A stretch of DNA of 64,000 bases, taken from Methylobacillus flagellatus KT (lineage in GTDB: Bacteria; Pseudomonadota; Gammaproteobacteria; Burkholderiales; Methylophilaceae). The stretch spans positions 558,001-622,000 of the forward strand of contig NC_007947.1 of assembly GCF_000013705.1 (NCBI RefSeq), written 5' to 3'. Both the position numbers and the translations under genes were made by a program. Positions 1-64,000 of the stretch are shown piece by piece. Each line of letters starts with the position of its first letter. Position 1 is the first letter of the stretch. The notes beneath the pieces are model-generated. The model worked only from the letters and a program-made list of their open reading frames with translations, did not search any database and was not told the origin of the DNA.

Positions 1-347
1 AACGCGGCAGGAGCCATGGTGGCGCTTACTGGCATGCGCTGAGCCGCTACCTCACCAATACCGATGAAGCAAGTCGGGTGATAGACCGCGATCGTGTCGT
101 CACTGCACTTGCGGATGCGGCGGGCGTATCGCGTGAGCAGGCTGACGAAGAGGTGAGAAAGCTCGAGGAGGCTTATGCAGCCGGGAAGGAAAGAGCCAAG
201 GAAGCAGCTGAGAAGGCCGCTGAAGCAGCCGCCCAATTTGCGCTATGGGCCACGCTGGGCTTCCTACTGAGCCTGGTTGCTGCGGTAGTAGCCGGTGCCC
301 TCACTGCACGTAGCGTCGCCCAATCAGCCACCAAGAATACATATTAA
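1..347 (+). CDS. C-terminal part of a small membrane protein (5' end outside window)
   Basis: The frame is open from the first base of the window, so the gene starts upstream; the GTG at 78 is only an internal possibility. The visible 115 residues end in a charged, Ala/Lys/Glu-rich helix likely to form a coiled coil, then one strongly hydrophobic segment (FALWATLGFLLSLVAAVVAG) and a short polar tail. This suggests a protein anchored near its C-terminus. It resembles conserved PhnA-like or stress-type membrane proteins of proteobacteria, but I do not recognise a precise family. The tiny membrane-peptide gene at 367 follows 19 bases later and is probably cotranscribed. Confidence 0.6.
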   Translation, partial: RGRSHGGAYWHALSRYLTNTDEASRVIDRDRVVTALADAAGVSREQADEEVRKLEEAYAAGKERAKEAAEKAAEAAAQFALWATLGFLLSLVAAVVAGALTARSVAQSATKNTY

Positions 348-366
348 TCAGTTAAAGGAGAGAGAG

Positions 367-438
367 ATGCCTTATATCATTGCATGGTTACTGGGAGTGC
401 CCATTACTGTCCTGGTATTGATCTGGCTGATTTTTTAA
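367..438 (+). CDS. 23-residue hydrophobic membrane peptide
   Basis: This short frame starts with ATG 367 directly after a purine-rich Shine-Dalgarno stretch (AAAGGAGAGAGAG). It encodes 23 residues, nearly all hydrophobic (MPYIIAWLLGVP, then ITVLVLIWLIF), and stops at 436-438. That is enough for one transmembrane helix with a Gly-Pro kink. It sits between the membrane-protein gene ending at 347 and the terminator at 462-490, so it looks like the last cistron of that transcript. The strong ribosome site, single-helix composition and immediate terminator support real translation. Function is unknown. Confidence 0.6.
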   Translation: MPYIIAWLLGVPITVLVLIWLIF

Positions 439-461
439 ACAGCCTTGTTGATGAACCAAAT

Positions 462-490
462 ATAAAGCCCCACTGGATGGGGCTTTATAT
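462..490 (+). terminator. Rho-independent terminator
   Basis: A ten-base perfect stem (ATAAAGCCCC paired with GGGGCTTTAT) with a seven-base loop is followed by a T-rich stretch. It lies 24 bases after the stop of the small peptide gene and closes that transcript. Confidence 0.8.
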
Positions 491-694
491 TTGCGTGCGC
501 GGGCAAAGGTGTCAGCGCCGTCTGACAAAAACTATCATGGCCGTCCTATGGGGAGGCACGTCCAGGGTGGATATGATGGGCTTATAGATTAGCAGGCAAT
601 GCCAATGCGAATTAGTTTCAGGATGCTGACGAAAATTTCGTATTGAGTCCTCACTAAACGGCATGTGCCATGCATGATTATTAAGGAGAACAAG

Positions 695-997
695 ATGAAA
701 TCAATCTTTCGAGTGCTCGCTCTATCGCCCCTCATCGTTATTGCCAATACTGCATCGGCCGTGGAAATGTGTCGGGGTGAATTACCGCATGTTCCGCCAT
801 TGCCCATGAGTAAAGGGGCAATGGTGAGTATTAGTGGTCATGCCATATCCACTGGGGAAGGCATGCACCAACGGGTGTCGGACAAACAGGCGCTGAAGTC
901 ATATCGCGTCGAGCCATATCAACGCCCTGTATTGGTAGGCAAAGGGCTTTGTCATAAAGGACCTGGCGCATTCAATACAAGCACCGTCAAGATGTGA
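695..997 (+). CDS. Small secreted protein of unknown function
   Basis: I placed the start at ATG 695 because AAGGAG lies seven bases upstream; an upstream in-frame ATG at 665 has no ribosome site. The 100-residue product begins with a typical Sec signal (MKSIFRVLALSPLIVIANTASA). The mature part of about 78 residues is Gly/Val/His-rich, has two Cys (in EMCRG and GLCHKG) that could form a disulfide, and has no motif I recognise. It is followed by another small exported or anchored protein at 1074 and may belong to the same unit. No function is assigned. Confidence 0.6.
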   Translation: MKSIFRVLALSPLIVIANTASAVEMCRGELPHVPPLPMSKGAMVSISGHAISTGEGMHQRVSDKQALKSYRVEPYQRPVLVGKGLCHKGPGAFNTSTVKM

Positions 998-1073
998 TAC
1001 TCCCCCCTCTCTCGCTCCAGTCGTGCTTCATGCAGGCATGACTGGCCGCCATGATGATGAATAAGGAAAAGAA

Positions 1074-1418
1074 ATGAGATTATCCAAGTCTAAATGGTTT
1101 GCAGCTATTATTGCGTTGGTGTTGGTCTGGGTTGCCTTCAGCCAGATACGCATGCTGGATGGCACAGCTGTAGACACTGCCAAGACCGCCGCGTTGAAGC
1201 ATATTGAGAATCCTGAATCTGCCAAGCTGGAGAATCTGGAGGAAGTCCGTCACGGCGACATGAGTGTCGTTTGTGGAGATTACAGCGTAAAGGATGATAG
1301 CGGAAATTACGGCCCGGGCCAGAAGTTTGTCGTTGAAATCCGCGAGGGCGAAGAAGCGAGGTTCAGCGAGTCGGATGAGGACATTACCCAATATTGCAAT
1401 CTATCTGGCAAATCCTGA
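1074..1418 (+). CDS. Small membrane-anchored or periplasmic protein
   Basis: The gene encodes 114 residues. A basic N-terminus and one hydrophobic segment (residues 8-23, WFAAIIALVLVWVAFS) form an uncleaved anchor or signal. The rest is acidic and soluble, with two cysteines (VVCGDY and QYCNLS). The pattern of AALKHIENPESAKLENL followed by a Cys-Gly-x-Tyr segment resembles small periplasmic proteins of the 'DPxSAxF' type, but the match is too weak to name. AAGGAAAAG precedes the ATG. A terminator follows at 1434. Confidence 0.6.
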   Translation: MRLSKSKWFAAIIALVLVWVAFSQIRMLDGTAVDTAKTAALKHIENPESAKLENLEEVRHGDMSVVCGDYSVKDDSGNYGPGQKFVVEIREGEEARFSESDEDITQYCNLSGKS

Positions 1419-1433
1419 TATTGAAAAGTTGAT

Positions 1434-1471
1434 ACCCAGCGATATCAGAAGATATTCTGATGTCGCTGGGT
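1434..1471. terminator. Bidirectional terminator between convergent genes
   Basis: ACCCAGCGA pairs with the complementary TCGCTGGGT, and an inner stem TATCAG/CTGAT extends the hairpin. It lies between the stop of the gene ending at 1418 (+) and the stop of the gene ending at 1477 (-), so it can serve both strands. Confidence 0.65.
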
Positions 1472-1476
1472 GTTCT

Positions 1477-1905
1477 TCAATTCCGGGCTGATGGGGCGAT
1501 GACGGGCCAGCGGTCATCCATCCATGCATATTCCTCGGGTGGTTCGGTGGTAATGACATAAATCCGGCGCTCGTCGTGATGGGTAGCGATGATACCCTTG
1601 ATGGCATGACCAGGCGGAATATCGATCCAGTGAGGATTACGCTGGGGGTCGCGGCTCAGGAATTCTTCTGCAAGGAGATCCACAGGCTCTGGCTTGAGCT
1701 TATCCCATTTACCTTGCTCCAAGGATGCTTGACGGGCCCAGCCACCCAAGAAGAAGCCACCCTCCTTTTCTTCCAGGTTATTGCCCCATCGCAGCCACTT
1801 GATCTGGCCTTCAGCGCTACGGATTGGCAAGGCGGCCTGGGGATCGGGATACTCGATACGTTTTTCCAGACCCGTATTGTCGGTTAATTTGATGCCTCTG
1901 CACAT
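1477..1905 (-). CDS. Minimal SRAP-like (YedK/HMCES-type) protein
   Basis: The 142-residue product starts Met-Cys, which leaves a catalytic-type Cys2 after Met removal. This is the hallmark of the SOS-response-associated peptidase (SRAP) fold, which crosslinks abasic sites in single-stranded DNA. Further echoes are ALPIRSAEGQIKWLRWG, matching the family's 'vPVvR...mrWG' strand, and YVITTEPPEEYAWMDDRWPV, matching 'ftIlTTeAn...iHdRMPV'. The family's active-site His is replaced (DDRWP), the EWK-type Glu strand is not obvious, and the length is well below the usual 200 or more. It may be a reduced or non-catalytic relative. A GAGGA ribosome site precedes the ATG at 1905. Confidence 0.5.
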   Translation of the reverse strand: MCRGIKLTDNTGLEKRIEYPDPQAALPIRSAEGQIKWLRWGNNLEEKEGGFFLGGWARQASLEQGKWDKLKPEPVDLLAEEFLSRDPQRNPHWIDIPPGHAIKGIIATHHDERRIYVITTEPPEEYAWMDDRWPVIAPSARN

Positions 1906-2061
1906 GATACTGTCCTCTAATACAATGAAGTTTATTCTAGAGGCATCGTATTAAGAATTGATTAAATGACGTAGCCTGTATTTTCTTATCCTGCTGTAGG
2001 AGTTTTCCTAAAAGTGGAATTGTGTAACCAAGATATTTCTATGTATTGAAATTTATGCTTT

Positions 2062-2070
2062 TGGTATACT
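2062..2070 (+). promoter_or_regulatory. Extended -10 promoter element
   Basis: TGGTATACT combines a TG extension with a near-consensus -10 hexamer. It lies about 30 bases before the ATG at 2102; no clear -35 is spaced correctly. Confidence 0.45.
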
Positions 2071-2101
2071 GCTTGAGTTCTTTGATAAGGAGCCATACAA
2101 A

Positions 2102-4030
2102 ATGAAAACAATAAGTAGATTGATTGGCTTGCTGGCTGCGGTGGGTTGGATGACTGCAGCCAACGCTGATCTCGCAGACGTTGAGGCTAACCTGGGCCGG
2201 CTCAAGGTGCCGGAGGGGTTCAAGGTGGAGGTCTATGCCGAAGTGCCGGGCGCACGGCAAATGGCACTGGGAACTTCCGGTACAGTCTACGTCGGCACTC
2301 GCGGCAACAAGGTCTATGCTGTCGTGGACAAGAACAAGGATCACAAGGCAGACGAGGTGATCACTATCCTTGATGACCTCAAGGTAGGCAATGGTGTCGC
2401 CATGTGGGAGGGGAATCTCTACGTGGCCGAGCAGCACCGCATCACCCGTTACGCCGCCCCCGATTTTGACCTCAACCTGCCGTTCAAGCAGATGCGCGAG
2501 GTGATTTACGACCAACTGCCCGACAAGGTACATCATGGCTGGCGCTATATCGCCTTCGGCCCCGACAAGAAGCTCTATGCGACGATTGGCGCGCCATGCA
2601 ACGTCTGTGACCCGCAAGGCATCGAAGCATCCATCATTCGCATGGATCCGGATGGCAAGAATGTGGAGGTGTTTGCCAAAGGCGTGCGTAATTCGGTCGG
2701 CATGGATTTTCAGCCGGGCACCAATGTCCTGTATTTCACCGATAATGGTGTGGACATGATGGGCGATGATATTCCGCCTGACGAACTCAATGCTGCTCCC
2801 CAGGCTGGACTGCATTTCGGTTTCCCTTACGTCGGTGGCCGGGATGCGCGTCCTAAGGACTGGCAGAACAAGAAGCCGCCCCAGGCCGTGACGCCGCCTG
2901 TTGTCGAATTCCAGGCGCATAGCGCAAACCTGGGTTTCAAGTTCTATACCGGCAAGCAGTTTCCCCGTGATTATCAGGGCAATGCCATCGTTGCCCAGCA
3001 TGGTTCATGGAACCGCAGCCAGCCCGTCGGTTACCAGCTGATGCGTGTCGTGTTCGACGAGCAGCATCAGGTCAAGTCGCACGAAGTTTTTATCGAGGGA
3101 TGGCTCAACGATGGTGAAGCATGGGGTCGTCCTGTTGACGTATTGCAGCTCAATGACGGTTCCTTGCTGGTATCGGATGATTACAGCGGCGTCATCTACC
3201 GCGTCAGCTATGGCGAGTCTTCTGCCGCTGCTGCGCCTGGCCGTGGCCAGGCGTCCAAAGTGACCGGCTTGAACATGCCGGAGTCTGCTGTTGCACATCC
3301 AGACGGGCGTATCTTCGTCAGCGAGATTGGCGAGTTCGGCAAGTCCGGTGACGGTAAGATTACCGTGATCAACAAGGACGGCAGTCGCCGGACGCTGGCC
3401 GACGGTTTGAATGACCCCAAGGGGCTCGACCTCTTCAACAATCAGCTGTATGTCGCGGATATGGACCAGGTCGTGAGGGTTGGTCTGGACGGCAGCAAAA
3501 CCGTCATTGCCAAGTCCGGGGACTTCCCGGAGAAGCCAATGTTCCTCAATGACATTGAGATTGATGGGCTGGGCAACGTCTATGTCTCGGATAGTGGGGA
3601 CGATGATGGCAAGCATGGCGCGATCTACCAGATATCCCCTGAAGGGAAGATCACCCAGCTGATCAATGACAAGTCCGGCATCAAGCGTCCGAACGGGCTG
3701 TTGCTGGATGGCCCCGGCAAGCTGCTGGTGGCCGATTTCGGCAATGGCAAGCTATTCCAGGTGAATTTTGCCAGCAAGAAGGCGAGCGTCACGCTGCTCA
3801 ACCAGGGCTTTGGCGGCGCTGACGGGCTGGTGCGCGATACTGATGGGTTGCTTTATGTCAGCGACTGGGCCGGCGGCAAGGTCTGGCAATTGACTGAGCC
3901 GCGCGCAACGCCGCAATTGATCACCGAAGGCCATCAGTCTGCCGCTGATATTGCCCTATCGGCCGATGGGCGCTTCCTGCTGGTGCCTGATATGAAGGCT
4001 GGCGAGCTGGTGCCATTGCCCATCAAGTAA
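2102..4030 (+). CDS. PQQ-dependent sugar dehydrogenase-like domain fused to an SMP-30/NHL-type beta-propeller
   Basis: The 642-residue exported protein begins with a Sec signal (residues 1-22, ending TAANA). Residues about 35-370 match the soluble glucose/sorbosone dehydrogenase family (GSDH), including the H144-H145-G-W-R segment where the family's catalytic His lies, and GVRNSVGMDFQP and AHSANLGFKFY strands. Residues about 385-640 form a second repeat region resembling SMP-30/gluconolactonase or NHL propellers (PESAVAHPDGRIFVSE, NDPKGLDLFNNQLYVAD, ADGLVRDTDGLLYVSDWAG). Both halves are predicted periplasmic. The pairing could oxidise a sugar and open the lactone, but neither substrate nor PQQ use is shown. 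No pqq genes are in the window. GATAAGGAG precedes the ATG, and a strong terminator follows. Confidence 0.75.
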   Translation: MKTISRLIGLLAAVGWMTAANADLADVEANLGRLKVPEGFKVEVYAEVPGARQMALGTSGTVYVGTRGNKVYAVVDKNKDHKADEVITILDDLKVGNGVAMWEGNLYVAEQHRITRYAAPDFDLNLPFKQMREVIYDQLPDKVHHGWRYIAFGPDKKLYATIGAPCNVCDPQGIEASIIRMDPDGKNVEVFAKGVRNSVGMDFQPGTNVLYFTDNGVDMMGDDIPPDELNAAPQAGLHFGFPYVGGRDARPKDWQNKKPPQAVTPPVVEFQAHSANLGFKFYTGKQFPRDYQGNAIVAQHGSWNRSQPVGYQLMRVVFDEQHQVKSHEVFIEGWLNDGEAWGRPVDVLQLNDGSLLVSDDYSGVIYRVSYGESSAAAAPGRGQASKVTGLNMPESAVAHPDGRIFVSEIGEFGKSGDGKITVINKDGSRRTLADGLNDPKGLDLFNNQLYVADMDQVVRVGLDGSKTVIAKSGDFPEKPMFLNDIEIDGLGNVYVSDSGDDDGKHGAIYQISPEGKITQLINDKSGIKRPNGLLLDGPGKLLVADFGNGKLFQVNFASKKASVTLLNQGFGGADGLVRDTDGLLYVSDWAGGKVWQLTEPRATPQLITEGHQSAADIALSADGRFLLVPDMKAGELVPLPIK

Positions 4031-4051
4031 GCAAGTAAGCCTGGACATTTT

Positions 4052-4098
4052 CCATCCAGTAAAAAAGCCGGCATGTCGCCGGCTTTTTTACTGGATGG
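4052..4098. terminator. Perfect 21-bp hairpin, bidirectional terminator
   Basis: A perfect 21-base inverted repeat with a GCCGGC core, a five-base loop and A6/T6 tracts built into the stem separates the convergent genes ending at 4030 (+) and 4108 (-). It gives U-tracts in both directions. Confidence 0.9.
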
Positions 4099-4107
4099 GG
4101 ACTTTAA

Positions 4108-4344
4108 TCAAGTATTGGTGAGTGGGGCTTTCGCCGTATCCGGCAGGTGCATATCCAGTTTTTTTGCCAGGAGCAGGGCCCGTTTCCTTCGGTTGGTGTC
4201 ATGGATTTGCTGGTCTATCAGGCTCAGCACATCTTCGACCCTGAGGACGTCCTGGTAAGCCTGAATATTGTCCTTGAGTGTCTGGAGGACTTGAATGCTT
4301 TGTTGCGCGTCATAAATGGACTGCTCGAGGTTCTGGCCAAACAT
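4108..4344 (-). CDS. Small helical protein of unknown function
   Basis: I chose the ATG at 4344 because CAGGAG lies about seven bases upstream; an in-frame start at 4362 lacks a ribosome site. The 78-residue product (MFGQNLEQSIYDAQQ...) is rich in Gln, Leu, Asp and Ile with heptad-like spacing, so it is probably a short coiled coil. It has no signal peptide or membrane segment. It shares a terminator with the dehydrogenase-like gene and lies downstream of nothing obviously related. No family is recognised. Confidence 0.5.
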   Translation of the reverse strand: MFGQNLEQSIYDAQQSIQVLQTLKDNIQAYQDVLRVEDVLSLIDQQIHDTNRRKRALLLAKKLDMHLPDTAKAPLTNT

Positions 4345-4518
4345 GGCGACTCCTGATGGCAAAGTGGAATAAGTGGCCTGATTCTAGATCCAACACTTGG
4401 ATTTTCTTATCAGGCGAGGCTGATCTTGGCGTAGGACAGTGCCGACAAATCAGTATGCGGTAATGACGATGGCGACGCGCCCCGGCGGTTAGGGCGTCAA
4501 CCTTACATTCCACTGCAT

Positions 4519-6720
4519 TTAGAACCGGACATGCAACGCAACTTCAAGGCTGCGCGGTTCGCCCACATAGTATTGGGTGTTGGTCTGGTGGATGAAGCGC
4601 GCATATGTTTCATTCGTGAGGTTGCGGATGCGGGCGACCACGTCGGCATTCTTGCTGACGCGGTATTTTGTGTGCACGTCGAACAAGGTATAGGAAGGTA
4701 CCCACATGGTATTGGCATTGTTGGCATATACGGATGCGACATAGCGCGCGCCGATGCCGGCCTGCCAGCCTGGCGTGATCTCATAATGGAGACGCAGGTT
4801 GGCCACCTGGTCGGGCACATTGATTGGGTGCCTGCCCTTGCGGGAAGCGACGCCAGTGCCGACGGCTTCATTGAAGTCGTCATATCTCGCGTTGGTCCAA
4901 GCAATATTGCCTTCTGCATGCAGCTTGGGCGTAATCTGCAAAGAAGTGGCAAGTTCGATGCCGTTAGAGGTTTGCTGGCCCACCTGGATGGTATTGTTGC
5001 GGTCCTGCGGGTCCGTCACCGGGAAATCTCTGCGCACGATGTGGTAGGCCGCGATGGTGGCGGTGCCCCGTCCGTCGAGGTAATTCAACTTGCTGCCGAC
5101 CTCGACCTGGTAACCGGTGGAAAGCTTGAAATTGTTGTCCACCTGGGCTGCGCTGGCGCTGGTGAGCGTGCCGCCAGGCGGTTCCGCCGAGGTGCTGTAT
5201 TGGGCATAGAGGTTGGCGTCTTCAGTGACGTCGAATACGAGGCCTGCGCGCCCGGTAAACGCATCCCAGCGCCGGTCGACCGTTGCCGGGCTGGCGCCGG
5301 GATTGTTGTCCAGGTGCAGGTCGATATGGTCGTAACGCAGCCCGGTCACCAATGACAGGCGCTGGGCCAGGAACTGGCGGTTTTCGATGAATGCGGACAA
5401 GGTCCTGGTCTTGGTGCTGCGGCCTTTCTGCAGGCCGTTGCCCATGCCGGGAATGTCGGAGAATCCGCCGGGATCCGGATTGCCGGGCGCAACCGTGTCG
5501 AAGACGCTGCTCACCGAAGTCGGGAACACGGTTTGCCGGTTCACGTTGTAGTCCACGCCGAAAGACCAGTCGCTTTGCAAGCCGAATAGCGCGCCCTTGT
5601 GCAGGATTTCGACCCGGTTGCCGTTAAGCTCCTGGTCATGGCGCTGCATGTAGGCGCCCGAACGCAAGATGGCGCTGTTGTCGGCGTTGTAGCGGTATAC
5701 CTCGAGGTTGCGGAAATCCCGCTGGCCGGTGTAGTGGTAGAAGGTGTTGCGCAGTGAAGTCTGCGCGTTGAAATGGTATTCGGTGATGGACCGCGCCCAG
5801 GTGACGCGCTGTTCGTAACGGCCGTCCGCGACGTTGTAATTGGCAAAGCGGTTGGACGTGTCGATTTTCAACCTGCCGGCCTGCGGGTTCAGCGTCGGCG
5901 TGCCCCAGTAGGGGCTGTCTTCCTGCTCGACGTGGTGTTCCAATGCCAGCGTATGCGACAACTCTGGCGTGATGTCGGCCAGCCATGACAACGCCAGGCT
6001 ATCCGCCTCGCGTTGCTGCCGGTCGATATAGCCGTTGCTGGTGTTTCGGCTGAAATCCAGGCGTATCCAGTTGTTGCCGTTCAGCGCATGGTTCAGGCCG
6101 AGAGCGGTTTCCATCGTGTCGTAGCGCGCATAGCTGATGCGGGCTTCGCGAATTTCCTCGTCGCGAGTCGCGAGCTTGGTGACATAGTTCAGGCTGCCGC
6201 CGATGGAGCCGCTGCCGTAGAGGAAGGAGGAGGGGCCGCCCACCAGTTCCACTCGGTCGTAGACCCAGGCGTCCACCGGGCGGTTGGCGCTGTTGTACTG
6301 CAAGCTGATGCCGTTGAACAACTGGTTGACCTGTGCGCCGGTGAATCCCCTGTAGGCAACGAATCCGCCGTGCCCGGGAGGCGCAGAGGCATTCACGCCG
6401 GGCAGGCTGTTGGCCGCATCCTGGAAATTGCGCGCGCCCGTTTCCTCCATTTGCTGGCGGCTTGCCACCGCGACCGAGGCGGGGTTCTCGCGGATGGTCA
6501 ATCCGAGCCGGGAGCCTGCCTCCGACGGCTTGTCGATGTTCAAGCCCTGCTGGTGCTTGATGGGGGCTGCCTTGACGTGCACGGTGTCCAGGGTCTGGGT
6601 GCCGTCCGGCTGGTTCTTTGCCTGGGCGGATTCCTCTGCATAGACATATGAAATGCCCATGGCCGAGGAAAACATCCCGGCAATCAAGGCCCTGATCAGG
6701 AATGGGTATGGTGTCGTCAT
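4519..6720 (-). CDS. TonB-dependent siderophore-type outer-membrane receptor
   Basis: The product is about 733 residues. A signal peptide (MTTPYPFLIRALIAGMFSSAMG, ending near YVYA) precedes a linker and a TonB-box-like stretch (TLDTVHVKA). The plug domain follows (LTIRENPASVAVASRQQMEETGARNFQDAANSLPGVNA; VELVGGPSSFLYGSGSIGGSLNYVTK), then a 22-strand type barrel ending in LEVALHVRF with a C-terminal Phe. This is the FhuE/FpvA/FoxA-like receptor class. The ligand cannot be told; ferric siderophores are usual, although methanol-grown relatives may use such receptors for lanthanides. No tonB or transporter is adjacent. The start is uncertain, since an in-frame ATG at 6777 is also possible and neither has a clear ribosome site. 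A 17-bp palindrome lies upstream at 6848. Confidence 0.88.
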   Translation of the reverse strand: MTTPYPFLIRALIAGMFSSAMGISYVYAEESAQAKNQPDGTQTLDTVHVKAAPIKHQQGLNIDKPSEAGSRLGLTIRENPASVAVASRQQMEETGARNFQDAANSLPGVNASAPPGHGGFVAYRGFTGAQVNQLFNGISLQYNSANRPVDAWVYDRVELVGGPSSFLYGSGSIGGSLNYVTKLATRDEEIREARISYARYDTMETALGLNHALNGNNWIRLDFSRNTSNGYIDRQQREADSLALSWLADITPELSHTLALEHHVEQEDSPYWGTPTLNPQAGRLKIDTSNRFANYNVADGRYEQRVTWARSITEYHFNAQTSLRNTFYHYTGQRDFRNLEVYRYNADNSAILRSGAYMQRHDQELNGNRVEILHKGALFGLQSDWSFGVDYNVNRQTVFPTSVSSVFDTVAPGNPDPGGFSDIPGMGNGLQKGRSTKTRTLSAFIENRQFLAQRLSLVTGLRYDHIDLHLDNNPGASPATVDRRWDAFTGRAGLVFDVTEDANLYAQYSTSAEPPGGTLTSASAAQVDNNFKLSTGYQVEVGSKLNYLDGRGTATIAAYHIVRRDFPVTDPQDRNNTIQVGQQTSNGIELATSLQITPKLHAEGNIAWTNARYDDFNEAVGTGVASRKGRHPINVPDQVANLRLHYEITPGWQAGIGARYVASVYANNANTMWVPSYTLFDVHTKYRVSKNADVVARIRNLTNETYARFIHQTNTQYYVGEPRSLEVALHVRF

Positions 6721-6847
6721 ATTGGGTCGAGAGGCAATGTGCGAACGCGTCGCGATCGTGGCAGGCATGGCTGCCACGACACGGGGCGTATCGGCAGTTT
6801 TTTGTTATGAGGGGGTGAAATATAGCAACATCGCCGGCTTGGGATAA

Positions 6848-6864
6848 TGTGACAAATTGTCGCA
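6848..6864. promoter_or_regulatory. 17-bp near-perfect palindrome, possible operator of the TonB receptor gene
   Basis: TGTGACAAATTGTCGCA is symmetric about its centre apart from one base pair. It lies about 128 bases upstream of the receptor start, in the gap shared with the divergent IF-1 transcript. Its sequence does not match the classic Fur box. The binding factor is unknown. Confidence 0.4.
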
Positions 6865-6980
6865 GCCGGCGGCAACCTTAGAGCCTGCCCTGCCGGGGCA
6901 ACGTACTCTATGGAAAGATCGCGAACAGGCTCTTATGCCTTGTCAGGCCCGCCGGGCCGAGCTGCCTCTACATGAGAGTT

Positions 6981-7008
6981 TTGTGAGTTGCGCTTAATGC
7001 GCTATACT
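6981..7008 (+). promoter_or_regulatory. Sigma-70-type promoter for the leader/infA transcript
   Basis: TTGTGA and TATACT are separated by 16 bases. Transcription would begin about 230 bases before the next start codon, leaving a long leader. Confidence 0.5.
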
Positions 7009-7014
7009 GTTCGG

Positions 7015-7247
7015 TGTTGTAGCTAATTGCTTACCTTTCCTACAGCAAGTCTGAGACGTGCTGCGGTTCCCCCAATATCACCGCCACTTAAAGCCACAGG
7101 CTCCCAAAAGAGTTTTTACAGTGGTCAAACTTCCTTAACGGCAAGCCCCATACCGGACGATTTTTCCAGTCCGCAGGTGACCTCCAGCCCTCCAACCGGT
7201 TGCATGGCACCGTTTTCCGCAGCATTGCGCTGCCTGAGTAACTGCAT
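7015..7247 (+). other. Long 5' leader (about 230 nt)
   Basis: The stretch between the promoter at 6981-7008 and the small gene at 7248 has no convincing coding frame. It is long, C/A-rich and precedes a small-protein gene and IF-1, an arrangement reminiscent of cold-inducible leaders. That reading is inference. The remainder of the 6721-7247 gap holds the receptor's promoter region and the palindrome at 6848. Confidence 0.35.
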
Positions 7248-7484
7248 ATGAAATCACTCAACATCCAGCCTTTCACGGCCGGACGTTATTTAATCACCCC
7301 GATCTCGCATAGCAACGGGAACGGACGCTATACCGCCTCGCTGTCCATCCGCAGCGGCCAGGGAACGAGTACGCATTGCCGTATCGTCAGCTTCGCCCGC
7401 GAATTCATTTCGCGCGAAAAAGCCCTGAACCATGCCGCCACGCAAGGACAAGTCTGGCTGAAAAATCCACAGGCTTTTGCCTGA
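7248..7484 (+). CDS. Small conserved-looking protein upstream of infA
   Basis: The 78-residue basic cytoplasmic protein starts at ATG 7248 ([14 protein letters not shown]...). It has no signal or membrane segment. The pattern of short beta strands ([21 protein letters not shown]) followed by a helix ([19 protein letters not shown]) suggests a compact alpha/beta fold with a C-terminal alpha-amphipathic region. The IF-1 gene follows 20 bases later, so the two are very likely cotranscribed from the promoter near 7000. The ribosome site is weak, which would fit regulation through the leader. The family is not recognised. Confidence 0.6.
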
Positions 7485-7504
7485 TACTATTGAAAGGAAA
7501 GACC

Positions 7505-7771
7505 ATGGCAAAAGAAGAACTCATCGAGATGCAGGGCAAAGTAGATGAAATCCTGCCGGATTCCCGTTTCCGCGTCACCTTGGATAATGGGCATATATTG
7601 GTCGCCTATACCGGCGGCAAGATGCGCAAGAACCATATCCGCATCTTGGCTGGCGACAAGGTCACGGTCGAGATGTCGCCTTACGACCTTGCCAAGGGCA
7701 GGATCATCTTCCGGCATATAGAAGCGAGCTCCTCTCGCCCGTTCAAGCCTGCCAAGCGTTTCGCCCGCTAG
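7505..7771 (+). CDS. infA: Translation initiation factor IF-1
   Basis: The 88-residue protein starts [53 protein letters not shown], the full OB-fold signature of IF-1, which binds the 30S A site during initiation. It carries an extra basic C-terminal tail ([14 protein letters not shown]) compared with the usual 72 residues. Such extended IF-1 copies occur as second infA genes in betaproteobacteria, separate from the copy in the ribosomal-protein operon. Whether another copy exists lies outside the window. A GAAAGGAAAG ribosome site precedes the ATG at 7505, and a hairpin terminator follows. Confidence 0.95.
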
Positions 7772-7792
7772 ATAAATCCCCGCCCATAAAAA

Positions 7793-7820
7793 AAGCAGAC
7801 ATCCCTCGGGACGTCTGCTT
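7793..7820. terminator. Terminator after infA
   Basis: AAGCAGAC...GTCTGCTT forms a hairpin with an ACCC-type inner stem and one mismatch, preceded by an A-run on the + strand. It lies between infA and the convergent araC-type gene and probably serves both. Confidence 0.65.
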
Positions 7821-7881
7821 CAAGGCACTGGCTGGCAATGCTGTATCCGCCATGGAGATGCCTGCTGCGTCAGCAATGAAG

Positions 7882-8895
7882 CTATGCTTTGTGCAGGCGC
7901 GTACGCTCCAGGGTTTTATTGGGACATTCCCCGAACAGCTCGCGGTAGTAACGTGAGAACAGGCTCATGTGCCAGAACCCCCATTTGGTCGCCACATTGG
8001 CGATGCTGGTCACGGAGTCAGGCGCCGATTGCAGTTCTGCGCGTACGCGGTGCAGCCTGACGTTGCGCATGTAGGCGACGGGCGTGATACCGAGCACGCG
8101 CAGGAAGGCGTGGTTCAGCGTGCGCCGGCTCACGCGCAATTCGATGCAAAGCTCGCTGATCGTCAACGGACAGCATGAGTTCAGCAAGGTGAAATCGCGC
8201 ACCCGGTTGACGATATAGCGGTGGATGCGATGGTCGTAATGGTGGTTGATGCTGTCCTTTGCCTGCACCAGTGCTTGCAGGCACGTCGACATGAGGTCTT
8301 CCTCGAAATTCGGCCACATATGCTTCACGCTGGCAGACTCGTGCACATCCGAAATGTAGCGGGTGCCGCCCACCAGCGAAGTCATCAGCCGGTTGGCGAT
8401 GGTGGAGGATATCTGCTCCACCGCCTTCACCTTCCTCATGATTTCCCGCAGGTCGACCCACTCCACCAACGCGGCATATTCTTCCAGGCGTTGTGCGGAA
8501 ATGACGGCGGCGGCAATTTCGGAACAATGCGAGGTGCGGAAAAGCAGCTCGGTGTTTTTGTTCAGCGTAATGAGGGAATCCTGCTTGACCGGGAGCATCC
8601 CCCAGGTGGCCTCGCCCTCTATCATGGTCGGCAGGCCGATGACGTAGGTGTCGGCCGGTGCGCTTGCCAACTGGTCCACCGCGCGATTCATCTTTTCGCG
8701 GAAAATCTGTATGCCCTGACAGGAGACGCTGGTGACCGCGCCGGAAAAAGCGCCCTTGTCCAATTGGGTGTAATCTTGTTTCCAGAAAGGCAAGGCTTCC
8801 GCCTGTTCCAGCACATCCTTGGGCCGGCGGTCGACCAGGTGCAATTCGTAGCTGCCCCGGGAGCCGCTACCCAAAAACTGTTCTTGAATATTCAC
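7882..8895 (-). CDS. EutR-like AraC-family regulator, paralogue 1
   Basis: The product has about 337 residues. The C-terminal third carries the AraC/XylS double helix-turn-helix (ELRVSRRTLNHAFLRVLGITPVAYMRNVRLHRVRAEL; VATKWGFWHMSLFSRYYRELFGECP), closest in style to EutR, the ethanolamine-operon activator. The N-terminal part (DVLEQAEALPFWKQDYTQLDKGAFSG) is shared almost word for word with the paralogue at 11113-12132. GGAGGA overlaps the first GTG (8904), so I chose the second GTG (8895), nine bases downstream. Its promoter region carries the shared 15-bp box at 9097-9111, pointing to self- or cross-regulation. Its position beside tatABC and mau suggests an amine-responsive activator of methylamine genes (inference). 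Confidence 0.85.
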   Translation of the reverse strand: MNIQEQFLGSGSRGSYELHLVDRRPKDVLEQAEALPFWKQDYTQLDKGAFSGAVTSVSCQGIQIFREKMNRAVDQLASAPADTYVIGLPTMIEGEATWGMLPVKQDSLITLNKNTELLFRTSHCSEIAAAVISAQRLEEYAALVEWVDLREIMRKVKAVEQISSTIANRLMTSLVGGTRYISDVHESASVKHMWPNFEEDLMSTCLQALVQAKDSINHHYDHRIHRYIVNRVRDFTLLNSCCPLTISELCIELRVSRRTLNHAFLRVLGITPVAYMRNVRLHRVRAELQSAPDSVTSIANVATKWGFWHMSLFSRYYRELFGECPNKTLERTRLHKA

Positions 8896-9358
8896 GCTTC
8901 TCACTCCTCCGGGCCTGACTCTTGATCGGCCCCGATCCTGGAATCATGGGATTCCCGGTCGAGGCTCCGGTCGGCCTTTAATTTTTCATCGTGTAGTACG
9001 TTATTTTCTGCCCAGTTGAAACCGTCTTTTGAATGCTTGTTCTTAAATTAATACAGACTGGTAAGTGTAACTGTAGACCTTATTGATTTGGGCCGATAGC
9101 AAGAATTGGCAATACTCCTCTGCTCGCTGGATACATTTCTCAACGCTGGCCGGCAACATGGCTATCCGGCAGGCTGGGCGCGAGTTTGGCGAGAGCTTCC
9201 AGCTTTTGCCAAGGATGAAAAAAGTAACGGGTAGGAGGCTGCCGGCCGTGTCTGTGGCGCCAAGTATTGCCGTTTTTTAATAACGTCGCCTGGCTGACCC
9301 GTGCAGAATGACCAATATAGTTTGTCATCCGGCAACCATACAGCAAGGCATAGAGATC
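8896..9358. other. Intergenic region between araC-1 and the HepT-like gene
   Basis: This 463-base gap holds the leader and boxed promoter of the regulator (minus strand) and the upstream region of the HepT-like gene. I see no convincing gene. A frame at 9083-9280 (+) overlaps the regulatory box, lacks a ribosome site and looks spurious. Confidence 0.5.
9070..9111 (-). promoter_or_regulatory. Promoter of araC paralogue 1 with regulon box
   Basis: On the minus strand the box TGCCAATTCTTGCTA (9111-9097) is followed 22 bases downstream by TACAGT (9075-9070), a -10-like hexamer. The same geometry recurs at five other promoters in this region. The predicted leader to the GTG at 8895 is about 165 bases. 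Confidence 0.65.
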
Positions 9359-9775
9359 ATGGCGTACAGGCAGCACAGCCTTCATTATTATTTAGAGAGC
9401 ATTGTCGCGGCGGCGGCCCGTATCAGTAGCTATATCCATGGCATGGATGCGATGGACTTCTACCAGAACAAGCAGGCGCGGGATGCCGTGCTGTGGAACT
9501 GCGGCGGGATCAAGGGCGCATGCCGGCGCATCCAGACCCATTTTCCTTCGTTTGCCGCCAATAACCGGGATATGCCGTTTGGCGATATCTACCGCAGGCT
9601 GGATGCCGCCATCAAGCTTTATCACGATGCCGACTTGAACATGGTCTGGGAGATCGTGCATGCCGAGCTGCCGGTACTGTCGGCGCAAATAGCCACGGTG
9701 CGGGCGCATTATGAGCAATCCAACGACACCTTGAGCTTGTGGCGCTTCAATGATGCCAGCATGGCCGACGGCTGA
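9359..9775 (+). CDS. HepT/DUF86-like protein without adjacent antitoxin
   Basis: From ATG 9359 the product has 138 residues. The arrangement of YLESIVAAAARISSYIHG, ARDAVLWNCGGIKGACRRIQTHFP, and KLYHDADLNMVWEIVHAELPVLSAQI follows the helical HepT-like fold (DUF86), including the family's 'D...vW.iv..elP.L' ending. HepT proteins are RNase toxins paired with MntA-type nucleotidyltransferase antitoxins. The family's R-x4-6-H-x-Y motif is altered here (no clear Arg; H-D-A instead of H-x-Y), and no MntA-like gene is nearby. It may therefore be an inactivated or repurposed copy. An upstream in-frame start at 9308 is possible. Confidence 0.55.
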   Translation: MAYRQHSLHYYLESIVAAAARISSYIHGMDAMDFYQNKQARDAVLWNCGGIKGACRRIQTHFPSFAANNRDMPFGDIYRRLDAAIKLYHDADLNMVWEIVHAELPVLSAQIATVRAHYEQSNDTLSLWRFNDASMADG

Positions 9776-9791
9776 TGCCGCCGTGAGATGT

Positions 9792-9834
9792 TGCCGATTA
9801 TTGCTAACGAGTTTGGCCGCTTATCAAGGATGAT
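9792..9834 (+). promoter_or_regulatory. tatABC promoter with regulon box
   Basis: The box TGCCGATTATTGCTA (9792-9806) is identical to those before the porin and mauF. A weak -10-like GATGAT starts 23 bases after the box (9829-9834). The predicted leader to tatA is about 25 bases. Confidence 0.65.
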
Positions 9835-9864
9835 GGATTTTTAAGATTGTTGGGAGTTCGCGAA

Positions 9865-10029
9865 ATGGGTAGTTTCAGTATTTGGCATTGGCTGATCGTG
9901 CTTGCGGTCGTCACCATGGTGTTCGGGACGAAGCGCTTGCGCAATATGGGGAGCGACCTGGGCGGCGCCTTGAAGAATTTCAAGGAAGCCTCGAAAGACC
10001 CCGACGCAACCTTGAGCGACAAGCCCTGA
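9865..10029 (+). CDS. tatA: Sec-independent translocase subunit TatA (short)
   Basis: The 54-residue protein starts at ATG 9865 after GGGAG. It has an N-terminal membrane helix ([19 protein letters not shown]), the hinge and amphipathic helix ([21 protein letters not shown]) of TatA, and only a short acidic tail. TatA oligomers form the passage for folded proteins with twin-arginine signals. The usual length is 75-90 residues, so this is a compact version. It heads a tatA-tatB-tatC unit flanked by the two EutR-like regulators, not by the histidine genes that often accompany tatABC in betaproteobacteria. That suggests a second, dedicated Tat set, with MauA (17235) as the obvious client. Confidence 0.9.
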
Positions 10030-10030
10030 T

Positions 10031-10345
10031 ATGTTCGACGTCGGATTTTCAGAAATGCTGGTGATCGCCGTGGTGGCCTTGATCGTGCTTGGCCCGGACA
10101 AGCTGCCCAAGGTCGCGCGCACCTGTGGCATGCTCTATGGCCGGCTGCAGCGTTATGTCTCCGGCTTCAAGCAGGACATGGAGCGCGAGCTCGCCCTGGA
10201 CAATATGCGCAAAGCCACCGCGGAGGCCCAGCAAAAGCTGCTGGCCCTGCAAGCCCAGCTGTCTGAAATCCATCCGGAGAGCGCCGGGCTGGCCGAGGTT
10301 GAGCCCGTCAGCCAGGCAAGCCCAGAGATTCAAACGGAGAAGTGA
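10031..10345 (+). CDS. tatB: Sec-independent translocase subunit TatB
   Basis: The 104-residue protein begins MFDVGFSEMLVIAVVALIVLGPDKLPKVART, the diagnostic TatB start with a membrane helix and the G-P-x-x-L-P hinge. A long charged helix follows (YVSGFKQDMERELALDNMRKATAEAQQKLLALQAQLSEI). TatB and TatC form the receptor that recognises the twin-arginine signal. The ATG lies one base after the tatA stop, so the two are translated together. The tail is shorter than in E. coli TatB, as in many betaproteobacteria. Confidence 0.93.
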   Translation: MFDVGFSEMLVIAVVALIVLGPDKLPKVARTCGMLYGRLQRYVSGFKQDMERELALDNMRKATAEAQQKLLALQAQLSEIHPESAGLAEVEPVSQASPEIQTEK

Positions 10346-10352
10346 GGCCGCC

Positions 10353-11093
10353 ATGGAGCAGGACGGGTTTCTCAGCCACTTTTACGAACTCAGGACGCGG
10401 TTCATCCGCATCATCGCCGGCATGCTGGTTCCCTTGCTGGCGATCCTGCCGTTTGCCAACGAGCTGCATGGCTTTTTCGTCACCCCGTTACTGAACCAGT
10501 TGCCGGCCGGCGGGCAGATGATCGCCACCTCCGTCACTTCCCCGTTCCTGATCCCGCTGAAGATAGCGTTTTACGTCGCCGTCGCCGTCAGCCTGCCGCA
10601 TACGCTCTACCAGGTGTGGAAGTTTTTCCAGCCCGGGCTATACCCGAAGGAAAAGCTCATCAGCGTGCTGGGCGTGGTGTCCAGCGTGATCCTGTTCGTC
10701 ATCGGCGCCTGTTTCGCTTTCTACCTGGTCATCCCGGTCGTGATCAAGTTCATCGTCGGGACTGCGCCCGAGGGCGTGGCGGTGATGACGGAAATTGGCA
10801 GCTACCTGGATTTCCTGGTCTCGATCATGCTGGCTTTCGGCATCTCTTTCCAAACCCCGATCATCGTCGTCGCCATTGCTGCGCTGGGCATAGTCGAACT
10901 CAAGACCTTGCGCGAGATACGCGGCTACGTCGTGGTCGGCGCCTTCGTCGTCGGCGCCATTTTCACCCCGCCCGACATCATTTCCCAGTTCATGCTGGCG
11001 ATTCCCCTTTGGCTGCTATACGAGCTGGGCGTTTTCATCGCCATGCTGGTGGTTGCAAGGCGGGCGGCAGTGCCCGCCCTGCCTGACGCTTGA
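10353..11093 (+). CDS. tatC: Sec-independent translocase subunit TatC
   Basis: The 246-residue protein has six hydrophobic segments and the conserved TatC features. The N-terminal FLSHFYELRTRFIRI carries the 'H-x-x-E-L-R-x-R' signal-binding motif, the first cytoplasmic loop reads YQVWKFFQPGLYPKEK, and TPPDIISQFMLAIPLWLLYELGVF ends the core. All are intact, so a functional translocase is expected. The start is at ATG 10353, seven bases after the tatB stop. The stop is 20 bases before the end of the convergent regulator gene. Confidence 0.94.
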   Translation: MEQDGFLSHFYELRTRFIRIIAGMLVPLLAILPFANELHGFFVTPLLNQLPAGGQMIATSVTSPFLIPLKIAFYVAVAVSLPHTLYQVWKFFQPGLYPKEKLISVLGVVSSVILFVIGACFAFYLVIPVVIKFIVGTAPEGVAVMTEIGSYLDFLVSIMLAFGISFQTPIIVVAIAALGIVELKTLREIRGYVVVGAFVVGAIFTPPDIISQFMLAIPLWLLYELGVFIAMLVVARRAAVPALPDA

Positions 11094-11112
11094 GGCAGAG
11101 TTCGCCGCGCGC

Positions 11113-12132
11113 TCATGGTCTCTTGGACTCCAGGCGTGCGCGCTGCAGCGTATCGATGGGACATTCCCCGAACAGCTCGCGGTAATAGCGGGAAAACAGG
11201 CTCAGGTGCCAGAATCCCCACTTGGTGGCCAGGTGCGCAATGCTGATGACTTCGTGCGGCGATTGCTGCATCTCGAAGCGCACCCGGTGCAGCCGCAGGT
11301 TGCGGATATAGGCCACGGGCGTGATGCCGAGCACCCGGATGAATGCATGGTTCAGCGTTCTGCGGCTGACGCGTAGCGATTTGCACAGCTCGCCTATGGT
11401 CAAGGGCAGGGCGGAGTTGGAGAGCGTGTAGTCGCGCACGCGGTTCACGAGGTAGCGCGGCAGGCGCTGGTCGAAGTGCGGATGGATATTGCCCCTGACA
11501 TGCAGTAGCGTATGCAGACAGGTCGACAGGAGGTCGTCCTCGAAATTCCGCCACATCTGGTGGGCGTGGATGTTATCCGCGATATCCGCCTTGTACTGTA
11601 TGCCTCCCTGCAAGGCGCTGAGCAATTGCTGCGCAATGTCGGGATGCAGCATTTCAACGGGCTTCAAGCCTTCCATGACTTTGCTCAGGTCTATCCACTC
11701 GACCTCGGCCGCATAGGTCTCCAGCCTTTGCGCGGGAATCACCGCTGCCGTGATTTCTGAAATATTGGAGGTCTTGAAATAGAGCTCCGCATTCTTTTCC
11801 AATGTGATGAGGGAGTTTGTTGTAATGGGAAGCAGGCCCCAGGTGGATTCCCCATCAACCAGGGTCGGCAATCCCATGACGTAGCTATCCACAGGGGCGC
11901 TGGCGATCTGGTCCACCGCCTGGTTCATCGTTTCGGTGAATATCTGCAAGCCATCACAAGAGACGCTGGTCACGGAGCCGGAAAAAGCGCCTTTGCTGAG
12001 CTGGGTGTAGTCCTGCGACCAGAATGGTAGTGCCTCTGCCTGTTCCAATACATCTGAAGTTGAGCGTTCTACTAGGTGCAAAAAAGGGCAAGCCCCAGGG
12101 GCGTTGCCCATAAAATCTTCTTTAAAACCCAT
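11113..12132 (-). CDS. EutR-like AraC-family regulator, paralogue 2
   Basis: The 339-residue protein is a close paralogue of the regulator at 7882-8895. The N-terminal core (DVLEQAEALPFWSQDYTQLSKGAFSGSVTSVSCDGLQIF) and the C-terminal AraC helix-turn-helix pair (SLRVSRRTLNHAFIRVLGITPVAYIRNLRLHRVRFEM; LATKWGFWHLSLFSRYYRELFGECP) are nearly the same. The very similar DNA-reading helices predict that both bind the same site, and the 15-bp box at six promoters here is the best candidate. The more variable middle section may set effector preference. GGAGGGG precedes the ATG at 12132. The pair brackets tatABC and faces the porin and mau genes. No LysR-type MauR gene is present. Confidence 0.87.
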   Translation of the reverse strand: MGFKEDFMGNAPGACPFLHLVERSTSDVLEQAEALPFWSQDYTQLSKGAFSGSVTSVSCDGLQIFTETMNQAVDQIASAPVDSYVMGLPTLVDGESTWGLLPITTNSLITLEKNAELYFKTSNISEITAAVIPAQRLETYAAEVEWIDLSKVMEGLKPVEMLHPDIAQQLLSALQGGIQYKADIADNIHAHQMWRNFEDDLLSTCLHTLLHVRGNIHPHFDQRLPRYLVNRVRDYTLSNSALPLTIGELCKSLRVSRRTLNHAFIRVLGITPVAYIRNLRLHRVRFEMQQSPHEVISIAHLATKWGFWHLSLFSRYYRELFGECPIDTLQRARLESKRP

Positions 12133-12300
12133 TATGTTTACCCCTCCGTATAGGCTTTAATTTCGGGCTTATACCCTGTTTTTATCAATTTATTTAAATT
12201 GTAGTGATCTACTTGTTTTTAATTTTCAATCATTTCCCCTGCATCTAAACCAGCCTGTACAAGCTGGATAAAGAGTCAAAAACGCGATCATCTGCACGTG

Positions 12301-12342
12301 ACTTTAAATCGGAATTTGGCCGCGCTATAGCAAAAAATGGCA
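12301..12342 (-). promoter_or_regulatory. Promoter of araC paralogue 2 with regulon box
   Basis: On the minus strand TGCCATTTTTTGCTA (12342-12328) is the most divergent of the boxes. It is followed 22 bases on by TAAAGT (12306-12301). The predicted leader is about 160 bases, close to that of paralogue 1. Confidence 0.55.
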
Positions 12343-12378
12343 TGACTGTTACCTGTTTGTGACAAAGCGTTACGGATA

Positions 12379-12420
12379 TGCCGATTATTGCTAGTTCGAA
12401 TTGCATAACCTCACTATTGT
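12379..12420 (+). promoter_or_regulatory. Porin promoter with regulon box
   Basis: The box TGCCGATTATTGCTA (12379-12393) is followed 22 bases later by TATTGT (12415-12420), a -10-like hexamer. It lies back to back with the box of the divergent regulator at 12328-12342. Confidence 0.65.
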
Positions 12421-12687
12421 TCCATCACTTCAATCTGTTAATGAATGTTCCGAGTTGAGAGAAGACGCCGGTAATAGGCGATTTTCAACCTGGATTTTTG
12501 TGAATTGTTCCCGAAATTGTTTTGAAATATTTCGAAGGGTTGTCAGCCGTATGGACGCTGCTTGCAGGGGTTTTTATCAGGTCGATTATCGTTTTGATTT
12601 TTCACGAATCTTCCTGGAGTTAACAGTAGATATTTCTCAATAATTTGGTCTTTACATTTTTTAACAAAACTATACAAGGGAGTATAA

Positions 12688-13527
12688 ATGGTGAGAAAAA
12701 ATACATTGATCGCAATGTCCCTGATGCTGGGGGCAATGCCGTACTGTGCAGTCGCGGAAGAGGATAAAAATTTGAATGAGGAGGCGAGCGAAGAATGGGC
12801 GGATTCGCCGCACCATGTCACCACTAACTTGGGCTTGTATTCGGACTACCTGTTTCGCGGGCTCTCATTGGCGCGCGGGCGCGGCGCAATACAAGGATTC
12901 ATCGACTACTCCCACGTGAGCGGCCTGTTTCTGGGAATAGGAGGCACCAATGTGCACAAGGAGGCAATCAATGGCAACACATTGGAAATCGACCTCTACG
13001 GCGGCTACAGCCGCGCACTCGCGGGCGATGTGATCGGCACGGTCGGCTTCCTGCAATTCTATTACCCCGATAACGAAAAGATCGCAGGCCAGTCTTCCAA
13101 CGTGACGGAAGTCAATCTTGCCATCGACTACCGTCATTTCAATTTCAAGTATTCCTATTCCTTGACGGACTGGTTCGGGACGAATACCGCTTCCTATGGC
13201 AACACCCAGGTAGGCCGCCATACCACGGGCACAGGCGACTCCAAGGGCAGCAACTATGCTGAGTTCAACTACAACGATGCGCTGCCGTTCTGGGGCTTAA
13301 ACCTCTACCTGCATGTCGGCCATACGACCGTCAAGAATTACTCCGTCGCCAGCTATACCGACTATGCCGCCGGCATCAACAAGGATTTCTCCGTCGGCGA
13401 CAGCAAAGGCTGGAACGCCGGGTTGTTGTATCACGCGACCGATGCAAACGACGACTGGTATGTGACCGCGAGCGGCTACAAGACCGGGGGCAACAGGTTC
13501 TTTGGTTACGTCAAGCGCACATTCTAG
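12688..13527 (+). CDS. TorF-family putative outer-membrane porin
   Basis: The 279-residue protein starts with a Sec signal (MVRKNTLIAMSLMLGAMPYCAVAEE). The mature part opens HHVTTNLGLYSDYLFRGLSLARGRGAIQGFIDYSH, the characteristic start of the TIGR02001/TorF family. Alternating amphipathic strands follow, ending in RFFGYVKRTF with a C-terminal aromatic residue as in outer-membrane barrels. AAGGGAG precedes the ATG. Because its promoter carries the same box as mauF and tatA, it may provide methylamine or another amine with a route across the outer membrane (inference). The family is otherwise poorly characterised. Confidence 0.8.
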   Translation: MVRKNTLIAMSLMLGAMPYCAVAEEDKNLNEEASEEWADSPHHVTTNLGLYSDYLFRGLSLARGRGAIQGFIDYSHVSGLFLGIGGTNVHKEAINGNTLEIDLYGGYSRALAGDVIGTVGFLQFYYPDNEKIAGQSSNVTEVNLAIDYRHFNFKYSYSLTDWFGTNTASYGNTQVGRHTTGTGDSKGSNYAEFNYNDALPFWGLNLYLHVGHTTVKNYSVASYTDYAAGINKDFSVGDSKGWNAGLLYHATDANDDWYVTASGYKTGGNRFFGYVKRTF

Positions 13528-13906
13528 GCAGATAGGGACGGTGCAGGCTGGATAGGGCGGGTTTCGCCCAGCGGCCCACCGTTCGATGATGCTCCGCGAT
13601 TTGAATAAGGTTTGCAGCATATCCATTTCCTGCCATGCGGTATTTCTTGTTGCGCCTATCCCTCCGGAAGCCATCCCGACGCGGCTCAATGCTTATCGAA
13701 ATGGGTGCCTATGGCCGGATTTGCCCAAATGGGCCGCATGGAAAAAGCCGCCAATAGAAAGAATCGGCAAGACTTGTTTTCGATGCGCAGGATATGCCGA
13801 TTATTGCTACGGCGCCGAAAGGGGCGGCGATATAGTGGCGCCGTGTCATTTACAAATTATTAACAATTTCTTTAACAAGAGGCCAATCGGCCTAAGAGGA
13901 GGAAAC
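13528..13906. other. Intergenic region upstream of mauF
   Basis: This 379-base gap holds a possible weak terminator for the porin (GGGCG/CGCCC at 13555-13569), the boxed mau promoter and the mauF leader. No gene is visible. An upstream extension of the mauF frame to 13586 crosses the promoter and is not credible. Confidence 0.5.
13755..13836 (+). promoter_or_regulatory. mau operon promoter with two opposed regulon boxes
   Basis: TGCCGATTATTGCTA (13795-13809) precedes the -10 TATAGT (13831-13836) by 22 bases. A second copy, TGCCGATTCTTTCTA, lies on the opposite strand at 13769-13755. The promoter-proximal box occupies the -35 position, as expected for class II activation. The leader to the mauF GTG is about 65 bases. 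Confidence 0.7.
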
Positions 13907-14758
13907 GTGAGTATAGACGCCAAACTCTCTCGTCAGGCATCCGGCAGCAAAGCTGGTGTCGCCTGCGTGCCTGACGCGTACAGTTTTTCCGAGGCGCGAT
14001 CGCCCGGCACGCGTTTTGCGCTGATGCTGTCCGCAGTTGCGGCCGGCCTGGCAGGTGGCGCCATGCTGCATTCTGCAATGTCAGCGACAAGCGCACTGAC
14101 CGGATTGTTCATCGTGCTGGCCCTGGCTGGCGGTTTTTTGTCCACCTGGTCGCCATGCGGCTATTCCAGCCTGAGCCTGTTGCGTCCTGCCGGGCGCTAT
14201 TCGTTTGCTTCCGTGCTGCGTTGGTCGCCGACCTTCTTCACGCATGCGCTGGGTTATGCGATTGGCGCGGTGGTACTGGGCGGGGCATTGGGCATGGCGG
14301 GCTGGCTGCTGTTCTCGTCCCTGCCTTTCAGCTACATGGTCGCAGGCATGGCGGTGCTGGCGCTGGGATATGGCGCGCACCAGTTCGGCTTCATGAAGAT
14401 GCCTTATCCGCAGCGCCGCGCGCAGGTGCCGCATGATGCCCGCTTCCGCTTCCGTTCTTCCGTGATCGGCCTGTTGTACGGCTATGCACTGGGCATGAAT
14501 TACCTGACCTATGTGCAGACCCCGATCCTCTACATCGTCACCGGCGTCGCGCTGTTCTGCGGCGACGTGAAGACCGCGATCGTGATTATCGGCATCTTCA
14601 ATATCGGCCGCTGCCTGCCTGTCGCCGTGAATTTCCTGCCGGTCAAGAACGTGACGGTGCAGGTATGGCTGGCCCGTTGGCAGGAACGCGCTGTCGAGGT
14701 GGACGGTTTCCTTCTGCTGTCTGTCGGCTCCGCTGCATTGATGCTGCTGGTGCTGTAA
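13907..14758 (+). CDS. mauF: Methylamine utilization protein MauF
   Basis: The 283-residue integral membrane protein has several hydrophobic helices, beginning at about residue 40, and the motif STWSPCGYSSLSLLRP. That segment is typical of MauF and recalls CcdA/DsbD-like thiol-electron carriers. MauF is needed for methylamine dehydrogenase formation; its exact step is unsettled. I chose GTG 13907 because AAGAGGAGG lies six bases upstream. It is the first gene of the mauFBEDAGLMN operon and sits directly behind the boxed promoter. Confidence 0.92.
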   Translation: MSIDAKLSRQASGSKAGVACVPDAYSFSEARSPGTRFALMLSAVAAGLAGGAMLHSAMSATSALTGLFIVLALAGGFLSTWSPCGYSSLSLLRPAGRYSFASVLRWSPTFFTHALGYAIGAVVLGGALGMAGWLLFSSLPFSYMVAGMAVLALGYGAHQFGFMKMPYPQRRAQVPHDARFRFRSSVIGLLYGYALGMNYLTYVQTPILYIVTGVALFCGDVKTAIVIIGIFNIGRCLPVAVNFLPVKNVTVQVWLARWQERAVEVDGFLLLSVGSAALMLLVL

Positions 14759-14819
14759 GGGCAGGGGTTTAGTGAAGTAGAAGTGCATTGATAAAACATT
14801 AATAATGTCTGGAGGAAAT

Positions 14820-16022
14820 ATGACAACATTCCAACCTGGTCGCCTGGCCGGGCAACTCGCTGCCACAGCACTGCTGGCAGCCACGTGTTCGGCATTTGCG
14901 GCTGATGCGCCGACGACAGTACCTAGCTCATTGGGTGCGATAGGCACGACTCCAACGCTGGATAACATCACGATGGAGCCAGGGCTTCCATCTGATGCCA
15001 AGCGTGTGTATGTGCTGGATCCCGGTCACTTCCATGTGACGACGACGGTCTACACCATTGATGGCAACAAGAACAACCTGCTGGGGATGACCGATACCGG
15101 CAAGCTGGCCAACGTGATGCTGAGCAGCGATGGTAAGTTCTTCGTGACCTCGAATACCACCTATAGTCGCATTGCCCGCGGCAAGCGCGATGACTATGTC
15201 GAGGTGATTGATGCGCAAAGCCATAAGGTGCTGGCCGATATTGACATTCCTGAAGGTCGGTTCCTCACGGGCGTGATGAATCGCATGGCATCTCTTTCCA
15301 CCGATAATAAGTACATGCTGTTCCAGCAGTTTGCGCCGTCTCCTGCCGTTGGTCTGGTTGATCTGGAGAAGAAGAGCTTCGTCAAGATGATGGATATACC
15401 TGATTGCTACCAGATTTTCCCTGTGCCCAATCAGAGTTTCTATATGCACTGTCGTGATGGTTCCTTGCAACAGTTCGGCTATGACGATAAAGGTAATCTC
15501 AAGCCAATGAAGCCTACCAAGGTGTTTCATGGCGAAGATGATTATCTGTTCGTGAATCCTTATTACTCCAACGGTTCTGGTCGGCTAGTATGGCCCACTT
15601 ATGAAGGCCGCATATTTCAGGCTAAGTTGACGGATAAGAAAGTCGATTTCATGAAGCCTTTCGAATTGTTCACTGAAGCGGAAAAGAAAGCTAATTGGCG
15701 GCCGGGGGGCTGGCAGGTGGTGGCATATCACAAGGCAAGAAATGAAATCTATGTGTTGGCAGATCAACGTGCCAAATGGACGCATGTGACTGCAAGCCGT
15801 TATGTGTTCGTTGTCGACGGCACCACCGGCAAGCGCCTGCGCCGCATCGACCTCGGCCACGAGATTGACGGCATCAGCGTCACCCAGGATGCCAACCCCA
15901 ATCTCTATGCGGTGTCTGCCGAAGCCAAGACCCTGTTTACCTTCAATGCGGTGACCGGCAAGGAAACCGGCAAGGTGGACGAGCTTGGCCGCGCGCCAAC
16001 CATTTCTCTGACAATGGATTAA
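14820..16022 (+). CDS. mauB: Methylamine dehydrogenase heavy (alpha) chain
   Basis: The 400-residue periplasmic subunit starts at ATG 14820, right after GGAGG. It has a Sec signal (MTTFQPGRLAGQLAATALLAATCSAFA) and a seven-bladed propeller body with MADH alpha signatures (SDAKRVYVLDPGHFHVTTTVYTIDG; PEGRFLTGVMNRMASLSTD; TTGKRLRRIDLGHEIDGISVTQDANP). Two heavy and two light chains form the alpha2beta2 enzyme, which oxidises methylamine to formaldehyde and ammonia. The middle part (about 15050-15780) looks less GC-rich than its neighbours, but the frame is intact. Confidence 0.97.
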   Translation: MTTFQPGRLAGQLAATALLAATCSAFAADAPTTVPSSLGAIGTTPTLDNITMEPGLPSDAKRVYVLDPGHFHVTTTVYTIDGNKNNLLGMTDTGKLANVMLSSDGKFFVTSNTTYSRIARGKRDDYVEVIDAQSHKVLADIDIPEGRFLTGVMNRMASLSTDNKYMLFQQFAPSPAVGLVDLEKKSFVKMMDIPDCYQIFPVPNQSFYMHCRDGSLQQFGYDDKGNLKPMKPTKVFHGEDDYLFVNPYYSNGSGRLVWPTYEGRIFQAKLTDKKVDFMKPFELFTEAEKKANWRPGGWQVVAYHKARNEIYVLADQRAKWTHVTASRYVFVVDGTTGKRLRRIDLGHEIDGISVTQDANPNLYAVSAEAKTLFTFNAVTGKETGKVDELGRAPTISLTMD

Positions 16023-16034
16023 GAGAGCGCAACC

Positions 16035-16601
16035 ATGAGCTGGCTTATTAACGATCCAACTGCCGCGGTGCTGGCCTCGCTGTTCATCGGCATTGTCCTG
16101 GCGGCGGCGGCCATCCCGAAGTTTCGCCACCCGGATGAGTTCCAGGGGGTGGTGGCAAATTACAAGTTATTGCCATCGTTCCTGGTCGCGCCGGTTGCCA
16201 AGCTTCTGCCGCTGGTCGAGTTGCTCTGCGCAGTTGCCTTGATGATCCCGCCCGCCCGAGAAATTGCGGCATGCGTTGCGGCCGGGCTGTTCATCGTGTT
16301 CGCGCTGGCACTGGCCATCAACGTCGGCCGGGGTCGCACCCATATCGATTGCGGCTGCGTACGCCGCCCCACCAGCATGAGCCGCATCGGCATGTTCCAT
16401 GTCATGCGGGCCATCGCGCTGGCGGGGGTAAGCCTGTATGTGGCTGCTGTGCCCGTGGAGTTTTCCAGGATTTCAATCGAATCCGGACTGATGGGATTGG
16501 CTGCCGCGGCGATGCTGGCCTTGCTGTACATGGGAGCGGACATGCTGGTGGGCTTCCCCAATTCAAAGAACGACTTACTCAAAGGAAATACAAATGACTA
16601 G
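16035..16601 (+). CDS. mauE: Methylamine utilization protein MauE
   Basis: The 188-residue membrane protein has about five hydrophobic segments and the MauE/DoxX-like pattern ([52 protein letters not shown]). The DCGC pair is characteristic and may carry redox-active cysteines. With MauD it is required for export or disulfide formation of the light chain, which holds six disulfides. The start is 12 bases after the mauB stop; the end overlaps mauD by eight bases, indicating translational coupling. Confidence 0.93.
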
Positions 16602-17211
16602 TGGAATTATGATTGCATCCAACGTGCTGCTATGGGGGGCTTTCCTCGCCCTGGCGGCGCTCATGCTCGGCGTCATCAGGCAAATCGGCCTGCTGCACGA
16701 GCGCTCGGCTCCGCTCGGCGCCATGATGATCGATCACGGCCCGGATATCGGCGAGCGTTCGCCGGTGTTCAGCATGACGACCATCGACGGCGTGCCCGTG
16801 ACCGTGGGCCGCGCAGTGTCGCCAGGCCGTCCAAGCCTGCTGATGTTCACCGGCCCTTCCTGCCCGATCTGCCAGAAACTGCTGCCCATCATCCGCTCTG
16901 TCGCCGCTACCGAAGGCGCCGACGTGATCCTGATCAGCGACGGCACGCAGGCCGAGCACCGCGAGTTCCTGCGCAACCATCCACTGGACGGCGAACACTA
17001 CGTCGTTTCCGCCGAGATCGGCATGCGCTACCAGGTCTCCAAGGTGCCGTACGGCGTGCTCCTGGACAAGGACGGCGTCATCCAGGCCAAGGGCCTTTGC
17101 AACACCCGCGAGCATGTCGAAAGCTTGTTCGAGACAACGCGCGTCGGCCACTCGACTTTGCAGAACTTCCTTAAGCACGGCGTAGAAGATGCGTCGAAAC
17201 ATGTGCATTAA
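16594..17211 (+). CDS. mauD: Methylamine dehydrogenase accessory thiol-disulfide protein MauD
   Basis: The 205-residue protein has an N-terminal membrane anchor (residues 8-30) and a periplasmic thioredoxin-like domain with the active-site motif [14 protein letters not shown] (C-P-I-C) and the cis-Pro region [14 protein letters not shown]. It is the family's presumed disulfide isomerase or oxidase for the MauA light chain. It overlaps mauE and precedes mauA by 23 bases, the usual order. Confidence 0.95.
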
Positions 17212-17234
17212 TTGACGGAGAAGGGAAACAAAAT

Positions 17235-17795
17235 ATGAAAAAAAATACAGGATTTGATTCGGGCATCGAAAAACTGGCCCGTAAAACCGCCAGCAAAACA
17301 GGACGCCGTAGCTTTATTGGCAAACTAGGGGGCTTTTTAGTTGGCTCAGCCTTGTTGCCCTTGCTGCCGGTGGACCGCCGGGGACGCATGAATGAAGCGC
17401 ACGCGGAGACCAAAGGCGTGCTGGGCAGGGAGGGCTACAAGCCACAGGATAAGGACCCCAAGTCTTGCGATTACTGGCGTCATTGCTCAATTGATGGCAA
17501 CTTGTGTGACTGCTGCGGTGGTTCTTTGACATCTTGCCCTCCGGGCACAGAGCTGTCGCCAAGTTCATGGGTAGCAAGTTGTTTCAATCCAGGCGACGGT
17601 CAAACTTATCTGATAGCGTATCGTGATTGTTGTGGTAAGCAGACTTGTGGTCGTTGCAATTGCGTGAACGTGCAGGGTGAGCTTCCAGTCTATCGACCAG
17701 AGTTTAACAACGACATCGTCTGGTGCTTCGGCGCCGACAACGATGCCATGACCTACCATTGCACGGTCTCCCCGATCGTCGGTAAGGCCAGCTAA
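17235..17795 (+). CDS. mauA: Methylamine dehydrogenase light (beta) chain, TTQ subunit
   Basis: The 186-residue precursor has a long twin-arginine signal (R24-R25-S-F-I-G-K followed by LGGFLVGSALLPLLP), so it is a Tat substrate. The mature chain is Cys-rich. The tryptophan tryptophylquinone cofactor forms from Trp112 (SSWVASC) and Trp163 (DIVWCFG). The catalytic-type Asp131 (YRDCCG) stands 19 residues after the first Trp, and the Trp pair is 51 apart; both spacings equal those of the Paracoccus enzyme (57/76/108). The C-terminus (DAMTYHCTVSPIVGKAS) is nearly invariant in the family. GGAGAAGGG precedes the ATG. Confidence 0.98.
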   Translation: MKKNTGFDSGIEKLARKTASKTGRRSFIGKLGGFLVGSALLPLLPVDRRGRMNEAHAETKGVLGREGYKPQDKDPKSCDYWRHCSIDGNLCDCCGGSLTSCPPGTELSPSSWVASCFNPGDGQTYLIAYRDCCGKQTCGRCNCVNVQGELPVYRPEFNNDIVWCFGADNDAMTYHCTVSPIVGKAS

Positions 17796-17814
17796 GCAGA
17801 CAATGTGAAGGGCT

Positions 17815-18825
17815 GTGCCAGGTATGCGTTTTTGCAGTGTGTTTCTGGTGTTTGGTCTGGCGGCGGCGATGGGTGTCAGCCACGCCGCTGATCTTCCTCC
17901 GCGGGAATCCTATCAGCGTCCGGCTGACATTCCATCGCCGCCGGACAATCCATTGACCATCGAAAAGGCCGCCCTGGGCAAAACCCTGTTTTTCGACCCC
18001 CGTCTCTCGCGGGACGGGTCCATGTCTTGCGCCACCTGCCACAACCCGGGCATGCGCTGGAGCGACGGCCGGATATTGCCGCTGCGGGCGGATGGCGTGG
18101 AACATGCGCGACGCACGCCTACCGTGCTCAACAGCGCCTGGCTCACTACCCTGATGTGGGATGGCCGGGCGACATCGTTGGAGGATCAGGCGATTCTGCC
18201 AATTACCACGGCACATGAAATGAATTTTGAAATGCCTTTGCTGTTAAATAGGTTGAAGGACGTGGCAGGGTACGCGCCCTTGTTTGCCAGGGCATTCGGA
18301 GATGCGGAAATTACTGAAAAGCGTCTAACCCAGGCGTTAGCCAGTTTTCAGCGTACATTGGTTTCCAAGCTAGCTCCGTTTGATGTCTGGGTAGAAGGCG
18401 ACGAGAGTGCAATGAGTGAACGTGCCAAGCGCGGATTTGCCGTATTCAAAGGAAAGGCACGGTGCGCAACCTGCCATTCGTCCTGGCGATTCACTGACGA
18501 TAGCTTTCATGATATTGGGTTGCCCAGCCTTGATCCAGGGCGTGGCGCAAGGGTGCCACCGCAAGTCACGATCATGCAACATGCTTTCAAGACACCCACT
18601 CTCAGAGATTTGCCTCGCAACGGACCTTTTATGCATGATGGATCGATGCATAGCTTGGATGAGGTTATCAGGCATTATGAGCAAGGTGGCCTTCAGCGCC
18701 CTAGCATTTCTGCGGAAATGAAAAGGTTTGAACTTACCGAAACCGAGCGGGAGTACTTGATCGAATTTATTCATACATTGGATGGTGGCCTGCTGGATAT
18801 AGAGCCTCCCCAACTCCCGGAGTAA
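17815..18825 (+). CDS. mauG: Di-heme TTQ-maturation enzyme MauG
   Basis: The 336-residue periplasmic di-heme c-type protein has a signal peptide ending SHAA and two heme-binding CATCH motifs (residues 72-76 and 217-221). It belongs to the bacterial cytochrome-c-peroxidase superfamily. MauG completes TTQ synthesis in preMADH through a bis-Fe(IV) state. Tyr288 (IRHYEQGG) is a good candidate for the unusual axial Tyr ligand that distinguishes MauG from true peroxidases (inference from position). Start choice is between GTG 17815 and ATG 17824; the latter would trim three residues. Confidence 0.95.
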
Positions 18826-18831
18826 TGATTG

Positions 18832-19305
18832 ATGTTGAGAAATAGAACTGACGCTGTGCATGACCGAGTGCGGTTCAGTATCGGTACGCGTGTCATGAGC
18901 AGTTGGAGCATCGTGGTCTGGATGTTTCACCGGCAAACATGGCAATTCTTATTGACTACTGGTTTTATCCTTTGCATTTCTTCCATCGCCTGGAGCGCAG
19001 AAGTGCATCAAATGGAGCTGACTCACCATGAATTCGAGCCTTGGAGTTTCGTGCCAAAACCTGGTGACCGCATTGATATCCACAACCATTCTGATATCGT
19101 GCACGCGATTTACGTTACATACCCGAACGGAATTGTTGTCAATCTGAGTGAAACTGCTGCACAGCTGCCCGGCATGACCGTGTCGTGGACCGTGCCGGAA
19201 GACGCGGAGGATGGCGACGAGTATGTATTGCAATGCTGGATACACACCATTATCCGGGCTGCTCTGAAAGTGAAGGCTCCCTTATCTCAGTTACCAGAAC
19301 CATGA
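18832..19305 (+). CDS. mauL: Methylamine utilization protein MauL (cupredoxin-like)
   Basis: The product has about 157 residues. After a basic start and a hydrophobic signal or anchor (QTWQFLLTTGFILCISSIAWS), the rest resembles plastocyanin-like domains. HNHSDIVHAIYV and YVLQCWIHTIIRAALKVKAP supply a His and a C-x2-H pair at cupredoxin ligand positions. MauL is part of mau clusters but was reported not to be essential in all hosts, and copper binding is inference. I chose ATG 18832 (GGAG nine bases upstream). An internal ATG at 18894 would place the signal nearer the N-terminus. Confidence 0.85.
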   Translation: MLRNRTDAVHDRVRFSIGTRVMSSWSIVVWMFHRQTWQFLLTTGFILCISSIAWSAEVHQMELTHHEFEPWSFVPKPGDRIDIHNHSDIVHAIYVTYPNGIVVNLSETAAQLPGMTVSWTVPEDAEDGDEYVLQCWIHTIIRAALKVKAPLSQLPEP

Positions 19306-19317
19306 TGGAGATCCATG

Positions 19318-20019
19318 ATGGCAGAGGAAGGAAACAGAAATAAATCGACGTCAACGATAGAAAAGCCTGAGCGCAGGCTGATGTTCAAGCAGCTGACGCG
19401 CCGAGTGGGTGTGGCCGTAGTAGGCTCTATCTTTGGCAGCGCCTTGCTCAGGTCGCGACCTGCGCCCGCGGCTACAGTTTTGCGACCTCCCGGCGCATTG
19501 GCGGAAAAAGATTTCCAATCGGCTTGCGTGCGTTGCGGCCTATGTGTGGAAGATTGCCCGTTCGACATCCTCAAGCTAGCCAGCTGGGCTGATCCGGCGC
19601 CCATGGGTACGCCATTTTTCACTGCGCGGGACGAGCCGTGCCGCATGTGCCAGGACATTCCTTGTGTGCGCGCTTGTCCGACCGGTGCGCTAAATCCACT
19701 GCTGACAGACATACGCAAGGCCGACATGGGCGTCGCGGTGCTGGTGGACCATGAAACCTGCCTCAACTACAAGGGCCTGAACTGCAGCATCTGCGTCCGC
19801 GTCTGCCCGATCCGCGGCGAGGCGATCTCGCTCAAGCCGATCCAGAACGAACGCGGCCTGTTGCAGATTCCGACCGTGGACAGCACTAAATGCACCGGTT
19901 GCGGCACCTGCGAGAAACATTGCGTGCTGTCGGAGGCCGCCATCCGTGTCCTGCCCCGCGAGCTTGGCCTCGGGGTCTCCGGCGCGAACTCCGCCGGACG
20001 GACGCCGGTATGGAAATAG
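19318..20019 (+). CDS. mauM: Ferredoxin-type protein MauM
   Basis: The product has about 233 residues. It carries a twin-arginine-like N-terminal region (ERRLMFKQLTRRVGVAVVG) and four cysteine clusters for [4Fe-4S] centres: CVRCGLCVEDCP, CRMCQDIPCVRACP, CLNYKGLNCSICVRVCP and CTGCGTCEKHC. It is the MauM/NapG family. Together with MauN it is thought to pass electrons between the quinone pool and periplasm, but it is dispensable for methylamine growth in some species. A second ATG three bases earlier (19315) is possible; spacing to GGAG favours 19318. Confidence 0.93.
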   Translation: MAEEGNRNKSTSTIEKPERRLMFKQLTRRVGVAVVGSIFGSALLRSRPAPAATVLRPPGALAEKDFQSACVRCGLCVEDCPFDILKLASWADPAPMGTPFFTARDEPCRMCQDIPCVRACPTGALNPLLTDIRKADMGVAVLVDHETCLNYKGLNCSICVRVCPIRGEAISLKPIQNERGLLQIPTVDSTKCTGCGTCEKHCVLSEAAIRVLPRELGLGVSGANSAGRTPVWK

Positions 20020-20876
20020 CGGCGATGACAAACATGGGCGCAATCCGCGCTGCGCTGTATCGGCGCCGCTGGCTGTTGAGCCGGCGTGTCGTGCAGATGT
20101 TCATCGTCCTGGCGTTCCTGGTGGATTGGCCTGAAGTCGGGCGTATCGCGCATGGCAACCTGTCTTCCAGCCTCTGGCTCGGCGTTCTGCCGCTGACGGA
20201 CCCCTTCATTGCACTGCAATCGCTGTTTTCCGGCACGATGCTGGCGAAAACCGCATTGGTTGGCACCGTCATCGTCGCCGGTTTCTATTTTCTGTTCGGC
20301 GGGCGCATCTATTGCAGCTGGGTCTGCCCGATCAACATGGTGACCGACCTGGCCTACTGGCTGCGGCAGAAGCTCAATCTCAAAGGTAATATGACCATGT
20401 CGCGCGAGTTGCGCATGGCGGTGCTGGGCATGTCGCTGATACTCACCGTGCTCAGCGGCACATTGGCCTGGGAGAACTTCAACCCCATCACGCTGTTCCA
20501 GCGCGAACTCATGTGGACTTCCGTTGCGGGCAGCATGGTCCTGCTCAGCCTGTTTCTGTTTGATTTATTGATCACGCGCCGCGGCTGGTGCGGCCACCTG
20601 TGCCCGGTCGGCGCTTTTTATGCCGTGCTGGGGCGCTATGGCCGCCTGCGCGTCACCGCCGAGCAATCAGGCTCATGCGCGGGCTGCGGTTCCTGCATCC
20701 GCGTCTGTCCCGAGCCCCACGTGCTGGCGCCCGTGGTCTCCCTCAAGGCCAATACCGTCACCCACGGCGATTGCACCCGTTGCGGCGCTTGCCTGGACCA
20801 GTGCGCGACTGGCGCCCTTGCCATGAAGCTGGACCTGGGCAAATCCTTCCGCGGCATCCCCATCGTCAGAAAGTAA
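20010..20876 (+). CDS. mauN: Ferredoxin-type membrane protein MauN
   Basis: The 288-residue NapH-family protein has four hydrophobic segments, the two membrane-proximal CxxxCP motifs (IYCSWVCP, GWCGHLCP) and two C-terminal [4Fe-4S] motifs (CAGCGSCIRVCP, CTRCGACLDQCA). It is the membrane partner of MauM and the last mau gene. The start at ATG 20010 overlaps mauM by ten bases; ATG 20025 and 20034 are in-frame alternatives. The order mauFBEDAGLMN lacks mauC (amicyanin), mauJ and mauR, as known for Methylobacillus/Methylophilus-type clusters. Confidence 0.92.
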   Translation: MEIAAMTNMGAIRAALYRRRWLLSRRVVQMFIVLAFLVDWPEVGRIAHGNLSSSLWLGVLPLTDPFIALQSLFSGTMLAKTALVGTVIVAGFYFLFGGRIYCSWVCPINMVTDLAYWLRQKLNLKGNMTMSRELRMAVLGMSLILTVLSGTLAWENFNPITLFQRELMWTSVAGSMVLLSLFLFDLLITRRGWCGHLCPVGAFYAVLGRYGRLRVTAEQSGSCAGCGSCIRVCPEPHVLAPVVSLKANTVTHGDCTRCGACLDQCATGALAMKLDLGKSFRGIPIVRK

Positions 20877-20931
20877 TCGCCGGTTCTTCTTGCCGTTTTC
20901 CTGCCGTTTCCGGCGAATACCAACAATAATC

Positions 20932-20961
20932 AAAAAAAATCCGGTGGATTACGCCACCGGA
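20932..20961 (-). terminator. Terminator of the azurin gene
   Basis: TCCGGTGG pairs with CCACCGGA around a six-base loop. On the minus strand the hairpin is followed by an eight-T run, placed 48 bases after the azurin stop. Confidence 0.85.
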
Positions 20962-21008
20962 CCAAGGGACAAGGAGTGAACAAACCAATTTGCTGGGTTA
21001 CAACGACA

Positions 21009-21455
21009 TTAATCGACCAGCTTCACCGTACCGCGCATCATGAAGGAATGAAACGCGAAGGAGCAGTAGAATGAGTAGGACTCGCCATCCTTCAGGATGC
21101 TGGGCTTGAAGGTGACAGATGTTTTCTCACCGCCGCCTACCAGCGGGGTGTATGCCAATACGCGCGGGTCGTTAGGCGGAATGAAGTTCTTGTCTATGCC
21201 GGCTTCCACGCCGGCCTTCGCCAGGTCGTTCACGTCGGCGCTGCGGGCCAGCACCCAGTTGTGGCCCATGCCGGCCTTGGATGCCGTGCCTGTGTGGGCG
21301 AAGTTGACAGTGAACTCCTTGCAGCTTTTGGGGATGTCGATGGAGCGTGTATTGAACGCCATGCTATCGCCGGCGCTGACATTGACTTCGCAGTTGCTTG
21401 CAGCGGCTGCAATGGTGGGAATGAATGCCAGGGCAAAAAGAAGTTGATTACGCAT
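21009..21455 (-). CDS. azu: Azurin (blue copper protein)
   Basis: The 148-residue precursor starts at ATG 21455 (MRNQLLFALAFIPTIAAAA signal) and gives a mature azurin of about 128 residues starting near SNCEVNV. Copper ligands are visible: His in GMGHNW, and Cys, His and Met in YCSFAFHSFMMRGT. The usual ligand loop C-T-F-P-G-H reads C-S-F-A-F-H here, which changes the residues beside the exposed His where partners dock. Azurin is the likely electron acceptor of MADH in place of amicyanin. The gene converges on mauN and has its own boxed promoter. A longer frame to 21608 crosses that promoter and is rejected. Confidence 0.93.
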   Translation of the reverse strand: MRNQLLFALAFIPTIAAAASNCEVNVSAGDSMAFNTRSIDIPKSCKEFTVNFAHTGTASKAGMGHNWVLARSADVNDLAKAGVEAGIDKNFIPPNDPRVLAYTPLVGGGEKTSVTFKPSILKDGESYSFYCSFAFHSFMMRGTVKLVD

Positions 21456-21489
21456 AAACGATCCGAATTGTGAATGTAATGGGGAGACA

Positions 21490-21531
21490 ATTCTAAGTGT
21501 CTGGCTTGGCTTTTTATGGTAAGAATTGGCA
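21490..21531 (-). promoter_or_regulatory. Azurin promoter with regulon box
   Basis: On the minus strand TGCCAATTCTTACCA (21531-21517) is followed 22 bases later by TAGAAT (21495-21490), a near-consensus -10. The predicted leader is about 28 bases. This ties azurin to the mau, tat and porin promoters. Confidence 0.65.
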
Positions 21532-21722
21532 AGACATTGAGGGCATGCGACGAATTGGTGGCCGCAGGGTTTCACCTTGATTTGTATATCGATTTCGTAT
21601 CGAACCATTGGCTAAATAAGGCCTTGGAAAAATACCTTCCTCAACGCTTTTTGCAGAGAGCGATTGCTGGGAATTAACGAACAAAGCTTGAATACATATA
21701 AATAGAAACTGAACACCGCCTC

Positions 21723-22640
21723 ATGAACCCATCCAAACCCAACAACAACTTGCCCACCCTGGTGGGCCTGTCCGCAGTCGTCATGTGGAGCGCCACGGTC
21801 GGCCTGTTCAGGAGCGTGTCCGAGATATTCGGCGCCACCGGAGGGGCCGCGCTCATTTTCACGGTGGGCGGCCTATTGGCCTGCCTGGTGCTGGGCTTCC
21901 CAAAGCTCAAGACATTTCCTCGTCCCTACCTATGGATAGGCGGGGCGCTGTTTGTCGCCTATGAAGTGGCCCTGGCGCTGTCCATCGGCTTCGCCCTCAA
22001 CCGGGAGCAGGCGATCGAGCTGGGCATGATCAATTATCTCTGGCCTAGCCTGACCATCCTGTTTGCCGTGCTGGCCGGGCAGCAGCGCGGGTCGTGGCTG
22101 TTGCTGCCCGCCTTGCTCAGCAGCTTCTGCGGTATTGTGCTGGTGGTGAAAGGGGACAGCGCCTGGAGCGTGCAAATGCTATGGCAGAACATGGCTAGCA
22201 ACCCGACCGGCTATGGGCTGGCGTTCTTTGCCGCCGGGACCTGGGCGGTGTATTCGGTCTTTACCCGGCGCTTCGGCAACGGCGTGAACGGCGTGCCGCT
22301 GTTCTTGGTGGCGACGGCAATCGTGCTATGGGGAAAATATGCACTGGGCAACGAGCCTGCATTGTCCCTTCATATCGGCGGCTTATTGCAGGTGGCGGTG
22401 ATGGGCGCATTGATGGCGGCCGCCTATTCGTGCTGGAACCACGGCATACAGCACGGCAACATCACGATATTGGCTACCATGTCGTGCTTTACCCCCGTAC
22501 TCTCGGCGCTGATAGCCAACCTATGGCTGGGAACCACCCCAAGCACGGGCCTGGTATACGGCGTGGCAATGGTCACGGCCGGGTCGTTCCTGTGCTGGGT
22601 GGTAACCAGGAGGAACGCGCTTGATCCTGGCAAGCATTGA
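21723..22640 (+). CDS. yddG: YddG-type aromatic amino acid / drug-metabolite exporter
   Basis: The 305-residue protein has ten hydrophobic segments and two EamA (DMT) repeats. It follows E. coli YddG closely: LVGLSAVVMWSATVGLFRSVSE, FVAYEVALALSIGFALNREQAIELGMINYLWPSLTILFA, CWNHGIQHGNITILATMSCFTPVLSALIA and a C-terminal WVVTRR. YddG exports aromatic amino acids. The gene is divergent from azurin, with 267 bases between starts, but shows no copy of the regulon box on its side, so it is probably not part of the methylamine set. Confidence 0.88.
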   Translation: MNPSKPNNNLPTLVGLSAVVMWSATVGLFRSVSEIFGATGGAALIFTVGGLLACLVLGFPKLKTFPRPYLWIGGALFVAYEVALALSIGFALNREQAIELGMINYLWPSLTILFAVLAGQQRGSWLLLPALLSSFCGIVLVVKGDSAWSVQMLWQNMASNPTGYGLAFFAAGTWAVYSVFTRRFGNGVNGVPLFLVATAIVLWGKYALGNEPALSLHIGGLLQVAVMGALMAAAYSCWNHGIQHGNITILATMSCFTPVLSALIANLWLGTTPSTGLVYGVAMVTAGSFLCWVVTRRNALDPGKH

Positions 22641-22715
22641 CGCGCCTTCCTCTTCAACTTGATCCCAGCGATTCGCAGGATGCCGCCTTGCAAATGCCTG
22701 CAACCGCCGCCGGTA

Positions 22716-23831
22716 TCAGGCAGGCTGTTTCACCCCGGCGTGGCGCTGCAGCAACGCCAGCACGTCCTGCTCGGCGGCCTGCCAGGCATCGAGCTGTTGC
22801 GGCTGGCTGTGTTTGCGCAGGGCTGCGAACAGTTTCCCGGTCATGTAGATATCGATGATGAGCGGATGCACATAACACTTGCGGCAGATGCTGGGCGTAT
22901 TGCCGAGCTTGCGCGCGGCTTCGGTAATCGCGGCCAGCACGTTCTTCTTGGCCTGCGACTGGTTCTCGAACGGCTCGGCGGCCGATAGCGTGTGGAAGGT
23001 CTGCACCGTGCCCGACCAGGTGCGGAAATCCTTGGCCGTGTAGTCGCGCCCGGTAATGCGCTTGAGGTAGTCGTTGACATCGCTGGAGTCGATGGCATGA
23101 CGCTTGCCGTCGTCATCGATATACTGGAACAGCTCCTGCCCAGGCAACTCCGTGATCTTGCGCACCAGCCGCGCCAGCCTGGCATTCTGAATCTCGATCG
23201 CATGTTCTACCCGGCTCTTGCCCTTGAAGCGAAAGGCGATCCGTCCTCCGTTGACCTCCACGTGGCGGTTGCGCAGGGTGGTCAGTCCGAATGAGCGATT
23301 GCTGCGCGCATATTCGTCGTTACCGACGCGTATCATCGTGGTTTCCAGCAAGGAAACCACCAGGGCCAGTACCTTGTCACGGGTCAGACCGGGTTGCGCT
23401 AGGTCGGCATCTATGTGCTCCCGGATGGCCGGCAGGTGCAGGGCAAAATCGATGATGTGCTCGAACTTGGCTTTATCTCGGATCGCTCGCCATGCCTTGT
23501 GGTAGCGGTACTGCTTGCGTTGCCGGGCGTCGTAGCCGGTAGCTTGCAAGTGCCCGTTGGCATAGGGGCATATCCACACTTTTTCCCAGGCCGGGGGGAT
23601 GGCAAGCGAGCGGATGCGGGCCAGCTGCTTTTCGTCCTTGATCGGTCGGCCCTGCGTATCCACATAGCGAAATCCCTTCGCTGTCCGCTTGCGACCAAAG
23701 CCGGGCTTATCATCCTGCATATAGCGCAGACGCGCGGCTTGCGCTGACAGCGCCATGTCGCCATGCAGCTCGCTGCCCAGCGTTTCACTGAGTTGTGTTG
23801 CACACTTCTCCTTCTTGATATCCGGCATCAC
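22716..23831 (-). CDS. DNA topoisomerase IB (poxvirus-like bacterial type)
   Basis: The 371-residue protein matches bacterial type IB topoisomerases throughout: LRYMQDDKPGFGRKRTAKGFRYVDTQGRPI at the N-terminus, IPPAWEKVWICPYANGHLQATGYDARQRKQYRYH, MIRVGNDEYARSNRSFGLTTLRNRHV in the catalytic domain (Arg), FRTWSGTV (Arg-Trp) and ICRKCYVHP, with the nucleophilic Tyr. The enzyme relaxes supercoils through a 3'-phosphotyrosine link. The second Met (23828) is an equally good start. It stands alone, divergent from the Hsp20 gene. Confidence 0.93.
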   Translation of the reverse strand: MMPDIKKEKCATQLSETLGSELHGDMALSAQAARLRYMQDDKPGFGRKRTAKGFRYVDTQGRPIKDEKQLARIRSLAIPPAWEKVWICPYANGHLQATGYDARQRKQYRYHKAWRAIRDKAKFEHIIDFALHLPAIREHIDADLAQPGLTRDKVLALVVSLLETTMIRVGNDEYARSNRSFGLTTLRNRHVEVNGGRIAFRFKGKSRVEHAIEIQNARLARLVRKITELPGQELFQYIDDDGKRHAIDSSDVNDYLKRITGRDYTAKDFRTWSGTVQTFHTLSAAEPFENQSQAKKNVLAAITEAARKLGNTPSICRKCYVHPLIIDIYMTGKLFAALRKHSQPQQLDAWQAAEQDVLALLQRHAGVKQPA

Positions 23832-23992
23832 TCAACTCCGCAAGGTGGTGGGCAGAGATAATGACCGGTAAAGGTATTAAAAAGTGCCAGGCAACCCGAT
23901 GATCAAGTATTGAGCTTCAATGGTGCGGACAGGGGGAGCGAATGCAACAGCGCCTGGAATCAATTCCGGTTCAATTTCGTCGCGAACACCCT

Positions 23993-24020
23993 CTTGAAAA
24001 ATAAATGACGATCCCTATTG
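23993..24020 (+). promoter_or_regulatory. Sigma-32 (heat-shock) type promoter for hsp20
   Basis: CTTGAAA (23993-23999), a 13-base spacer and CCCTATT (24013-24019) closely match the RpoH consensus CTTGAAA / CCCCATnT. It lies about 70 bases before the Hsp20 start codon, as expected for a small heat-shock gene. Confidence 0.75.
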
Positions 24021-24091
24021 TGTAAACCAAGCAGATGCTCTTTACGGGGTCTGCCTGTTCAATCGCTTAATCAGAAAGGATGGATGACATC

Positions 24092-24556
24092 ATGCGTACA
24101 TTTGATTTTTCGCCACTGTATCGTTCTGCTATTGGTTTTGATCGATTGGCCCAATTAATTGCTGAGGCCCAGCGTAGCGAGAATGACATCAGCTACCCAC
24201 CTTACAATATTGAACTGATTAGTGAAGATAAGTACAAAATCGTGATGGCCGTAGCAGGATTTGATGAATCAGAGCTACATATCGAAACTGAGCAGCAAAA
24301 GCTCAAGATCCGGGGTCGTCAGGTCAAGGACACTGAAGAAAAGTCACGTAATTACCTGCACCAGGGAATCGCCGCCCGCGACTTTGAGCATACCTTCCAA
24401 TTGGCTGATCATGTGAAGGTGACCAATGCTTCATTGAACAAGGGCTTGTTGACGATTGAACTGGTGCGCGAAGTGCCCGAGGCCCTCAAGCCACGCAAGA
24501 TCGACATCAAGGTGGAGAAGGAGCCAAAGCTGCTGGAAGAGCGCCAAGCAGCTTGA
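24092..24556 (+). CDS. Small heat-shock protein Hsp20 (IbpA-like)
   Basis: From ATG 24092 the protein has 154 residues. It begins MRTFDFSPLYRSAIGFDRLAQLI, the IbpA/IbpB-type N-terminal arm, followed by an alpha-crystallin domain (YPPYNIELISEDKYKIVMAVAGFDESELHIE; ASLNKGLLTIELVREVPE) with the G-x-L motif. It is an ATP-independent holdase for unfolding proteins. AAGGA lies 11 bases upstream; an earlier ATG (24080) overlaps that site and is less likely. The sigma-32-type promoter upstream predicts heat induction. Confidence 0.93.
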   Translation: MRTFDFSPLYRSAIGFDRLAQLIAEAQRSENDISYPPYNIELISEDKYKIVMAVAGFDESELHIETEQQKLKIRGRQVKDTEEKSRNYLHQGIAARDFEHTFQLADHVKVTNASLNKGLLTIELVREVPEALKPRKIDIKVEKEPKLLEERQAA

Positions 24557-24580
24557 TTCTTCCGTTCTCCGGAAAACGTA

Positions 24581-24610
24581 AGGGCTAGCATTTGCTGGCC
24601 CTTTTTATTT
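24581..24610 (+). terminator. Terminator after hsp20
   Basis: AGGGCTAGCA pairs with TGCTGGCCCT (one G-U pair) around a two-base loop and is followed by TTTTTATTTT. Confidence 0.8.
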
Positions 24611-24801
24611 TATGCAGTGGATAAAAAAGCCTTGAGCCACGTCCATGCATTAGCATTGTCCTGATGATGGTAGTTCGTCACGTAACCAAATCCAATGGCG
24701 GCCGATTGCCCACTTTTCCAAACAGCCCTATCAATCACGTCCGAGGTGTCAGAGCAGACTACACCTACTTCACCAAGGTTTTGCGCAATAAAGCGGCATT
24801 T
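24610..24801 (-). pseudogene. C-terminal remnant of an unidentified gene
   Basis: On the minus strand a frame of 63 codons runs from a stop (24802-24804) to the stop at 24610-24612, with no ATG near its beginning. The translation looks protein-like: it contains CRFIAQNLGEVGVVCSDTSD, SAAIGFGYVTNYHHQ and ends in NANAWTWLKAFLSTA. It directly follows moaA on the same strand, at the edge of the AT-richer block. I take it as the 3' end of a gene whose front was lost when the block was assembled. The family is not recognised. Confidence 0.35.
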
Positions 24802-24820
24802 TTACAACTTAAGATGAATA

Positions 24821-25810
24821 TTAACCGCCAGTCTTCGCCATGATCCGAATGATTTTATCTGGATGCTCATTGAATTCATGACGTTCGGGTTTGTAGGTCA
24901 CTGCCAGACGAATCGCTTCCATCAGGTCCTCATCGGATATCCCAGAGCGAAGCAGTGGCCTCAGCTCGTATTTATCATTCTGGCCTAAGCACAGATAGAT
25001 GGTGCCATCGACAGATAGTCTGACCCTATTACACGTGTCACAAAAGTGGCTGGACATCGGGGTAATAAACCCCATTTTGAATTTTCCATCGGCCGAGACC
25101 AGATATTTAGCGGGACCAGGGCCACGATCAATCGATTCCACCAGATTGTATTTTGATTGACAATGCTTTTTGACCCTATCCAAATGCGTTGGGCCGGTGC
25201 TCCGTCCAGTGTTACCCACTGGCATCACTTCAATGAGCCTCAAAGTGAAGCGGTTTCGGATTGAATATTCAACAAGGTTTTCTATTGTTTCAATGGATGT
25301 GTTAGGCGAGTAGACAGTATTGATTTTGATCAAGTCAAATTCGGATTCTTGCGCCGCCGTTAACCCCATTAAGACTTTATTTAGCACGTCTCGACCACAT
25401 ACGTTGCTAAACTCAATGGGGTCCAAACTATCCAGGCTTACGTTGATGCGATGGAGGCCGGCAGTCTTGAGGTCCTTAGCATATCGAGCAAGTTGTGTTC
25501 CATTGGTGCTCAGGGAGATATCAGACAAACCATTGATTCTTGAAAGATTGGAAATGAGAGTGGCTAAATCTTTTCTAAGCAATGGCTCACCGCCAGTGAC
25601 CCTGACGGCGTTAACGCCGAGCTTTGCAAATGCATTGACCACACGCTCGATTTCTTCAAATGTTAGCCAGTTATCTGGTATTTCATAATCAGAAAACCCA
25701 ACCGGCATGCAGTAATGACACCGCAGATCACAGCGATCAGTGACTGACAGTCTTAAGTAATTAATTCTGCGCCCAAAAGGGTCTGTTAAATGAGATGCTG
25801 AATCAACCAT
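24821..25810 (-). CDS. moaA: GTP 3',8-cyclase MoaA (molybdenum cofactor synthesis)
   Basis: The 329-residue radical-SAM enzyme has the N-terminal cluster motif CDLRCHYC (C-x3-C-x2-C), the GGEPLLRKDL SAM-binding region and the C-terminal cluster Cys (FCDTCNRVRLSVDG...CL), but ends in KTGG rather than the usual Gly-Gly exactly as in MoaA. It makes cyclic pyranopterin precursor from GTP. Its start overlaps the stop of the ferredoxin-reductase gene by one base, so it is the last cistron of the molybdopterin-oxidoreductase operon. It is probably an extra copy serving that enzyme; the other moa genes are not here. Confidence 0.93.
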   Translation of the reverse strand: MVDSASHLTDPFGRRINYLRLSVTDRCDLRCHYCMPVGFSDYEIPDNWLTFEEIERVVNAFAKLGVNAVRVTGGEPLLRKDLATLISNLSRINGLSDISLSTNGTQLARYAKDLKTAGLHRINVSLDSLDPIEFSNVCGRDVLNKVLMGLTAAQESEFDLIKINTVYSPNTSIETIENLVEYSIRNRFTLRLIEVMPVGNTGRSTGPTHLDRVKKHCQSKYNLVESIDRGPGPAKYLVSADGKFKMGFITPMSSHFCDTCNRVRLSVDGTIYLCLGQNDKYELRPLLRSGISDEDLMEAIRLAVTYKPERHEFNEHPDKIIRIMAKTGG

Positions 25811-27177
25811 TAAATGCAGGCGAGCATATCCGCAACAGAGGTGAATTTTTCGCGAGGTTTGCCAAGGGATTTTCCCCTTTCTATCTCTTTAGCATTAATC
25901 ACCTTCCAGTCGCTAAATGTCACACATTGGATATTCCGCTCACCCAACAGGCTGACCAGAGCAGGATGCCCTGGTTTGGGGGCTTTGATCAGCTGATCGA
26001 TATCCTCCATGATATGGACGACGGTGTCTTGTGCACATTCCCTATTGGTACCCACCACTCCCTGCGGGCCTCGCTTAGCCCAGCCAGCAGCATACAGGCC
26101 GGGGATTTTAACCCCGAGTTCGGAAAGGAGCCCTGATCGTGAATGTTTCAGTGCACCATTAGCCTCGCTAGTCATCAGTCCGGGAAACGCAGTCCCTTTG
26201 AAGCCTACACAGCTGAAAGCTAAACCTGCATGAATATCTGATGTTTTCCCTGTTGCAATGACGGACTGCTTGAATGCAGGTCCTTCTAGCGAGGTAATGT
26301 CGAACCGGACAGTTTGCAACTTGTTTTCGCCAATAAATGCTTTGGGCTTCATCATGAAGTCGATGACAATTTGTTTTTTATCGCTGCTTAATCCGAAATG
26401 CTTGCCAAATTCTTGGAAAATTGAAAAATTCTTCCTTCCCAAGGCATTCGTGACATCATTCAGTTCGACGGAACTTGACAGGTTGATATCCAGATGCTTC
26501 GGGTCAATTGAAACTAAGCAATTCTCGAGCTTGCCTAGCTCATGGATTTCTTTTGGTGTGAATTTAGCCTGTACGGGGCCGCGTCGGCCGACAAGATGGA
26601 CCGTCTTGATCTGGCTTTCCGCGAGTACGGAAAGTGCAGCCTCGGTCATATCGGATTTTCGCAGTTCATCAATCGATTTTGAAAGAATTCTAGCCACATC
26701 GATTGCCACATTGCCATGACCGATCACTACGGCCGCTGGCGAAGCCAAGTCAAATGATGTGTCCTGGAAGTCTGGATGGCCGTTGTACCAACCTATAAAA
26801 CTGGTAGCGGGGTGAACACCTGGTAAATGTTCTCCTGGGATACCAAGGCTAGTACTGTTTGGCATCCCTGTAGTAAGTACGACGATGTGGAAAAAACTTT
26901 GTAATTCCTCAAGACTAATATCCTGTCCAAGCGTGACATTGCCTAGATATTTCACCTGTGGATATTCAGCGATTGCATCTAATGTCGAGGTGACTGACTT
27001 TAATTTCTGGTGATCCGGTGCAACCCCATATCTTACTAGTCCATAAGGGCAGGGTAGCTTTTCAATCATGGTGACTTCAACATCTGTGCACTGATTGGCA
27101 AATGCTTCTGCGACATAAAATCCACTGGGCCCGGCTCCGATGACTGCGACCTGCGTCTTGCTGTTGGGTCCTGTCAT
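25810..27177 (-). CDS. Ferredoxin-NADP reductase, adrenodoxin-reductase (FprA) type
   Basis: The 455-residue flavoprotein has an N-terminal FAD motif (VAVIGAGPSGFYVAEAF), the family signature PCPYGLVRYGVAPDHQKLKSV, the NADP-binding segment VVIGHGNVAIDVARIL with LVGRRGPVQAKF, and the C-terminal AGWAKRGPQGVVGTNRECAQDTV. It moves electrons between NADP(H) and the ferredoxin encoded 16 bases upstream (27194-27499). In this operon it would link the molybdopterin enzyme to the NADP pool, in either direction. Confidence 0.92.
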   Translation of the reverse strand: MTGPNSKTQVAVIGAGPSGFYVAEAFANQCTDVEVTMIEKLPCPYGLVRYGVAPDHQKLKSVTSTLDAIAEYPQVKYLGNVTLGQDISLEELQSFFHIVVLTTGMPNSTSLGIPGEHLPGVHPATSFIGWYNGHPDFQDTSFDLASPAAVVIGHGNVAIDVARILSKSIDELRKSDMTEAALSVLAESQIKTVHLVGRRGPVQAKFTPKEIHELGKLENCLVSIDPKHLDINLSSSVELNDVTNALGRKNFSIFQEFGKHFGLSSDKKQIVIDFMMKPKAFIGENKLQTVRFDITSLEGPAFKQSVIATGKTSDIHAGLAFSCVGFKGTAFPGLMTSEANGALKHSRSGLLSELGVKIPGLYAAGWAKRGPQGVVGTNRECAQDTVVHIMEDIDQLIKAPKPGHPALVSLLGERNIQCVTFSDWKVINAKEIERGKSLGKPREKFTSVADMLACI

Positions 27178-27193
27178 TTCTTTAATACTCTCC

Positions 27194-27499
27194 CTAAAAG
27201 CCTAACGACTGCTTGCGATCCAGGGCGCCTTCGAGCGGAACATCCTTGGCAGTAATTTTTGGCCATAACTTGGCTTCTGAAGCATTGATATCTATCCATT
27301 GCAGCATGTCTTCCGGAAGATCAAGGTCCTCGTAGATTGCCTGCACCGGGCATTTGGGGACACAGGCTCCGCAGTCAATACAGGTTTCAGAGTCAATATA
27401 CAGCATCTCAGGACCTGCCCGGAATGCTGATACCGGGCAAGAGGTCACACACTCGGTAAATCTACACTTCAGGCAATTATCGGTAACAACGGTAGTCAT
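27194..27499 (-). CDS. fdxA: 7Fe ferredoxin ([3Fe-4S][4Fe-4S], FdxA type)
   Basis: From ATG 27499 (GAGGTG six bases upstream) the protein has 101 residues. VVTDNCLKCRFTECVTSCPVSAF supplies the cysteines typical of the [3Fe-4S] centre, and CIDCGACVPKCP those of the [4Fe-4S] centre. The C-terminal tail (EDMLQWIDINASEAKLWPKITAKDVPL) is the FdxA extension. It sits between the molybdopterin oxidoreductase and its reductase, and is the likely electron carrier between them. Confidence 0.92.
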   Translation of the reverse strand: MTTVVTDNCLKCRFTECVTSCPVSAFRAGPEMLYIDSETCIDCGACVPKCPVQAIYEDLDLPEDMLQWIDINASEAKLWPKITAKDVPLEGALDRKQSLGF

Positions 27500-27526
27500 T
27501 ATATTCACCTCATTCTGGCTTTAGGT

Positions 27527-29653
27527 TTATGCAGCGAGCTCTACTTGGACGAGGTTGTCGGAGAAGCTAGGAGCATGGCCCAGATTGGAAAATTCGCTAG
27601 AGCTGATAGCGTTGACTGCTGAACCATGATTATGCTCATGCCAATAACCCAGAAATGCCACCACCATACCAGGCAAAGTATCGTCGCTGATCACGGCTTT
27701 TCCTTTAAAGCTACCGCGCTCATTGAAAACCCGGACCATTTCCCCGCCGTTGATTCCTCGAGCCTCGGCATCCAGAGGGTGAATCGTGACCGTCTGTTCT
27801 CCTTGTCTGTGTCTTTGATTAGGCTCGTTGGCATACTGTGAGTTTAGAAAAGCATGCGCCTTAGGTGTGACGATGTTTAAAGGGAATTTCTTGGCCAATT
27901 CAGGGTTGGAGATCGGGGATTCACGCATGGGCAACCACTCGGGCAATGGGTCGATGGGTTCGCCCGGCTGCATTCCCTCATACATGGACCGCCAGACGGG
28001 AACGACGAAGTTTCCCTTGTCGGCTTGTGTAGTCAGAAACTCGCATTTGCCAGATGGTGTGGGGAAGTTGCCCTCAGCATGAGGTAGTCGCTTGTCAGGG
28101 GCGGCACCTGCCAAACTTACGTAGCCAGCTTCACGCAGCTTTTCCATATTCCAGCCTTGCAGTTTGGGAGAGGACCAGTCGATAAAATCATTTAACATCT
28201 CGTAATCGGTCCGGTCCCAATAGCTATCTTGGAACCCCATTGCTTTTGCAAGCCTGCGGAACAGCTCCGAGTTAGAAACACATTCGCCAGGCGGTTCAAT
28301 AGCCTTCTCATTGTAAGTGAGATAAAAATGACCCCATGTCAGCATCACCTCCAGTTGCTCTGCCTGCATGGCTGCTGGGAGTAGAATGTCTGCGTATTTA
28401 GCGGTATCAGTGATGAAATGTTCGCTGACAACCACGAATAAATCTTCTCGCTTAAGCTGCGATTCTAATCTGAATGAATCCCCGGCTTGAGAGACCGGAT
28501 TTGAGTTATTCACAAACAGTGACTTGATCGGTGGATCCTTGAATTCTTCAAGGACTTTACCTAATTGCGTAAGGTTGGCGACACGAGTGCCCGGCTTGAT
28601 AAAGTCTGGTCGGCACATCTCCTCATACTTGAGTGGAAATTCCCAAAGCGGCATTTCCAGCAAGCCGCCGCCTACGTGACGCCATGCGCCTACTAATGCC
28701 GGTAAGCTGCATATCGCACGGATGGATTGACCGCCATTACGATTGCGTTCAGGAGCAACACCCAGGCGAATTACCGATGGTTGTGTCCCTGCATATTCTC
28801 TTGCGAAGTGTTGGATAGTTTCTGTTGTAAGCCCAGTAATATTGGCGACGCGTTCTATACCGTAATCTGCTAATACGCGTTGTTTAAGTTCAGCATATCC
28901 GTGTGTGTAGCGATCGATATAATCCTGATCAACCAGGTTTTCTGTGATGAGCACATTCATGACCCCTAAGGCAAATGCAGCATCAGTACCGGGTCTCAAG
29001 CGAATATGGAGGTCAGCATTTTTGGCAGTCCGTGTTCGTTGAGGGTCAATCACCACAATTCTCGCGCCATTGGCTCTGGCTTCCTGGTAGATTGGCCACT
29101 GATGGAGGTTGGTGGACATCGTGTTTTGTCCCCAAATGACGATCAGCTTCGAGTGAACGAAGCTTTCAGGATCGACCCCTCCTGTAGGACCTACTGTCAT
29201 CAAGTAACCTGTGGAGGAGCCAGAAGCGCAGAATGTTTTTTCGGAGATGGTGGCTCCCAAGCGATTAAAGAATGCATCGCCCGACGTCAGGCCGTTGATG
29301 ATGCCTTGATTGCCTAAATAGCAGCAATTGAGAATTGCCTCTGAACCGAAATCCTCAATGATGCCTTTCCATTTTGAAGTGATTTCATCTAATGCTTCAG
29401 TCCAGCTGATGCGTTCATATTGGCCTGAACCCTTTGGGCCAACACGACGTTGCGGATAGATAATACGATCAGGGTTGTAATGGTGCTTCGCAAAATCTTT
29501 GAGTTTGACACACAAGCCCCCTCGCGTAATTGGATGCGCCGGATCACCGGTGACGCTTTTGAGAACACCATCTTCCACCGAGTAAATCATTGCACAGGTG
29601 TCAGGGCAGTCTTGCGGGCATCCGCCTTTGAAGATTTTAGTTTCGCTAGCCAT
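27527..29653 (-). CDS. Cytoplasmic molybdopterin oxidoreductase of unknown substrate
   Basis: The product has about 708 residues. The N-terminal [4Fe-4S] site is C-x3-C-x3-C with a fourth Cys about 28 residues on (GGCPQDCPDTCAM...GGLCVK). Central molybdopterin-binding motifs follow (VIWGQNTMSTNLHQWP; VVIDPQRTRTAKNADLHIRLRPGTDAAFALGVMNVL; YADILLPAAMQAE) and a C-terminal MopB domain (IVTPKAHAFLNSQYAN; VTIHPLDAEARGINGGEMVRV). No twin-arginine signal is present, so it is cytoplasmic. The Mo ligand is unclear; Cys143 or Ser145 (TFCASGSS) are candidates. The partners fdxA, fprA and moaA follow in the operon. It is not a selenocysteine formate dehydrogenase. ATG 29656 is an alternative start. Confidence 0.82.
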   Translation of the reverse strand: MASETKIFKGGCPQDCPDTCAMIYSVEDGVLKSVTGDPAHPITRGGLCVKLKDFAKHHYNPDRIIYPQRRVGPKGSGQYERISWTEALDEITSKWKGIIEDFGSEAILNCCYLGNQGIINGLTSGDAFFNRLGATISEKTFCASGSSTGYLMTVGPTGGVDPESFVHSKLIVIWGQNTMSTNLHQWPIYQEARANGARIVVIDPQRTRTAKNADLHIRLRPGTDAAFALGVMNVLITENLVDQDYIDRYTHGYAELKQRVLADYGIERVANITGLTTETIQHFAREYAGTQPSVIRLGVAPERNRNGGQSIRAICSLPALVGAWRHVGGGLLEMPLWEFPLKYEEMCRPDFIKPGTRVANLTQLGKVLEEFKDPPIKSLFVNNSNPVSQAGDSFRLESQLKREDLFVVVSEHFITDTAKYADILLPAAMQAEQLEVMLTWGHFYLTYNEKAIEPPGECVSNSELFRRLAKAMGFQDSYWDRTDYEMLNDFIDWSSPKLQGWNMEKLREAGYVSLAGAAPDKRLPHAEGNFPTPSGKCEFLTTQADKGNFVVPVWRSMYEGMQPGEPIDPLPEWLPMRESPISNPELAKKFPLNIVTPKAHAFLNSQYANEPNQRHRQGEQTVTIHPLDAEARGINGGEMVRVFNERGSFKGKAVISDDTLPGMVVAFLGYWHEHNHGSAVNAISSSEFSNLGHAPSFSDNLVQVELAA

Positions 29654-29726
29654 CATATTTCTCCAGTCAACGAGTACATCCGAACGAAAAAGCCTACGCC
29701 AGTATTGAATGGAATAGGCCGACGCA

Positions 29727-30101
29727 CTATGCGTGCAAATGGAATACTTTATTTACAATGGTCCACTTTCCATCAAGCTTTAATAGCAGGAATAGATCAC
29801 TGAATTTAAAATTGGTCCAGTTTTCAGCTTCAACTCTCGCATGAGCAACTGTTCCGACGATGTCAATATTTGTGATGCGGCTTTGGACATTCTTTGCGGG
29901 GCCATTCGAGTTATGCCAGTCATACAGATCCTTGATTGGACCATTAAAGGCAAGTTTGTCACCTACATAACCAAAGATGGTGGCATCTTTGTGAAAAGCT
30001 GCTGACATCTCTTCGCCAGTTCCGGATTCCGCAGCATTCATATACACGTTTAAGACTTCTGTAATTCCGTCAATGTCATCCACACTTACTTTTACACTCA
30101 T
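29727..30101 (-). CDS. NTF2/SnoaL-like (Lumazine_bd_2-type) small protein
   Basis: The 124-residue protein has the cone-shaped NTF2-like pattern: an N-terminal helix (DDIDGITEVLNVYMNAAESG), then GEEMSAAFHKDATIFGYVGDKLAFNGPIKDLYDWHN and strands ending in LDGKWTIVNKVFHLHA. It closely resembles the putative lumazine-binding (DUF4878-like) group, whose members bind or convert small ligands. It is the first gene of the molybdopterin-oxidoreductase operon and may bind its substrate (inference). The 220-base gap upstream is shared with the divergent MocR regulator. Confidence 0.75.
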   Translation of the reverse strand: MSVKVSVDDIDGITEVLNVYMNAAESGTGEEMSAAFHKDATIFGYVGDKLAFNGPIKDLYDWHNSNGPAKNVQSRITNIDIVGTVAHARVEAENWTNFKFSDLFLLLKLDGKWTIVNKVFHLHA

Positions 30102-30292
30102 GGCACAGCTCCTCTAGAATAGGCAACACGTTCTCAATGCGACCATCAGAATGATTTGATGAGTTAATTCACTTGATCACGATATGGATATTATTGGCAG
30201 GATGATGATGGCAACAGTGCCAGAGCATCATTAATCGATAGGGCCAGTTGCAGGAAAGGGATGTTGTCAAATGGAGAGGTGTAATATTGATG

Positions 30293-30310
30293 CTCAATCT
30301 AAACATTGAG
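30293..30310. promoter_or_regulatory. Inverted repeat before the MocR gene, possible operator
   Basis: CTCAAT and ATTGAG flank a six-base centre, and a further ATTGA lies just upstream (30286-30290). The repeat ends 13 bases before the regulator's ATG, which suits autoregulation. Confidence 0.4.
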
Positions 30311-30323
30311 GGTTAGACCTAAG

Positions 30324-31805
30324 ATGCAGTTGGTTCTCAGTATCGATCCCGCCAGCAATCTCACACTGAAATCACAGCTTATAGCGCAATTCCACAACTT
30401 GATAAGAAGTGGGCACTTACAGCCAAGCTCATCCCTGCCAAGCACTCGAGAGCTGAGCCTGCAACTCAAGGTTTCTCGAAACACCATTTCCGAAGTATAT
30501 GAAACCCTCATTGAGGAAGGGTACCTGGTGACCAAGTACAAGGTAGGGACGTTTGTTGCCAGCCAGCTTCCTGCAGACGCCGTATTTGTGCCAGAGATAG
30601 TGCAAGTTAGCGATGAATCCAAGAGCCGTGTGAATCTTCCTCTGCCGTATTCAGGGAGAGGGCAGTCCGGCTTGCATCGGTCGTTCGATGCGAAGCTGCT
30701 ATACGACTTTACTCTTGGGAAAACCGATGCCCATACTTTCCCAGAAAAAGCCTGGCGAAGACTGCTGATCGACCGGCTGGGCGGAGCAGCAACAAACATG
30801 AGTCAGTATCTTGACCCAGCGGGTTTGCTGGATTTGCGGCAGCTTATTGCCAATTTTCTTGGCCCCACTCGGGGTATTGTGGTTTCGCACAAGCAAGTAT
30901 TGATTGTTGCAGGCTGCCAGCAAGGCTTGAGCCTGGTTGCTCACCTGTTTATTGATAGCCATACGCCCATCGTGGTGGAAGCTCCCTGCTATAGAGGTAC
31001 GGCTTATTTGTTCGAGAGCTATGGTGGCAAGATCATCCAGGTGCCAGTCGATGAGCATGGCATCGACGTGAGTCAGCTGCCCAAGCACCCGGTTAAATTG
31101 GTGTATGTCACCCCATCCCATCAGTTTCCCACGGGGGGGACGATGGGTTTGCAAAGAAGGATTGAATTGCTGGAGTGGGCTGAAGAATCAAATGCTTATA
31201 TTGTTGAAGTTGATTATGACGTGAATTACAGATATGAGGACTCACCTTTACCCTCATTATGGTCATTGGACAAAAACAATTGTGTGATCTATATCAGCTC
31301 GTTTTCCAGGTCCCTTGGACCTGGATTAAGGCTGGGGTATATCGTCGTACCTCCAAACCTCATTGAGCCTGCCACCAAGGTACGCAGCTTGATGGACAAT
31401 GGATCGCCCTGGCTCGAACAGGCGACGCTCTCACAGTTCATCATGAGCGGAAGCTTTGAGAATCACTTGCTCAAACTAAAGTACAACAATCATAAACGGC
31501 GCGACGCGCTGATAGCAGCATTGAGGGACAATTTTGGAAACGTCAAGATTACAGGCGCCGAGGCTGGCATACATTTGCTCTGGCACGTGGATAAGAGCGG
31601 GCCAAATGCCATGGAGATTCAAGCAATAGGTAAGCGTTGCGGGGTAGGGGTTTATCCACTACAAGATAGTCCAGCCTGCTATTACGAGAACATGCCGAAC
31701 TATGATAGGGTCGTCATGCTAGGGTATAACCACTTGGACGTTGATCGGATACAGCGAGGCATATCAACCTTGGCTTCAGCCATGAGGAATCAATCTTTCC
31801 CATGA
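30324..31805 (+). CDS. MocR-type (GntR-aminotransferase) transcriptional regulator
   Basis: From ATG 30324 the protein has 493 residues. An N-terminal winged helix-turn-helix of the GntR type (LIRSGHLQPSSSLPSTRELSLQLKVSRNTISEVYETLIEEGYL) is joined to a class-I aminotransferase-like domain. PLP sites are visible: VYVTPSHQFPTGGTM, VEVDYDVNYRY, and SSFSRSLGPGLRLGY, where the usual Schiff-base Lys is replaced by Arg or Ser. Many MocR proteins use PLP and an amine ligand as effector; loss of the Lys would limit that. It is divergent from the molybdopterin-oxidoreductase operon and is its likely regulator. Confidence 0.85.
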   Translation: MQLVLSIDPASNLTLKSQLIAQFHNLIRSGHLQPSSSLPSTRELSLQLKVSRNTISEVYETLIEEGYLVTKYKVGTFVASQLPADAVFVPEIVQVSDESKSRVNLPLPYSGRGQSGLHRSFDAKLLYDFTLGKTDAHTFPEKAWRRLLIDRLGGAATNMSQYLDPAGLLDLRQLIANFLGPTRGIVVSHKQVLIVAGCQQGLSLVAHLFIDSHTPIVVEAPCYRGTAYLFESYGGKIIQVPVDEHGIDVSQLPKHPVKLVYVTPSHQFPTGGTMGLQRRIELLEWAEESNAYIVEVDYDVNYRYEDSPLPSLWSLDKNNCVIYISSFSRSLGPGLRLGYIVVPPNLIEPATKVRSLMDNGSPWLEQATLSQFIMSGSFENHLLKLKYNNHKRRDALIAALRDNFGNVKITGAEAGIHLLWHVDKSGPNAMEIQAIGKRCGVGVYPLQDSPACYYENMPNYDRVVMLGYNHLDVDRIQRGISTLASAMRNQSFP

Positions 31806-32195
31806 ACGGGTCGGATTTAACGTTGAAGTTTTCATTGATTGCCCAGGCATTGGCGATTGATGGGAACAAGACTGGTCCGTGCTACTTACTAAACGGCAAT
31901 ACTTGGTGGGTTGATTTCGTTGTCCCATGGCAAACGAATATGCAGAACGACAGGGACTGAGCAATAAACGCTCGCGTAAGAGTTCCGTGACAGGCTGGGG
32001 GGGGGCTTTTACTGCGGCAGTAAACTGTGTAGTAAAAGCATTGCGGGCCATCTTGAGGATGGTTTGTGAATGAGTGGAAATGGCTTGATAAGCGCCTTCA
32101 TCAGGATACTGAAAGAGCCAAGCTGACACATCTGCTACCTGACTCAAGGTGCAAGAAAAACAAAAGGGCTAGCCTAAGCTAACCCTTTGTTTATT
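31806..32195. other. Intergenic region with a doubtful reading frame and a nine-G run
   Basis: The stretch between the MocR gene and tRNA-Arg holds a minus-strand frame (31776-32147) that starts only at a TTG and overlaps the regulator's 3' end. Its first 40 codons (SQVADVSAWLFQYPDEGAYQ...) recall TorD/NarJ-type chaperones, but the remainder does not, and a run of nine G (31996-32004) sits at the change. It could be a decayed chaperone gene or chance. The terminator of the tRNA is at its right edge. Confidence 0.3.
32162..32188 (-). terminator. Terminator downstream of tRNA-Arg
   Basis: AAAGGGTTAGC and GCTAGCCCTTT form a hairpin on the minus strand, followed by TTTGTTTTTC. Confidence 0.8.
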
Positions 32196-32272
32196 TGGTG
32201 CGCCCGAAGAGATTCGAACTCCTGACCCCTTGGTTCGTAGCCAAGTACTCTATCCAGCTGAGCTACGGGCGC
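32196..32272 (-). tRNA. tRNA-Arg (anticodon ACG)
   Basis: The 77-base cloverleaf includes a GCGCCCG acceptor stem, a D-arm with AGCTCAGCTGGATAGAG, the anticodon stem-loop CTTGG-CTACGAA-CCAAG (anticodon ACG), the TTCGAAT T-loop and an encoded CCA end. It lies at the right edge of the AT-richer accessory block. Confidence 0.97.
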
Positions 32273-32352
32273 GTATGTGAGGCGTGCATTATACGTGAAG
32301 ATGAAATTAATGCCAGCATAAATTTCATCTCACTGACACACTGCCTTAAAAG

Positions 32353-32446
32353 TGGCGGAGAGCGAGGGATTCGAACCCTCGATACAGGTTTAAGCCCGTA
32401 TGCTTCCTTAGCAGGGAAGTGCCTTCGACCACTCGGCCAGCTCTCC
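32353..32446 (-). tRNA. tRNA-Ser (anticodon GCT)
   Basis: The 94-base class II tRNA has a GGAGAG acceptor stem, anticodon stem-loop CTTCC-CTGCTAA-GGAAG (anticodon GCT, reading AGC/AGU), a long variable arm (ATACGGGCTTAAACCTGTAT), the GTTCGAATC T-loop region and an encoded CCA end. Confidence 0.97.
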
Positions 32447-32510
32447 GCACGAGGGCGTAACAATACTTGATTACGCCGCAAAAATCAACGCTGAAGCAAT
32501 GTATTGTTGA

Positions 32511-33737
32511 TTAAACTTCTTCCAGCCCGAAAGCCTTGTGCAGGACGCGTACGGCCAATTCCATGTATTTCTCGTCGATAACGACAGAGATCTTGATTTC
32601 GGAAGTGGAGATCATCTGGATGTTGATGCCCTCTTCGGCCAGGGTACGGAACATCTGGCTGGCGATGCCGACGTGCGAGCGCATGCCAACGCCAACGACG
32701 GAAACCTTGGCTGTTTTGTCGTCGCCAATGATTTCACGGGCACCGGTGTGAGGCTGTACTTTCTCACGCAGGATATTCAATGCTTTTTGCAGGTCGTTTT
32801 TATGGACGGTGAATGTGAAGTCAGTGGTGCCATCTGCGCCGACGTTCTGAATAATGATGTCGACGTCGATGTTGGCGTCTGCCACTGGGCCCAGGATTTG
32901 ATAGGCAATGCCTGGACGGTCTGGCACGCCCAGTACGGTGATTTTGGCTTCGTCGCGGTTGAAGGCGATGCCTGATATTACAGGTTGTTCCATGTCTTTG
33001 TCGTCCTCAAAAGTAATCAGCGTGCCTTCGCCTTCTTCCTCGAAGCTGGAAAGCACGCGCAGTTTGACCTTGTACTTGCCTGCAAACTCGACTGAACGGA
33101 TTTGCAGCACCTTGGAGCCCAGGCTGGCCATTTCCAGCATTTCCTCGAAGGTGACCGATCTGAGTCGGCGCGCCTCGGGAACGATGCGTGGATCGGTGGT
33201 GTAGACGCCATCGACATCGGTATATATCTGGCACTCGTCAGCCTTGAGCGCGGCTGCCAGCGCGACGCCGGTGGTGTCCGAGCCGCCCCTGCCCAGCGTG
33301 GTGATGTTGCCTTGCTCATCCACGCCCTGGAAACCGGCGACGACGACGACATAGCCGGCATCGAGGTCCTTGCGGATGCGCTCTTCATCGATCTTGAGGA
33401 TGCGCGCCTTGGTGTGGGCGCTATCGGTGACGATGCTGACTTGGCCACCCGTGTAGCTTTTGGCCTTGACGCCAAGCTCCATGAGCGCCATGGAGAGCAG
33501 GGCGATGGTGACCTGTTCTCCGGTGGAGACCAGCACATCCAGTTCGCGTGGGTCGGGGTTGGGCATCACTTCCTTGGCTAGGCTGATCAGGCGGTTGGTT
33601 TCGCCTGACATGGCGGAAACCACGACCACGACCTGCTGCCCAAGCGCCTTGTGGCGCGCCACGCGGCGGGCGACATTGCCGATGCGCTCTGGATTGGCGA
33701 CCGAAGTGCCGCCATATTTCTGTACGATAAGTGCCAT
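32511..33737 (-). CDS. lysC: Aspartate kinase
   Basis: The 408-residue enzyme phosphorylates aspartate, the first step to Lys, Thr and Met. It starts [13 protein letters not shown], has the kinase core ([56 protein letters not shown]) and two C-terminal ACT domains ([38 protein letters not shown]) for feedback control. The length matches the alpha/beta-type enzyme; an internal beta start is possible as in relatives. It lies downstream of alaS, separated by a hairpin terminator, as is common in betaproteobacteria. Confidence 0.97.
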
Positions 33738-33765
33738 ATCTGTGTCGGTATCAAAGGTGCATCAA

Positions 33766-33797
33766 TAAAACACCGGCGCCCGTCATGCAGGTGCCGG
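33766..33797 (-). terminator. Terminator between alaS and lysC
   Basis: CCGGCACC and GGCGCCGG form an eight-base stem with one mismatch on the minus strand, followed by TGTTTTATT. Confidence 0.6.
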
Positions 33798-33803
33798 CGG
33801 CTG

Positions 33804-36428
33804 TTACTTCAGTCTTTCCTCTACCCAGCCAGCAACGCTGGCGAGTGCCCGGGGCAGCTGGCTGGGGTCGCTGCCGCCTGCCATGGCCATGTCCGGTTTG
33901 CCGCCGCCCTTGCCGCCTACCTGCGCCGCAACGAAATTCACCAACTCACCGGCCTTGATCCTGGCAGTCGTATCGGTGGTCACGCCCGCAGCCACGCTGA
34001 CCTTGTCGCCATTGACGCTGGCGAGCACGATGGCGGCAGTCTTGAGCTTGTCCTTGAGCTTGTCCATGGTTTCGCGGAGGGTGTTGGCATCTGCGCCTTC
34101 CAGCGTGGCCGCCAGCACCTTGATGCCACCGATGTTCACGGCCTGGCTGGCGAGTTCGTCACCTTGTGAGGAGGCTAGCTTGGATTTGAGGCGGGCAAGT
34201 TCTTTTTCCAGTGCCTTGATCTGCTCCAAGGTCTGGCTGATTTTGCCGGCCAGCTCAATGGCAGGAACCTTGAAGGAGGCTGCCGCATCGGCGAGCAGCT
34301 GCTGCTGTTGCTGGATATGGCGCAATGCCACATCGCCTGCAGCGGCTTCAATGCGGCGCACGCCTGCGGCGACGCCGGATTCTGACACGATCTTGAACAG
34401 GCCGATGTCGCCGGTGCGGCTCACATGGGTGCCGCCACAGAGTTCGCGCGAGGTGCCGATGTCGAGCACGCGCACTTCGTCGCCGTATTTCTCGCCGAAC
34501 AGCATCATGGCGCCGGTCTTCTGTGCCTCGTCGATGGGCATGACGCGTGCCAAGGTGGGTGTGTTGGCCAGAATCTCGGCATTGACGATGTCTTCAATGC
34601 GGCGGATCTCATCGGCAGTCACTGGGGCATTGTGCGAAAAGTCGAAGCGCGTCTTGTCAGGATCTACCAACGAGCCTTTTTGCTGTACGTGGCTGCCGAG
34701 CACTGCACGCAATGCCTTGTGCATGAGGTGGGTGGCGGAATGGTGACGCATGGTGCGGTGGCGCGACAGAAGGTCGACGCGTGCGCTGACTTCGTCGCCC
34801 ACGCGCAGGGTGCCGGTGCTCAATACGCCATGATGGCCGAATACACTGGCCTGGATTTTCTGGGTGTCTTCCACCTGGAAAATGCCTTCCGCACCTTTCA
34901 ATATGCCTTGATCGCCGACCTGGCCGCCGGATTCAGCATAGAACGGGGTGTTGTCGAGTACCACCACACCCAGTTCGCCTTCATTGAGGGCTGGCACTGC
35001 GCTACCGTCTTTGTACAGCGCGAGTACCTTACCTTGCGCTTCGAGGGTGTCGTAGCCATGGAAGGTGGTCGCATTGCCTGTGTATTCCAGGTTGGCTGCC
35101 ATCTTGAACTTGCCTGCCGCGCGGGCCTGTTCCTTCTGGCGCGCCATGGCAGCGTCGAATGCGGCAGAGTCCACGCTCACGCCACGCTCGCGGCATACGT
35201 CGGCGGTCAAGTCGAGCGGGAAGCCGAAGGTGTCGTGCAGCTTGAAGGCGGTCTCGCCGTTGAACACGTGGTTGCCGGTCTTCGCCATTTCCTCGAGCTC
35301 GGCCTCGAGGATTGCCATGCCGTGCTCAATGGTCTCGAAGAAGCGGTCTTCTTCCTGACGCAGGATGCTGGTGATACGTTCTTCCCCGCTCTTGAGCTCG
35401 GGATAGGCGTCGCCCATTTCGTTCACAAGGGCAGAAACCATCAAGTGGAAGAAAGCTTGTCTTGCTCCAAGTTTGTACCCATGGCGGATCGCGCGGCGGA
35501 TGATGCGGCGCAGCACATAGCCGCGGCCCTCGTTGCCCGGGATGACGCCGTCGGCGATCAGAAAGCTGCAGGCGCGGATATGGTCCGCCAGCACCTTGAG
35601 TGACGGGCTGTCCAGGTCTGTGGTATTCGTGACGCGGGCGGCGGCCTTGATCAGGTTCTGGAACAGGTCAATTTCGTAATTGCTGTGTACGCCCTGCAGC
35701 ACGGCGGCAATGCGCTCCAGGCCCATGCCGGTATCGACGGAAGGCTTGGGTAGCGGGTGCATGACGCCTTGTTCGTCGCGGTTGAACTGCATGAACACGT
35801 TGTTCCAGATTTCGATGAAGCGGTCGCCGTCTTCATCAGGTGAGCCGGGTGGGCCGCCCGGGATATGCTCGCCGTGGTCGTAGAAAATCTCGGTACAGGG
35901 GCCGCAGGGACCGGTGTCGCCCATCATCCAGAAATTGTCGGAGGCATAGCGCGCGCCTTTGTTGTCGCCGATGCGGATCACACGCTCGGCAGGCACGCCG
36001 ATTTCCCTAGTCCAGATGTCGTAGGCTTCGTCGTCCTCGGCATAGACGGTGACGGTGAGTTTATCCGCTGGAAGCTTGAAAACCTGGGTGAGCAATTCCC
36101 AGGCATAGTGGATGGCGTCGCGCTTGAAATAGTCACCGAAACTGAAGTTGCCGAGCATCTCGAAAAAGGTATGGTGGCGCGCGGTATAGCCGACGTTTTC
36201 GAGGTCGTTGTGCTTGCCACCCGCCCGTACACATTTCTGTGATGAGGTTGCGCGGGTGTAGGGGCGCTTGTCGAAGCCGAGAAACACATCCTTGAACTGG
36301 TTCATCCCGGCGTTGGTGAAGAGCAGGGTGGGATCGCCGGCCGGAACCAGCGAGCTGGAGCTGACGATCTGGTGCCCCTTGGAGGCGAAATAGTCCAGGA
36401 ATGCCTGGCGAATCTGGTTGCTCTTCAT
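33804..36428 (-). CDS. alaS: Alanyl-tRNA synthetase
   Basis: The 874-residue class II synthetase charges tRNA-Ala. It opens [51 protein letters not shown] with motif 1 and the ATP site, has [16 protein letters not shown] and [17 protein letters not shown], the editing-domain zinc ligands [12 protein letters not shown] (H-x3-H) with [13 protein letters not shown], and the C-terminal [12 protein letters not shown] (DHHA1) domain. The length is normal. It lies downstream of recX (64-base gap) in the recA-recX-alaS-lysC order common in this class. Confidence 0.98.
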
Positions 36429-36492
36429 CGATGTGTATGCTTGCTCAAAACGTTAAATGTCAAAATGCCATGTGCACAGTCTATAGCCGGCA

Positions 36493-36940
36493 TCATTCAA
36501 TATCTTCAGGGCTGCCACGCAGCACCTGGCGTATCACTTCAAAACCGAAGCCGCGCCCTTGCAGGAAGCGCGCCTGTTTGGCCCATTCCTCCCGTGATTG
36601 CGGCGGTTGGGGAAACTTCTTGCGGTAAACCGCCGTGGCGGCTTCCAGTTCGTTCGGGGCCATCTCGGCCACGGCCTTGCCTATCAGCTCGTCACTGATG
36701 CCATGCTGCCTGAGCTCATGCGCCACGCGCAGGCTGCCGTAGCGGCCCTTGCGGGCATGTACGATCTGCTCCGTATAACGGGTATCGGATAACCAACCGC
36801 GTTTCTTGAAGTCTTCCAGCAGGGCAGGGAGGTTGTCTTCCTCTCCCGCATGGGGGCTCAGCTTGTGCAGCAACTCCTGATAGGAATATTCTCGTCGTGC
36901 CAGATATGCCAAAGCCCGCTCTCGCAGGCTGGTGGTAGGC

Positions 36941-36960
<20 letters not shown>
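36493..36960 (-). CDS. recX: Regulatory protein RecX
   Basis: The 155-residue protein has three tandem three-helix repeats typical of RecX ([89 protein letters not shown]). RecX binds and dampens RecA filaments. Its start lies 20 bases inside the end of recA, so the two are translationally coupled. The order and overlap are usual for proteobacteria. Confidence 0.93.
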
Positions 36961-37975
<1,015 letters not shown>

Positions 37976-38019
37976 CAGTGAATACCTTTTCGAGTTGCCT
38001 GCTAAAGCCTGCAATTATT

Positions 38020-38498
38020 TCATAAATCAGTGGGTAAAGTAAGCTGCAACAAGCCGGTTAATGCGGTTTTGACAGACTGTCTGCGCACGGCGTCTCTGTC
38101 GCCCAGGAAGTGGTGGGTTTGGGTGATGATCCGGCCATCGCGATGGGCCCAGCCAAAGCATACGGTACCGACCGGTTTTTGCTCGCTTCCGCCATCCGGC
38201 CCAGCGATGCCCGTGATGGAAGCACTAATGTCGGCGGTGCTGTAGGCCAGCGCGCCCAGGGCCATCTCCTTGGCGGTTTCCTCGCTGACTGCTCCGTGCT
38301 GGCTCAGCGTGTCGGCGCCCACGCCGAGCATTTGCTGCTTGGCCTCGTTGCTGTAGGTGACGAAGCCGCGGTCGAAACAGGACGAGCTACCCGGCACGGC
38401 TGTCACGCACTGCGAGGCCCAGCCGCCAGTGCAGGATTCTGCCAGTGCGAGCCTGAGGCCCTGCTTGATCAGGGTATCGCCCAGTTTGTGCGAAATTG

Positions 38499-38523
<25 letters not shown>
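38020..38523 (-). CDS. pncC: Nicotinamide-nucleotide amidase (CinA C-terminal domain type)
   Basis: The 167-residue stand-alone CinA C-terminal domain protein has LALAESCTGGWASQCVTAVPGSSSCFDRGFVTYSNEAK, GAVSEETAKEMALGAL and ASITGIAGPDGGSEQKPVGTVCFGW. It converts NMN to nicotinate mononucleotide for NAD recycling. GAAAGGAG precedes the ATG at 38523, which lies inside the end of pgpA (overlap 25 bases). It is the fourth gene of the mog-thiL-pgpA-pncC run, and recA follows 44 bases later. Confidence 0.93.
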
Positions 38524-40520
<1,997 letters not shown>

Positions 40521-40636
40521 GGATGTGCTTCTAGGGATTTAGGTCATAATGATCCCGTCATCATTAACATGCCGGGAATGAAAAAAACGTGGTTTCATCA
40601 TACCATTGTCACCAGGAAAAACGAGGAATAGAGAAT

Positions 40637-41392
40637 ATGCGCCCATATTTCATCGTACTGTTGCTTGTCATGCTGGCAGCGTGTAGCAGGCCGGTAGTCA
40701 AGGAGCCAGTACCTGAGCCGGTGGCGCCTGGACCGGCAGTGCAGTTGCCACAGGAGGATAACCCCTATGCACAGCACTATGTCGCGCGCCAGCTGCATGG
40801 TATCAAGCTCAGTCAGGGGGCGGGCGAGCCCACGATCTATCAGGGAGGGAAAGAGCTGGATGACTACCAGCACATGCTGAATGATGGATATCAAATGCTC
40901 GGGTATACGAGCTTCGAGGCACCCGAGCTATCCTTCTCATACGCTGCAGCCCATGCTGCGGAAGTCCAGGCAGATGCGGTGGTGGTATACAAGAAGTTGA
41001 TCACGGCGCCGATGGCGACCATGGACTTGCAGCCAGTCAAGACGCAGGTCAGTGCCCAGCCACATGCAGGCGCTGCCGCGGATATTTACAGCTATTTTGC
41101 CACCTACTGGGGCAAGCTCGCGCCACCGGTGCTGGGGGTGCACGTGATGCAACGCAGCAACAATGATGCCGGACCAGGACTGACTGTTTTGGCAGTGATC
41201 ACGCACTCTCCCGCAGCCAAGGCGGGAGTGGCGGTGGGGGATGTCTTGCTCAGCCTGGGGGGAGAGGCACTTTCGTCGCCGCAAGTGCTGCAACAAGCAG
41301 CACATCGCCATGCCGGGCAGGAGGTGGAGCTGGTATTGCGCCGGGTCAATGCCGAGAAGAGGGTGCATGTGGCATTGGGAACGGCATTATAG
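40637..41392 (+). CDS. Lipoprotein with C-terminal PDZ domain
   Basis: From ATG 40637 the protein has 251 residues. A lipoprotein signal (MRPYFIVLLLVMLAAC, lipobox LAAC) is followed by a Pro-rich linker, a central domain without a recognised family, and a C-terminal PDZ domain (TVLAVITHSPAAKAGVAVGDVLLSLGGEALSSPQVLQQAAHRH). It is probably anchored to the inner face of the outer membrane. There is no protease domain, so it may be an adaptor. Divergent from mog; gcr follows 70 bases later. Confidence 0.78.
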   Translation: MRPYFIVLLLVMLAACSRPVVKEPVPEPVAPGPAVQLPQEDNPYAQHYVARQLHGIKLSQGAGEPTIYQGGKELDDYQHMLNDGYQMLGYTSFEAPELSFSYAAAHAAEVQADAVVVYKKLITAPMATMDLQPVKTQVSAQPHAGAAADIYSYFATYWGKLAPPVLGVHVMQRSNNDAGPGLTVLAVITHSPAAKAGVAVGDVLLSLGGEALSSPQVLQQAAHRHAGQEVELVLRRVNAEKRVHVALGTAL

Positions 41393-41462
41393 TGCTGAAA
41401 TAACAGTCACCATGCTTTACGATGAAGCGAAATAAGCTCATCCTTGAACAGATTATGTAAAC

Positions 41463-43511
41463 ATGACCGATCGAAATATGCTGATGGAAGATATCCTGCG
41501 AGATTACGCACAACACCACACCAATGCCGCGCGCCTGATTGCCGACCTAGTGGCGGAGATCCGCCCACGTCATCAAAGTGATGCCGGGCACGCTGCTCAT
41601 GCAGTGCAGGCGCTGTGCCATGTATTGAATAGCGATCCTGGCAAGGCCGCCTTGTTGCGGGATGCGATCGTCAGTCTGCTGGTCGGGCGCAAACCCATAT
41701 CGCTGTATGTGGATTCAGGCATTCAGCCAAACAGCGGGTTTTTTACCGAGCTTTCACGCCGAATTGGGCACAAGATGTTGCCGGATGCCATCAACCCCGC
41801 CTACCTCAAGGATTTGTTCGGGCAGATATTCCCCAAGAAGGGTGATGAAATCTGGGTGGCTGCGGTACCCGACGAGGTCTGGGTACAGCTCGTGCATGCC
41901 CTGCGTTTTCACGAGTTGTCGGACGATAAAGTGGCAGAATGCCAGAAAAGCTTGCTGGATGCAGCGCAGGTGTTGTCCTATCGCCTGGCTGCTTCGGGGT
42001 TGGAGCCAGAGCTGATCCGCAACCATCCCGAGATCGAATATCACGACTCTCCCTTCATCACCCAGAGCGTCGAGCTCCAGGCGCTGCTCGCCATGCCGTT
42101 GGAGCAGCAGCATGATGTCGGACATATCCTGGTGATGCTGGACCAATGCAGGGAAGTGATCGCCAAGATACGGCGCAACAGTTCGCAGACCGGGACCAGC
42201 GTCCATCTCACTTTCCTATTGCAGCGAATGAGTCAGCAGGTGAGGCGCCTTGAGAGCTTGCTGGTAATCCTCAAGCTGGTGCGCAGCGATGCGGATGCCG
42301 GGGTGGCGATTGTGCAGTTGTTCAAGACGCTGGTTTCCGCCGAGCGGCATAAGAATGACGTGCGGCAGCATTTCCGCGAGAATGTCGAGCTGATGGCCTT
42401 GCGTGTCACGGAAAATGCCAGCCGCACCGGAGAGCACTACATCACCGAAACGCGCAGCGAGTACTTTGGCCTGATGCGGTCCGCCATGGGGGCAGGGGTA
42501 ATCATCGCGCTCATGACCATGCTCAAGATCATTGCGGCCAAGCACCATTATGCGCCGCTGACCGAAGCGATCCTGTTCAGCCTTAATTACGGCCTTGGGT
42601 TTGCGCTTATCCATATTCTGCATTTCACTGTGGCAACCAAGCAGCCGGCAATGACGGCTGCCGCGATTGCGGCCAGTATTGATGCGAGTGACCGCAAGAA
42701 CAAGAATCTGGACAAGCTGGTGACGATCATTGCGCAGACGTTCCGCAGCCAGACCATTGCCATCTTGGGCAACGTCATGATGGCAGTTCCCGTGGCGATG
42801 CTGGTGGGCTGCCTGATCCTGTTGGTGACGGGACAGCATTTCATCACGCCGGAAAAAGCCCATGACTTGCTGGATGCTAACGATCCCTTCCACAGCGGTG
42901 CGGTATTCTATGCCGCCGTCGCCGGGGTTTGCCTGTTCCTTTCGGGCCTGATCGCGGGCTACCACGACAACCTCGCGGTTTATAACAAGATCCCGCAGCG
43001 CTTGCGGGCCCTGGGCTGGTTGGAGAGGCTGCTGGGCCCGTCGCGCCTGGACCGTGTGGCGCGCTATGTCGAAAACAATCTAGGCGCCTTGGCGGGCAAT
43101 TTCTATTTTGGCTGTCTGTTGGGTGGGATGTCCGGACTTGGCGTGCTGCTCGGATTGCCTATCGATATCCGCCACATTGCGTTTGCATCGGCTTTCACCG
43201 GGTATTCCTTTGTTGCACTGGATTTCCTGTTTTCATGGCAGGTATTGGTCACCGCGATTCTGGGCATCTGGTTGATCGGCACGACCAATCTTGTAGTGAG
43301 CTTCAGCCTCGCGCTGTATGTGGCAATGAAGTCGCGCAAGGTGACATTTGCCCAGTGGCGTCTGTTGCTGAAGACCCTGGTCAAGCGCTTTTTCCAGAAT
43401 CCGGGCTTGTTTCTCCTGCCTCCCAAGCGCGATAGCACGTTGGAGGCAGAGGATCTGCAACTGGCTGCGAGTGGACAGGCCAACGCAAACAAGCCGCCGT
43501 CGGCGCATTGA
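41463..43511 (+). CDS. Gcr-like 'site-specific recombinase' family membrane protein
   Basis: The 682-residue protein matches the SpecificRecomb family named after the gonococcal gcr gene. A soluble N-terminal half (about 1-330, helical) is followed by several hydrophobic segments (AMGAGVIIALMTMLKIIAAK; IAILGNVMMAVPVAMLVGCLILLVTG; YAAVAGVCLFLSGLIAGY; NFYFGCLLGGMSGLGVLLGLPIDIRHIAFASAF). Its recombinase label is historic; the membrane segments and lack of a catalytic Tyr or Ser motif argue against DNA cutting. It stands alone, convergent with the Mrp operon. Confidence 0.83.
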   Translation: MTDRNMLMEDILRDYAQHHTNAARLIADLVAEIRPRHQSDAGHAAHAVQALCHVLNSDPGKAALLRDAIVSLLVGRKPISLYVDSGIQPNSGFFTELSRRIGHKMLPDAINPAYLKDLFGQIFPKKGDEIWVAAVPDEVWVQLVHALRFHELSDDKVAECQKSLLDAAQVLSYRLAASGLEPELIRNHPEIEYHDSPFITQSVELQALLAMPLEQQHDVGHILVMLDQCREVIAKIRRNSSQTGTSVHLTFLLQRMSQQVRRLESLLVILKLVRSDADAGVAIVQLFKTLVSAERHKNDVRQHFRENVELMALRVTENASRTGEHYITETRSEYFGLMRSAMGAGVIIALMTMLKIIAAKHHYAPLTEAILFSLNYGLGFALIHILHFTVATKQPAMTAAAIAASIDASDRKNKNLDKLVTIIAQTFRSQTIAILGNVMMAVPVAMLVGCLILLVTGQHFITPEKAHDLLDANDPFHSGAVFYAAVAGVCLFLSGLIAGYHDNLAVYNKIPQRLRALGWLERLLGPSRLDRVARYVENNLGALAGNFYFGCLLGGMSGLGVLLGLPIDIRHIAFASAFTGYSFVALDFLFSWQVLVTAILGIWLIGTTNLVVSFSLALYVAMKSRKVTFAQWRLLLKTLVKRFFQNPGLFLLPPKRDSTLEAEDLQLAASGQANANKPPSAH

Positions 43512-43519
43512 TGCCCTCG

Positions 43520-43888
43520 CTAGTCCAGGGTCTGGTAGGGCTTGTGCTGGCTGTTCTTGCGTGCAATAGCCTCATCCGGCAAGGGGACCAGTGATTCCAC
43601 CTTGAGGTGCAGTGCTGCTTTTGCCAGCAAGTGTGCGCTGATCGGTGCAGTGATGAACAGGAATAGCGTGATCAGGATTTCATGCAGGCTGACGCCGTCG
43701 CCCTGGACGCTGAAGAAAATGGAGGAGGCAATCAATAGGCTGCCGACACCCAGCGTCGTGCCCTTGGTCGGGCCGTGTAGGCGGGTGTAAAAATCGCGCA
43801 GGCGCGCCAACCCGAGCGAGCCGATAAAGGTGAGCAAAGCACCGGTGACGATCAGTAGCGAGAGGAGGATTTCTAGCACGATGTTCAT
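43520..43888 (-). CDS. mnhG: Mrp-type Na+/H+ antiporter subunit G
   Basis: From ATG 43888 the protein has 122 residues and three hydrophobic segments, with the MnhG/PhaG signature (GLARLRDFYTRLHGPTKGTTLGVGSLLIAS; LFLFITAPISAHLLAKAALH). It is the last gene of the Mrp operon. The start overlaps mnhF by four bases. An upstream frame to 43921 lies within mnhF and is rejected. Confidence 0.93.
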   Translation of the reverse strand: MNIVLEILLSLLIVTGALLTFIGSLGLARLRDFYTRLHGPTKGTTLGVGSLLIASSIFFSVQGDGVSLHEILITLFLFITAPISAHLLAKAALHLKVESLVPLPDEAIARKNSQHKPYQTLD

Positions 43889-44154
43889 TCGATGATGTCT
43901 CCCCGCAATAGATACTTGCACATGGCGATGGTGCCGATGAACCCCATGAGGGCGATCAGCAATGCGGCTTCGAAGTAGACCATGCTTTTGATGTAAATGC
44001 CGAATACCACCAGCAGGGCAATGGTGTTGATATAGAGCGTATCCAGGGCCAGGATGCGGTCAGGCGCACTGGGGCCGATCAGCAGGCGCCAGGCATTCAG
44101 CGCAAGTGCTGCCGAGACCAGCACGAATGCAATATGGATGGCGATTTCTATCAT
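43885..44154 (-). CDS. mnhF: Mrp-type Na+/H+ antiporter subunit F
   Basis: The 89-residue protein has three membrane helices and the family segment GPSAPDRILALDTLYINTIALLVVFGIY (Asp in the second helix region). It overlaps mnhE and mnhG by four bases each (ATGA-type), so all three are translationally coupled. Confidence 0.93.
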   Translation of the reverse strand: MIEIAIHIAFVLVSAALALNAWRLLIGPSAPDRILALDTLYINTIALLVVFGIYIKSMVYFEAALLIALMGFIGTIAMCKYLLRGDIIE

Positions 44155-44642
44155 TCTTCGAAAATCTCCTTTAGTGGCAGTTCGTAACGTGTTTTGATGG
44201 TGTGGATGAAGGCGTCGACATCCCCCACGTCTATCGTATGCACCAGGATGCTTTTGCGATCAGGGGCAAGCAGAGCCGAGAGCGAGCCTGGCGTCAGGCA
44301 AGTCGTGTTTGCCAGTATGCTCATCGCAAAGTCGGAGTTGAGGTCTATGGGGACCACGATAAATGCCGGGCGCAGCTTTTCGGGCTTGCCCAGAATGCGC
44401 ATGGCAACGATGAGGTTGGCCTCAATGATGTCATATAGCAGGATGAAGCTGAACCTCAGCAGGGTAAGCGGCTTGTGCACCTTGAGCTTGTCGGGCCAGA
44501 ATTGCAGGGCAAAGAACGGGATGGCCCAGCCCAGCAGCAATCCAAGGACAATCTGTCCGGGCGCTATGCTGTTGGTGAGCAGCAGCCAGATGATGCCCAG
44601 GGCGACGGTCAACAGCGGGTGTGGCAGGAAGCGTTGCATCAT
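44151..44642 (-). CDS. mnhE: Mrp-type Na+/H+ antiporter subunit E
   Basis: The product has about 163 residues. Two N-terminal membrane helices and the MnhE pattern are visible (LLTVALGIIWLLLTNS, GLLLGWAIPFFAL; LLYDIIEANLIVAMRIL; ANTTCLTPGSLSALLAPDRKSILVHTIDV). GAGGAGAACC precedes a double ATG (44642/44639), and the first overlaps the mnhD stop. A longer frame to 44756 is a shadow within mnhD. Confidence 0.93.
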   Translation of the reverse strand: MMQRFLPHPLLTVALGIIWLLLTNSIAPGQIVLGLLLGWAIPFFALQFWPDKLKVHKPLTLLRFSFILLYDIIEANLIVAMRILGKPEKLRPAFIVVPIDLNSDFAMSILANTTCLTPGSLSALLAPDRKSILVHTIDVGDVDAFIHTIKTRYELPLKEIFEE

Positions 44643-46171
44643 GGTTCTCCTCTTCCGAGCACGGCATGAATGTAGGATTGCGTATCCAGCAACTGGTTGG
44701 CTGTGTCCAGACAATAACGATTGATGGGACCTGCCCAGAAGGTCATGAGTACGCATAGTGACAATAGTGACAGGATGGGCAGCAATTCGCGCACCCGCAG
44801 CCGCTCGGGTGCGCCCTGCTTGATGTAGGTGTTGGTGGATGTGTCCACGGCATGGGCTTCGAAGAAGAACAAGGTGCCGGTGCGCGCCATGGCAATCACA
44901 GTCAGCAGGCCATTGGTCAGGATAATCGCCATGATGTAGGGCAGGGCTGGATGTTCCAGCGCTGCGCGCAGCAGCATGAACTTGCCGAGGAAGCCCGAGA
45001 GTGGTGGCAGCCCGGAGGCGATGATGGCCAGAATGAAGAAAGTGGCGCCGAGAAATTTCTGTCTGGTAATCACCAGCCCGGCTTCCAGCCGGTCTTCAAT
45101 CTGGTCTCGCCGCTGGACGATCAGGTCGGCAAGCAGGAACAACGCGGCAGTGGCAAACGTAGTGTGCGGCAGATAGTACAGTCCGGCGGCAATCCCGGCT
45201 TGGGATTCCAGGCTGAAGCCCGTCAGCAGGGTGCCTGCAGAAATCACGACCAGGTAGGCAATTTGCTGACGCAGGCGCTTGCTGCCGAGCAAGCCGAAGC
45301 TGCCGATGACGATGGTGGCGAGTGCCATCCCCAGCAGCCATCCATCCAGCAAGTTGGCGAGGGGACCTGCCTCGTTGCCGAAAATCAGGGTATAGACGCG
45401 GAGGATGCTGTAAGCGCCTACTTTTGTCATGATGGCAAATAACGCAGCGGCAGGGGCGCTGGTTTGTGAATATGCCGAAGGCAGCCAGAGGTAGAGGGGC
45501 AACAGTGCTGCTTTCAAGGCAAAGACCACGAAAAGGAGCAGGGCGGCCGCCTTAATCAGGCCGACATTGTCTGGACTGACCTGGGTGACCTTGACGGCAA
45601 GGTCGGCCATGTTGAGTGTGCCGAGAATGCCGTAAAGCACGCCAGCGGCAATCAGGAACAGCGAGGATCCAACCACGTTGATCACGACGAAGTGCAGGCC
45701 GGAACGGATGCGCTTGCGTCCGCCGCCGTGCAACAAGAGGCTGTACGAGGCGAGCAGCAGTACTTCGAAGAACACGAACAGGTTGAACAGGTCTCCCGTG
45801 AGGAACGCGCCGTTGAGCCCGAACAGTTGCAGCTGGAACAGGATGTGGAACTGGCGCCCCTGCCTGTCCGTACCGCCCATGGCATATACCAAGGCAAACA
45901 GCGAGAGCAAGGAGGTGGTGAGTACCAGCAGCGCGGCAAGACGGTCCGCCATGAGGACGATGCCGAACGGGGCGGGCCAGTTGCTCAACGAATAGACCAG
46001 AATGTTGCCGTCGCTGACCGTGCACAGCAGGGTAGCGGCCACGGCGATCAAGGCAATGCTGCTGATGCCGGAAATGGCACGCTTGACGTAGATGCGTTGC
46101 TCACGCAGCAGCAGCAGGAAAATGCCGGTAAACAATGGCAGAAGCAAGGGGATGATGGCAAGGTGGCTCAA
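44639..46171 (-). CDS. mnhD: Mrp-type Na+/H+ antiporter subunit D
   Basis: The 510-residue protein has about 14 membrane helices and the proton_antipo_M domain shared with complex I NuoL/M/N. Examples are LTGDLFNLFVFFEVLLLASYSLLLHGGG (conserved Glu), IKAAALLLFVVFALKAALLPLYLWLPSAYSQTSAPAAALFAIMTKVGAYSILRV (Lys and His helices) and GLPPLSGFLGKFMLL. The four-base overlap with mnhC (46168) and the ATGA junction with mnhE show coupling. Confidence 0.95.
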   Translation of the reverse strand: MSHLAIIPLLLPLFTGIFLLLLREQRIYVKRAISGISSIALIAVAATLLCTVSDGNILVYSLSNWPAPFGIVLMADRLAALLVLTTSLLSLFALVYAMGGTDRQGRQFHILFQLQLFGLNGAFLTGDLFNLFVFFEVLLLASYSLLLHGGGRKRIRSGLHFVVINVVGSSLFLIAAGVLYGILGTLNMADLAVKVTQVSPDNVGLIKAAALLLFVVFALKAALLPLYLWLPSAYSQTSAPAAALFAIMTKVGAYSILRVYTLIFGNEAGPLANLLDGWLLGMALATIVIGSFGLLGSKRLRQQIAYLVVISAGTLLTGFSLESQAGIAAGLYYLPHTTFATAALFLLADLIVQRRDQIEDRLEAGLVITRQKFLGATFFILAIIASGLPPLSGFLGKFMLLRAALEHPALPYIMAIILTNGLLTVIAMARTGTLFFFEAHAVDTSTNTYIKQGAPERLRVRELLPILSLLSLCVLMTFWAGPINRYCLDTANQLLDTQSYIHAVLGRGEP

Positions 46172-46497
46172 CGGATTTCCTTTCCATCGACATGGTCGTT
46201 GCCCATTTCGGTGCGTGCCTTGAGCGCGAGCACAATGATGTAGGCAGTCATCGCAAAGCTGATGACGATGGCCGTCAGTACCAGTGCCTGCGGCAGCGGG
46301 TCGGCATAACTGCCGGCTTCATCGCTGATGATGGGAGGCTTGCCAATGACTAAACGTCCCATCATGAAGAGGAACAGGTTCACAGCGTAGGAGAGCAGGG
46401 TCAGGCCGAGTACGACCGGAAAGGTATGGCTGCGCAGGCAGAGATAAACGCCTCCTGCGGTGAGTATGCCGATCAGGATGGAGATCAACGCTTCCAT
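46168..46497 (-). CDS. mnhC: Mrp-type Na+/H+ antiporter subunit C
   Basis: The 109-residue NuoK-like protein has three helices (LISILIGILTAGGVYLCLR; VVLGLTLLSYAVNLFLFMMGRL; LPQALVLTAIVISFAMTAYIIVLALKARTEMG). The longer loop with PPIISDEAGSYADPLPQALVLTAIVI is typical of MnhC. It overlaps the end of the A/B gene by 13 bases. Confidence 0.94.
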   Translation of the reverse strand: MEALISILIGILTAGGVYLCLRSHTFPVVLGLTLLSYAVNLFLFMMGRLVIGKPPIISDEAGSYADPLPQALVLTAIVISFAMTAYIIVLALKARTEMGNDHVDGKEIR

Positions 46498-49385
46498 GAC
46501 ATGTCTTCCTGTTTTTTCATTGCGAGCTTTTCAGGCTTGTTGGCCATTGTGGCGGCGGAGGCCGGTTTCGCCTCTTTCCCTCCGGTGGGCTTGCTGGCGC
46601 GAGGCAAGTAGCTGACCTGATGGATCATGCCCAGGTTGATCAGGATCAGTAGTGAAGTGCCGACGACCACTAGGAATACACCGATGTCGAATGCCATGGC
46701 AGAAGCCAGTTCGAATTCTCCCAGCACCGGCAAATGCACGTGGTCAAACGTCGAGGTAAGGAAGGGGTAGCCGAAATACCAGCTGGCCACGCCGGTGCTG
46801 GCCGATGTCAGCAGGCCATAGCCGATGAGCGGATGGGTATTGGCAGGCAGTTTGGTGCGTGTCCACTCCACGCCATTGGCGAGATATTGCACGATGAGTG
46901 CCGCGGAGGTGATGAGCCCTGCAATGAAACCACCGCCTGGCAGGTTGTGCCCCCGCAACAGGATGAAGACCGCAACCAGCAGGGCAAGTGGCAGCAGGAT
47001 GCGGCTAAAGGTCGCCAGGATTAGCGGGTGGGTATCAGGGTTCCATGGACGGCCTTCGGCATCCTGCTTGGGGCTGAGTAGCTGGAGCTGGTCCAGCATG
47101 GCGTAAATGCCCAGGCCGGCTAATGCCAGCACCGTGATCTCGCCCATGGTATCGAAGCCGCGGAAGTCCACGAGCAACACATTGACAACATTGGCTCCAC
47201 CGCCGCCACTCACGCTGTTCTCAATGAAATAGTCGGCAATGGTTTCATATTCCCGGGTCAGCACGGCATAGCTCAGCGCGGCAACGCCAAGACCAGCCAA
47301 GACGGCAATCACGATATCACGTGTCTGGCGCAGGCGATCCTGCTCATCCGGCGTTGTCTGCGGCAGGAAGAACAGAGCTAACAGCAGCAACACGGAGGTG
47401 ATGAATTCCACAGCAAGCTGCGTCAATGCGAGGTCGGGTGCGGAGAACTTGACAAAGGTCAATGCCACACCCAGGCCGACTGCACCGACCAGAATGAGCG
47501 AAGTAAAGCGTTGCTGGTGCATGACCACAGTGGCAATGGTCGCTGCTATCATGATGATGGCGACCATTATGCTCATGGGGTCAACCGGGAGCATGGCGCG
47601 GCTGCCCACAAGGCTGCCCTCGCCGCTGATAAAGCCGTATCCACCCAACACGATCGCCGTGACGAACAATATCCATAGCATGCGCTTCTGAGAAAGGTTG
47701 TCCGCATTCATGGTAATGGCGCCTGACCAAGCAAACAGCCTTCGCATGGCGCCGTTATACATGATCTTGGCATCTATCCTGCCGTCGACAAGGGTTTGCA
47801 GGGAGAAAAACGCTTCGCGCTGCCGATACACCAAGATACCCCCTGCCAGTGCAATGGCGCTCATCCACAAGGCAGGCGTCAGGCCGTGCCAGATCGCAAG
47901 ATGAAAGGCTGGAGGTGCAGTTTGAAGGGTGCTGGCTGTGACCAATGTCACCAGTGGCTCTGCAATCGCAGGGAGCACGCCTACTGCAACGCAGGCGGCG
48001 ACTAGGATGGCAACTGGAATTTGCATGCCGCTTGAGGGATCGTGGGGCGCCTTGGGTAGGTCATCAGGCTCGCTGCCGAAAAAGACGCTATGAGCAATGC
48101 GAATGGAATAGGCTGCCGAGAACACTGCGCCAGCTGTTACGATTGCTGGCAACAGCCATTGGTGAGGGAAGGTGTTGCCGTGGGCAACGATCTGGTCAAG
48201 GAACATTTCCTTGGAAATGAAGCCATTGAGGCCGGGAATACCCGCCATGGCTGCTGCAGCGATGACCATCAACACTGCGCTGTAAGGCATGTAGCGCCGC
48301 AGGCCGCCCAGGTGACGTATATCACGGGTGCCGGTCTCGTGATCTACGATACCGGCCAGCATGAATAGCGAGGCCTTGAAGGTTGCATGGTTGATGATAT
48401 GAAAGATACCGGCGACCACTGCCAGCGGGGTGCCAATGCCAAACAGGGCGACGATCAGGCCCAGGTGGCTGATGGTGGAATAGGCCAGCAGCGCTTTCAT
48501 GTCGTGCTTGAACAGGGCGATGTAGCTGCCTGTGACGAAGGTGGCAATACCGACGCCGGAAACGATCCAGGTCCATTCCGGTGTACCCGAAAGCGCAGGA
48601 AACAGGCGTGCAAGCAGGAATATGCCGGCTTTGACCATGGTGGCGGAGTGTAAATAGGCTGACACCGGAGTAGGCGCTGCCATGGCATTGGGCAGCCAGA
48701 AATGGAAAGGAAACTGTGCCGACTTGGTGAACACGCCAAGCAGGATCAGCAGCAACATGAGCGGATAATGCTCGTGGCTGCGGATGGCATCGCCTGCCAG
48801 CAGGATGTCGCTGAGGTCGTAGCTGCCCGCCATATTGCCCAGCAGCAGGAAACCGCCCAGCATGGCAAGTCCGCCGCCGCCAGTGATCGTGAGGGCCATG
48901 CGTGCACCACGGCTGGCTTCTTCGCGCTGTTGCCAATAGCTGATCAGCAGGAATGACGACAGGCTGGTGAGCTCCCAGAACATCAGGAGCTGGATGATGT
49001 TTTCCGAAAGCACGACACCCAGCATTGAGCCCATGAACAGCAGGAGGTAGGAATAAAAACGCCCCATGCTGTCGCGCGGGGACAGGTAATAGCGTGCATA
49101 AATCACCACGATCAGGCCAACCAGCAGAATCATCAGGCTGAACAGCAGGGACAGGCCATCCAGCCGGAACGCGAGGCTGATACCCAGCTCCGGCATCCAA
49201 GGCGTGATGCGCTGGATCACGGTATTGCCCTGCCATGCCTGCATTGCCAGCGGCCATAGCAGGAAGAGTGACAACATCGCGGAAAGAATGGCGACCCAGG
49301 CAGACGAGTAGCGGCCCAGTCTGGTGCTGAGTTTAGTGAAGATCGCCCCGATAAAAGGGATGAGTGTTAAATAAGCTAGGCCCAT
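46485..49385 (-). CDS. mnhA: Mrp-type Na+/H+ antiporter fused subunit A/B
   Basis: From ATG 49385 the protein has 966 residues. The first 780 form MnhA: a NuoL-like antiporter core (LLMFWELTSLSSFLLISYW; GVFTKSAQFPFHFWLPNAMAAPTPVSAYLHSATMVKAGIFLLARLFPAL; LIVALFGIG) and the A-specific C-terminal part (FVKFSAPDLALTQLAVEFITSVLLLLALFFLP; VNVLLVDFRGFDTMGEITVLALAGLGIYAML). The last 160 residues are the MnhB domain (LLVAVFILLRGHNLPGGGFIAGLITSAALIVQYLANG). A/B fusion is the six-gene (AB)CDEFG arrangement. The operon exports Na+ or K+ against H+ and aids pH and salt tolerance. Confidence 0.95.
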   Translation of the reverse strand: MGLAYLTLIPFIGAIFTKLSTRLGRYSSAWVAILSAMLSLFLLWPLAMQAWQGNTVIQRITPWMPELGISLAFRLDGLSLLFSLMILLVGLIVVIYARYYLSPRDSMGRFYSYLLLFMGSMLGVVLSENIIQLLMFWELTSLSSFLLISYWQQREEASRGARMALTITGGGGLAMLGGFLLLGNMAGSYDLSDILLAGDAIRSHEHYPLMLLLILLGVFTKSAQFPFHFWLPNAMAAPTPVSAYLHSATMVKAGIFLLARLFPALSGTPEWTWIVSGVGIATFVTGSYIALFKHDMKALLAYSTISHLGLIVALFGIGTPLAVVAGIFHIINHATFKASLFMLAGIVDHETGTRDIRHLGGLRRYMPYSAVLMVIAAAAMAGIPGLNGFISKEMFLDQIVAHGNTFPHQWLLPAIVTAGAVFSAAYSIRIAHSVFFGSEPDDLPKAPHDPSSGMQIPVAILVAACVAVGVLPAIAEPLVTLVTASTLQTAPPAFHLAIWHGLTPALWMSAIALAGGILVYRQREAFFSLQTLVDGRIDAKIMYNGAMRRLFAWSGAITMNADNLSQKRMLWILFVTAIVLGGYGFISGEGSLVGSRAMLPVDPMSIMVAIIMIAATIATVVMHQQRFTSLILVGAVGLGVALTFVKFSAPDLALTQLAVEFITSVLLLLALFFLPQTTPDEQDRLRQTRDIVIAVLAGLGVAALSYAVLTREYETIADYFIENSVSGGGGANVVNVLLVDFRGFDTMGEITVLALAGLGIYAMLDQLQLLSPKQDAEGRPWNPDTHPLILATFSRILLPLALLVAVFILLRGHNLPGGGFIAGLITSAALIVQYLANGVEWTRTKLPANTHPLIGYGLLTSASTGVASWYFGYPFLTSTFDHVHLPVLGEFELASAMAFDIGVFLVVVGTSLLILINLGMIHQVSYLPRASKPTGGKEAKPASAATMANKPEKLAMKKQEDMSWKR

Positions 49386-49524
49386 GTGGTTCAACAATAT
49401 GTCATCAAAGTTTGTGTTTCCTGCACAATCATGTGGGTTCGGTATCGATTTGCGCCTGGGGGTGTCGGGCAGCCAGACATCACATCGGGGCCGGCCTTAC
49501 CCACCTGTCATGGCACTGATCTGA

Positions 49525-50067
49525 TCAGTCAGCGCTGAGTTCAGTGCCGGGAGGTGGCGCTTCCGTAATACTGCGCAATAACTTGAACAGCTCGCGGCTG
49601 CTCTTGGGCGGCTTGCCTGCAGCATGCTCGCGTCTTGCATTGCGGATGAGGTTGCGTACCTGTTGCGCTTCCGTATTGGGGAATTCACTGATGAATTCCG
49701 ACAACGCAGACTCATCTTCAATCAGGCGGTTACGCCATTGCTCCAGTCGGTGAAAGCGTGCATTTTCTTCAGTGTGCGAGCCTTCCCAGCGTTGCAGCTG
49801 CTCGACAATGGGGTCGGTATCGATATCGCGCATCAGACGGCCAATATATTGCATCTGGCGGCGCAATGCACCGTTCGATGTGATGCGCTTGGCTTCGTTG
49901 ACGGCATCCAATAGGGCTTCCGGTAGGTCCAGCTTGTTGAGCTTGTCCCTTGGTAGCTCGGTCAATGTCACGCCGATGGCTTGCAGGGCATCGGCCTCAG
50001 CCTTGCGCTTGGTTTTGCTGACAGGCTCAATGCCATGTTCGGTGTTTTCTGTCTTGTCGGGTTTCAT
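49525..50067 (-). CDS. darP: Ribosome maturation protein DarP (YjgA family)
   Basis: From ATG 50067 the protein has 180 residues and matches YjgA/DarP: SKTKRKAEADALQAIGVTLTELPRDKLNKLDLPEALLDAVNEAKRITSNGALRRQMQYIGRLMRD, then FRQL-like LIRNARREHAAGKPPKSSRELFKLLRSI. DarP binds late 50S intermediates. It is divergent from pmbA with only 38 bases between starts, an arrangement conserved in many proteobacteria. A longer frame to 50208 lies over pmbA and is rejected. Confidence 0.92.
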   Translation of the reverse strand: MKPDKTENTEHGIEPVSKTKRKAEADALQAIGVTLTELPRDKLNKLDLPEALLDAVNEAKRITSNGALRRQMQYIGRLMRDIDTDPIVEQLQRWEGSHTEENARFHRLEQWRNRLIEDESALSEFISEFPNTEAQQVRNLIRNARREHAAGKPPKSSRELFKLLRSITEAPPPGTELSAD

Positions 50068-50105
50068 GCTGATGTATGATAGCAGTTTTTTGCAAAGAGA
50101 CTCCT

Positions 50106-51464
50106 GTGAACGACCAGACAGAGCATGGTTCTCGCTTTTCATACACGCTGGATGAGCTGCAAGGCATGAGTGAAGAAGTCTTGCGCCTGGCAAAGGTGGC
50201 GGGCGCAAGCTCGGCGGAGGCCGAAGTCAGCTTGGGGATAGGTCAGAATGTCTCGGTCCGTATGGGCGAGACCGAAACCATCGAATACAACCGCGATAAA
50301 GGCATGTCGGTGACGGTTTATTTCGGCCAGCAAAAGGGGCATGCCAGCACTTCGGACCTCAGCGCCAGCGCACTCAGGGATACCGTCGCCGCGGCTTGCA
50401 ATATCGCGCGCTACACGGCCCAGGATGAGTTCTGCGGCCTGGCCGACCCTGCCTTGTTAGCGCGTGATATTCCCGATCTGGACTTGCACCATCCGTGGGA
50501 TATTAGCGTAGACGAAGCCTTGGCATTGGCGCTGGAGTGTGAGCAGGCGGCCCGTTTTGCCGATCCGCGCATTACCAATTCTGAGGGGGCTTCGGTCTCG
50601 ACTTACGAAGGCCTGTTTTCTTATGCCAACAGCCATGGATTCAATGCCGGCTACCCCAGCTCGCGCCATGGTCTCAGCTGTTCGGTGATCGCCGAGTCGG
50701 GCGACAGCATGCAGCGCGACTATTGGTACACCAGCGCACGCCATCCCGGCGACCTGGATTCGGCACGCGCTGTCGGCTTGCGCGCCGGCGAACGCGCAGC
50801 GCGCCGGCTGGGACCGGGCAAGATCAAGACCTGCCAGGTACCCGTTCTTTTCGAGGCCCCGTTGGCATCTGGGCTGATTTCGCACTTGGTTTCCGCCATC
50901 TCCGGCGGCAGCCTGTACCGTCAGTCTTCCTTCTTATTGGACAGTCTCGGTAAACAGGTCATGTCCTCCCTCATGAGCATAGAAGAGTTGCCTCATATTC
51001 CCAGAGGCCTTGCCAGCTCGCCATTTGACAACGAAGGCGTGGCAACCCGCGGCAGGCTACTAATCAATAACGGCATCCTGGAAGGCTACATGCTCGGGAG
51101 CTACTCTGCCCGCAAACTCGGCATGCAGACCACGGGCAATGCGGGAGGCAACCATAACCTGGTCGTCCGCCATGGCGATCTTGACCTAGCCGGCCTGCTC
51201 AACACTATGGGAACGGGATTGTTGGTGACTGAGTTGCTCGGGCATGGGATTAATATGGTCACGGGAGATTATTCCCGCGGTGCGGCAGGGTTCTGGGTGG
51301 AGAATGGCGTGATTGCCTACCCGGTCGAGGAAATCACGATTGCGGGCAATCTGGCTGAAATGTTCATGAATATCGTGGCGGTGGGTAATGATGTGCTGGT
51401 GCAGGGGTCGAAGCAGACAGGTTCCATCCTCATCGAGCGCATGACGGTGGCAAGCGGCGAATAG
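50106..51464 (+). CDS. pmbA: Metalloprotease PmbA (TldE)
   Basis: From GTG 50106 the protein has 452 residues. It is the TldD/PmbA family partner TldE (LRLAKVAGASSAEAEVSLGIGQNVSVRMGETETIEYNRDKGMSVTVYFGQQKGHASTSDLS; GERAARRLGPGKIKTCQVPVLFEAPLASGLISHLVSAISGGSLYRQSSFLLDSLGKQV; TGNAGGNHNLVV; ELLGHGINMVTGDYSRGAAGFWVENG). TldD/TldE degrade unfolded peptides and act on CcdA and microcin precursors; PmbA itself lacks the HExxxH of TldD. tldD is not in the window. Confidence 0.94.
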   Translation: MNDQTEHGSRFSYTLDELQGMSEEVLRLAKVAGASSAEAEVSLGIGQNVSVRMGETETIEYNRDKGMSVTVYFGQQKGHASTSDLSASALRDTVAAACNIARYTAQDEFCGLADPALLARDIPDLDLHHPWDISVDEALALALECEQAARFADPRITNSEGASVSTYEGLFSYANSHGFNAGYPSSRHGLSCSVIAESGDSMQRDYWYTSARHPGDLDSARAVGLRAGERAARRLGPGKIKTCQVPVLFEAPLASGLISHLVSAISGGSLYRQSSFLLDSLGKQVMSSLMSIEELPHIPRGLASSPFDNEGVATRGRLLINNGILEGYMLGSYSARKLGMQTTGNAGGNHNLVVRHGDLDLAGLLNTMGTGLLVTELLGHGINMVTGDYSRGAAGFWVENGVIAYPVEEITIAGNLAEMFMNIVAVGNDVLVQGSKQTGSILIERMTVASGE

Positions 51465-51489
51465 TTTTCCTGATTCATGTTGCCTTAAA

Positions 51490-51520
51490 TGAAAAAGCCA
51501 CGCGGTGCGTGGCTTTTTCA
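51490..51520. terminator. Bidirectional terminator between pmbA and mlaA
   Basis: TGAAAAAGCCACGC pairs with GCGTGGCTTTTTCA around a three-base loop. Both convergent genes end within 30 bases of it. Confidence 0.9.
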
Positions 51521-51537
51521 TTGGGTGTCGCAATGAT

Positions 51538-52275
51538 TTATTGGGGCTCTGGCGGCGTTACTTCCTCGTCATCGTCGTCGAAATCATCGAATGACGATGC
51601 CTCGCCGGTGACGAACTGATGCCTGCGCTCCAGGTAGGCCTCGCGCATAAAGATGTAAGGATCCAATGCGGCATCGTCGATCAGGTCGCTGGCTGGCAAA
51701 TACTGTGAGCGCAAGTCAATGAAGCTCAACATGCGCAGCTGGTTGCGCTCGCGCACATGGTTGGTATATTGGATCGGATCGAAGTAAAGCGTATCGATTG
51801 TCAGGCCTGCCGTATCGCGCAATGTGCTCGGGCCGAGGAAAGGCAGCACCAGGTAGGCGCCGCTACCCACGCCCCATTTGCCCAGGGTCTGGCCGAAGTC
51901 AGCCCTGTGGTTGGGCACGCCATCCATGGAAGCAACATCCACCAAGCCGCCAATCCCGATAGTGGAATTGATGAGCAGGCGCCCGGTGTTGTCCATGGCC
52001 TTGCCCAGTTCCAGCTGCAGAATATTGTTGACTAGCGACGTGAATGTACCGAGGTTTGTGAAGAAGTTGTTGACGCCCGTGCGGATCGGGCTCGGCAGGA
52101 CTGCCTTGTATGCGCCTGCGATTGGTTTGAGAACGGCTTTGTCGGCAGTATCATTGAACTTGTAAATGCCCCGGTTCATACTTTCCAGTGGGTCTTTATT
52201 GGCTTGGGTCGCACAGCCTGCCATGCTGAGCGCAACTGCGACACTGATCGCAATCCCTGAAAATTTAACGCGCAT
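51538..52275 (-). CDS. mlaA: Phospholipid-transport lipoprotein MlaA (VacJ)
   Basis: The 245-residue protein has a lipoprotein signal (MRVKFSGIAISVAVALSMAGC) and the MlaA core: DPLESMNRGIYKFNDTADKAVLKPIAGAYKAVLPSPIRTGVNNFFTNL, LLINSTIGIGGLVDVASMDGVPNHRADFGQTLGKWGVGSGAYLVLPFLGPSTLRD. It removes phospholipids from the outer leaflet of the outer membrane. The C-terminal tail is very acidic (SSFDDFDDDDEEVTPPEPQ), a lineage-specific extension. The other mla genes are elsewhere. Confidence 0.94.
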   Translation of the reverse strand: MRVKFSGIAISVAVALSMAGCATQANKDPLESMNRGIYKFNDTADKAVLKPIAGAYKAVLPSPIRTGVNNFFTNLGTFTSLVNNILQLELGKAMDNTGRLLINSTIGIGGLVDVASMDGVPNHRADFGQTLGKWGVGSGAYLVLPFLGPSTLRDTAGLTIDTLYFDPIQYTNHVRERNQLRMLSFIDLRSQYLPASDLIDDAALDPYIFMREAYLERRHQFVTGEASSFDDFDDDDEEVTPPEPQ

Positions 52276-52487
52276 ACATCTGTCCTAAATTATTATTGAG
52301 TGTCTCTAATTCGACACAAACGGAATTCACTTTAACCGAGCGATTTTTAGTTGTCTATTGAATTCAACATAAGTCGGGCGCTAGCCAGTGCGACAGTTGC
52401 AAAAATGAAACAACTTCCCGTCGATTGGCAACTCAGTGTCGTCGTTGGAGAGATTGTGTCGACCTTATGAAAAGGATGTAGGAAAAC

Positions 52488-53483
52488 ATGCTGAAGCTTT
52501 CGGAATTTCTGGTCCAGCAGGAAAGGCAACATGCCGTTGCCGATAATGTCCTGACGCTGATACAGGATATCGCAGCCACCTGCCAAGCGGTAGCCCGTGA
52601 AATCAGATATGGTGCATTGCGGGGCAATATGGGAAGTGCTGGTCGCGAGAATGTGCAGGGTGAGGAGCAAAAAGCGCTGGACGTGATCAGCAACGACATT
52701 TTCACTGCGATGGCGTCAAAGCAGCCTCATGTCGCGGCTGTCGCTTCCGAGGAAATGGCGCAGGCGCAGGTGTTTGCCGGAAAGCAGGGCAAATACCTGT
52801 TGGTATTCGACCCTCTGGATGGGTCGTCCAATGTCAACCTCAATCTCTCCGTCGGCAGCATTTTCTCCATCTTGCCCGCGCCAGAAGGCTCGGTAGACGA
52901 AGCCTCGTTCCTGCAGGCCGGCAGTCGGCAGCTGGCTGCCGGTTATGCGTTGTACGGCACCTCTACCATGCTGGTGTTGACGATGGGGCATGGCGTACAT
53001 GGCTTTACCCTGGATCCTGACCAGGGCGAGTTCTATTTGACGCACCCCGGCCTGACCATCGCCGCCAGCACTGAGGAATTTGCGATTAACATGTCCAACC
53101 AGCGCTTCTGGCAGCCGCCGGTGCAGCGCTATATCGCAGAATGCATTGCGGGCAGCAGCGGTCCGCGCGGCAAGGATTTTAATATGCGTTGGGTCGCTAC
53201 CATGGTCGCGGAGGTCCATCGCTTGTTGGTGCGGGGAGGTGTATTTCTCTATCCGCTGGACAGCCGCGCTGTAGGAAGGGGTGGTCGCCTGCGCCTTCTT
53301 TACGAGGCCAATCCCATGAGCTTGCTGGTAGAGCAGGCAGGAGGGCTTGCTACGACTGGGCACAGGCGCATCCTGGATGTGGAGCCTGCGGGTCTGCATC
53401 AACGTGTGGCGGTGATGATGGGAGCGCGCGAAGAAGTGGAGCGCCTGCAGGATTATCATTCGTTCACCGATCCGACGGCGTAG
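52488..53483 (+). CDS. fbp: Fructose-1,6-bisphosphatase class I
   Basis: The 331-residue enzyme hydrolyses fructose-1,6-bisphosphate for gluconeogenesis; in ribulose-monophosphate methylotrophs it helps fill the hexose-phosphate pool. Motifs are VASEEMAQAQ (Glu metal ligands), LVFDPLDGSSNVNLNLSVGSIFSI (D-P-x-D-G-S-S-N), MRWVATMVAEVHRLLVRGGVFLYPLDSR and RLLYEANPMSLLVEQAGG. The length and start (TAGGAAAAC-ATG) are normal. Confidence 0.96.
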   Translation: MLKLSEFLVQQERQHAVADNVLTLIQDIAATCQAVAREIRYGALRGNMGSAGRENVQGEEQKALDVISNDIFTAMASKQPHVAAVASEEMAQAQVFAGKQGKYLLVFDPLDGSSNVNLNLSVGSIFSILPAPEGSVDEASFLQAGSRQLAAGYALYGTSTMLVLTMGHGVHGFTLDPDQGEFYLTHPGLTIAASTEEFAINMSNQRFWQPPVQRYIAECIAGSSGPRGKDFNMRWVATMVAEVHRLLVRGGVFLYPLDSRAVGRGGRLRLLYEANPMSLLVEQAGGLATTGHRRILDVEPAGLHQRVAVMMGAREEVERLQDYHSFTDPTA

Positions 53484-53887
53484 CGTAAGTCCCTGGTCCT
53501 TACGGGGGGCGATGACTCCAGCCCGGCACTTCGCTGGACTGTGCCCAAGCCCGCCACATCAGGTCTATCAAGAACTTGGGCGCGTCCATCATATTCTACG
53601 CAGCCTGCCGATCCTGAACAGCCTGCTCGGTTACTTTCTGGGCCTGGTTGCCTGGTTCGCCGTCCATCTGGAATCCTCCATGCAAAGCCTCGCGTAATTG
53701 TTAACTGAGGGCATGGTCGGCTCGGCCGCCGGCTGGATATCGCACATGATCTCGCTTCGCCTGTTCAAGCCGGCTCAGGGATCAGCATGAGCCGAAAGCT
53801 CGGTACGCGGCCCTTGCAAGCCCTTGTCTGCATCTCAGCGCTCTCAAACAACGCCCATCTACCCTCGCCATGCAACCGTATTAGCCA
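53484..53887. other. Intergenic region with decayed-looking fragments
   Basis: The 404 bases between fbp and the AraC regulator carry only short open stretches on both strands. One is a 30-codon minus-strand frame (53500-53592) beginning MMDAPKFLIDLMWRAWAQ; a 61-codon plus-strand frame (53512-53697) has no ribosome site. I take this as residual DNA at the left edge of the GC-rich AraC/SDR module. Confidence 0.35.
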
Positions 53888-54835
53888 TCAGTGGGTCGCT
53901 GCGGCCGCCTCAAGCTGAGCCGGCTCCATCAAGGCAAAGGCCGAACGCATTTCACGTGCTTCCTCGCCGGGGCTGCGGCCAAACAGCCGCTTGAACTCAC
54001 GATTGAACTGCGAAGGGCTTTCGTAGCCGACGCGGGCTGCGGCGCCCGCCGCGGTCACATTGTCGCGAATCATCATCAGCCGTGCCTGGTGCAGCCGCAC
54101 CGACTTGATGTACTGGATGGGGGAGGTGGCAGCCACGGCCTTGAAATGCGCATGGAAGGCCGGCACGCTCAGCCCCGCTTCGCGCGCCAGCGTGTCCACG
54201 TCCAGCGGCTGGGCGTAGTCGTTGTGGATGCGCCGCAGCACGCGCGCGATGCGACCGAAGTTGCCGTGGTTGGCCAGCGCGGCGCGGATGGCGCCGCCTT
54301 GCTCGCCAAGCAGCACGCGAAAGCATAGTTCCCGCACGATGGCCGGGCCCAGCACCCGCGCTTCCAGTGTTGAGCGCAAGGCCCGCAGCAGGCGCACCGT
54401 GGTATCTGCCAGTGTGGCATCCAATGGCGTTGAAACGATGCCCGCAGGGGCGGCAGGCACCGGGCTGGCCTGTTGATCGACCTCGATGACCAGATCGGCC
54501 ACGGCCGTCATGTCCAGCCGCACGGATACCGCCAGCAGGGGCTCCTCGGGGCTGGCATCGGTTTCGCTGGAGAAGGGCAGCGGTACCGACAGCACCAGGT
54601 AGTGCTGAGGATCGTAGTGGTAGACCCGGTCGGCCAGGTAGCCACGCTTGTGGCCCTGGCAGACGATGACGATGCTCGGTTCGTACAGTACCGGCGTACG
54701 TCCCAGGGGTCGGTCGGCACGCATCAGGCGCACGCCGTCGAGCAGCGAGCGGGTATGGCCTTCGTGTGGGGCCAGTTGTTGGATCAATTCGGACATTTCT
54801 GCCTGCCGCGACAGGTCGGGTTGTGTATGGGGCAT
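53888..54835 (-). CDS. AraC-family regulator with AraC_N ligand domain
   Basis: From ATG 54835 the protein has 315 residues. The N-terminal domain (GVRLMRADRPLGRTPVLYEPSIVIVCQGHKRGYLADRVYHYDPQHYLVLSVPLPF) is the AraC_N cupin typical of regulators that sit beside short-chain reductases. The C-terminal AraC pair is intact (PLDVDTLAREAGLSVPAFHAHFKAVAATSPIQYIKSVRLHQARLMM; GYESPSQFNREFKRLFG). It is divergent from the first SDR gene with about 200 bases between, and is its likely regulator. GC content looks higher than in the flanks. Confidence 0.88.
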   Translation of the reverse strand: MPHTQPDLSRQAEMSELIQQLAPHEGHTRSLLDGVRLMRADRPLGRTPVLYEPSIVIVCQGHKRGYLADRVYHYDPQHYLVLSVPLPFSSETDASPEEPLLAVSVRLDMTAVADLVIEVDQQASPVPAAPAGIVSTPLDATLADTTVRLLRALRSTLEARVLGPAIVRELCFRVLLGEQGGAIRAALANHGNFGRIARVLRRIHNDYAQPLDVDTLAREAGLSVPAFHAHFKAVAATSPIQYIKSVRLHQARLMMIRDNVTAAGAAARVGYESPSQFNREFKRLFGRSPGEEAREMRSAFALMEPAQLEAAAATH

Positions 54836-55032
54836 CTCAGCACTGCCATCTATTAATGAAACGACGATGATTTTGCAGGATAAGGCCTGTTTAAGATAGG
54901 TGATAAATAGGATTAGGCAATGATGCAAGAGATATCGACCTAGTCCATTCAGCCTCTCGTCTCTACGATTTCACCTTGTTCACAATCTCTTGGCCGGCCC
55001 CTGCGCTGGCCAGGAAGACACAAGGAGAAATC

Positions 55033-55776
55033 ATGTCATCCACCCCATCGGGCACCGCCAAGGTCATCGTGCTTACCGGCGCCAGCAGCGGCATCGGCGA
55101 GGCCACGGCGCGCCATCTGGCTAGGTTGGGCCACCATCTTTTCATCGGCGCGCGTCGCCTGGACCGGCTCACCGCGCTGCAGGACGAACTGCGCGCCGAA
55201 GGCTGCCATGTCGAAGTGATGCAACTGGACGTCACGCGTCTCGAAGACCTGCAAGGCATCGCCTCCCAGACGCATGCCACGCATGGCCGCATCGACGTGC
55301 TCATCAACAATGCCGGCGTCATGCCGCTGTCGCCGCTGGCTGCGCTCAAGATCGACGAGTGGAACCGCATGCTGGACGTCAACGTGCGCGGTGTGCTGCA
55401 CGGCATTGCCGCTGCGCTGCCGATCATGCAGGCGCAAGGCCACGGACACATCATCAATATCGCCTCGATTGGCGCGTACCAGGTCTGGCCGTCTTCGGCC
55501 GTGTATTGCGCAAGCAAGTTCGCGGTGCGCGCCATCTCCGATGGCCTGCGCCAGGAGACTGATGCCATCCGCGTCACGCTGGTCAGCCCCGGTGTGGTCG
55601 AGTCCGAGCTGGCCGATCACATCACCGACGAGACCGCGCGAGCAGCCATGCGCGAGTTCCGCCGTATCGCCTTGCCGCCGCAGGCGGTGGCGCAGGCGAT
55701 TGCCTACGCGATCGCGCAACCCGATGGCGTGGACGTGAACGAGCTCATCGTGCGCCCGACGGCCAGCCCGTACTGA
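55033..55776 (+). CDS. Short-chain dehydrogenase/reductase 1
   Basis: From ATG 55033 (AAGGAG upstream) the protein has 247 residues. It is a classical SDR: TGASSGIGEATARHLA (TGxxxGxG), NNAGV (LINNAGVMPLSPL), catalytic Ser (IASIGAY) and Y-x3-K (YCASKFAVRAISDGLRQE). An Arg-rich segment after the second strand (GARRLDRL) suggests NADP(H). Substrate unknown. First gene after the divergent AraC regulator. Confidence 0.9.
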   Translation: MSSTPSGTAKVIVLTGASSGIGEATARHLARLGHHLFIGARRLDRLTALQDELRAEGCHVEVMQLDVTRLEDLQGIASQTHATHGRIDVLINNAGVMPLSPLAALKIDEWNRMLDVNVRGVLHGIAAALPIMQAQGHGHIINIASIGAYQVWPSSAVYCASKFAVRAISDGLRQETDAIRVTLVSPGVVESELADHITDETARAAMREFRRIALPPQAVAQAIAYAIAQPDGVDVNELIVRPTASPY

Positions 55777-55813
55777 TCGCTGTTCTTAACAACGCTCACA
55801 GGAGTTTTCATCC

Positions 55814-56671
55814 ATGCAAGCACAAGTCCCTTCCTCCAAAATCTGGTTCATCACCGGTGCCGCTCGCGGCATCGGCCTGTCGCTGGCCCGCCAGGCCCTG
55901 GCGCGCGGCGACGCCGTGGCTGCCACTTCGCGCACGCTGGCCAGCCTGCAGCAGGCCTTCGGCGGCGACAACGAACGGCTGCTGCCGCTGCAGGTGGATC
56001 TGGTCAGTGAAGCCAGCGTCCAGGCCGCCATCGACAGGACCGTCGCCACCTTCGGCCGCATCGACTACGTGGTGAACAACGCGGGCTATGGCCAGCAAGG
56101 CACCATCGAGGCGCTGAGCGACGCCGAACTGCGCCGCAATTTCGACGTCAACGTATTCGCGCCGTTGCACGTGCTGCGCCATGCCCTGCCGCATCTGCGC
56201 GCCCAGCGCAGCGGGCATGTGTTCAACGTGGCGTCCATCGTCGGTTTCCAGGGCAGCTATGCAGGCTGGGGCAGCTATGTGGCGACCAAGTTCGCGCTGG
56301 CGGGCCTGACCGAAACGCTCGCAGCCGAACTTGCCGAACTGAACATCAAGGCGACCGTGGTGTACCCCGGCCCGGTGCGCACCGGCTTCCTGTCCAAGGA
56401 CACGCTGGTCGTGGCCGAGCGCTCGATCGCCGATTACACCGAGGCCAAGGCCTCACTGGACTTGCATCTCAATGGCATGGACGGCAAGCAGGCGGGCGAT
56501 CCGGAGAAAGTGGCAACGCTGATCCTGCAGGCGGCCAGCGTTGCTGAACCACCGGTGCACCTGTTCGCCGGCAAGATTGCCAACACGCTGGCCGAGCAGA
56601 AGATGCAGACCGTGCAGCAGGACCTTCAAGCCTGGCGCGGCGCATCCGATGCCACGGATTTTGCTGAGTAA
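55814..56671 (+). CDS. Short-chain dehydrogenase/reductase 2
   Basis: The 285-residue SDR has ITGAARGIGLSLARQALARGD (TGxxxGIG), VVNNAGYGQQGTIEALSDAELRRNFDVNVFAPLHVLRHALPHL, Ser in VASIVGF and Y-x3-K in YVATKFALAGLTETLAAEL. It resembles the oxidoreductases related to hydroxysteroid or ketoreductases that accompany AraC_N regulators. CAGGAG lies seven bases upstream. It follows SDR1 by 37 bases and is likely cotranscribed. Confidence 0.9.
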   Translation: MQAQVPSSKIWFITGAARGIGLSLARQALARGDAVAATSRTLASLQQAFGGDNERLLPLQVDLVSEASVQAAIDRTVATFGRIDYVVNNAGYGQQGTIEALSDAELRRNFDVNVFAPLHVLRHALPHLRAQRSGHVFNVASIVGFQGSYAGWGSYVATKFALAGLTETLAAELAELNIKATVVYPGPVRTGFLSKDTLVVAERSIADYTEAKASLDLHLNGMDGKQAGDPEKVATLILQAASVAEPPVHLFAGKIANTLAEQKMQTVQQDLQAWRGASDATDFAE

Positions 56672-56743
56672 TTCTGTGAGAAGGCGCGCTACGCGGCCGG
56701 GTGCAGCGTAGCCACCGATCAAACCGCTTCAGGAGATCACACC

Positions 56744-57301
56744 ATGCGCAATGAATTGCCTCCGGAAAATGCCTACCGCATCCTCGAATCTGGCCCCATC
56801 GTCCTGGTGTCCACGCGCGGCGCGGATGGTCGGGCCAATCTGATGACGATGGGCTTTCACATGATGATGCAGCATGAGCCGCCCTTGGTCGGTGCGATCA
56901 TCGGGCCGTGGGACTACAGCCATCAGGCACTGTCGGAAACAGGCGAATGCGTGCTGGCAGTGCCGACGGTGGACCTGGCCGAGACTGTGGTGGACATCGG
57001 CAACTGCTCGGGCGATGCGCTGGACAAGTTCGGTCACTTTGGCCTGACACCCGTGCCTGCGCAGACGGTGGATGCGCCGCTGGTGCGCCAATGCTGGGCC
57101 AACCTGGAATGCCGGGTTGTGGATGACGGCTGGGCGCGCCGCTACAACCTGTGGGTACTGGAGGTCCAGCGCATCTGGATCGACACCGCACGCAAGGAAA
57201 CGCGGCTGATCCATCACCAGGGCGATGGCCGCTTCAGCGTCGATGGCGATACGCTCGACCTGGGCGAGCGCATGACGAAGTGGCGCCACTTGATGGGCTG
57301 A
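56744..57301 (+). CDS. Flavin-reductase-family (FMN-binding split-barrel) protein
   Basis: The 185-residue protein has the flavin-reductase-like split barrel: YRILESGPIVLVSTRGADGRANLMTMGFHMMMQHEPPLVGAIIGPWDYSHQALSETGECVLAVP with the usual substrate or flavin strand, followed by DKFGHFGLTPVPAQTVDAPLVRQCWANLECRVVDD. It binds FMN and may use NAD(P)H. CAGGAG precedes the ATG. It is the third gene of the SDR unit, 72 bases after SDR2. Confidence 0.87.
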   Translation: MRNELPPENAYRILESGPIVLVSTRGADGRANLMTMGFHMMMQHEPPLVGAIIGPWDYSHQALSETGECVLAVPTVDLAETVVDIGNCSGDALDKFGHFGLTPVPAQTVDAPLVRQCWANLECRVVDDGWARRYNLWVLEVQRIWIDTARKETRLIHHQGDGRFSVDGDTLDLGERMTKWRHLMG

Positions 57302-57816
57302 CGTCCCAGGCCGCTCGGGCGGCGACATGCCGGCATCGCAAGACGAGCTCAACATCCTCGCAGCCGGCGACGCGGTGGCATTGCTACACCTCCAGACGCT
57401 GCTGGACGTGCTCGGCAGGTACGCTTGCCTGCTCGGGGATCACGCGGCGGTGCGCATGCGGCCAAGACCGCCTGCTACATGATGATGGTGGACTACGCCC
57501 TTGCGAATAACACGTCCGCCAAGGTGAGGCTGAGGCCAACGTCGCACCGCCGGCCTTGAAGTCGGGCTGATGATGGTTTGCGCTGGGTGGTGATCCCCCC
57601 GAACGGACATAACTTTGTGCTCTTCACACTGCATAGCAGCTGCTACTCGGACCATGATGCTGTCATACGGCAGCGGTTTGTTGGCAATCGCGCCCAGACT
57701 TTCTACAACAATGCTCTTATGTAGCTCCTAGCCCACGACGCGACAGCCTTGCCAAGCAGGCTCTGAAGTAGAGCTTTACCCGCGTCCCATATGGACCACA
57801 GGCCGGCAGGCTGTTT
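57302..57816. other. Intergenic region with decayed-looking fragments
   Basis: The 515 bases between the flavin-reductase gene and the photolyase contain only broken short frames. The best is 51 codons (57327-57482, starting MPASQDELNILAAGDAVALL), a promising start that then stops. No known family or RNA is visible. It looks like the eroded right edge of the module. Confidence 0.35.
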
Positions 57817-59262
57817 TCACAAAACGCTTGATGCCGGCCATTTTTTTCGACTGCTTGCCTGTCTGTAAAGCGACAATACCTGCTCCCGGCGCATGGCGTG
57901 GTCGACGACGGGAGCAGGGTAGTCTTTGCCGATCACTAGTCCTAGCGCCTGCTGCCGCAGTGGCGGGATCAGCCACGGCGCGTGGATCTCCTTGTCGTCG
58001 CATGGCTGGAGCTCGGGCACGTATTTGCGGATGAATTTACCCTCGGGATCGAATTTTTCCGATTGCGTTACCGGATTGAAGATGCGGAACCATGGCTGCG
58101 CGTCGCAGCCGGTCGAGGCCGCCCATTGCCAGCCGCCGTTGTTCGCGGCGAGGTCAAAGTCAATCAGCTTTTCCGCGAAGTAGCGTTCGCCCCAGCGCCA
58201 GTCGATCAGCAGGTCCTTGACCAGGAAGCCGGCTGCAACCATGCGCAATCGGTTGTGCATGTAGCCGGTCTGGTTGATCTGGCGCATGGCGGCGTCGACC
58301 AGCGGATAGCCGGTACGACCTTCGCACCAGGCCTTGAACAGGCTTTCACCATTGGGGAACGGGATATGCTCGAACTCCGGCTTGAAGCTGTGCCCCTCGG
58401 CCACTTGCGGATGGTGGTACAGCACCTGGAAATAGAAATCGCGCCACAGTAGTTCGTTGAGCCAGGTTTCCGCACCCGCACCGCCTTGCTGCCACGCCGT
58501 CCGTGCCAAATGACGGATGGAGACGGTACCGAAGCGCAGATGTACCGAAAGGTAGGAGGGGCCTTTTAGTGCAGGGAAGTCGCGCGCATCGCGGTAGCGC
58601 GGCATACGCTCGCTGAAGTCCTCGAACAGGGCCATGCCGCCCGACATGCCAGTAGGTAGCCTGAGCTGCTTGAGGTTGCTGCGCGCAAAGGCTAATGACT
58701 CCAAGGAGGGCATCGGCTGGGGTGCGGACTGCGCCAAGTGGTGTATATAGCGGTCCACCGGGTAGGCCTTGAGGTGGAAATCGTCCAATTTTCTCAGGCA
58801 GGCGTTCTTGTAAGGCGTGAAGACGCTGAATGGGGTGCCTGACTTGGTCATGATTTCGTCACGCTCGAAAATCACCTGGTCCTTGAAGCTCTTGAACGCG
58901 ATACCTTGCGTGCCCAGTTGCTGACTGACGGTGTCGTCCCTTTTTACGGCTGCCGGTTCATAATCGCGATTGCAGTAGACGCATTCCACGCCCAACACGC
59001 TTGCGAGCGCCGGGATTTCCTCAGTAGCCTTGCCGTGGCGCACCAGCAGGTCGCCGCCGCGTTCCTGCAGGGCAAGCTTGAGTTCACGCACGCTTTCCCA
59101 GATGAATTCCACCCGGCGGTCATCCCTGGGCAGGCCATCGAGGATATCCGTGTCGAAGACGAAGGCGCACACGACCTGTTCGGAATCCTTCAGGGCATGG
59201 TAGAGCGCGGCGTGGTCGTAGTCACGCAGGTCGCGGCGGAACCACACCAGGGATTTTGTCAT
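57817..59262 (-). CDS. phrB: Deoxyribodipyrimidine photolyase (class I)
   Basis: The 481-residue flavoprotein repairs UV-made pyrimidine dimers with blue light. It opens KSLVWFRRDLRDYDHAALYHAL, and in the C-terminal FAD domain has FGTVSIRHLART, ELLWRDFYFQVLYHHP, GRTGYPLVDAAMRQINQTGYMHNRLRMVAAGFLVKDLLIDWRWGERYF and NNGGWQWAASTGCDAQPWFRIFNP. This is the class I CPD type. The start overlaps nothing; rlmH ends three bases upstream, so the two may be cotranscribed. Confidence 0.96.
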   Translation of the reverse strand: MTKSLVWFRRDLRDYDHAALYHALKDSEQVVCAFVFDTDILDGLPRDDRRVEFIWESVRELKLALQERGGDLLVRHGKATEEIPALASVLGVECVYCNRDYEPAAVKRDDTVSQQLGTQGIAFKSFKDQVIFERDEIMTKSGTPFSVFTPYKNACLRKLDDFHLKAYPVDRYIHHLAQSAPQPMPSLESLAFARSNLKQLRLPTGMSGGMALFEDFSERMPRYRDARDFPALKGPSYLSVHLRFGTVSIRHLARTAWQQGGAGAETWLNELLWRDFYFQVLYHHPQVAEGHSFKPEFEHIPFPNGESLFKAWCEGRTGYPLVDAAMRQINQTGYMHNRLRMVAAGFLVKDLLIDWRWGERYFAEKLIDFDLAANNGGWQWAASTGCDAQPWFRIFNPVTQSEKFDPEGKFIRKYVPELQPCDDKEIHAPWLIPPLRQQALGLVIGKDYPAPVVDHAMRREQVLSLYRQASSRKKWPASSVL

Positions 59263-59265
59263 GGG

Positions 59266-59733
59266 TTATTCGCGGTGGTAAGGATGGTTGTTGATGACGC
59301 TTAAGCCACGATAGAGCTGCTCGCTAAGCATCACGCGCACCATGCCGTGCGGCATGGTGAGTTTGGACAGGCTCCACAGCCAGTCTGCCTTATGCTTGAG
59401 GCTATCATGCAGTCCATCGGCGCCGCCGATCACCAGACTGACATCGCGGCCACTTTCCATCCATCCACGCATCTTGTCGGCCAGTTGCAATGTGGTGACT
59501 TCCTGGCCGTGTTCGTCCAGTGCGACCAGGTAATCGCGGCCTGCAGCTTCGAGGATGCGCTTGGCTTCGGCTTCCTGCACGGCTTCAGCATTCTTGCCCG
59601 AAGCGCGCTTGTCGGGCTTGATTTCGACGATTTCCACATTCATTTCGCGCGGCATGCGCTTGGTGTATTCGGTGCATGCGGATTGCACCCAGTCCGGCAT
59701 TTTATGGCCGACAGAAATGATCCGCAGCTTCAA
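59266..59733 (-). CDS. rlmH: 23S rRNA pseudouridine-1915 N3-methyltransferase RlmH
   Basis: From TTG 59733 the protein has 155 residues, the exact length of E. coli RlmH. It begins MKLRIISVGHKMPDWVQSACTEYTKRMP and has the SPOUT knot LVIGGADGLHDSLKHKADWLWSLSKLTMPHGMVRVMLSEQLYRGLSVINNHPYHRE. A longer frame to 59871 runs over rsfS. The rsfS-rlmH order is conserved. Confidence 0.95.
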   Translation of the reverse strand: MKLRIISVGHKMPDWVQSACTEYTKRMPREMNVEIVEIKPDKRASGKNAEAVQEAEAKRILEAAGRDYLVALDEHGQEVTTLQLADKMRGWMESGRDVSLVIGGADGLHDSLKHKADWLWSLSKLTMPHGMVRVMLSEQLYRGLSVINNHPYHRE

Positions 59734-59741
59734 GAGGGCAG

Positions 59742-60101
59742 TTACTCTGTGGCTTTGATATGGCCGCGGCGGCTTTCGGCCTCGCCCCAGAGTTGCTCCA
59801 GGTTGTAGTAGGCGCGGGTTGCGGGCACCATGACGTGCACGACGATCTCGCCCAGGTCGACCAACACCCATTCACCTTCCTTCTCGCCTTCGGTCCCCTG
59901 GATGTTGGCGCCTTTTTCCTTGAGCTTCTCGCGGACATTATCCGCAATCGCCTTGGCCTGGCGCGTGGAATTCGCGCTGGCGACGATCATGTAGCTCGTC
60001 AGGGAGGTGAGCTTGCTCACGTCCATCACGGTGATGTCAAAGGCTTTGATGTCCTCCAGCGCGTCGACGACGGCCAGCTTCATTTGTTCTAGATCTAGCA
60101 T
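59742..60101 (-). CDS. rsfS: Ribosomal silencing factor RsfS
   Basis: The 119-residue protein matches RsfS (YbeB): VDALEDIKAFDITVMDVSKLTSLTSYMIVASANSTRQAKAIADNVREKLKEKG, then GEWVLVDLGEIVVHVMVPATRAYYNLEQLWGEA. It binds L14 and blocks subunit joining in starvation. The ATG overlaps the panD stop by one base. A later Met (residue 7) is an alternative start. Confidence 0.95.
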   Translation of the reverse strand: MLDLEQMKLAVVDALEDIKAFDITVMDVSKLTSLTSYMIVASANSTRQAKAIADNVREKLKEKGANIQGTEGEKEGEWVLVDLGEIVVHVMVPATRAYYNLEQLWGEAESRRGHIKATE

Positions 60102-60481
60102 TAGGCAGCTTGTACGGGGATGTGCTGGCGTTGGTTTTTGATGCGGTTATCGGCATCGACATACACCAGCTGGGGTTTGAATTGGGCCAGTTCTGCTTCA
60201 GTATAGCTGGCGTAAGTGGCAATGATCAGCAGGTCACCAGGGCTGGCTTTGCGCGCAGCAGCACCGTTTACCGAGATAATGCCGGAATTGCGCTCGGCGC
60301 GGATCGCATAGGTGGTGAAGCGCTCGCCGTTGTTGACATTGTAGATGTCGATCTGCTGATATTCCTTGATGTCGGCTGCTTCGAGCAACGCTTCATCGAT
60401 GGCGCAGGAGCCCTCGTAGTCCAGCTCCGAGTGCGTTACATGCACGCGGTGCAGCTTGGATTTGAGCATAGTTCTTTGCAT
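60101..60481 (-). CDS. panD: Aspartate 1-decarboxylase
   Basis: From ATG 60481 the protein has 126 residues, as in E. coli. [37 protein letters not shown] contains the Gly24-Ser25 self-cleavage site that makes the pyruvoyl group; Tyr58-type [11 protein letters not shown] and the catalytic-helix [21 protein letters not shown] follow. It makes beta-alanine for pantothenate. An extended frame to 61630 is an antisense shadow of the DUF4153 gene. Confidence 0.96.
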
Positions 60482-60574
60482 GGCCAACCAATGTGAAAAA
60501 ACATGACCGACTATTATAGTGGAAACAACACGCTGAATAAATGAAGATTTATTGCCAAGGGGGATATCAAGGTC

Positions 60575-62317
60575 ATGAGCAGGCAAGAACGTAGCTGGAT
60601 TATCGCCTGGGCGACCCTGCAAGGGATAGGCCTGTGGCTGCTGCACGAGTGGTTGATCAGGCTGGTCGGTAAAGGCCAGTATTTGAGCGTGATCTGGCCT
60701 TGGTATGCATTGATCGTGACATTGCCGCTGAGCCAGATGATGCTTTCCCCATACCGCAACAAACCGGCGTTGTGGTGGATGTCCGCGGGCTTCTCCCTGG
60801 TGTTGGCGGCTTCTGCGGCCTACATGGGTGATCAGGCCTGGGTGGCCGATCTGCCGGTGCGCAGCGTCGAGCTGCGCGGCTTCTCGCTTGGTGCCATGGG
60901 GCTGGGTAGTTGGTTTGTCTTGCTGCCGTTTGCCGAGCACAAGTTGCTCACGCGTCGCTGGTTCGGCGATTATTCGCTGTTGTTTTCCGCCGCCTGGCGC
61001 AATCTGGTGAAGCTGGTACTGGCAGCATTGTTCACTGGGCTGCTGTGGATATTGCTGTTCTTGCTGGCCGGTCTGTTCAAGGTTCTCAACATCGGTTTCC
61101 TCATGGACCTCTTCACCAGCCGCATATTCGCCTATCCTGTCACGGCGATCGCCTTTGGCATCGGCATTTCCCTCTATACAGCGAAAGAGGAGGCGCTGGT
61201 GGGCATCTATCGCGCCAGCCTGAATATCCTGGGCTGGCTGCTGCCTGTAGTGAGCCTGATCCTGATTCTGTTCCTGGTGGCTTTGCCGTTCCAGGGCCTG
61301 GCCCTGCTCTGGAAGACTGGCTACGCTACCAGCCTGATGCTGTGCCTGCTGGCATGGACCGTGTTCCTGTTCAACGCCGCCTGGCAGGACGCCTCGGGCG
61401 AGCAGCGCTTTCCCCGTTGGCTGCTGCGTTTCATCAGCCTCGGCCTGCTGGTGATGCCGGTTTATATTGCCCTCTGCGCCTATTCGCTCGGCCTCCGCGT
61501 CGCGCAATATGGCTGGAGTGTGGACAGGATATGGGCGGTACTGGCCATCGTCACCATGGCGGTCTACGCCCTGGGCTATGCGTTCGCGGTGCTCAGGCGC
61601 AACGCTGTCTGGATGCTGGAAGCCAGGCAAGTGAATATCGCTGCGGCGCTGTTCACGGTAGCACTAATGGTATTGACCATGACGCCGGTACTCGACCCGG
61701 CCAGGGTGGCGGTGAGTAGCCAGGTGGCTAGGCTGCTGGATGGGCGTATACCCGTCAGCGATTTTGATTTCGAGTATTTGCGGCTGCAAGGCGGGCGTTA
61801 CGGCAACCAGCGTCTCCAGGAGCTTGCCCACAATGCCACGCATGAACATGCGTCATTGATCCGGCAGAAGGCGGCAGGTGCATTGAAAGTGACGTATCGC
61901 ACGTTCAAGCCCAAAGGCCCTGAACCGCTGACGCGCGAGCAATTGCACGGGCGCTTGACGCCTTATCCACACGATGCCGGACTTGATCCGTCATTTCTGG
62001 ATTTCCTGCTCGGGCAACACAATGCTGGCGATATTTACTTTAACTGTAGCGACAACAAACCGTGTCCGGTATTGATGCTGGACCTGAACGGCGATGGCGA
62101 GCGGGAGCTGGTGCTGCTGGCCGGCTACGGTAGCCGCATCTTTTCCCAGGAGCAGGGGGTATGGAAGGTGGTTGGCCGGTTGGCAGGCAAGGATATGGAT
62201 GCATTGGGTGCCGCCAGGATGCAGGGCGCGCTGGAAGCGCTGGATTTCTCCGCCAAGCCTAACGCCTGGCGTGAACTGTGGATAGGCGACATGAAATACC
62301 AGGTGGATGCGCAGTAA
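60575..62317 (+). CDS. DUF4153 multi-pass membrane protein
   Basis: The 580-residue protein has about ten to eleven hydrophobic segments in its first 400 residues (for example [70 protein letters not shown]) and a soluble C-terminal part of about 180 residues. This is the DUF4153 family, of unknown function. A segment with [13 protein letters not shown] resembles a calcium-binding loop. It stands alone, divergent from panD and convergent with panC. Confidence 0.8.
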
Positions 62318-62371
62318 GCGCGCAATATGTCATGTTCGTGCTTCAGTGCCTTGATCGCGGGGCTGGGGCGC

Positions 62372-63208
62372 TCAGACGGAAAACTCGATATTGTCGATCA
62401 GCCGGGTGTTGCCTTGCCTCGCTGCAGCAAGCACTACCAGGTTGTGATCGTCCAGGCTGGCAGGCAGGAGTGTCGTGCTGGAGCGGATGGAGATGTAATC
62501 CACGATCCAGCCCAGCTGGGTGAGGTATTGACTGCTTTGCGCCTCGATTGCGGGGTAGTCGCGGTTACCTTGCTGCACGTTGTCCACGATCAGCTTCAAT
62601 GTGCGGTAGAGCCTTTGCGCTTCCAGCTTCTGCCCTTCATTCAGATAGCCATTGCGCGAGCTCAGGGCCAAGCCGGTGTGTTCCCGCTGGGTCTCGCCCG
62701 CGATGATGTCGATGGGCAGGTTGAACTGGCGCACCAGCTCGCGGATGATGAACAGTTGCTGAAAATCCTTTTTGCCGAACACGGCAATATGGGGCTGCAC
62801 AATATTGAACAATTTCATCACCACGGTGGCGACACCGTCGAAATGACCGGGCCGTGCTGCGCCGCATAATTCATTTGCGATTGGTGGTGGCGTGATGCGC
62901 ATGGTTTGCGTAGTGGGATACATTTCCTGCACCGATGGCGTGAATACGATATCCGCGCCGGCTGCCTGCAGCTTTGCGCAATCTTCCGCCAGCGTACGTG
63001 GATAGTTGTCCAGGTCTTCGTTGGCACCGAATTGCAGCGGATTGACGAAAATGCTTGTTACCACGCATCCAGCACGCTGCCGTGCAAGCTCCACCAAATG
63101 AATGTGCCCGGCATGCAGGTTGCCCATGGTCGGGACCAGGGCAATGCTGTTTTCGCCCGCTAGGCGGGCACGCAGACTCGAGATCTCGGGAATGATTTGT
63201 AACGTCAT
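62372..63208 (-). CDS. panC: Pantothenate synthetase
   Basis: From ATG 63208 the protein has 278 residues. It joins pantoate and beta-alanine with ATP: VPTMGNLHAGHIHLVELAR (HxGH signature), SIFVNPLQFGANEDLDNYPRTLAEDC, FGKKDFQQLFIIRELVRQFNLPIDIIAGETQREHTGLALSSRNGYL. It starts five bases after the panB stop, so panB and panC form an operon; panD lies about 1.9 kb away. Confidence 0.96.
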   Translation of the reverse strand: MTLQIIPEISSLRARLAGENSIALVPTMGNLHAGHIHLVELARQRAGCVVTSIFVNPLQFGANEDLDNYPRTLAEDCAKLQAAGADIVFTPSVQEMYPTTQTMRITPPPIANELCGAARPGHFDGVATVVMKLFNIVQPHIAVFGKKDFQQLFIIRELVRQFNLPIDIIAGETQREHTGLALSSRNGYLNEGQKLEAQRLYRTLKLIVDNVQQGNRDYPAIEAQSSQYLTQLGWIVDYISIRSSTTLLPASLDDHNLVVLAAARQGNTRLIDNIEFSV

Positions 63209-63212
63209 GGTC

Positions 63213-64000
63213 TTACTCGAAAGTGTGTTCAATGCCGGGGAAGGTTTGTGCTTTCACTGCGGCAACATAATCGCAAATGGCCTGCTCTATGCTGCCGGCG
63301 CCTTGCATGAAGTTGCGAACGAAGCGCGGCGACTTGCCTGCGTAAATGCCCAGCATGTCCTGCAGCACCAATACTTGGCCGTCGCAGTATTTGCCCGCGC
63401 CGATGCCGATCACGGGGATATGCACGGCCTGGCTTACCGCGGCCGCGAGTGCTGCGGGCACCATTTCCAGTACCAACATGCCTGCCCCGGCGGCGGCCAG
63501 CGCCTTGGCATCGTCTAGCAGTTGACGTGCGGCGGCTTCATCCCGGGCTTGGACTCTGTAGCCGCCAAACTGGTGCACTGATTGCGGGGTCAACCCGAGG
63601 TGCCCACAGACAGGGATGCCGCGCTCTACCAAGAAGCGCACGGTTTCCAGCATGATGGCGCCACCTTCAACCTTGACCATCTGCGCACCTGCTGCCATGA
63701 GCAGGACGGCATTCTCGAATGCCTGCTCAGGGGTTTTCTGGAAGCTGCCGAACGGCATGTCGGTAACGATGAAGGCATGCTGTGTGCCGTTGGCAACGCA
63801 CCGGGTATGGTATTCCATGTCGCGCAGCGATACCGCCAGGGTGTTGGCATGGCCTTGCATGGTCATGCCCAGCGAATCGCCGACCAGCAGTACGTCGACG
63901 CCTGCCTTGTCGCTGAGCGCTGCAAAGCTCGCATCGTAGCTGGTGAGTACAGCGATTTTTTCGCCGCGCTCCTTCATTTGCTGCAGTGTCAGGAGGTTCA
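63213..64000 (-). CDS. panB: Ketopantoate hydroxymethyltransferase (5' end outside window)
   Basis: The frame runs off the window; 262 residues are visible. It transfers a hydroxymethyl group from methylene-tetrahydrofolate to ketoisovalerate. Motifs are [119 protein letters not shown] and [22 protein letters not shown]. The visible N-terminal [14 protein letters not shown] suggests only a few residues are missing. Confidence 0.95.

Follow-up and report, generated by a model that had tools for sequence, protein, structure and literature searches.

In the XylS/Pm system of the Pseudomonas TOL plasmid, the sites of activator and RNA polymerase overlap, and each activator subunit occupies 15 bp, within which 6 bp separate two short motifs, TGCA-N6-GGTA (PMC5481539, as excerpted). 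The promoter box described here has the same layout, with TGCC-N6-TGCTA, but XylS/Pm carries two direct repeats, whereas the perfect boxes analyzed here stand singly or as inverted pairs. The ethanolamine-utilization regulator EutR gave a nearly full-length NCBIfam match with 18/18 AraC proteins and was the top match of both proteins of this locus; their scores of 150 bits (AraC-1) and 147.4 bits (AraC-2) are about half the equivalog cut-off of 319 (NF007522) and thus below equivalog level, and scanning the products of the locus revealed no eut genes. For methylamine dehydrogenase (MADH), MauR of the Paracoccus mau clusters is of LysR type, and its control of mau is the title of a reference cited in PMC3728764 (seen in excerpt). 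As here, its gene adjoins mauF of the same enzyme system, but MauR belongs to a different protein family from the AraC proteins of this locus; in P. denitrificans (L163) a LysR gene stands beside mauF, and the stretch examined there contains neither an AraC relative nor a box. TmaR of Ruegeria pomeroyi, an AraC-type master regulator of trimethylamine catabolism, binds several methylated-amine promoters as well as its own (PMC13390433, excerpted text). It is likened here by description and not by sequence kinship, and serves the gmaS/mgs/mgd route, unlike the MADH at this locus. An AraC gene and tatABC have been described as the sole conserved surroundings of the Methylophilaceae MADH operon (PMC4109929), and the excerpted account of this mau-adjacent AraC gives no function, site, or gene set. 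In M. mobilis JLW8, mau expression is much higher on methylamine than on methanol, according to the excerpt of PMC3728764. The kind of system is already known; this regulon is without description in the literature found, which, in the parts available, leaves MADH induction outside the alphaproteobacteria unexplained. The locus has no MauR-type gene, as the first-pass annotation had stated; the products scanned between 7499 and 23831 gave no LysR match.

The window, a stretch of 64,000 nucleotides from Methylobacillus flagellatus KT, contains two EutR-like AraC/XylS-type regulator genes, araC-1 (7882–8904, minus strand, 340 amino acids; Pfam HTH_18, 6.9e-22) and araC-2 (11113–12132, minus strand, 339 amino acids; named from profile matches and relatives). 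Between them lie tatA (9865–10029; NF002813, 96 bits, cut-off 83), tatB (10031–10345; TIGR01410, 81.1 bits, cut-off 56.5), and tatC (10353–11093; Pfam TatC, 206 bits, over cut-off), all on the plus strand. These are followed on the same strand by a TorF-type putative porin (torF, 12688–13527; TIGR02001, 95.3 bits, cut-off 47.15; Pfam Gcw_chp) and by the mau genes: mauF (13907–14758, GTG start proposed), mauB for the MADH large subunit (14805–16022; TIGR02658, 682 bits), mauE (16035–16601; Pfam MauE, 87 bits, over cut-off), mauD (16594–17211; TIGR02661, 345 bits), mauA for the small subunit (17235–17795; TIGR02659, 369 bits), mauG (17815–18825; TIGR03791, 615 bits), mauL (18829–19305), mauM (19315–20019; TIGR00397, 436 bits), and mauN (20010–20876). 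Azurin, the presumed MADH electron acceptor, is encoded at 21009–21452 on the minus strand (TIGR02695, 200 bits). TatA, TatB, TorF, MauB, MauD, MauA, MauG, MauM, and azurin all scored over NCBIfam cut-offs. The names mauF, mauL, and mauN rest on position and conservation, because mauF and mauL (kept in 13 relatives and in relatives, respectively) had no family match, NCBIfam or Pfam in the case of mauF, and mauN showed only iron-sulfur domains (65–89% identity in the mau loci of 13/13 relatives).

A scan of the window placed the exact 15-mer TGCCGATTATTGCTA on the plus strand at 9792–9806 before tatA, 12379–12393 before torF, and 13795–13809 before mauF, and these 3 copies, all within the mau locus, are the only ones in the whole 2.97-Mb genome. 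Minus-strand variants were confirmed before araC-1 (TGCCAATTCTTGCTA, 9097–9111, 13/15), araC-2 (TGCCATTTTTTGCTA, 12328–12342, 12/15), and the azurin gene (TGCCAATTCTTACCA, 21517–21531, 11/15). All six sites, with the same counts, had been reported in the first-pass annotation, which overlooked an inverted partner of the mauF box at 13755–13769 on the minus strand (TGCCGATTCTTTCTA, 2 mismatches, 25 bp away, no −10 at 21 bp). Its claim that the box exceeds chance held for the set of sites, with 7 window matches at ≤3 mismatches against a shuffle mean of 1.89 (0/100 shuffles reached 7), but not for every site alone: a lone 12/15 match would not by itself be significant, because 128 matches at ≤3 mismatches occur genome-wide (reversed control, 42). 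The degenerate box TGCCRDTTHTTRCYA, which is family-derived and partly built from these same six sites, has 6 perfect matches in the genome, precisely the six named promoters. Specificity resides in this tight box (3 exact and 6 degenerate copies, all at the locus). Frequent copies at unrelated loci, named beforehand as evidence against a regulon, were thus seen for loose matches, which are common genome-wide, but not for exact or degenerate boxes. The torF and mauF promoters share an identical 20-mer, as might be expected if the repeats were duplication remnants or a mobile or structural element with no regulatory role. That reading is very improbable, given that the flanks otherwise differ, that the register to a −10-like hexamer is fixed at 21 bp, and that pair gaps are kept across genera and in Methylophaga.

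The −10-like hexamers proposed earlier were all recovered: TACAGT for araC-1 (9070–9075, minus strand), GATGAT for tatA (9829–9834, plus), TAAAGT for araC-2 (12301–12306, minus), TATTGT for torF (12415–12420, plus), TATAGT for mauF (13831–13836, plus), and TAGAAT for azurin (21490–21495, minus). The distance from box to hexamer is 21 bases at five promoters and 22 at tatA, whose −10 is poor; in two related loci (L031 and L044) the tatA distance is 21 bp. With its end about 21 bp ahead of the −10, the box borders on the −35 region or runs into it, which corrects the earlier statement that it takes the −35 position. For the 71 unselected perfect boxes of 14 Methylophilaceae mau loci (the window and 13 relatives), TAnnnT was found exactly 21 bp downstream in 44 and not at that distance in 27, and no other offset between 12 and 32 accounted for more than 4. 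When boxes were assigned by hand, the same motif lay at 21 bp in 48/59 gene-facing boxes vs 0/14 partner boxes facing no gene. Alignment of the 59 boxes showed TGCC at positions 1–4 and TGCTA at 11–15 to be largely conserved.

All 22 perfect-box pairs within 150 bp were inverted (0 direct, 0 convergent), and 21/22 neighboring pairs across the 14 mau loci had gaps of 25–27 or 35–36 bp; in the window, the araC-2 box pairs with the torF box at 12379 across a gap of 36. The predicted operator at mauF, torF, and araC is therefore usually an inverted pair rather than a single box, and a partner is mostly absent from tat and acceptor promoters, including that of tatABC here. An XylS-type direct-repeat operator (two boxes about 21 bp apart) was not seen among perfect boxes, which leaves room for a degenerate second half-site. 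A search for such a half-site at gaps of 0–109 upstream of the 59 boxes gave no site above 4 bits at the 8 best direct gaps.

From the box, spacing, pairing, gene set, and co-occurrence read in the sequences, we infer binding, activation, and an inducer. With a probability of roughly 0.8, a EutR-like AraC/XylS-type activator would control the genes for enzyme, Tat export, channel, and electron acceptor. In this view, the locus encodes the regulator that reads the box, and each box would be bound by a single AraC subunit: its TGCC and TGCTA halves, which start 10 bp apart, would lie in successive major grooves and each receive one of that subunit's two helix-turn-helix motifs. Taking the hexamer as −12 to −7, one subunit at about −48 to −34 would contact RNA polymerase beside the −35 region and so promote transcription as a class II activator. 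The mauF, torF, and araC promoters would usually hold a second subunit too, on the inverted box some 25 or 36 bp farther upstream. Because these two spacings are separated by roughly one turn of the helix, either would leave both subunits facing the same side of the DNA. The inducing signal would be amine-related, probably methylamine itself or something derived from it, and would switch on the genes for MADH and its maturation, the Tat system that exports the small subunit, the outer-membrane channel, the acceptor, and the regulators themselves. Activation rather than repression is suggested by promoter geometry. The same site and regulator could instead act mainly in repression relieved by methylamine, or with dual sign, an inverted pair repressing by looping or bridging until inducer is present and activating thereafter. 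A dimer could bridge inverted sites that lie some 25 or 36 bp apart, and TmaR is described as acting dually (PMC13390433, in excerpt); yet tat and acceptor promoters are mostly single-box, and the boxes lie upstream of the −10 without covering it, at the constant 21 bp that is usual activator geometry, so that we regard this alternative as unlikely. On the favored activator reading, a candidate regulator is named, its site is given letter by letter, and a gene set is defined that comprises enzyme, maturation, Tat export, TorF-type channel, and the electron acceptor of the species in question. The channel thereby becomes a testable component of methylamine use, and a methylamine-responsive promoter for methylotroph engineering is suggested.

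In both AraC-1 and AraC-2, HTH_18 and HTH_AraC scored over Pfam cut-offs, corresponding to a C-terminal double helix-turn-helix domain; matches to solved structures cover this DNA-binding domain only. AraC-2 falls within a well-supported 12-row clade of the AraC tree and AraC-1 outside it, in a different lineage, which would suit a divided regulon with one protein serving araC-1 and tat and the other torF, mauF, and azurin, or one antagonizing the other. Such a division is possible but doubtful, as the recognition helices are nearly identical, one consensus is found at all six promoters, and 10/14 family genomes have a single AraC of this type. The last count also leaves the joint action of two paralogues, as first put forward, unproven.

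Across 150 Methylophilaceae genomes, this AraC (counted as present at ≥50% identity) was found in 14/14 genomes with MADH vs 0/136 others, and perfect boxes averaged 6.3 per genome in the former vs 1.1 (maximum 5) in the latter. The proposed scan of relatives showed that these gene groups are preceded by the same boxes in 13 further Methylophilaceae loci and also in Methylophaga. An AraC-linked regulon is thus supported by co-occurrence, by these relatives, and by the fixed spacing. For 80 MADH-type loci, both AraC and a perfect box were present in 20, neither in 57, AraC alone in 1, and the box alone in 2, whose contigs stop short of the AraC position. Ten loci outside the family carry the AraC (9 Methylophaga, 1 Advenella), accompanied by a perfect box in 9, and the Methylophaga loci, which lie outside the training family, have box, AraC, and spacing in common with Methylophilaceae. 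These species are kin, so the counts cannot be treated as independent. No further genome over the MADH cut-off emerged from samples of the order (399 genomes) and the phylum (398), and the Paracoccus, Methylorubrum, and Hyphomicrobium stretches examined contained neither an AraC relative (E ≤ 1e-10) nor a perfect box. The acceptor gene carries a box whether it encodes azurin (3 family loci) or a non-orthologous c-type cytochrome (10). A different, unlinked regulator might read the box, the neighboring AraC being a passenger with other targets: binding of AraC to the box is a prediction, and in genome G074 the sole AraC is diverged (53%), with residues altered in both recognition helices, while its boxes are nevertheless standard. 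Given the 14/14 co-occurrence, a perfect box in 20/21 loci with AraC, boxes at the araC promoters themselves, and the XylS-like 15-bp layout, we consider this improbable, more so than repression or dual sign.

The activator-driven regulon also points toward small RNAs as members. Five Methylotenera-type genomes contain box-driven units with a conserved hairpin and terminator at the 3′ end, which are candidate small RNAs; each has box and −10, a hairpin loop with AUCUCC or a variant, and a terminator. Hairpin covariation was weak (3 pairs changed on both sides; 46/500 shuffles reach 3), and no known RNA family matched at gathering threshold, all matches being sub-threshold. A peptide reading was discarded, since the 35–36-amino acid ORFs of L041 and L042 were not found in L043 or L037. 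In a search of 4 genomes for targets, the 14-base complement of the loop gave 63 matches, the small RNAs' own copies included, and its reversed control 54, with no clear enrichment: the loop complement exceeded the control in G006 and G050 and fell below it in G077 and G040. The AUCUCC loop could pair with Shine–Dalgarno sequences, which would extend methylamine control to the translation of other mRNAs. For the full picture, in which beta- and gammaproteobacterial methylotrophs run methylamine oxidation through a single AraC/XylS-type regulon whose inverted operators are helically phased and, in the Methylotenera branch, the same regulator also drives one or two translation-tuning small RNAs at the locus, we see an even chance; if true, the methylotrophy regulon would have an RNA arm.

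Boxes away from mau were also inspected. The M. flagellatus genome has 40 one-mismatch matches, 38 of them outside the window; at a one-mismatch site before a HepT-like ORF (9268–9282), a −10 at 21 bp was not found, and 2 of 20 inspected among the 38 had TAnnnT at 21 bp, one inside a long open frame (L073) and one about 450 nt before an ORF judged HepT-like by eye (L082). For 20 perfect boxes away from mau in 16 relatives, picked by the analyst among the matches listed, TAnnnT at 21 bp was seen in 0/20, and 1/20 sites fetched elsewhere (L049, genome G057) had the tat-type hexamer GATGAT at 21 bp.

A 15-bp box (TGCC-N6-TGCTA) had been claimed in the first-pass annotation at six window promoters (araC-1, tatA, araC-2, torF, mauF and azurin), and all of these copies were present in the window (G000:C1:558001-622000, from one contig of 2,971,517 bp). 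Overlooked there was an inverted partner at 13755-13769, separated from the mauF box by 25 bp on its upstream side. The exact box occurs three times genome-wide, each time inside the window, which holds seven matches at ≤3 mismatches against a shuffle mean of 1.89 (seven or more in 0 of 100 shuffles). A degenerate box, TGCCRDTTHTTRCYA, was derived from 59 boxes of the window and 13 relatives, each assigned by hand to its downstream gene. The genome scan proposed in the first-pass annotation gave six perfect matches to TGCCRDTTHTTRCYA, at all six named promoters and nowhere else; since these promoters helped to define TGCCRDTTHTTRCYA, it is the lack of further matches that carries information. 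In this genome, rarity of the box at unrelated loci held for perfect matches, but not for loose ones (≤3 mismatches), which are abundant (128 versus 42 for the reversed pattern).

For analysis of the spacing to the −10-like hexamer, all 71 perfect boxes in 14 Methylophilaceae mau loci (the window and 13 others) were used, unselected by gene. TAnnnT lay exactly 21 bp past the box in 44 of them, and every other offset from 12 to 32 bp accounted for four at most. Hand-assigned boxes had TAnnnT at 21 bp in 48 of 59 cases, hand-picked partner boxes facing no gene in 0 of 14, and perfect boxes away from mau, picked among the matches listed (10 boxes in MADH+ and 10 in MADH− genomes, with and without methylamine dehydrogenase), in 0 of 20. 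The tat promoters have GATGAT or GATTAT at 21 bp, or at 22 bp in the window. One of the 20 boxes away from mau, near a contig end in G057, a genome scored MADH-negative (L049:487-501(−)), has a tat-type GATGAT at 21 bp and is perhaps a remnant or cut mau region. A HepT-like ORF (Pfam; window:9308-9775(+)) lies between araC-1 and tatA, with a one-mismatch box shortly upstream that lacks a −10 at 21 bp.

Perfect boxes within 150 bp of one another formed 22 pairs in the 14 loci, all inverted; no direct or convergent pairs were found within that distance. The gap was 25–27 or 35–36 bp in 21 pairs, two classes about one helical turn apart, and 127 bp in the remaining one. Since the upstream box of the mauF pair neither faces a gene nor has a −10, this pair looks, as judged by sequence, like a two-subunit operator, and the tat and acceptor promoters mostly carry a single box. 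The box resembles the XylS subunit site, which spans 15 bp and whose TGCA and GGTA motifs are separated by 6 bp (PMC5481539). If the hexamer occupies −12 to −7, the box would lie at roughly −48 to −34, the position from which class II activators contact RNA polymerase, and an inverted pair would place two subunits on the same DNA face.

Box-led promoters recur across a defined gene set. mauF is preceded by a box in 14 of 14 loci, and a divergent box pair is often common to araC and torF; torF is relocated in some species and was not found in L043. The tat genes, whose membership would be explained by the twin-arginine-type stretch (RRSFIGK) at the start of MauA, have a box in the window, L031, L032, L038, L044 and L033–L035 (read in named copies L134–L136); the tat genes of L037 and L040–L043 showed none, and tat is missing from the L039 stretch. 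Beyond mauN lies the gene for the presumed electron acceptor, which is preceded by a box in 13 of 14 loci, in some of them with one or two mismatches; none was found in L038. The hexamer follows after 21 bp in 12 loci and after 22 bp in L040. This gene encodes azurin in three loci (the window, L032 read as L183, and L039), and in ten its product is a c-type cytochrome; PMC4109929 likewise names a small cytochrome as the assumed acceptor. That two unrelated proteins stand under the same box argues for selection acting on regulation.

Both AraC-1 and AraC-2 contain AraC-type helix-turn-helix domains. EutR, matched by 18 of 18 AraC relatives, is their top NCBIfam match, but their scores reach only about half its cut-off. 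AraC matches at E ≤ 1e-20 were found in 26 of 150 family genomes, 14 at ≥50% identity and 12 at 25–32%; the MADH large subunit was over cut-off in 14 of the 150, the same 14 that have AraC at ≥50%, ten with one AraC copy and four with two. AraC-1 and AraC-2 fall in separate lineages of a tree in which bootstrap left many forks open, and their recognition helices are nearly identical. In Methylophilus G114 and G119, a second, diverged AraC has TGCCGGTTTTTACCA upstream (L036:7787-7821(+) and L034:10-24(+)), preceded directly in G114 by an apparent direct repeat of the box; TAnnnT at 21 bp was found at neither site.

A MauA scan of 84,980 species gave 157 relatives, from which 80 loci were retained, ten being family genomes used before. 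AraC and a perfect box occurred together in 20, neither in 57 (including the short Methylophaga contigs L126 and L129), AraC only in one (L125, with one-mismatch boxes) and the box only in two, both on contigs that stop short. Outside Methylophilaceae, AraC was found in ten loci (nine Methylophaga, one Advenella), nine with a perfect box. Of 41 boxes with ≤1 mismatch in 13 outside-family loci, 15 had TAnnnT at 21 bp, six at 22 bp, five at 20 bp and at most four at any other offset; the 11 inverted pairs had gaps of 36 bp (nine), 25 bp (one) and 33 bp (one). Neither AraC nor a perfect box was present in any of the alphaproteobacterial stretches retrieved, which reached up to 10 kb to each side, and in P. 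denitrificans a LysR gene is divergent from mauF, which fits the published MauR. Methylophaga bin BWSM_61 has two different mau loci (L125, L131); an AraC and boxes of its own accompany each, the L125 boxes with one mismatch.

Activation of a catabolic locus by an AraC/XylS regulator is a known kind of system. An AraC gene adjoining mau is noted in PMC4109929, and mau expression in M. mobilis JLW8 is much higher on methylamine than on methanol according to PMC3728764. In open-access literature searched on mau regulation, AraC, Methylophaga and Methylotenera small RNA, the box did not come up, and, as far as searched, this regulon and its pair geometry are new.

Box-led units of ~120–180 nt, without a common ORF, lie between araC and mauF in G077, G040 (M. 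oryzisoli), G006 and G050 (Methylotenera versatilis 7, two copies), with TATAGT or GATATT 21 bp after the box. They end in a hairpin (TTTAGGC...GCCTA) whose loop contains CUCC, then a GC-rich terminator with a T-run, and are candidate small RNAs. Coordinates of the candidates across the Methylotenera-type genomes are L041:15553-15735(−), L042:14898-15085(−) and L043:15061-15250(−), with two each in L037 (3788-3918 and 4042-4228, (+)) and L143 (6038-6121 and 6317-6398, (+)). When 150 genomes were scanned with a model of the final 82 nt, trained on the five copies from G077, G040, G006 and G050, these copies came back at 84–92 bits, as the construction of the model ensures, and no other match exceeded 36 bits; the window's genome has no copy. 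No Rfam family was reached by the candidates, and a target search gave no clear enrichment. Two further strong copies outside the training set (67 and 76 bits) were found in the Methylotenera sp. 24-45-7 mau locus, each preceded by a box, in one case mismatched, with TATAGT at 21 bp. In G022, a diverged TTTAGGCCTCCCC stretch with hairpin and T-run (L038:15470-15600(−)) occupies the same place and, with a model score of just 19 bits, may be a further relative of the small RNA.
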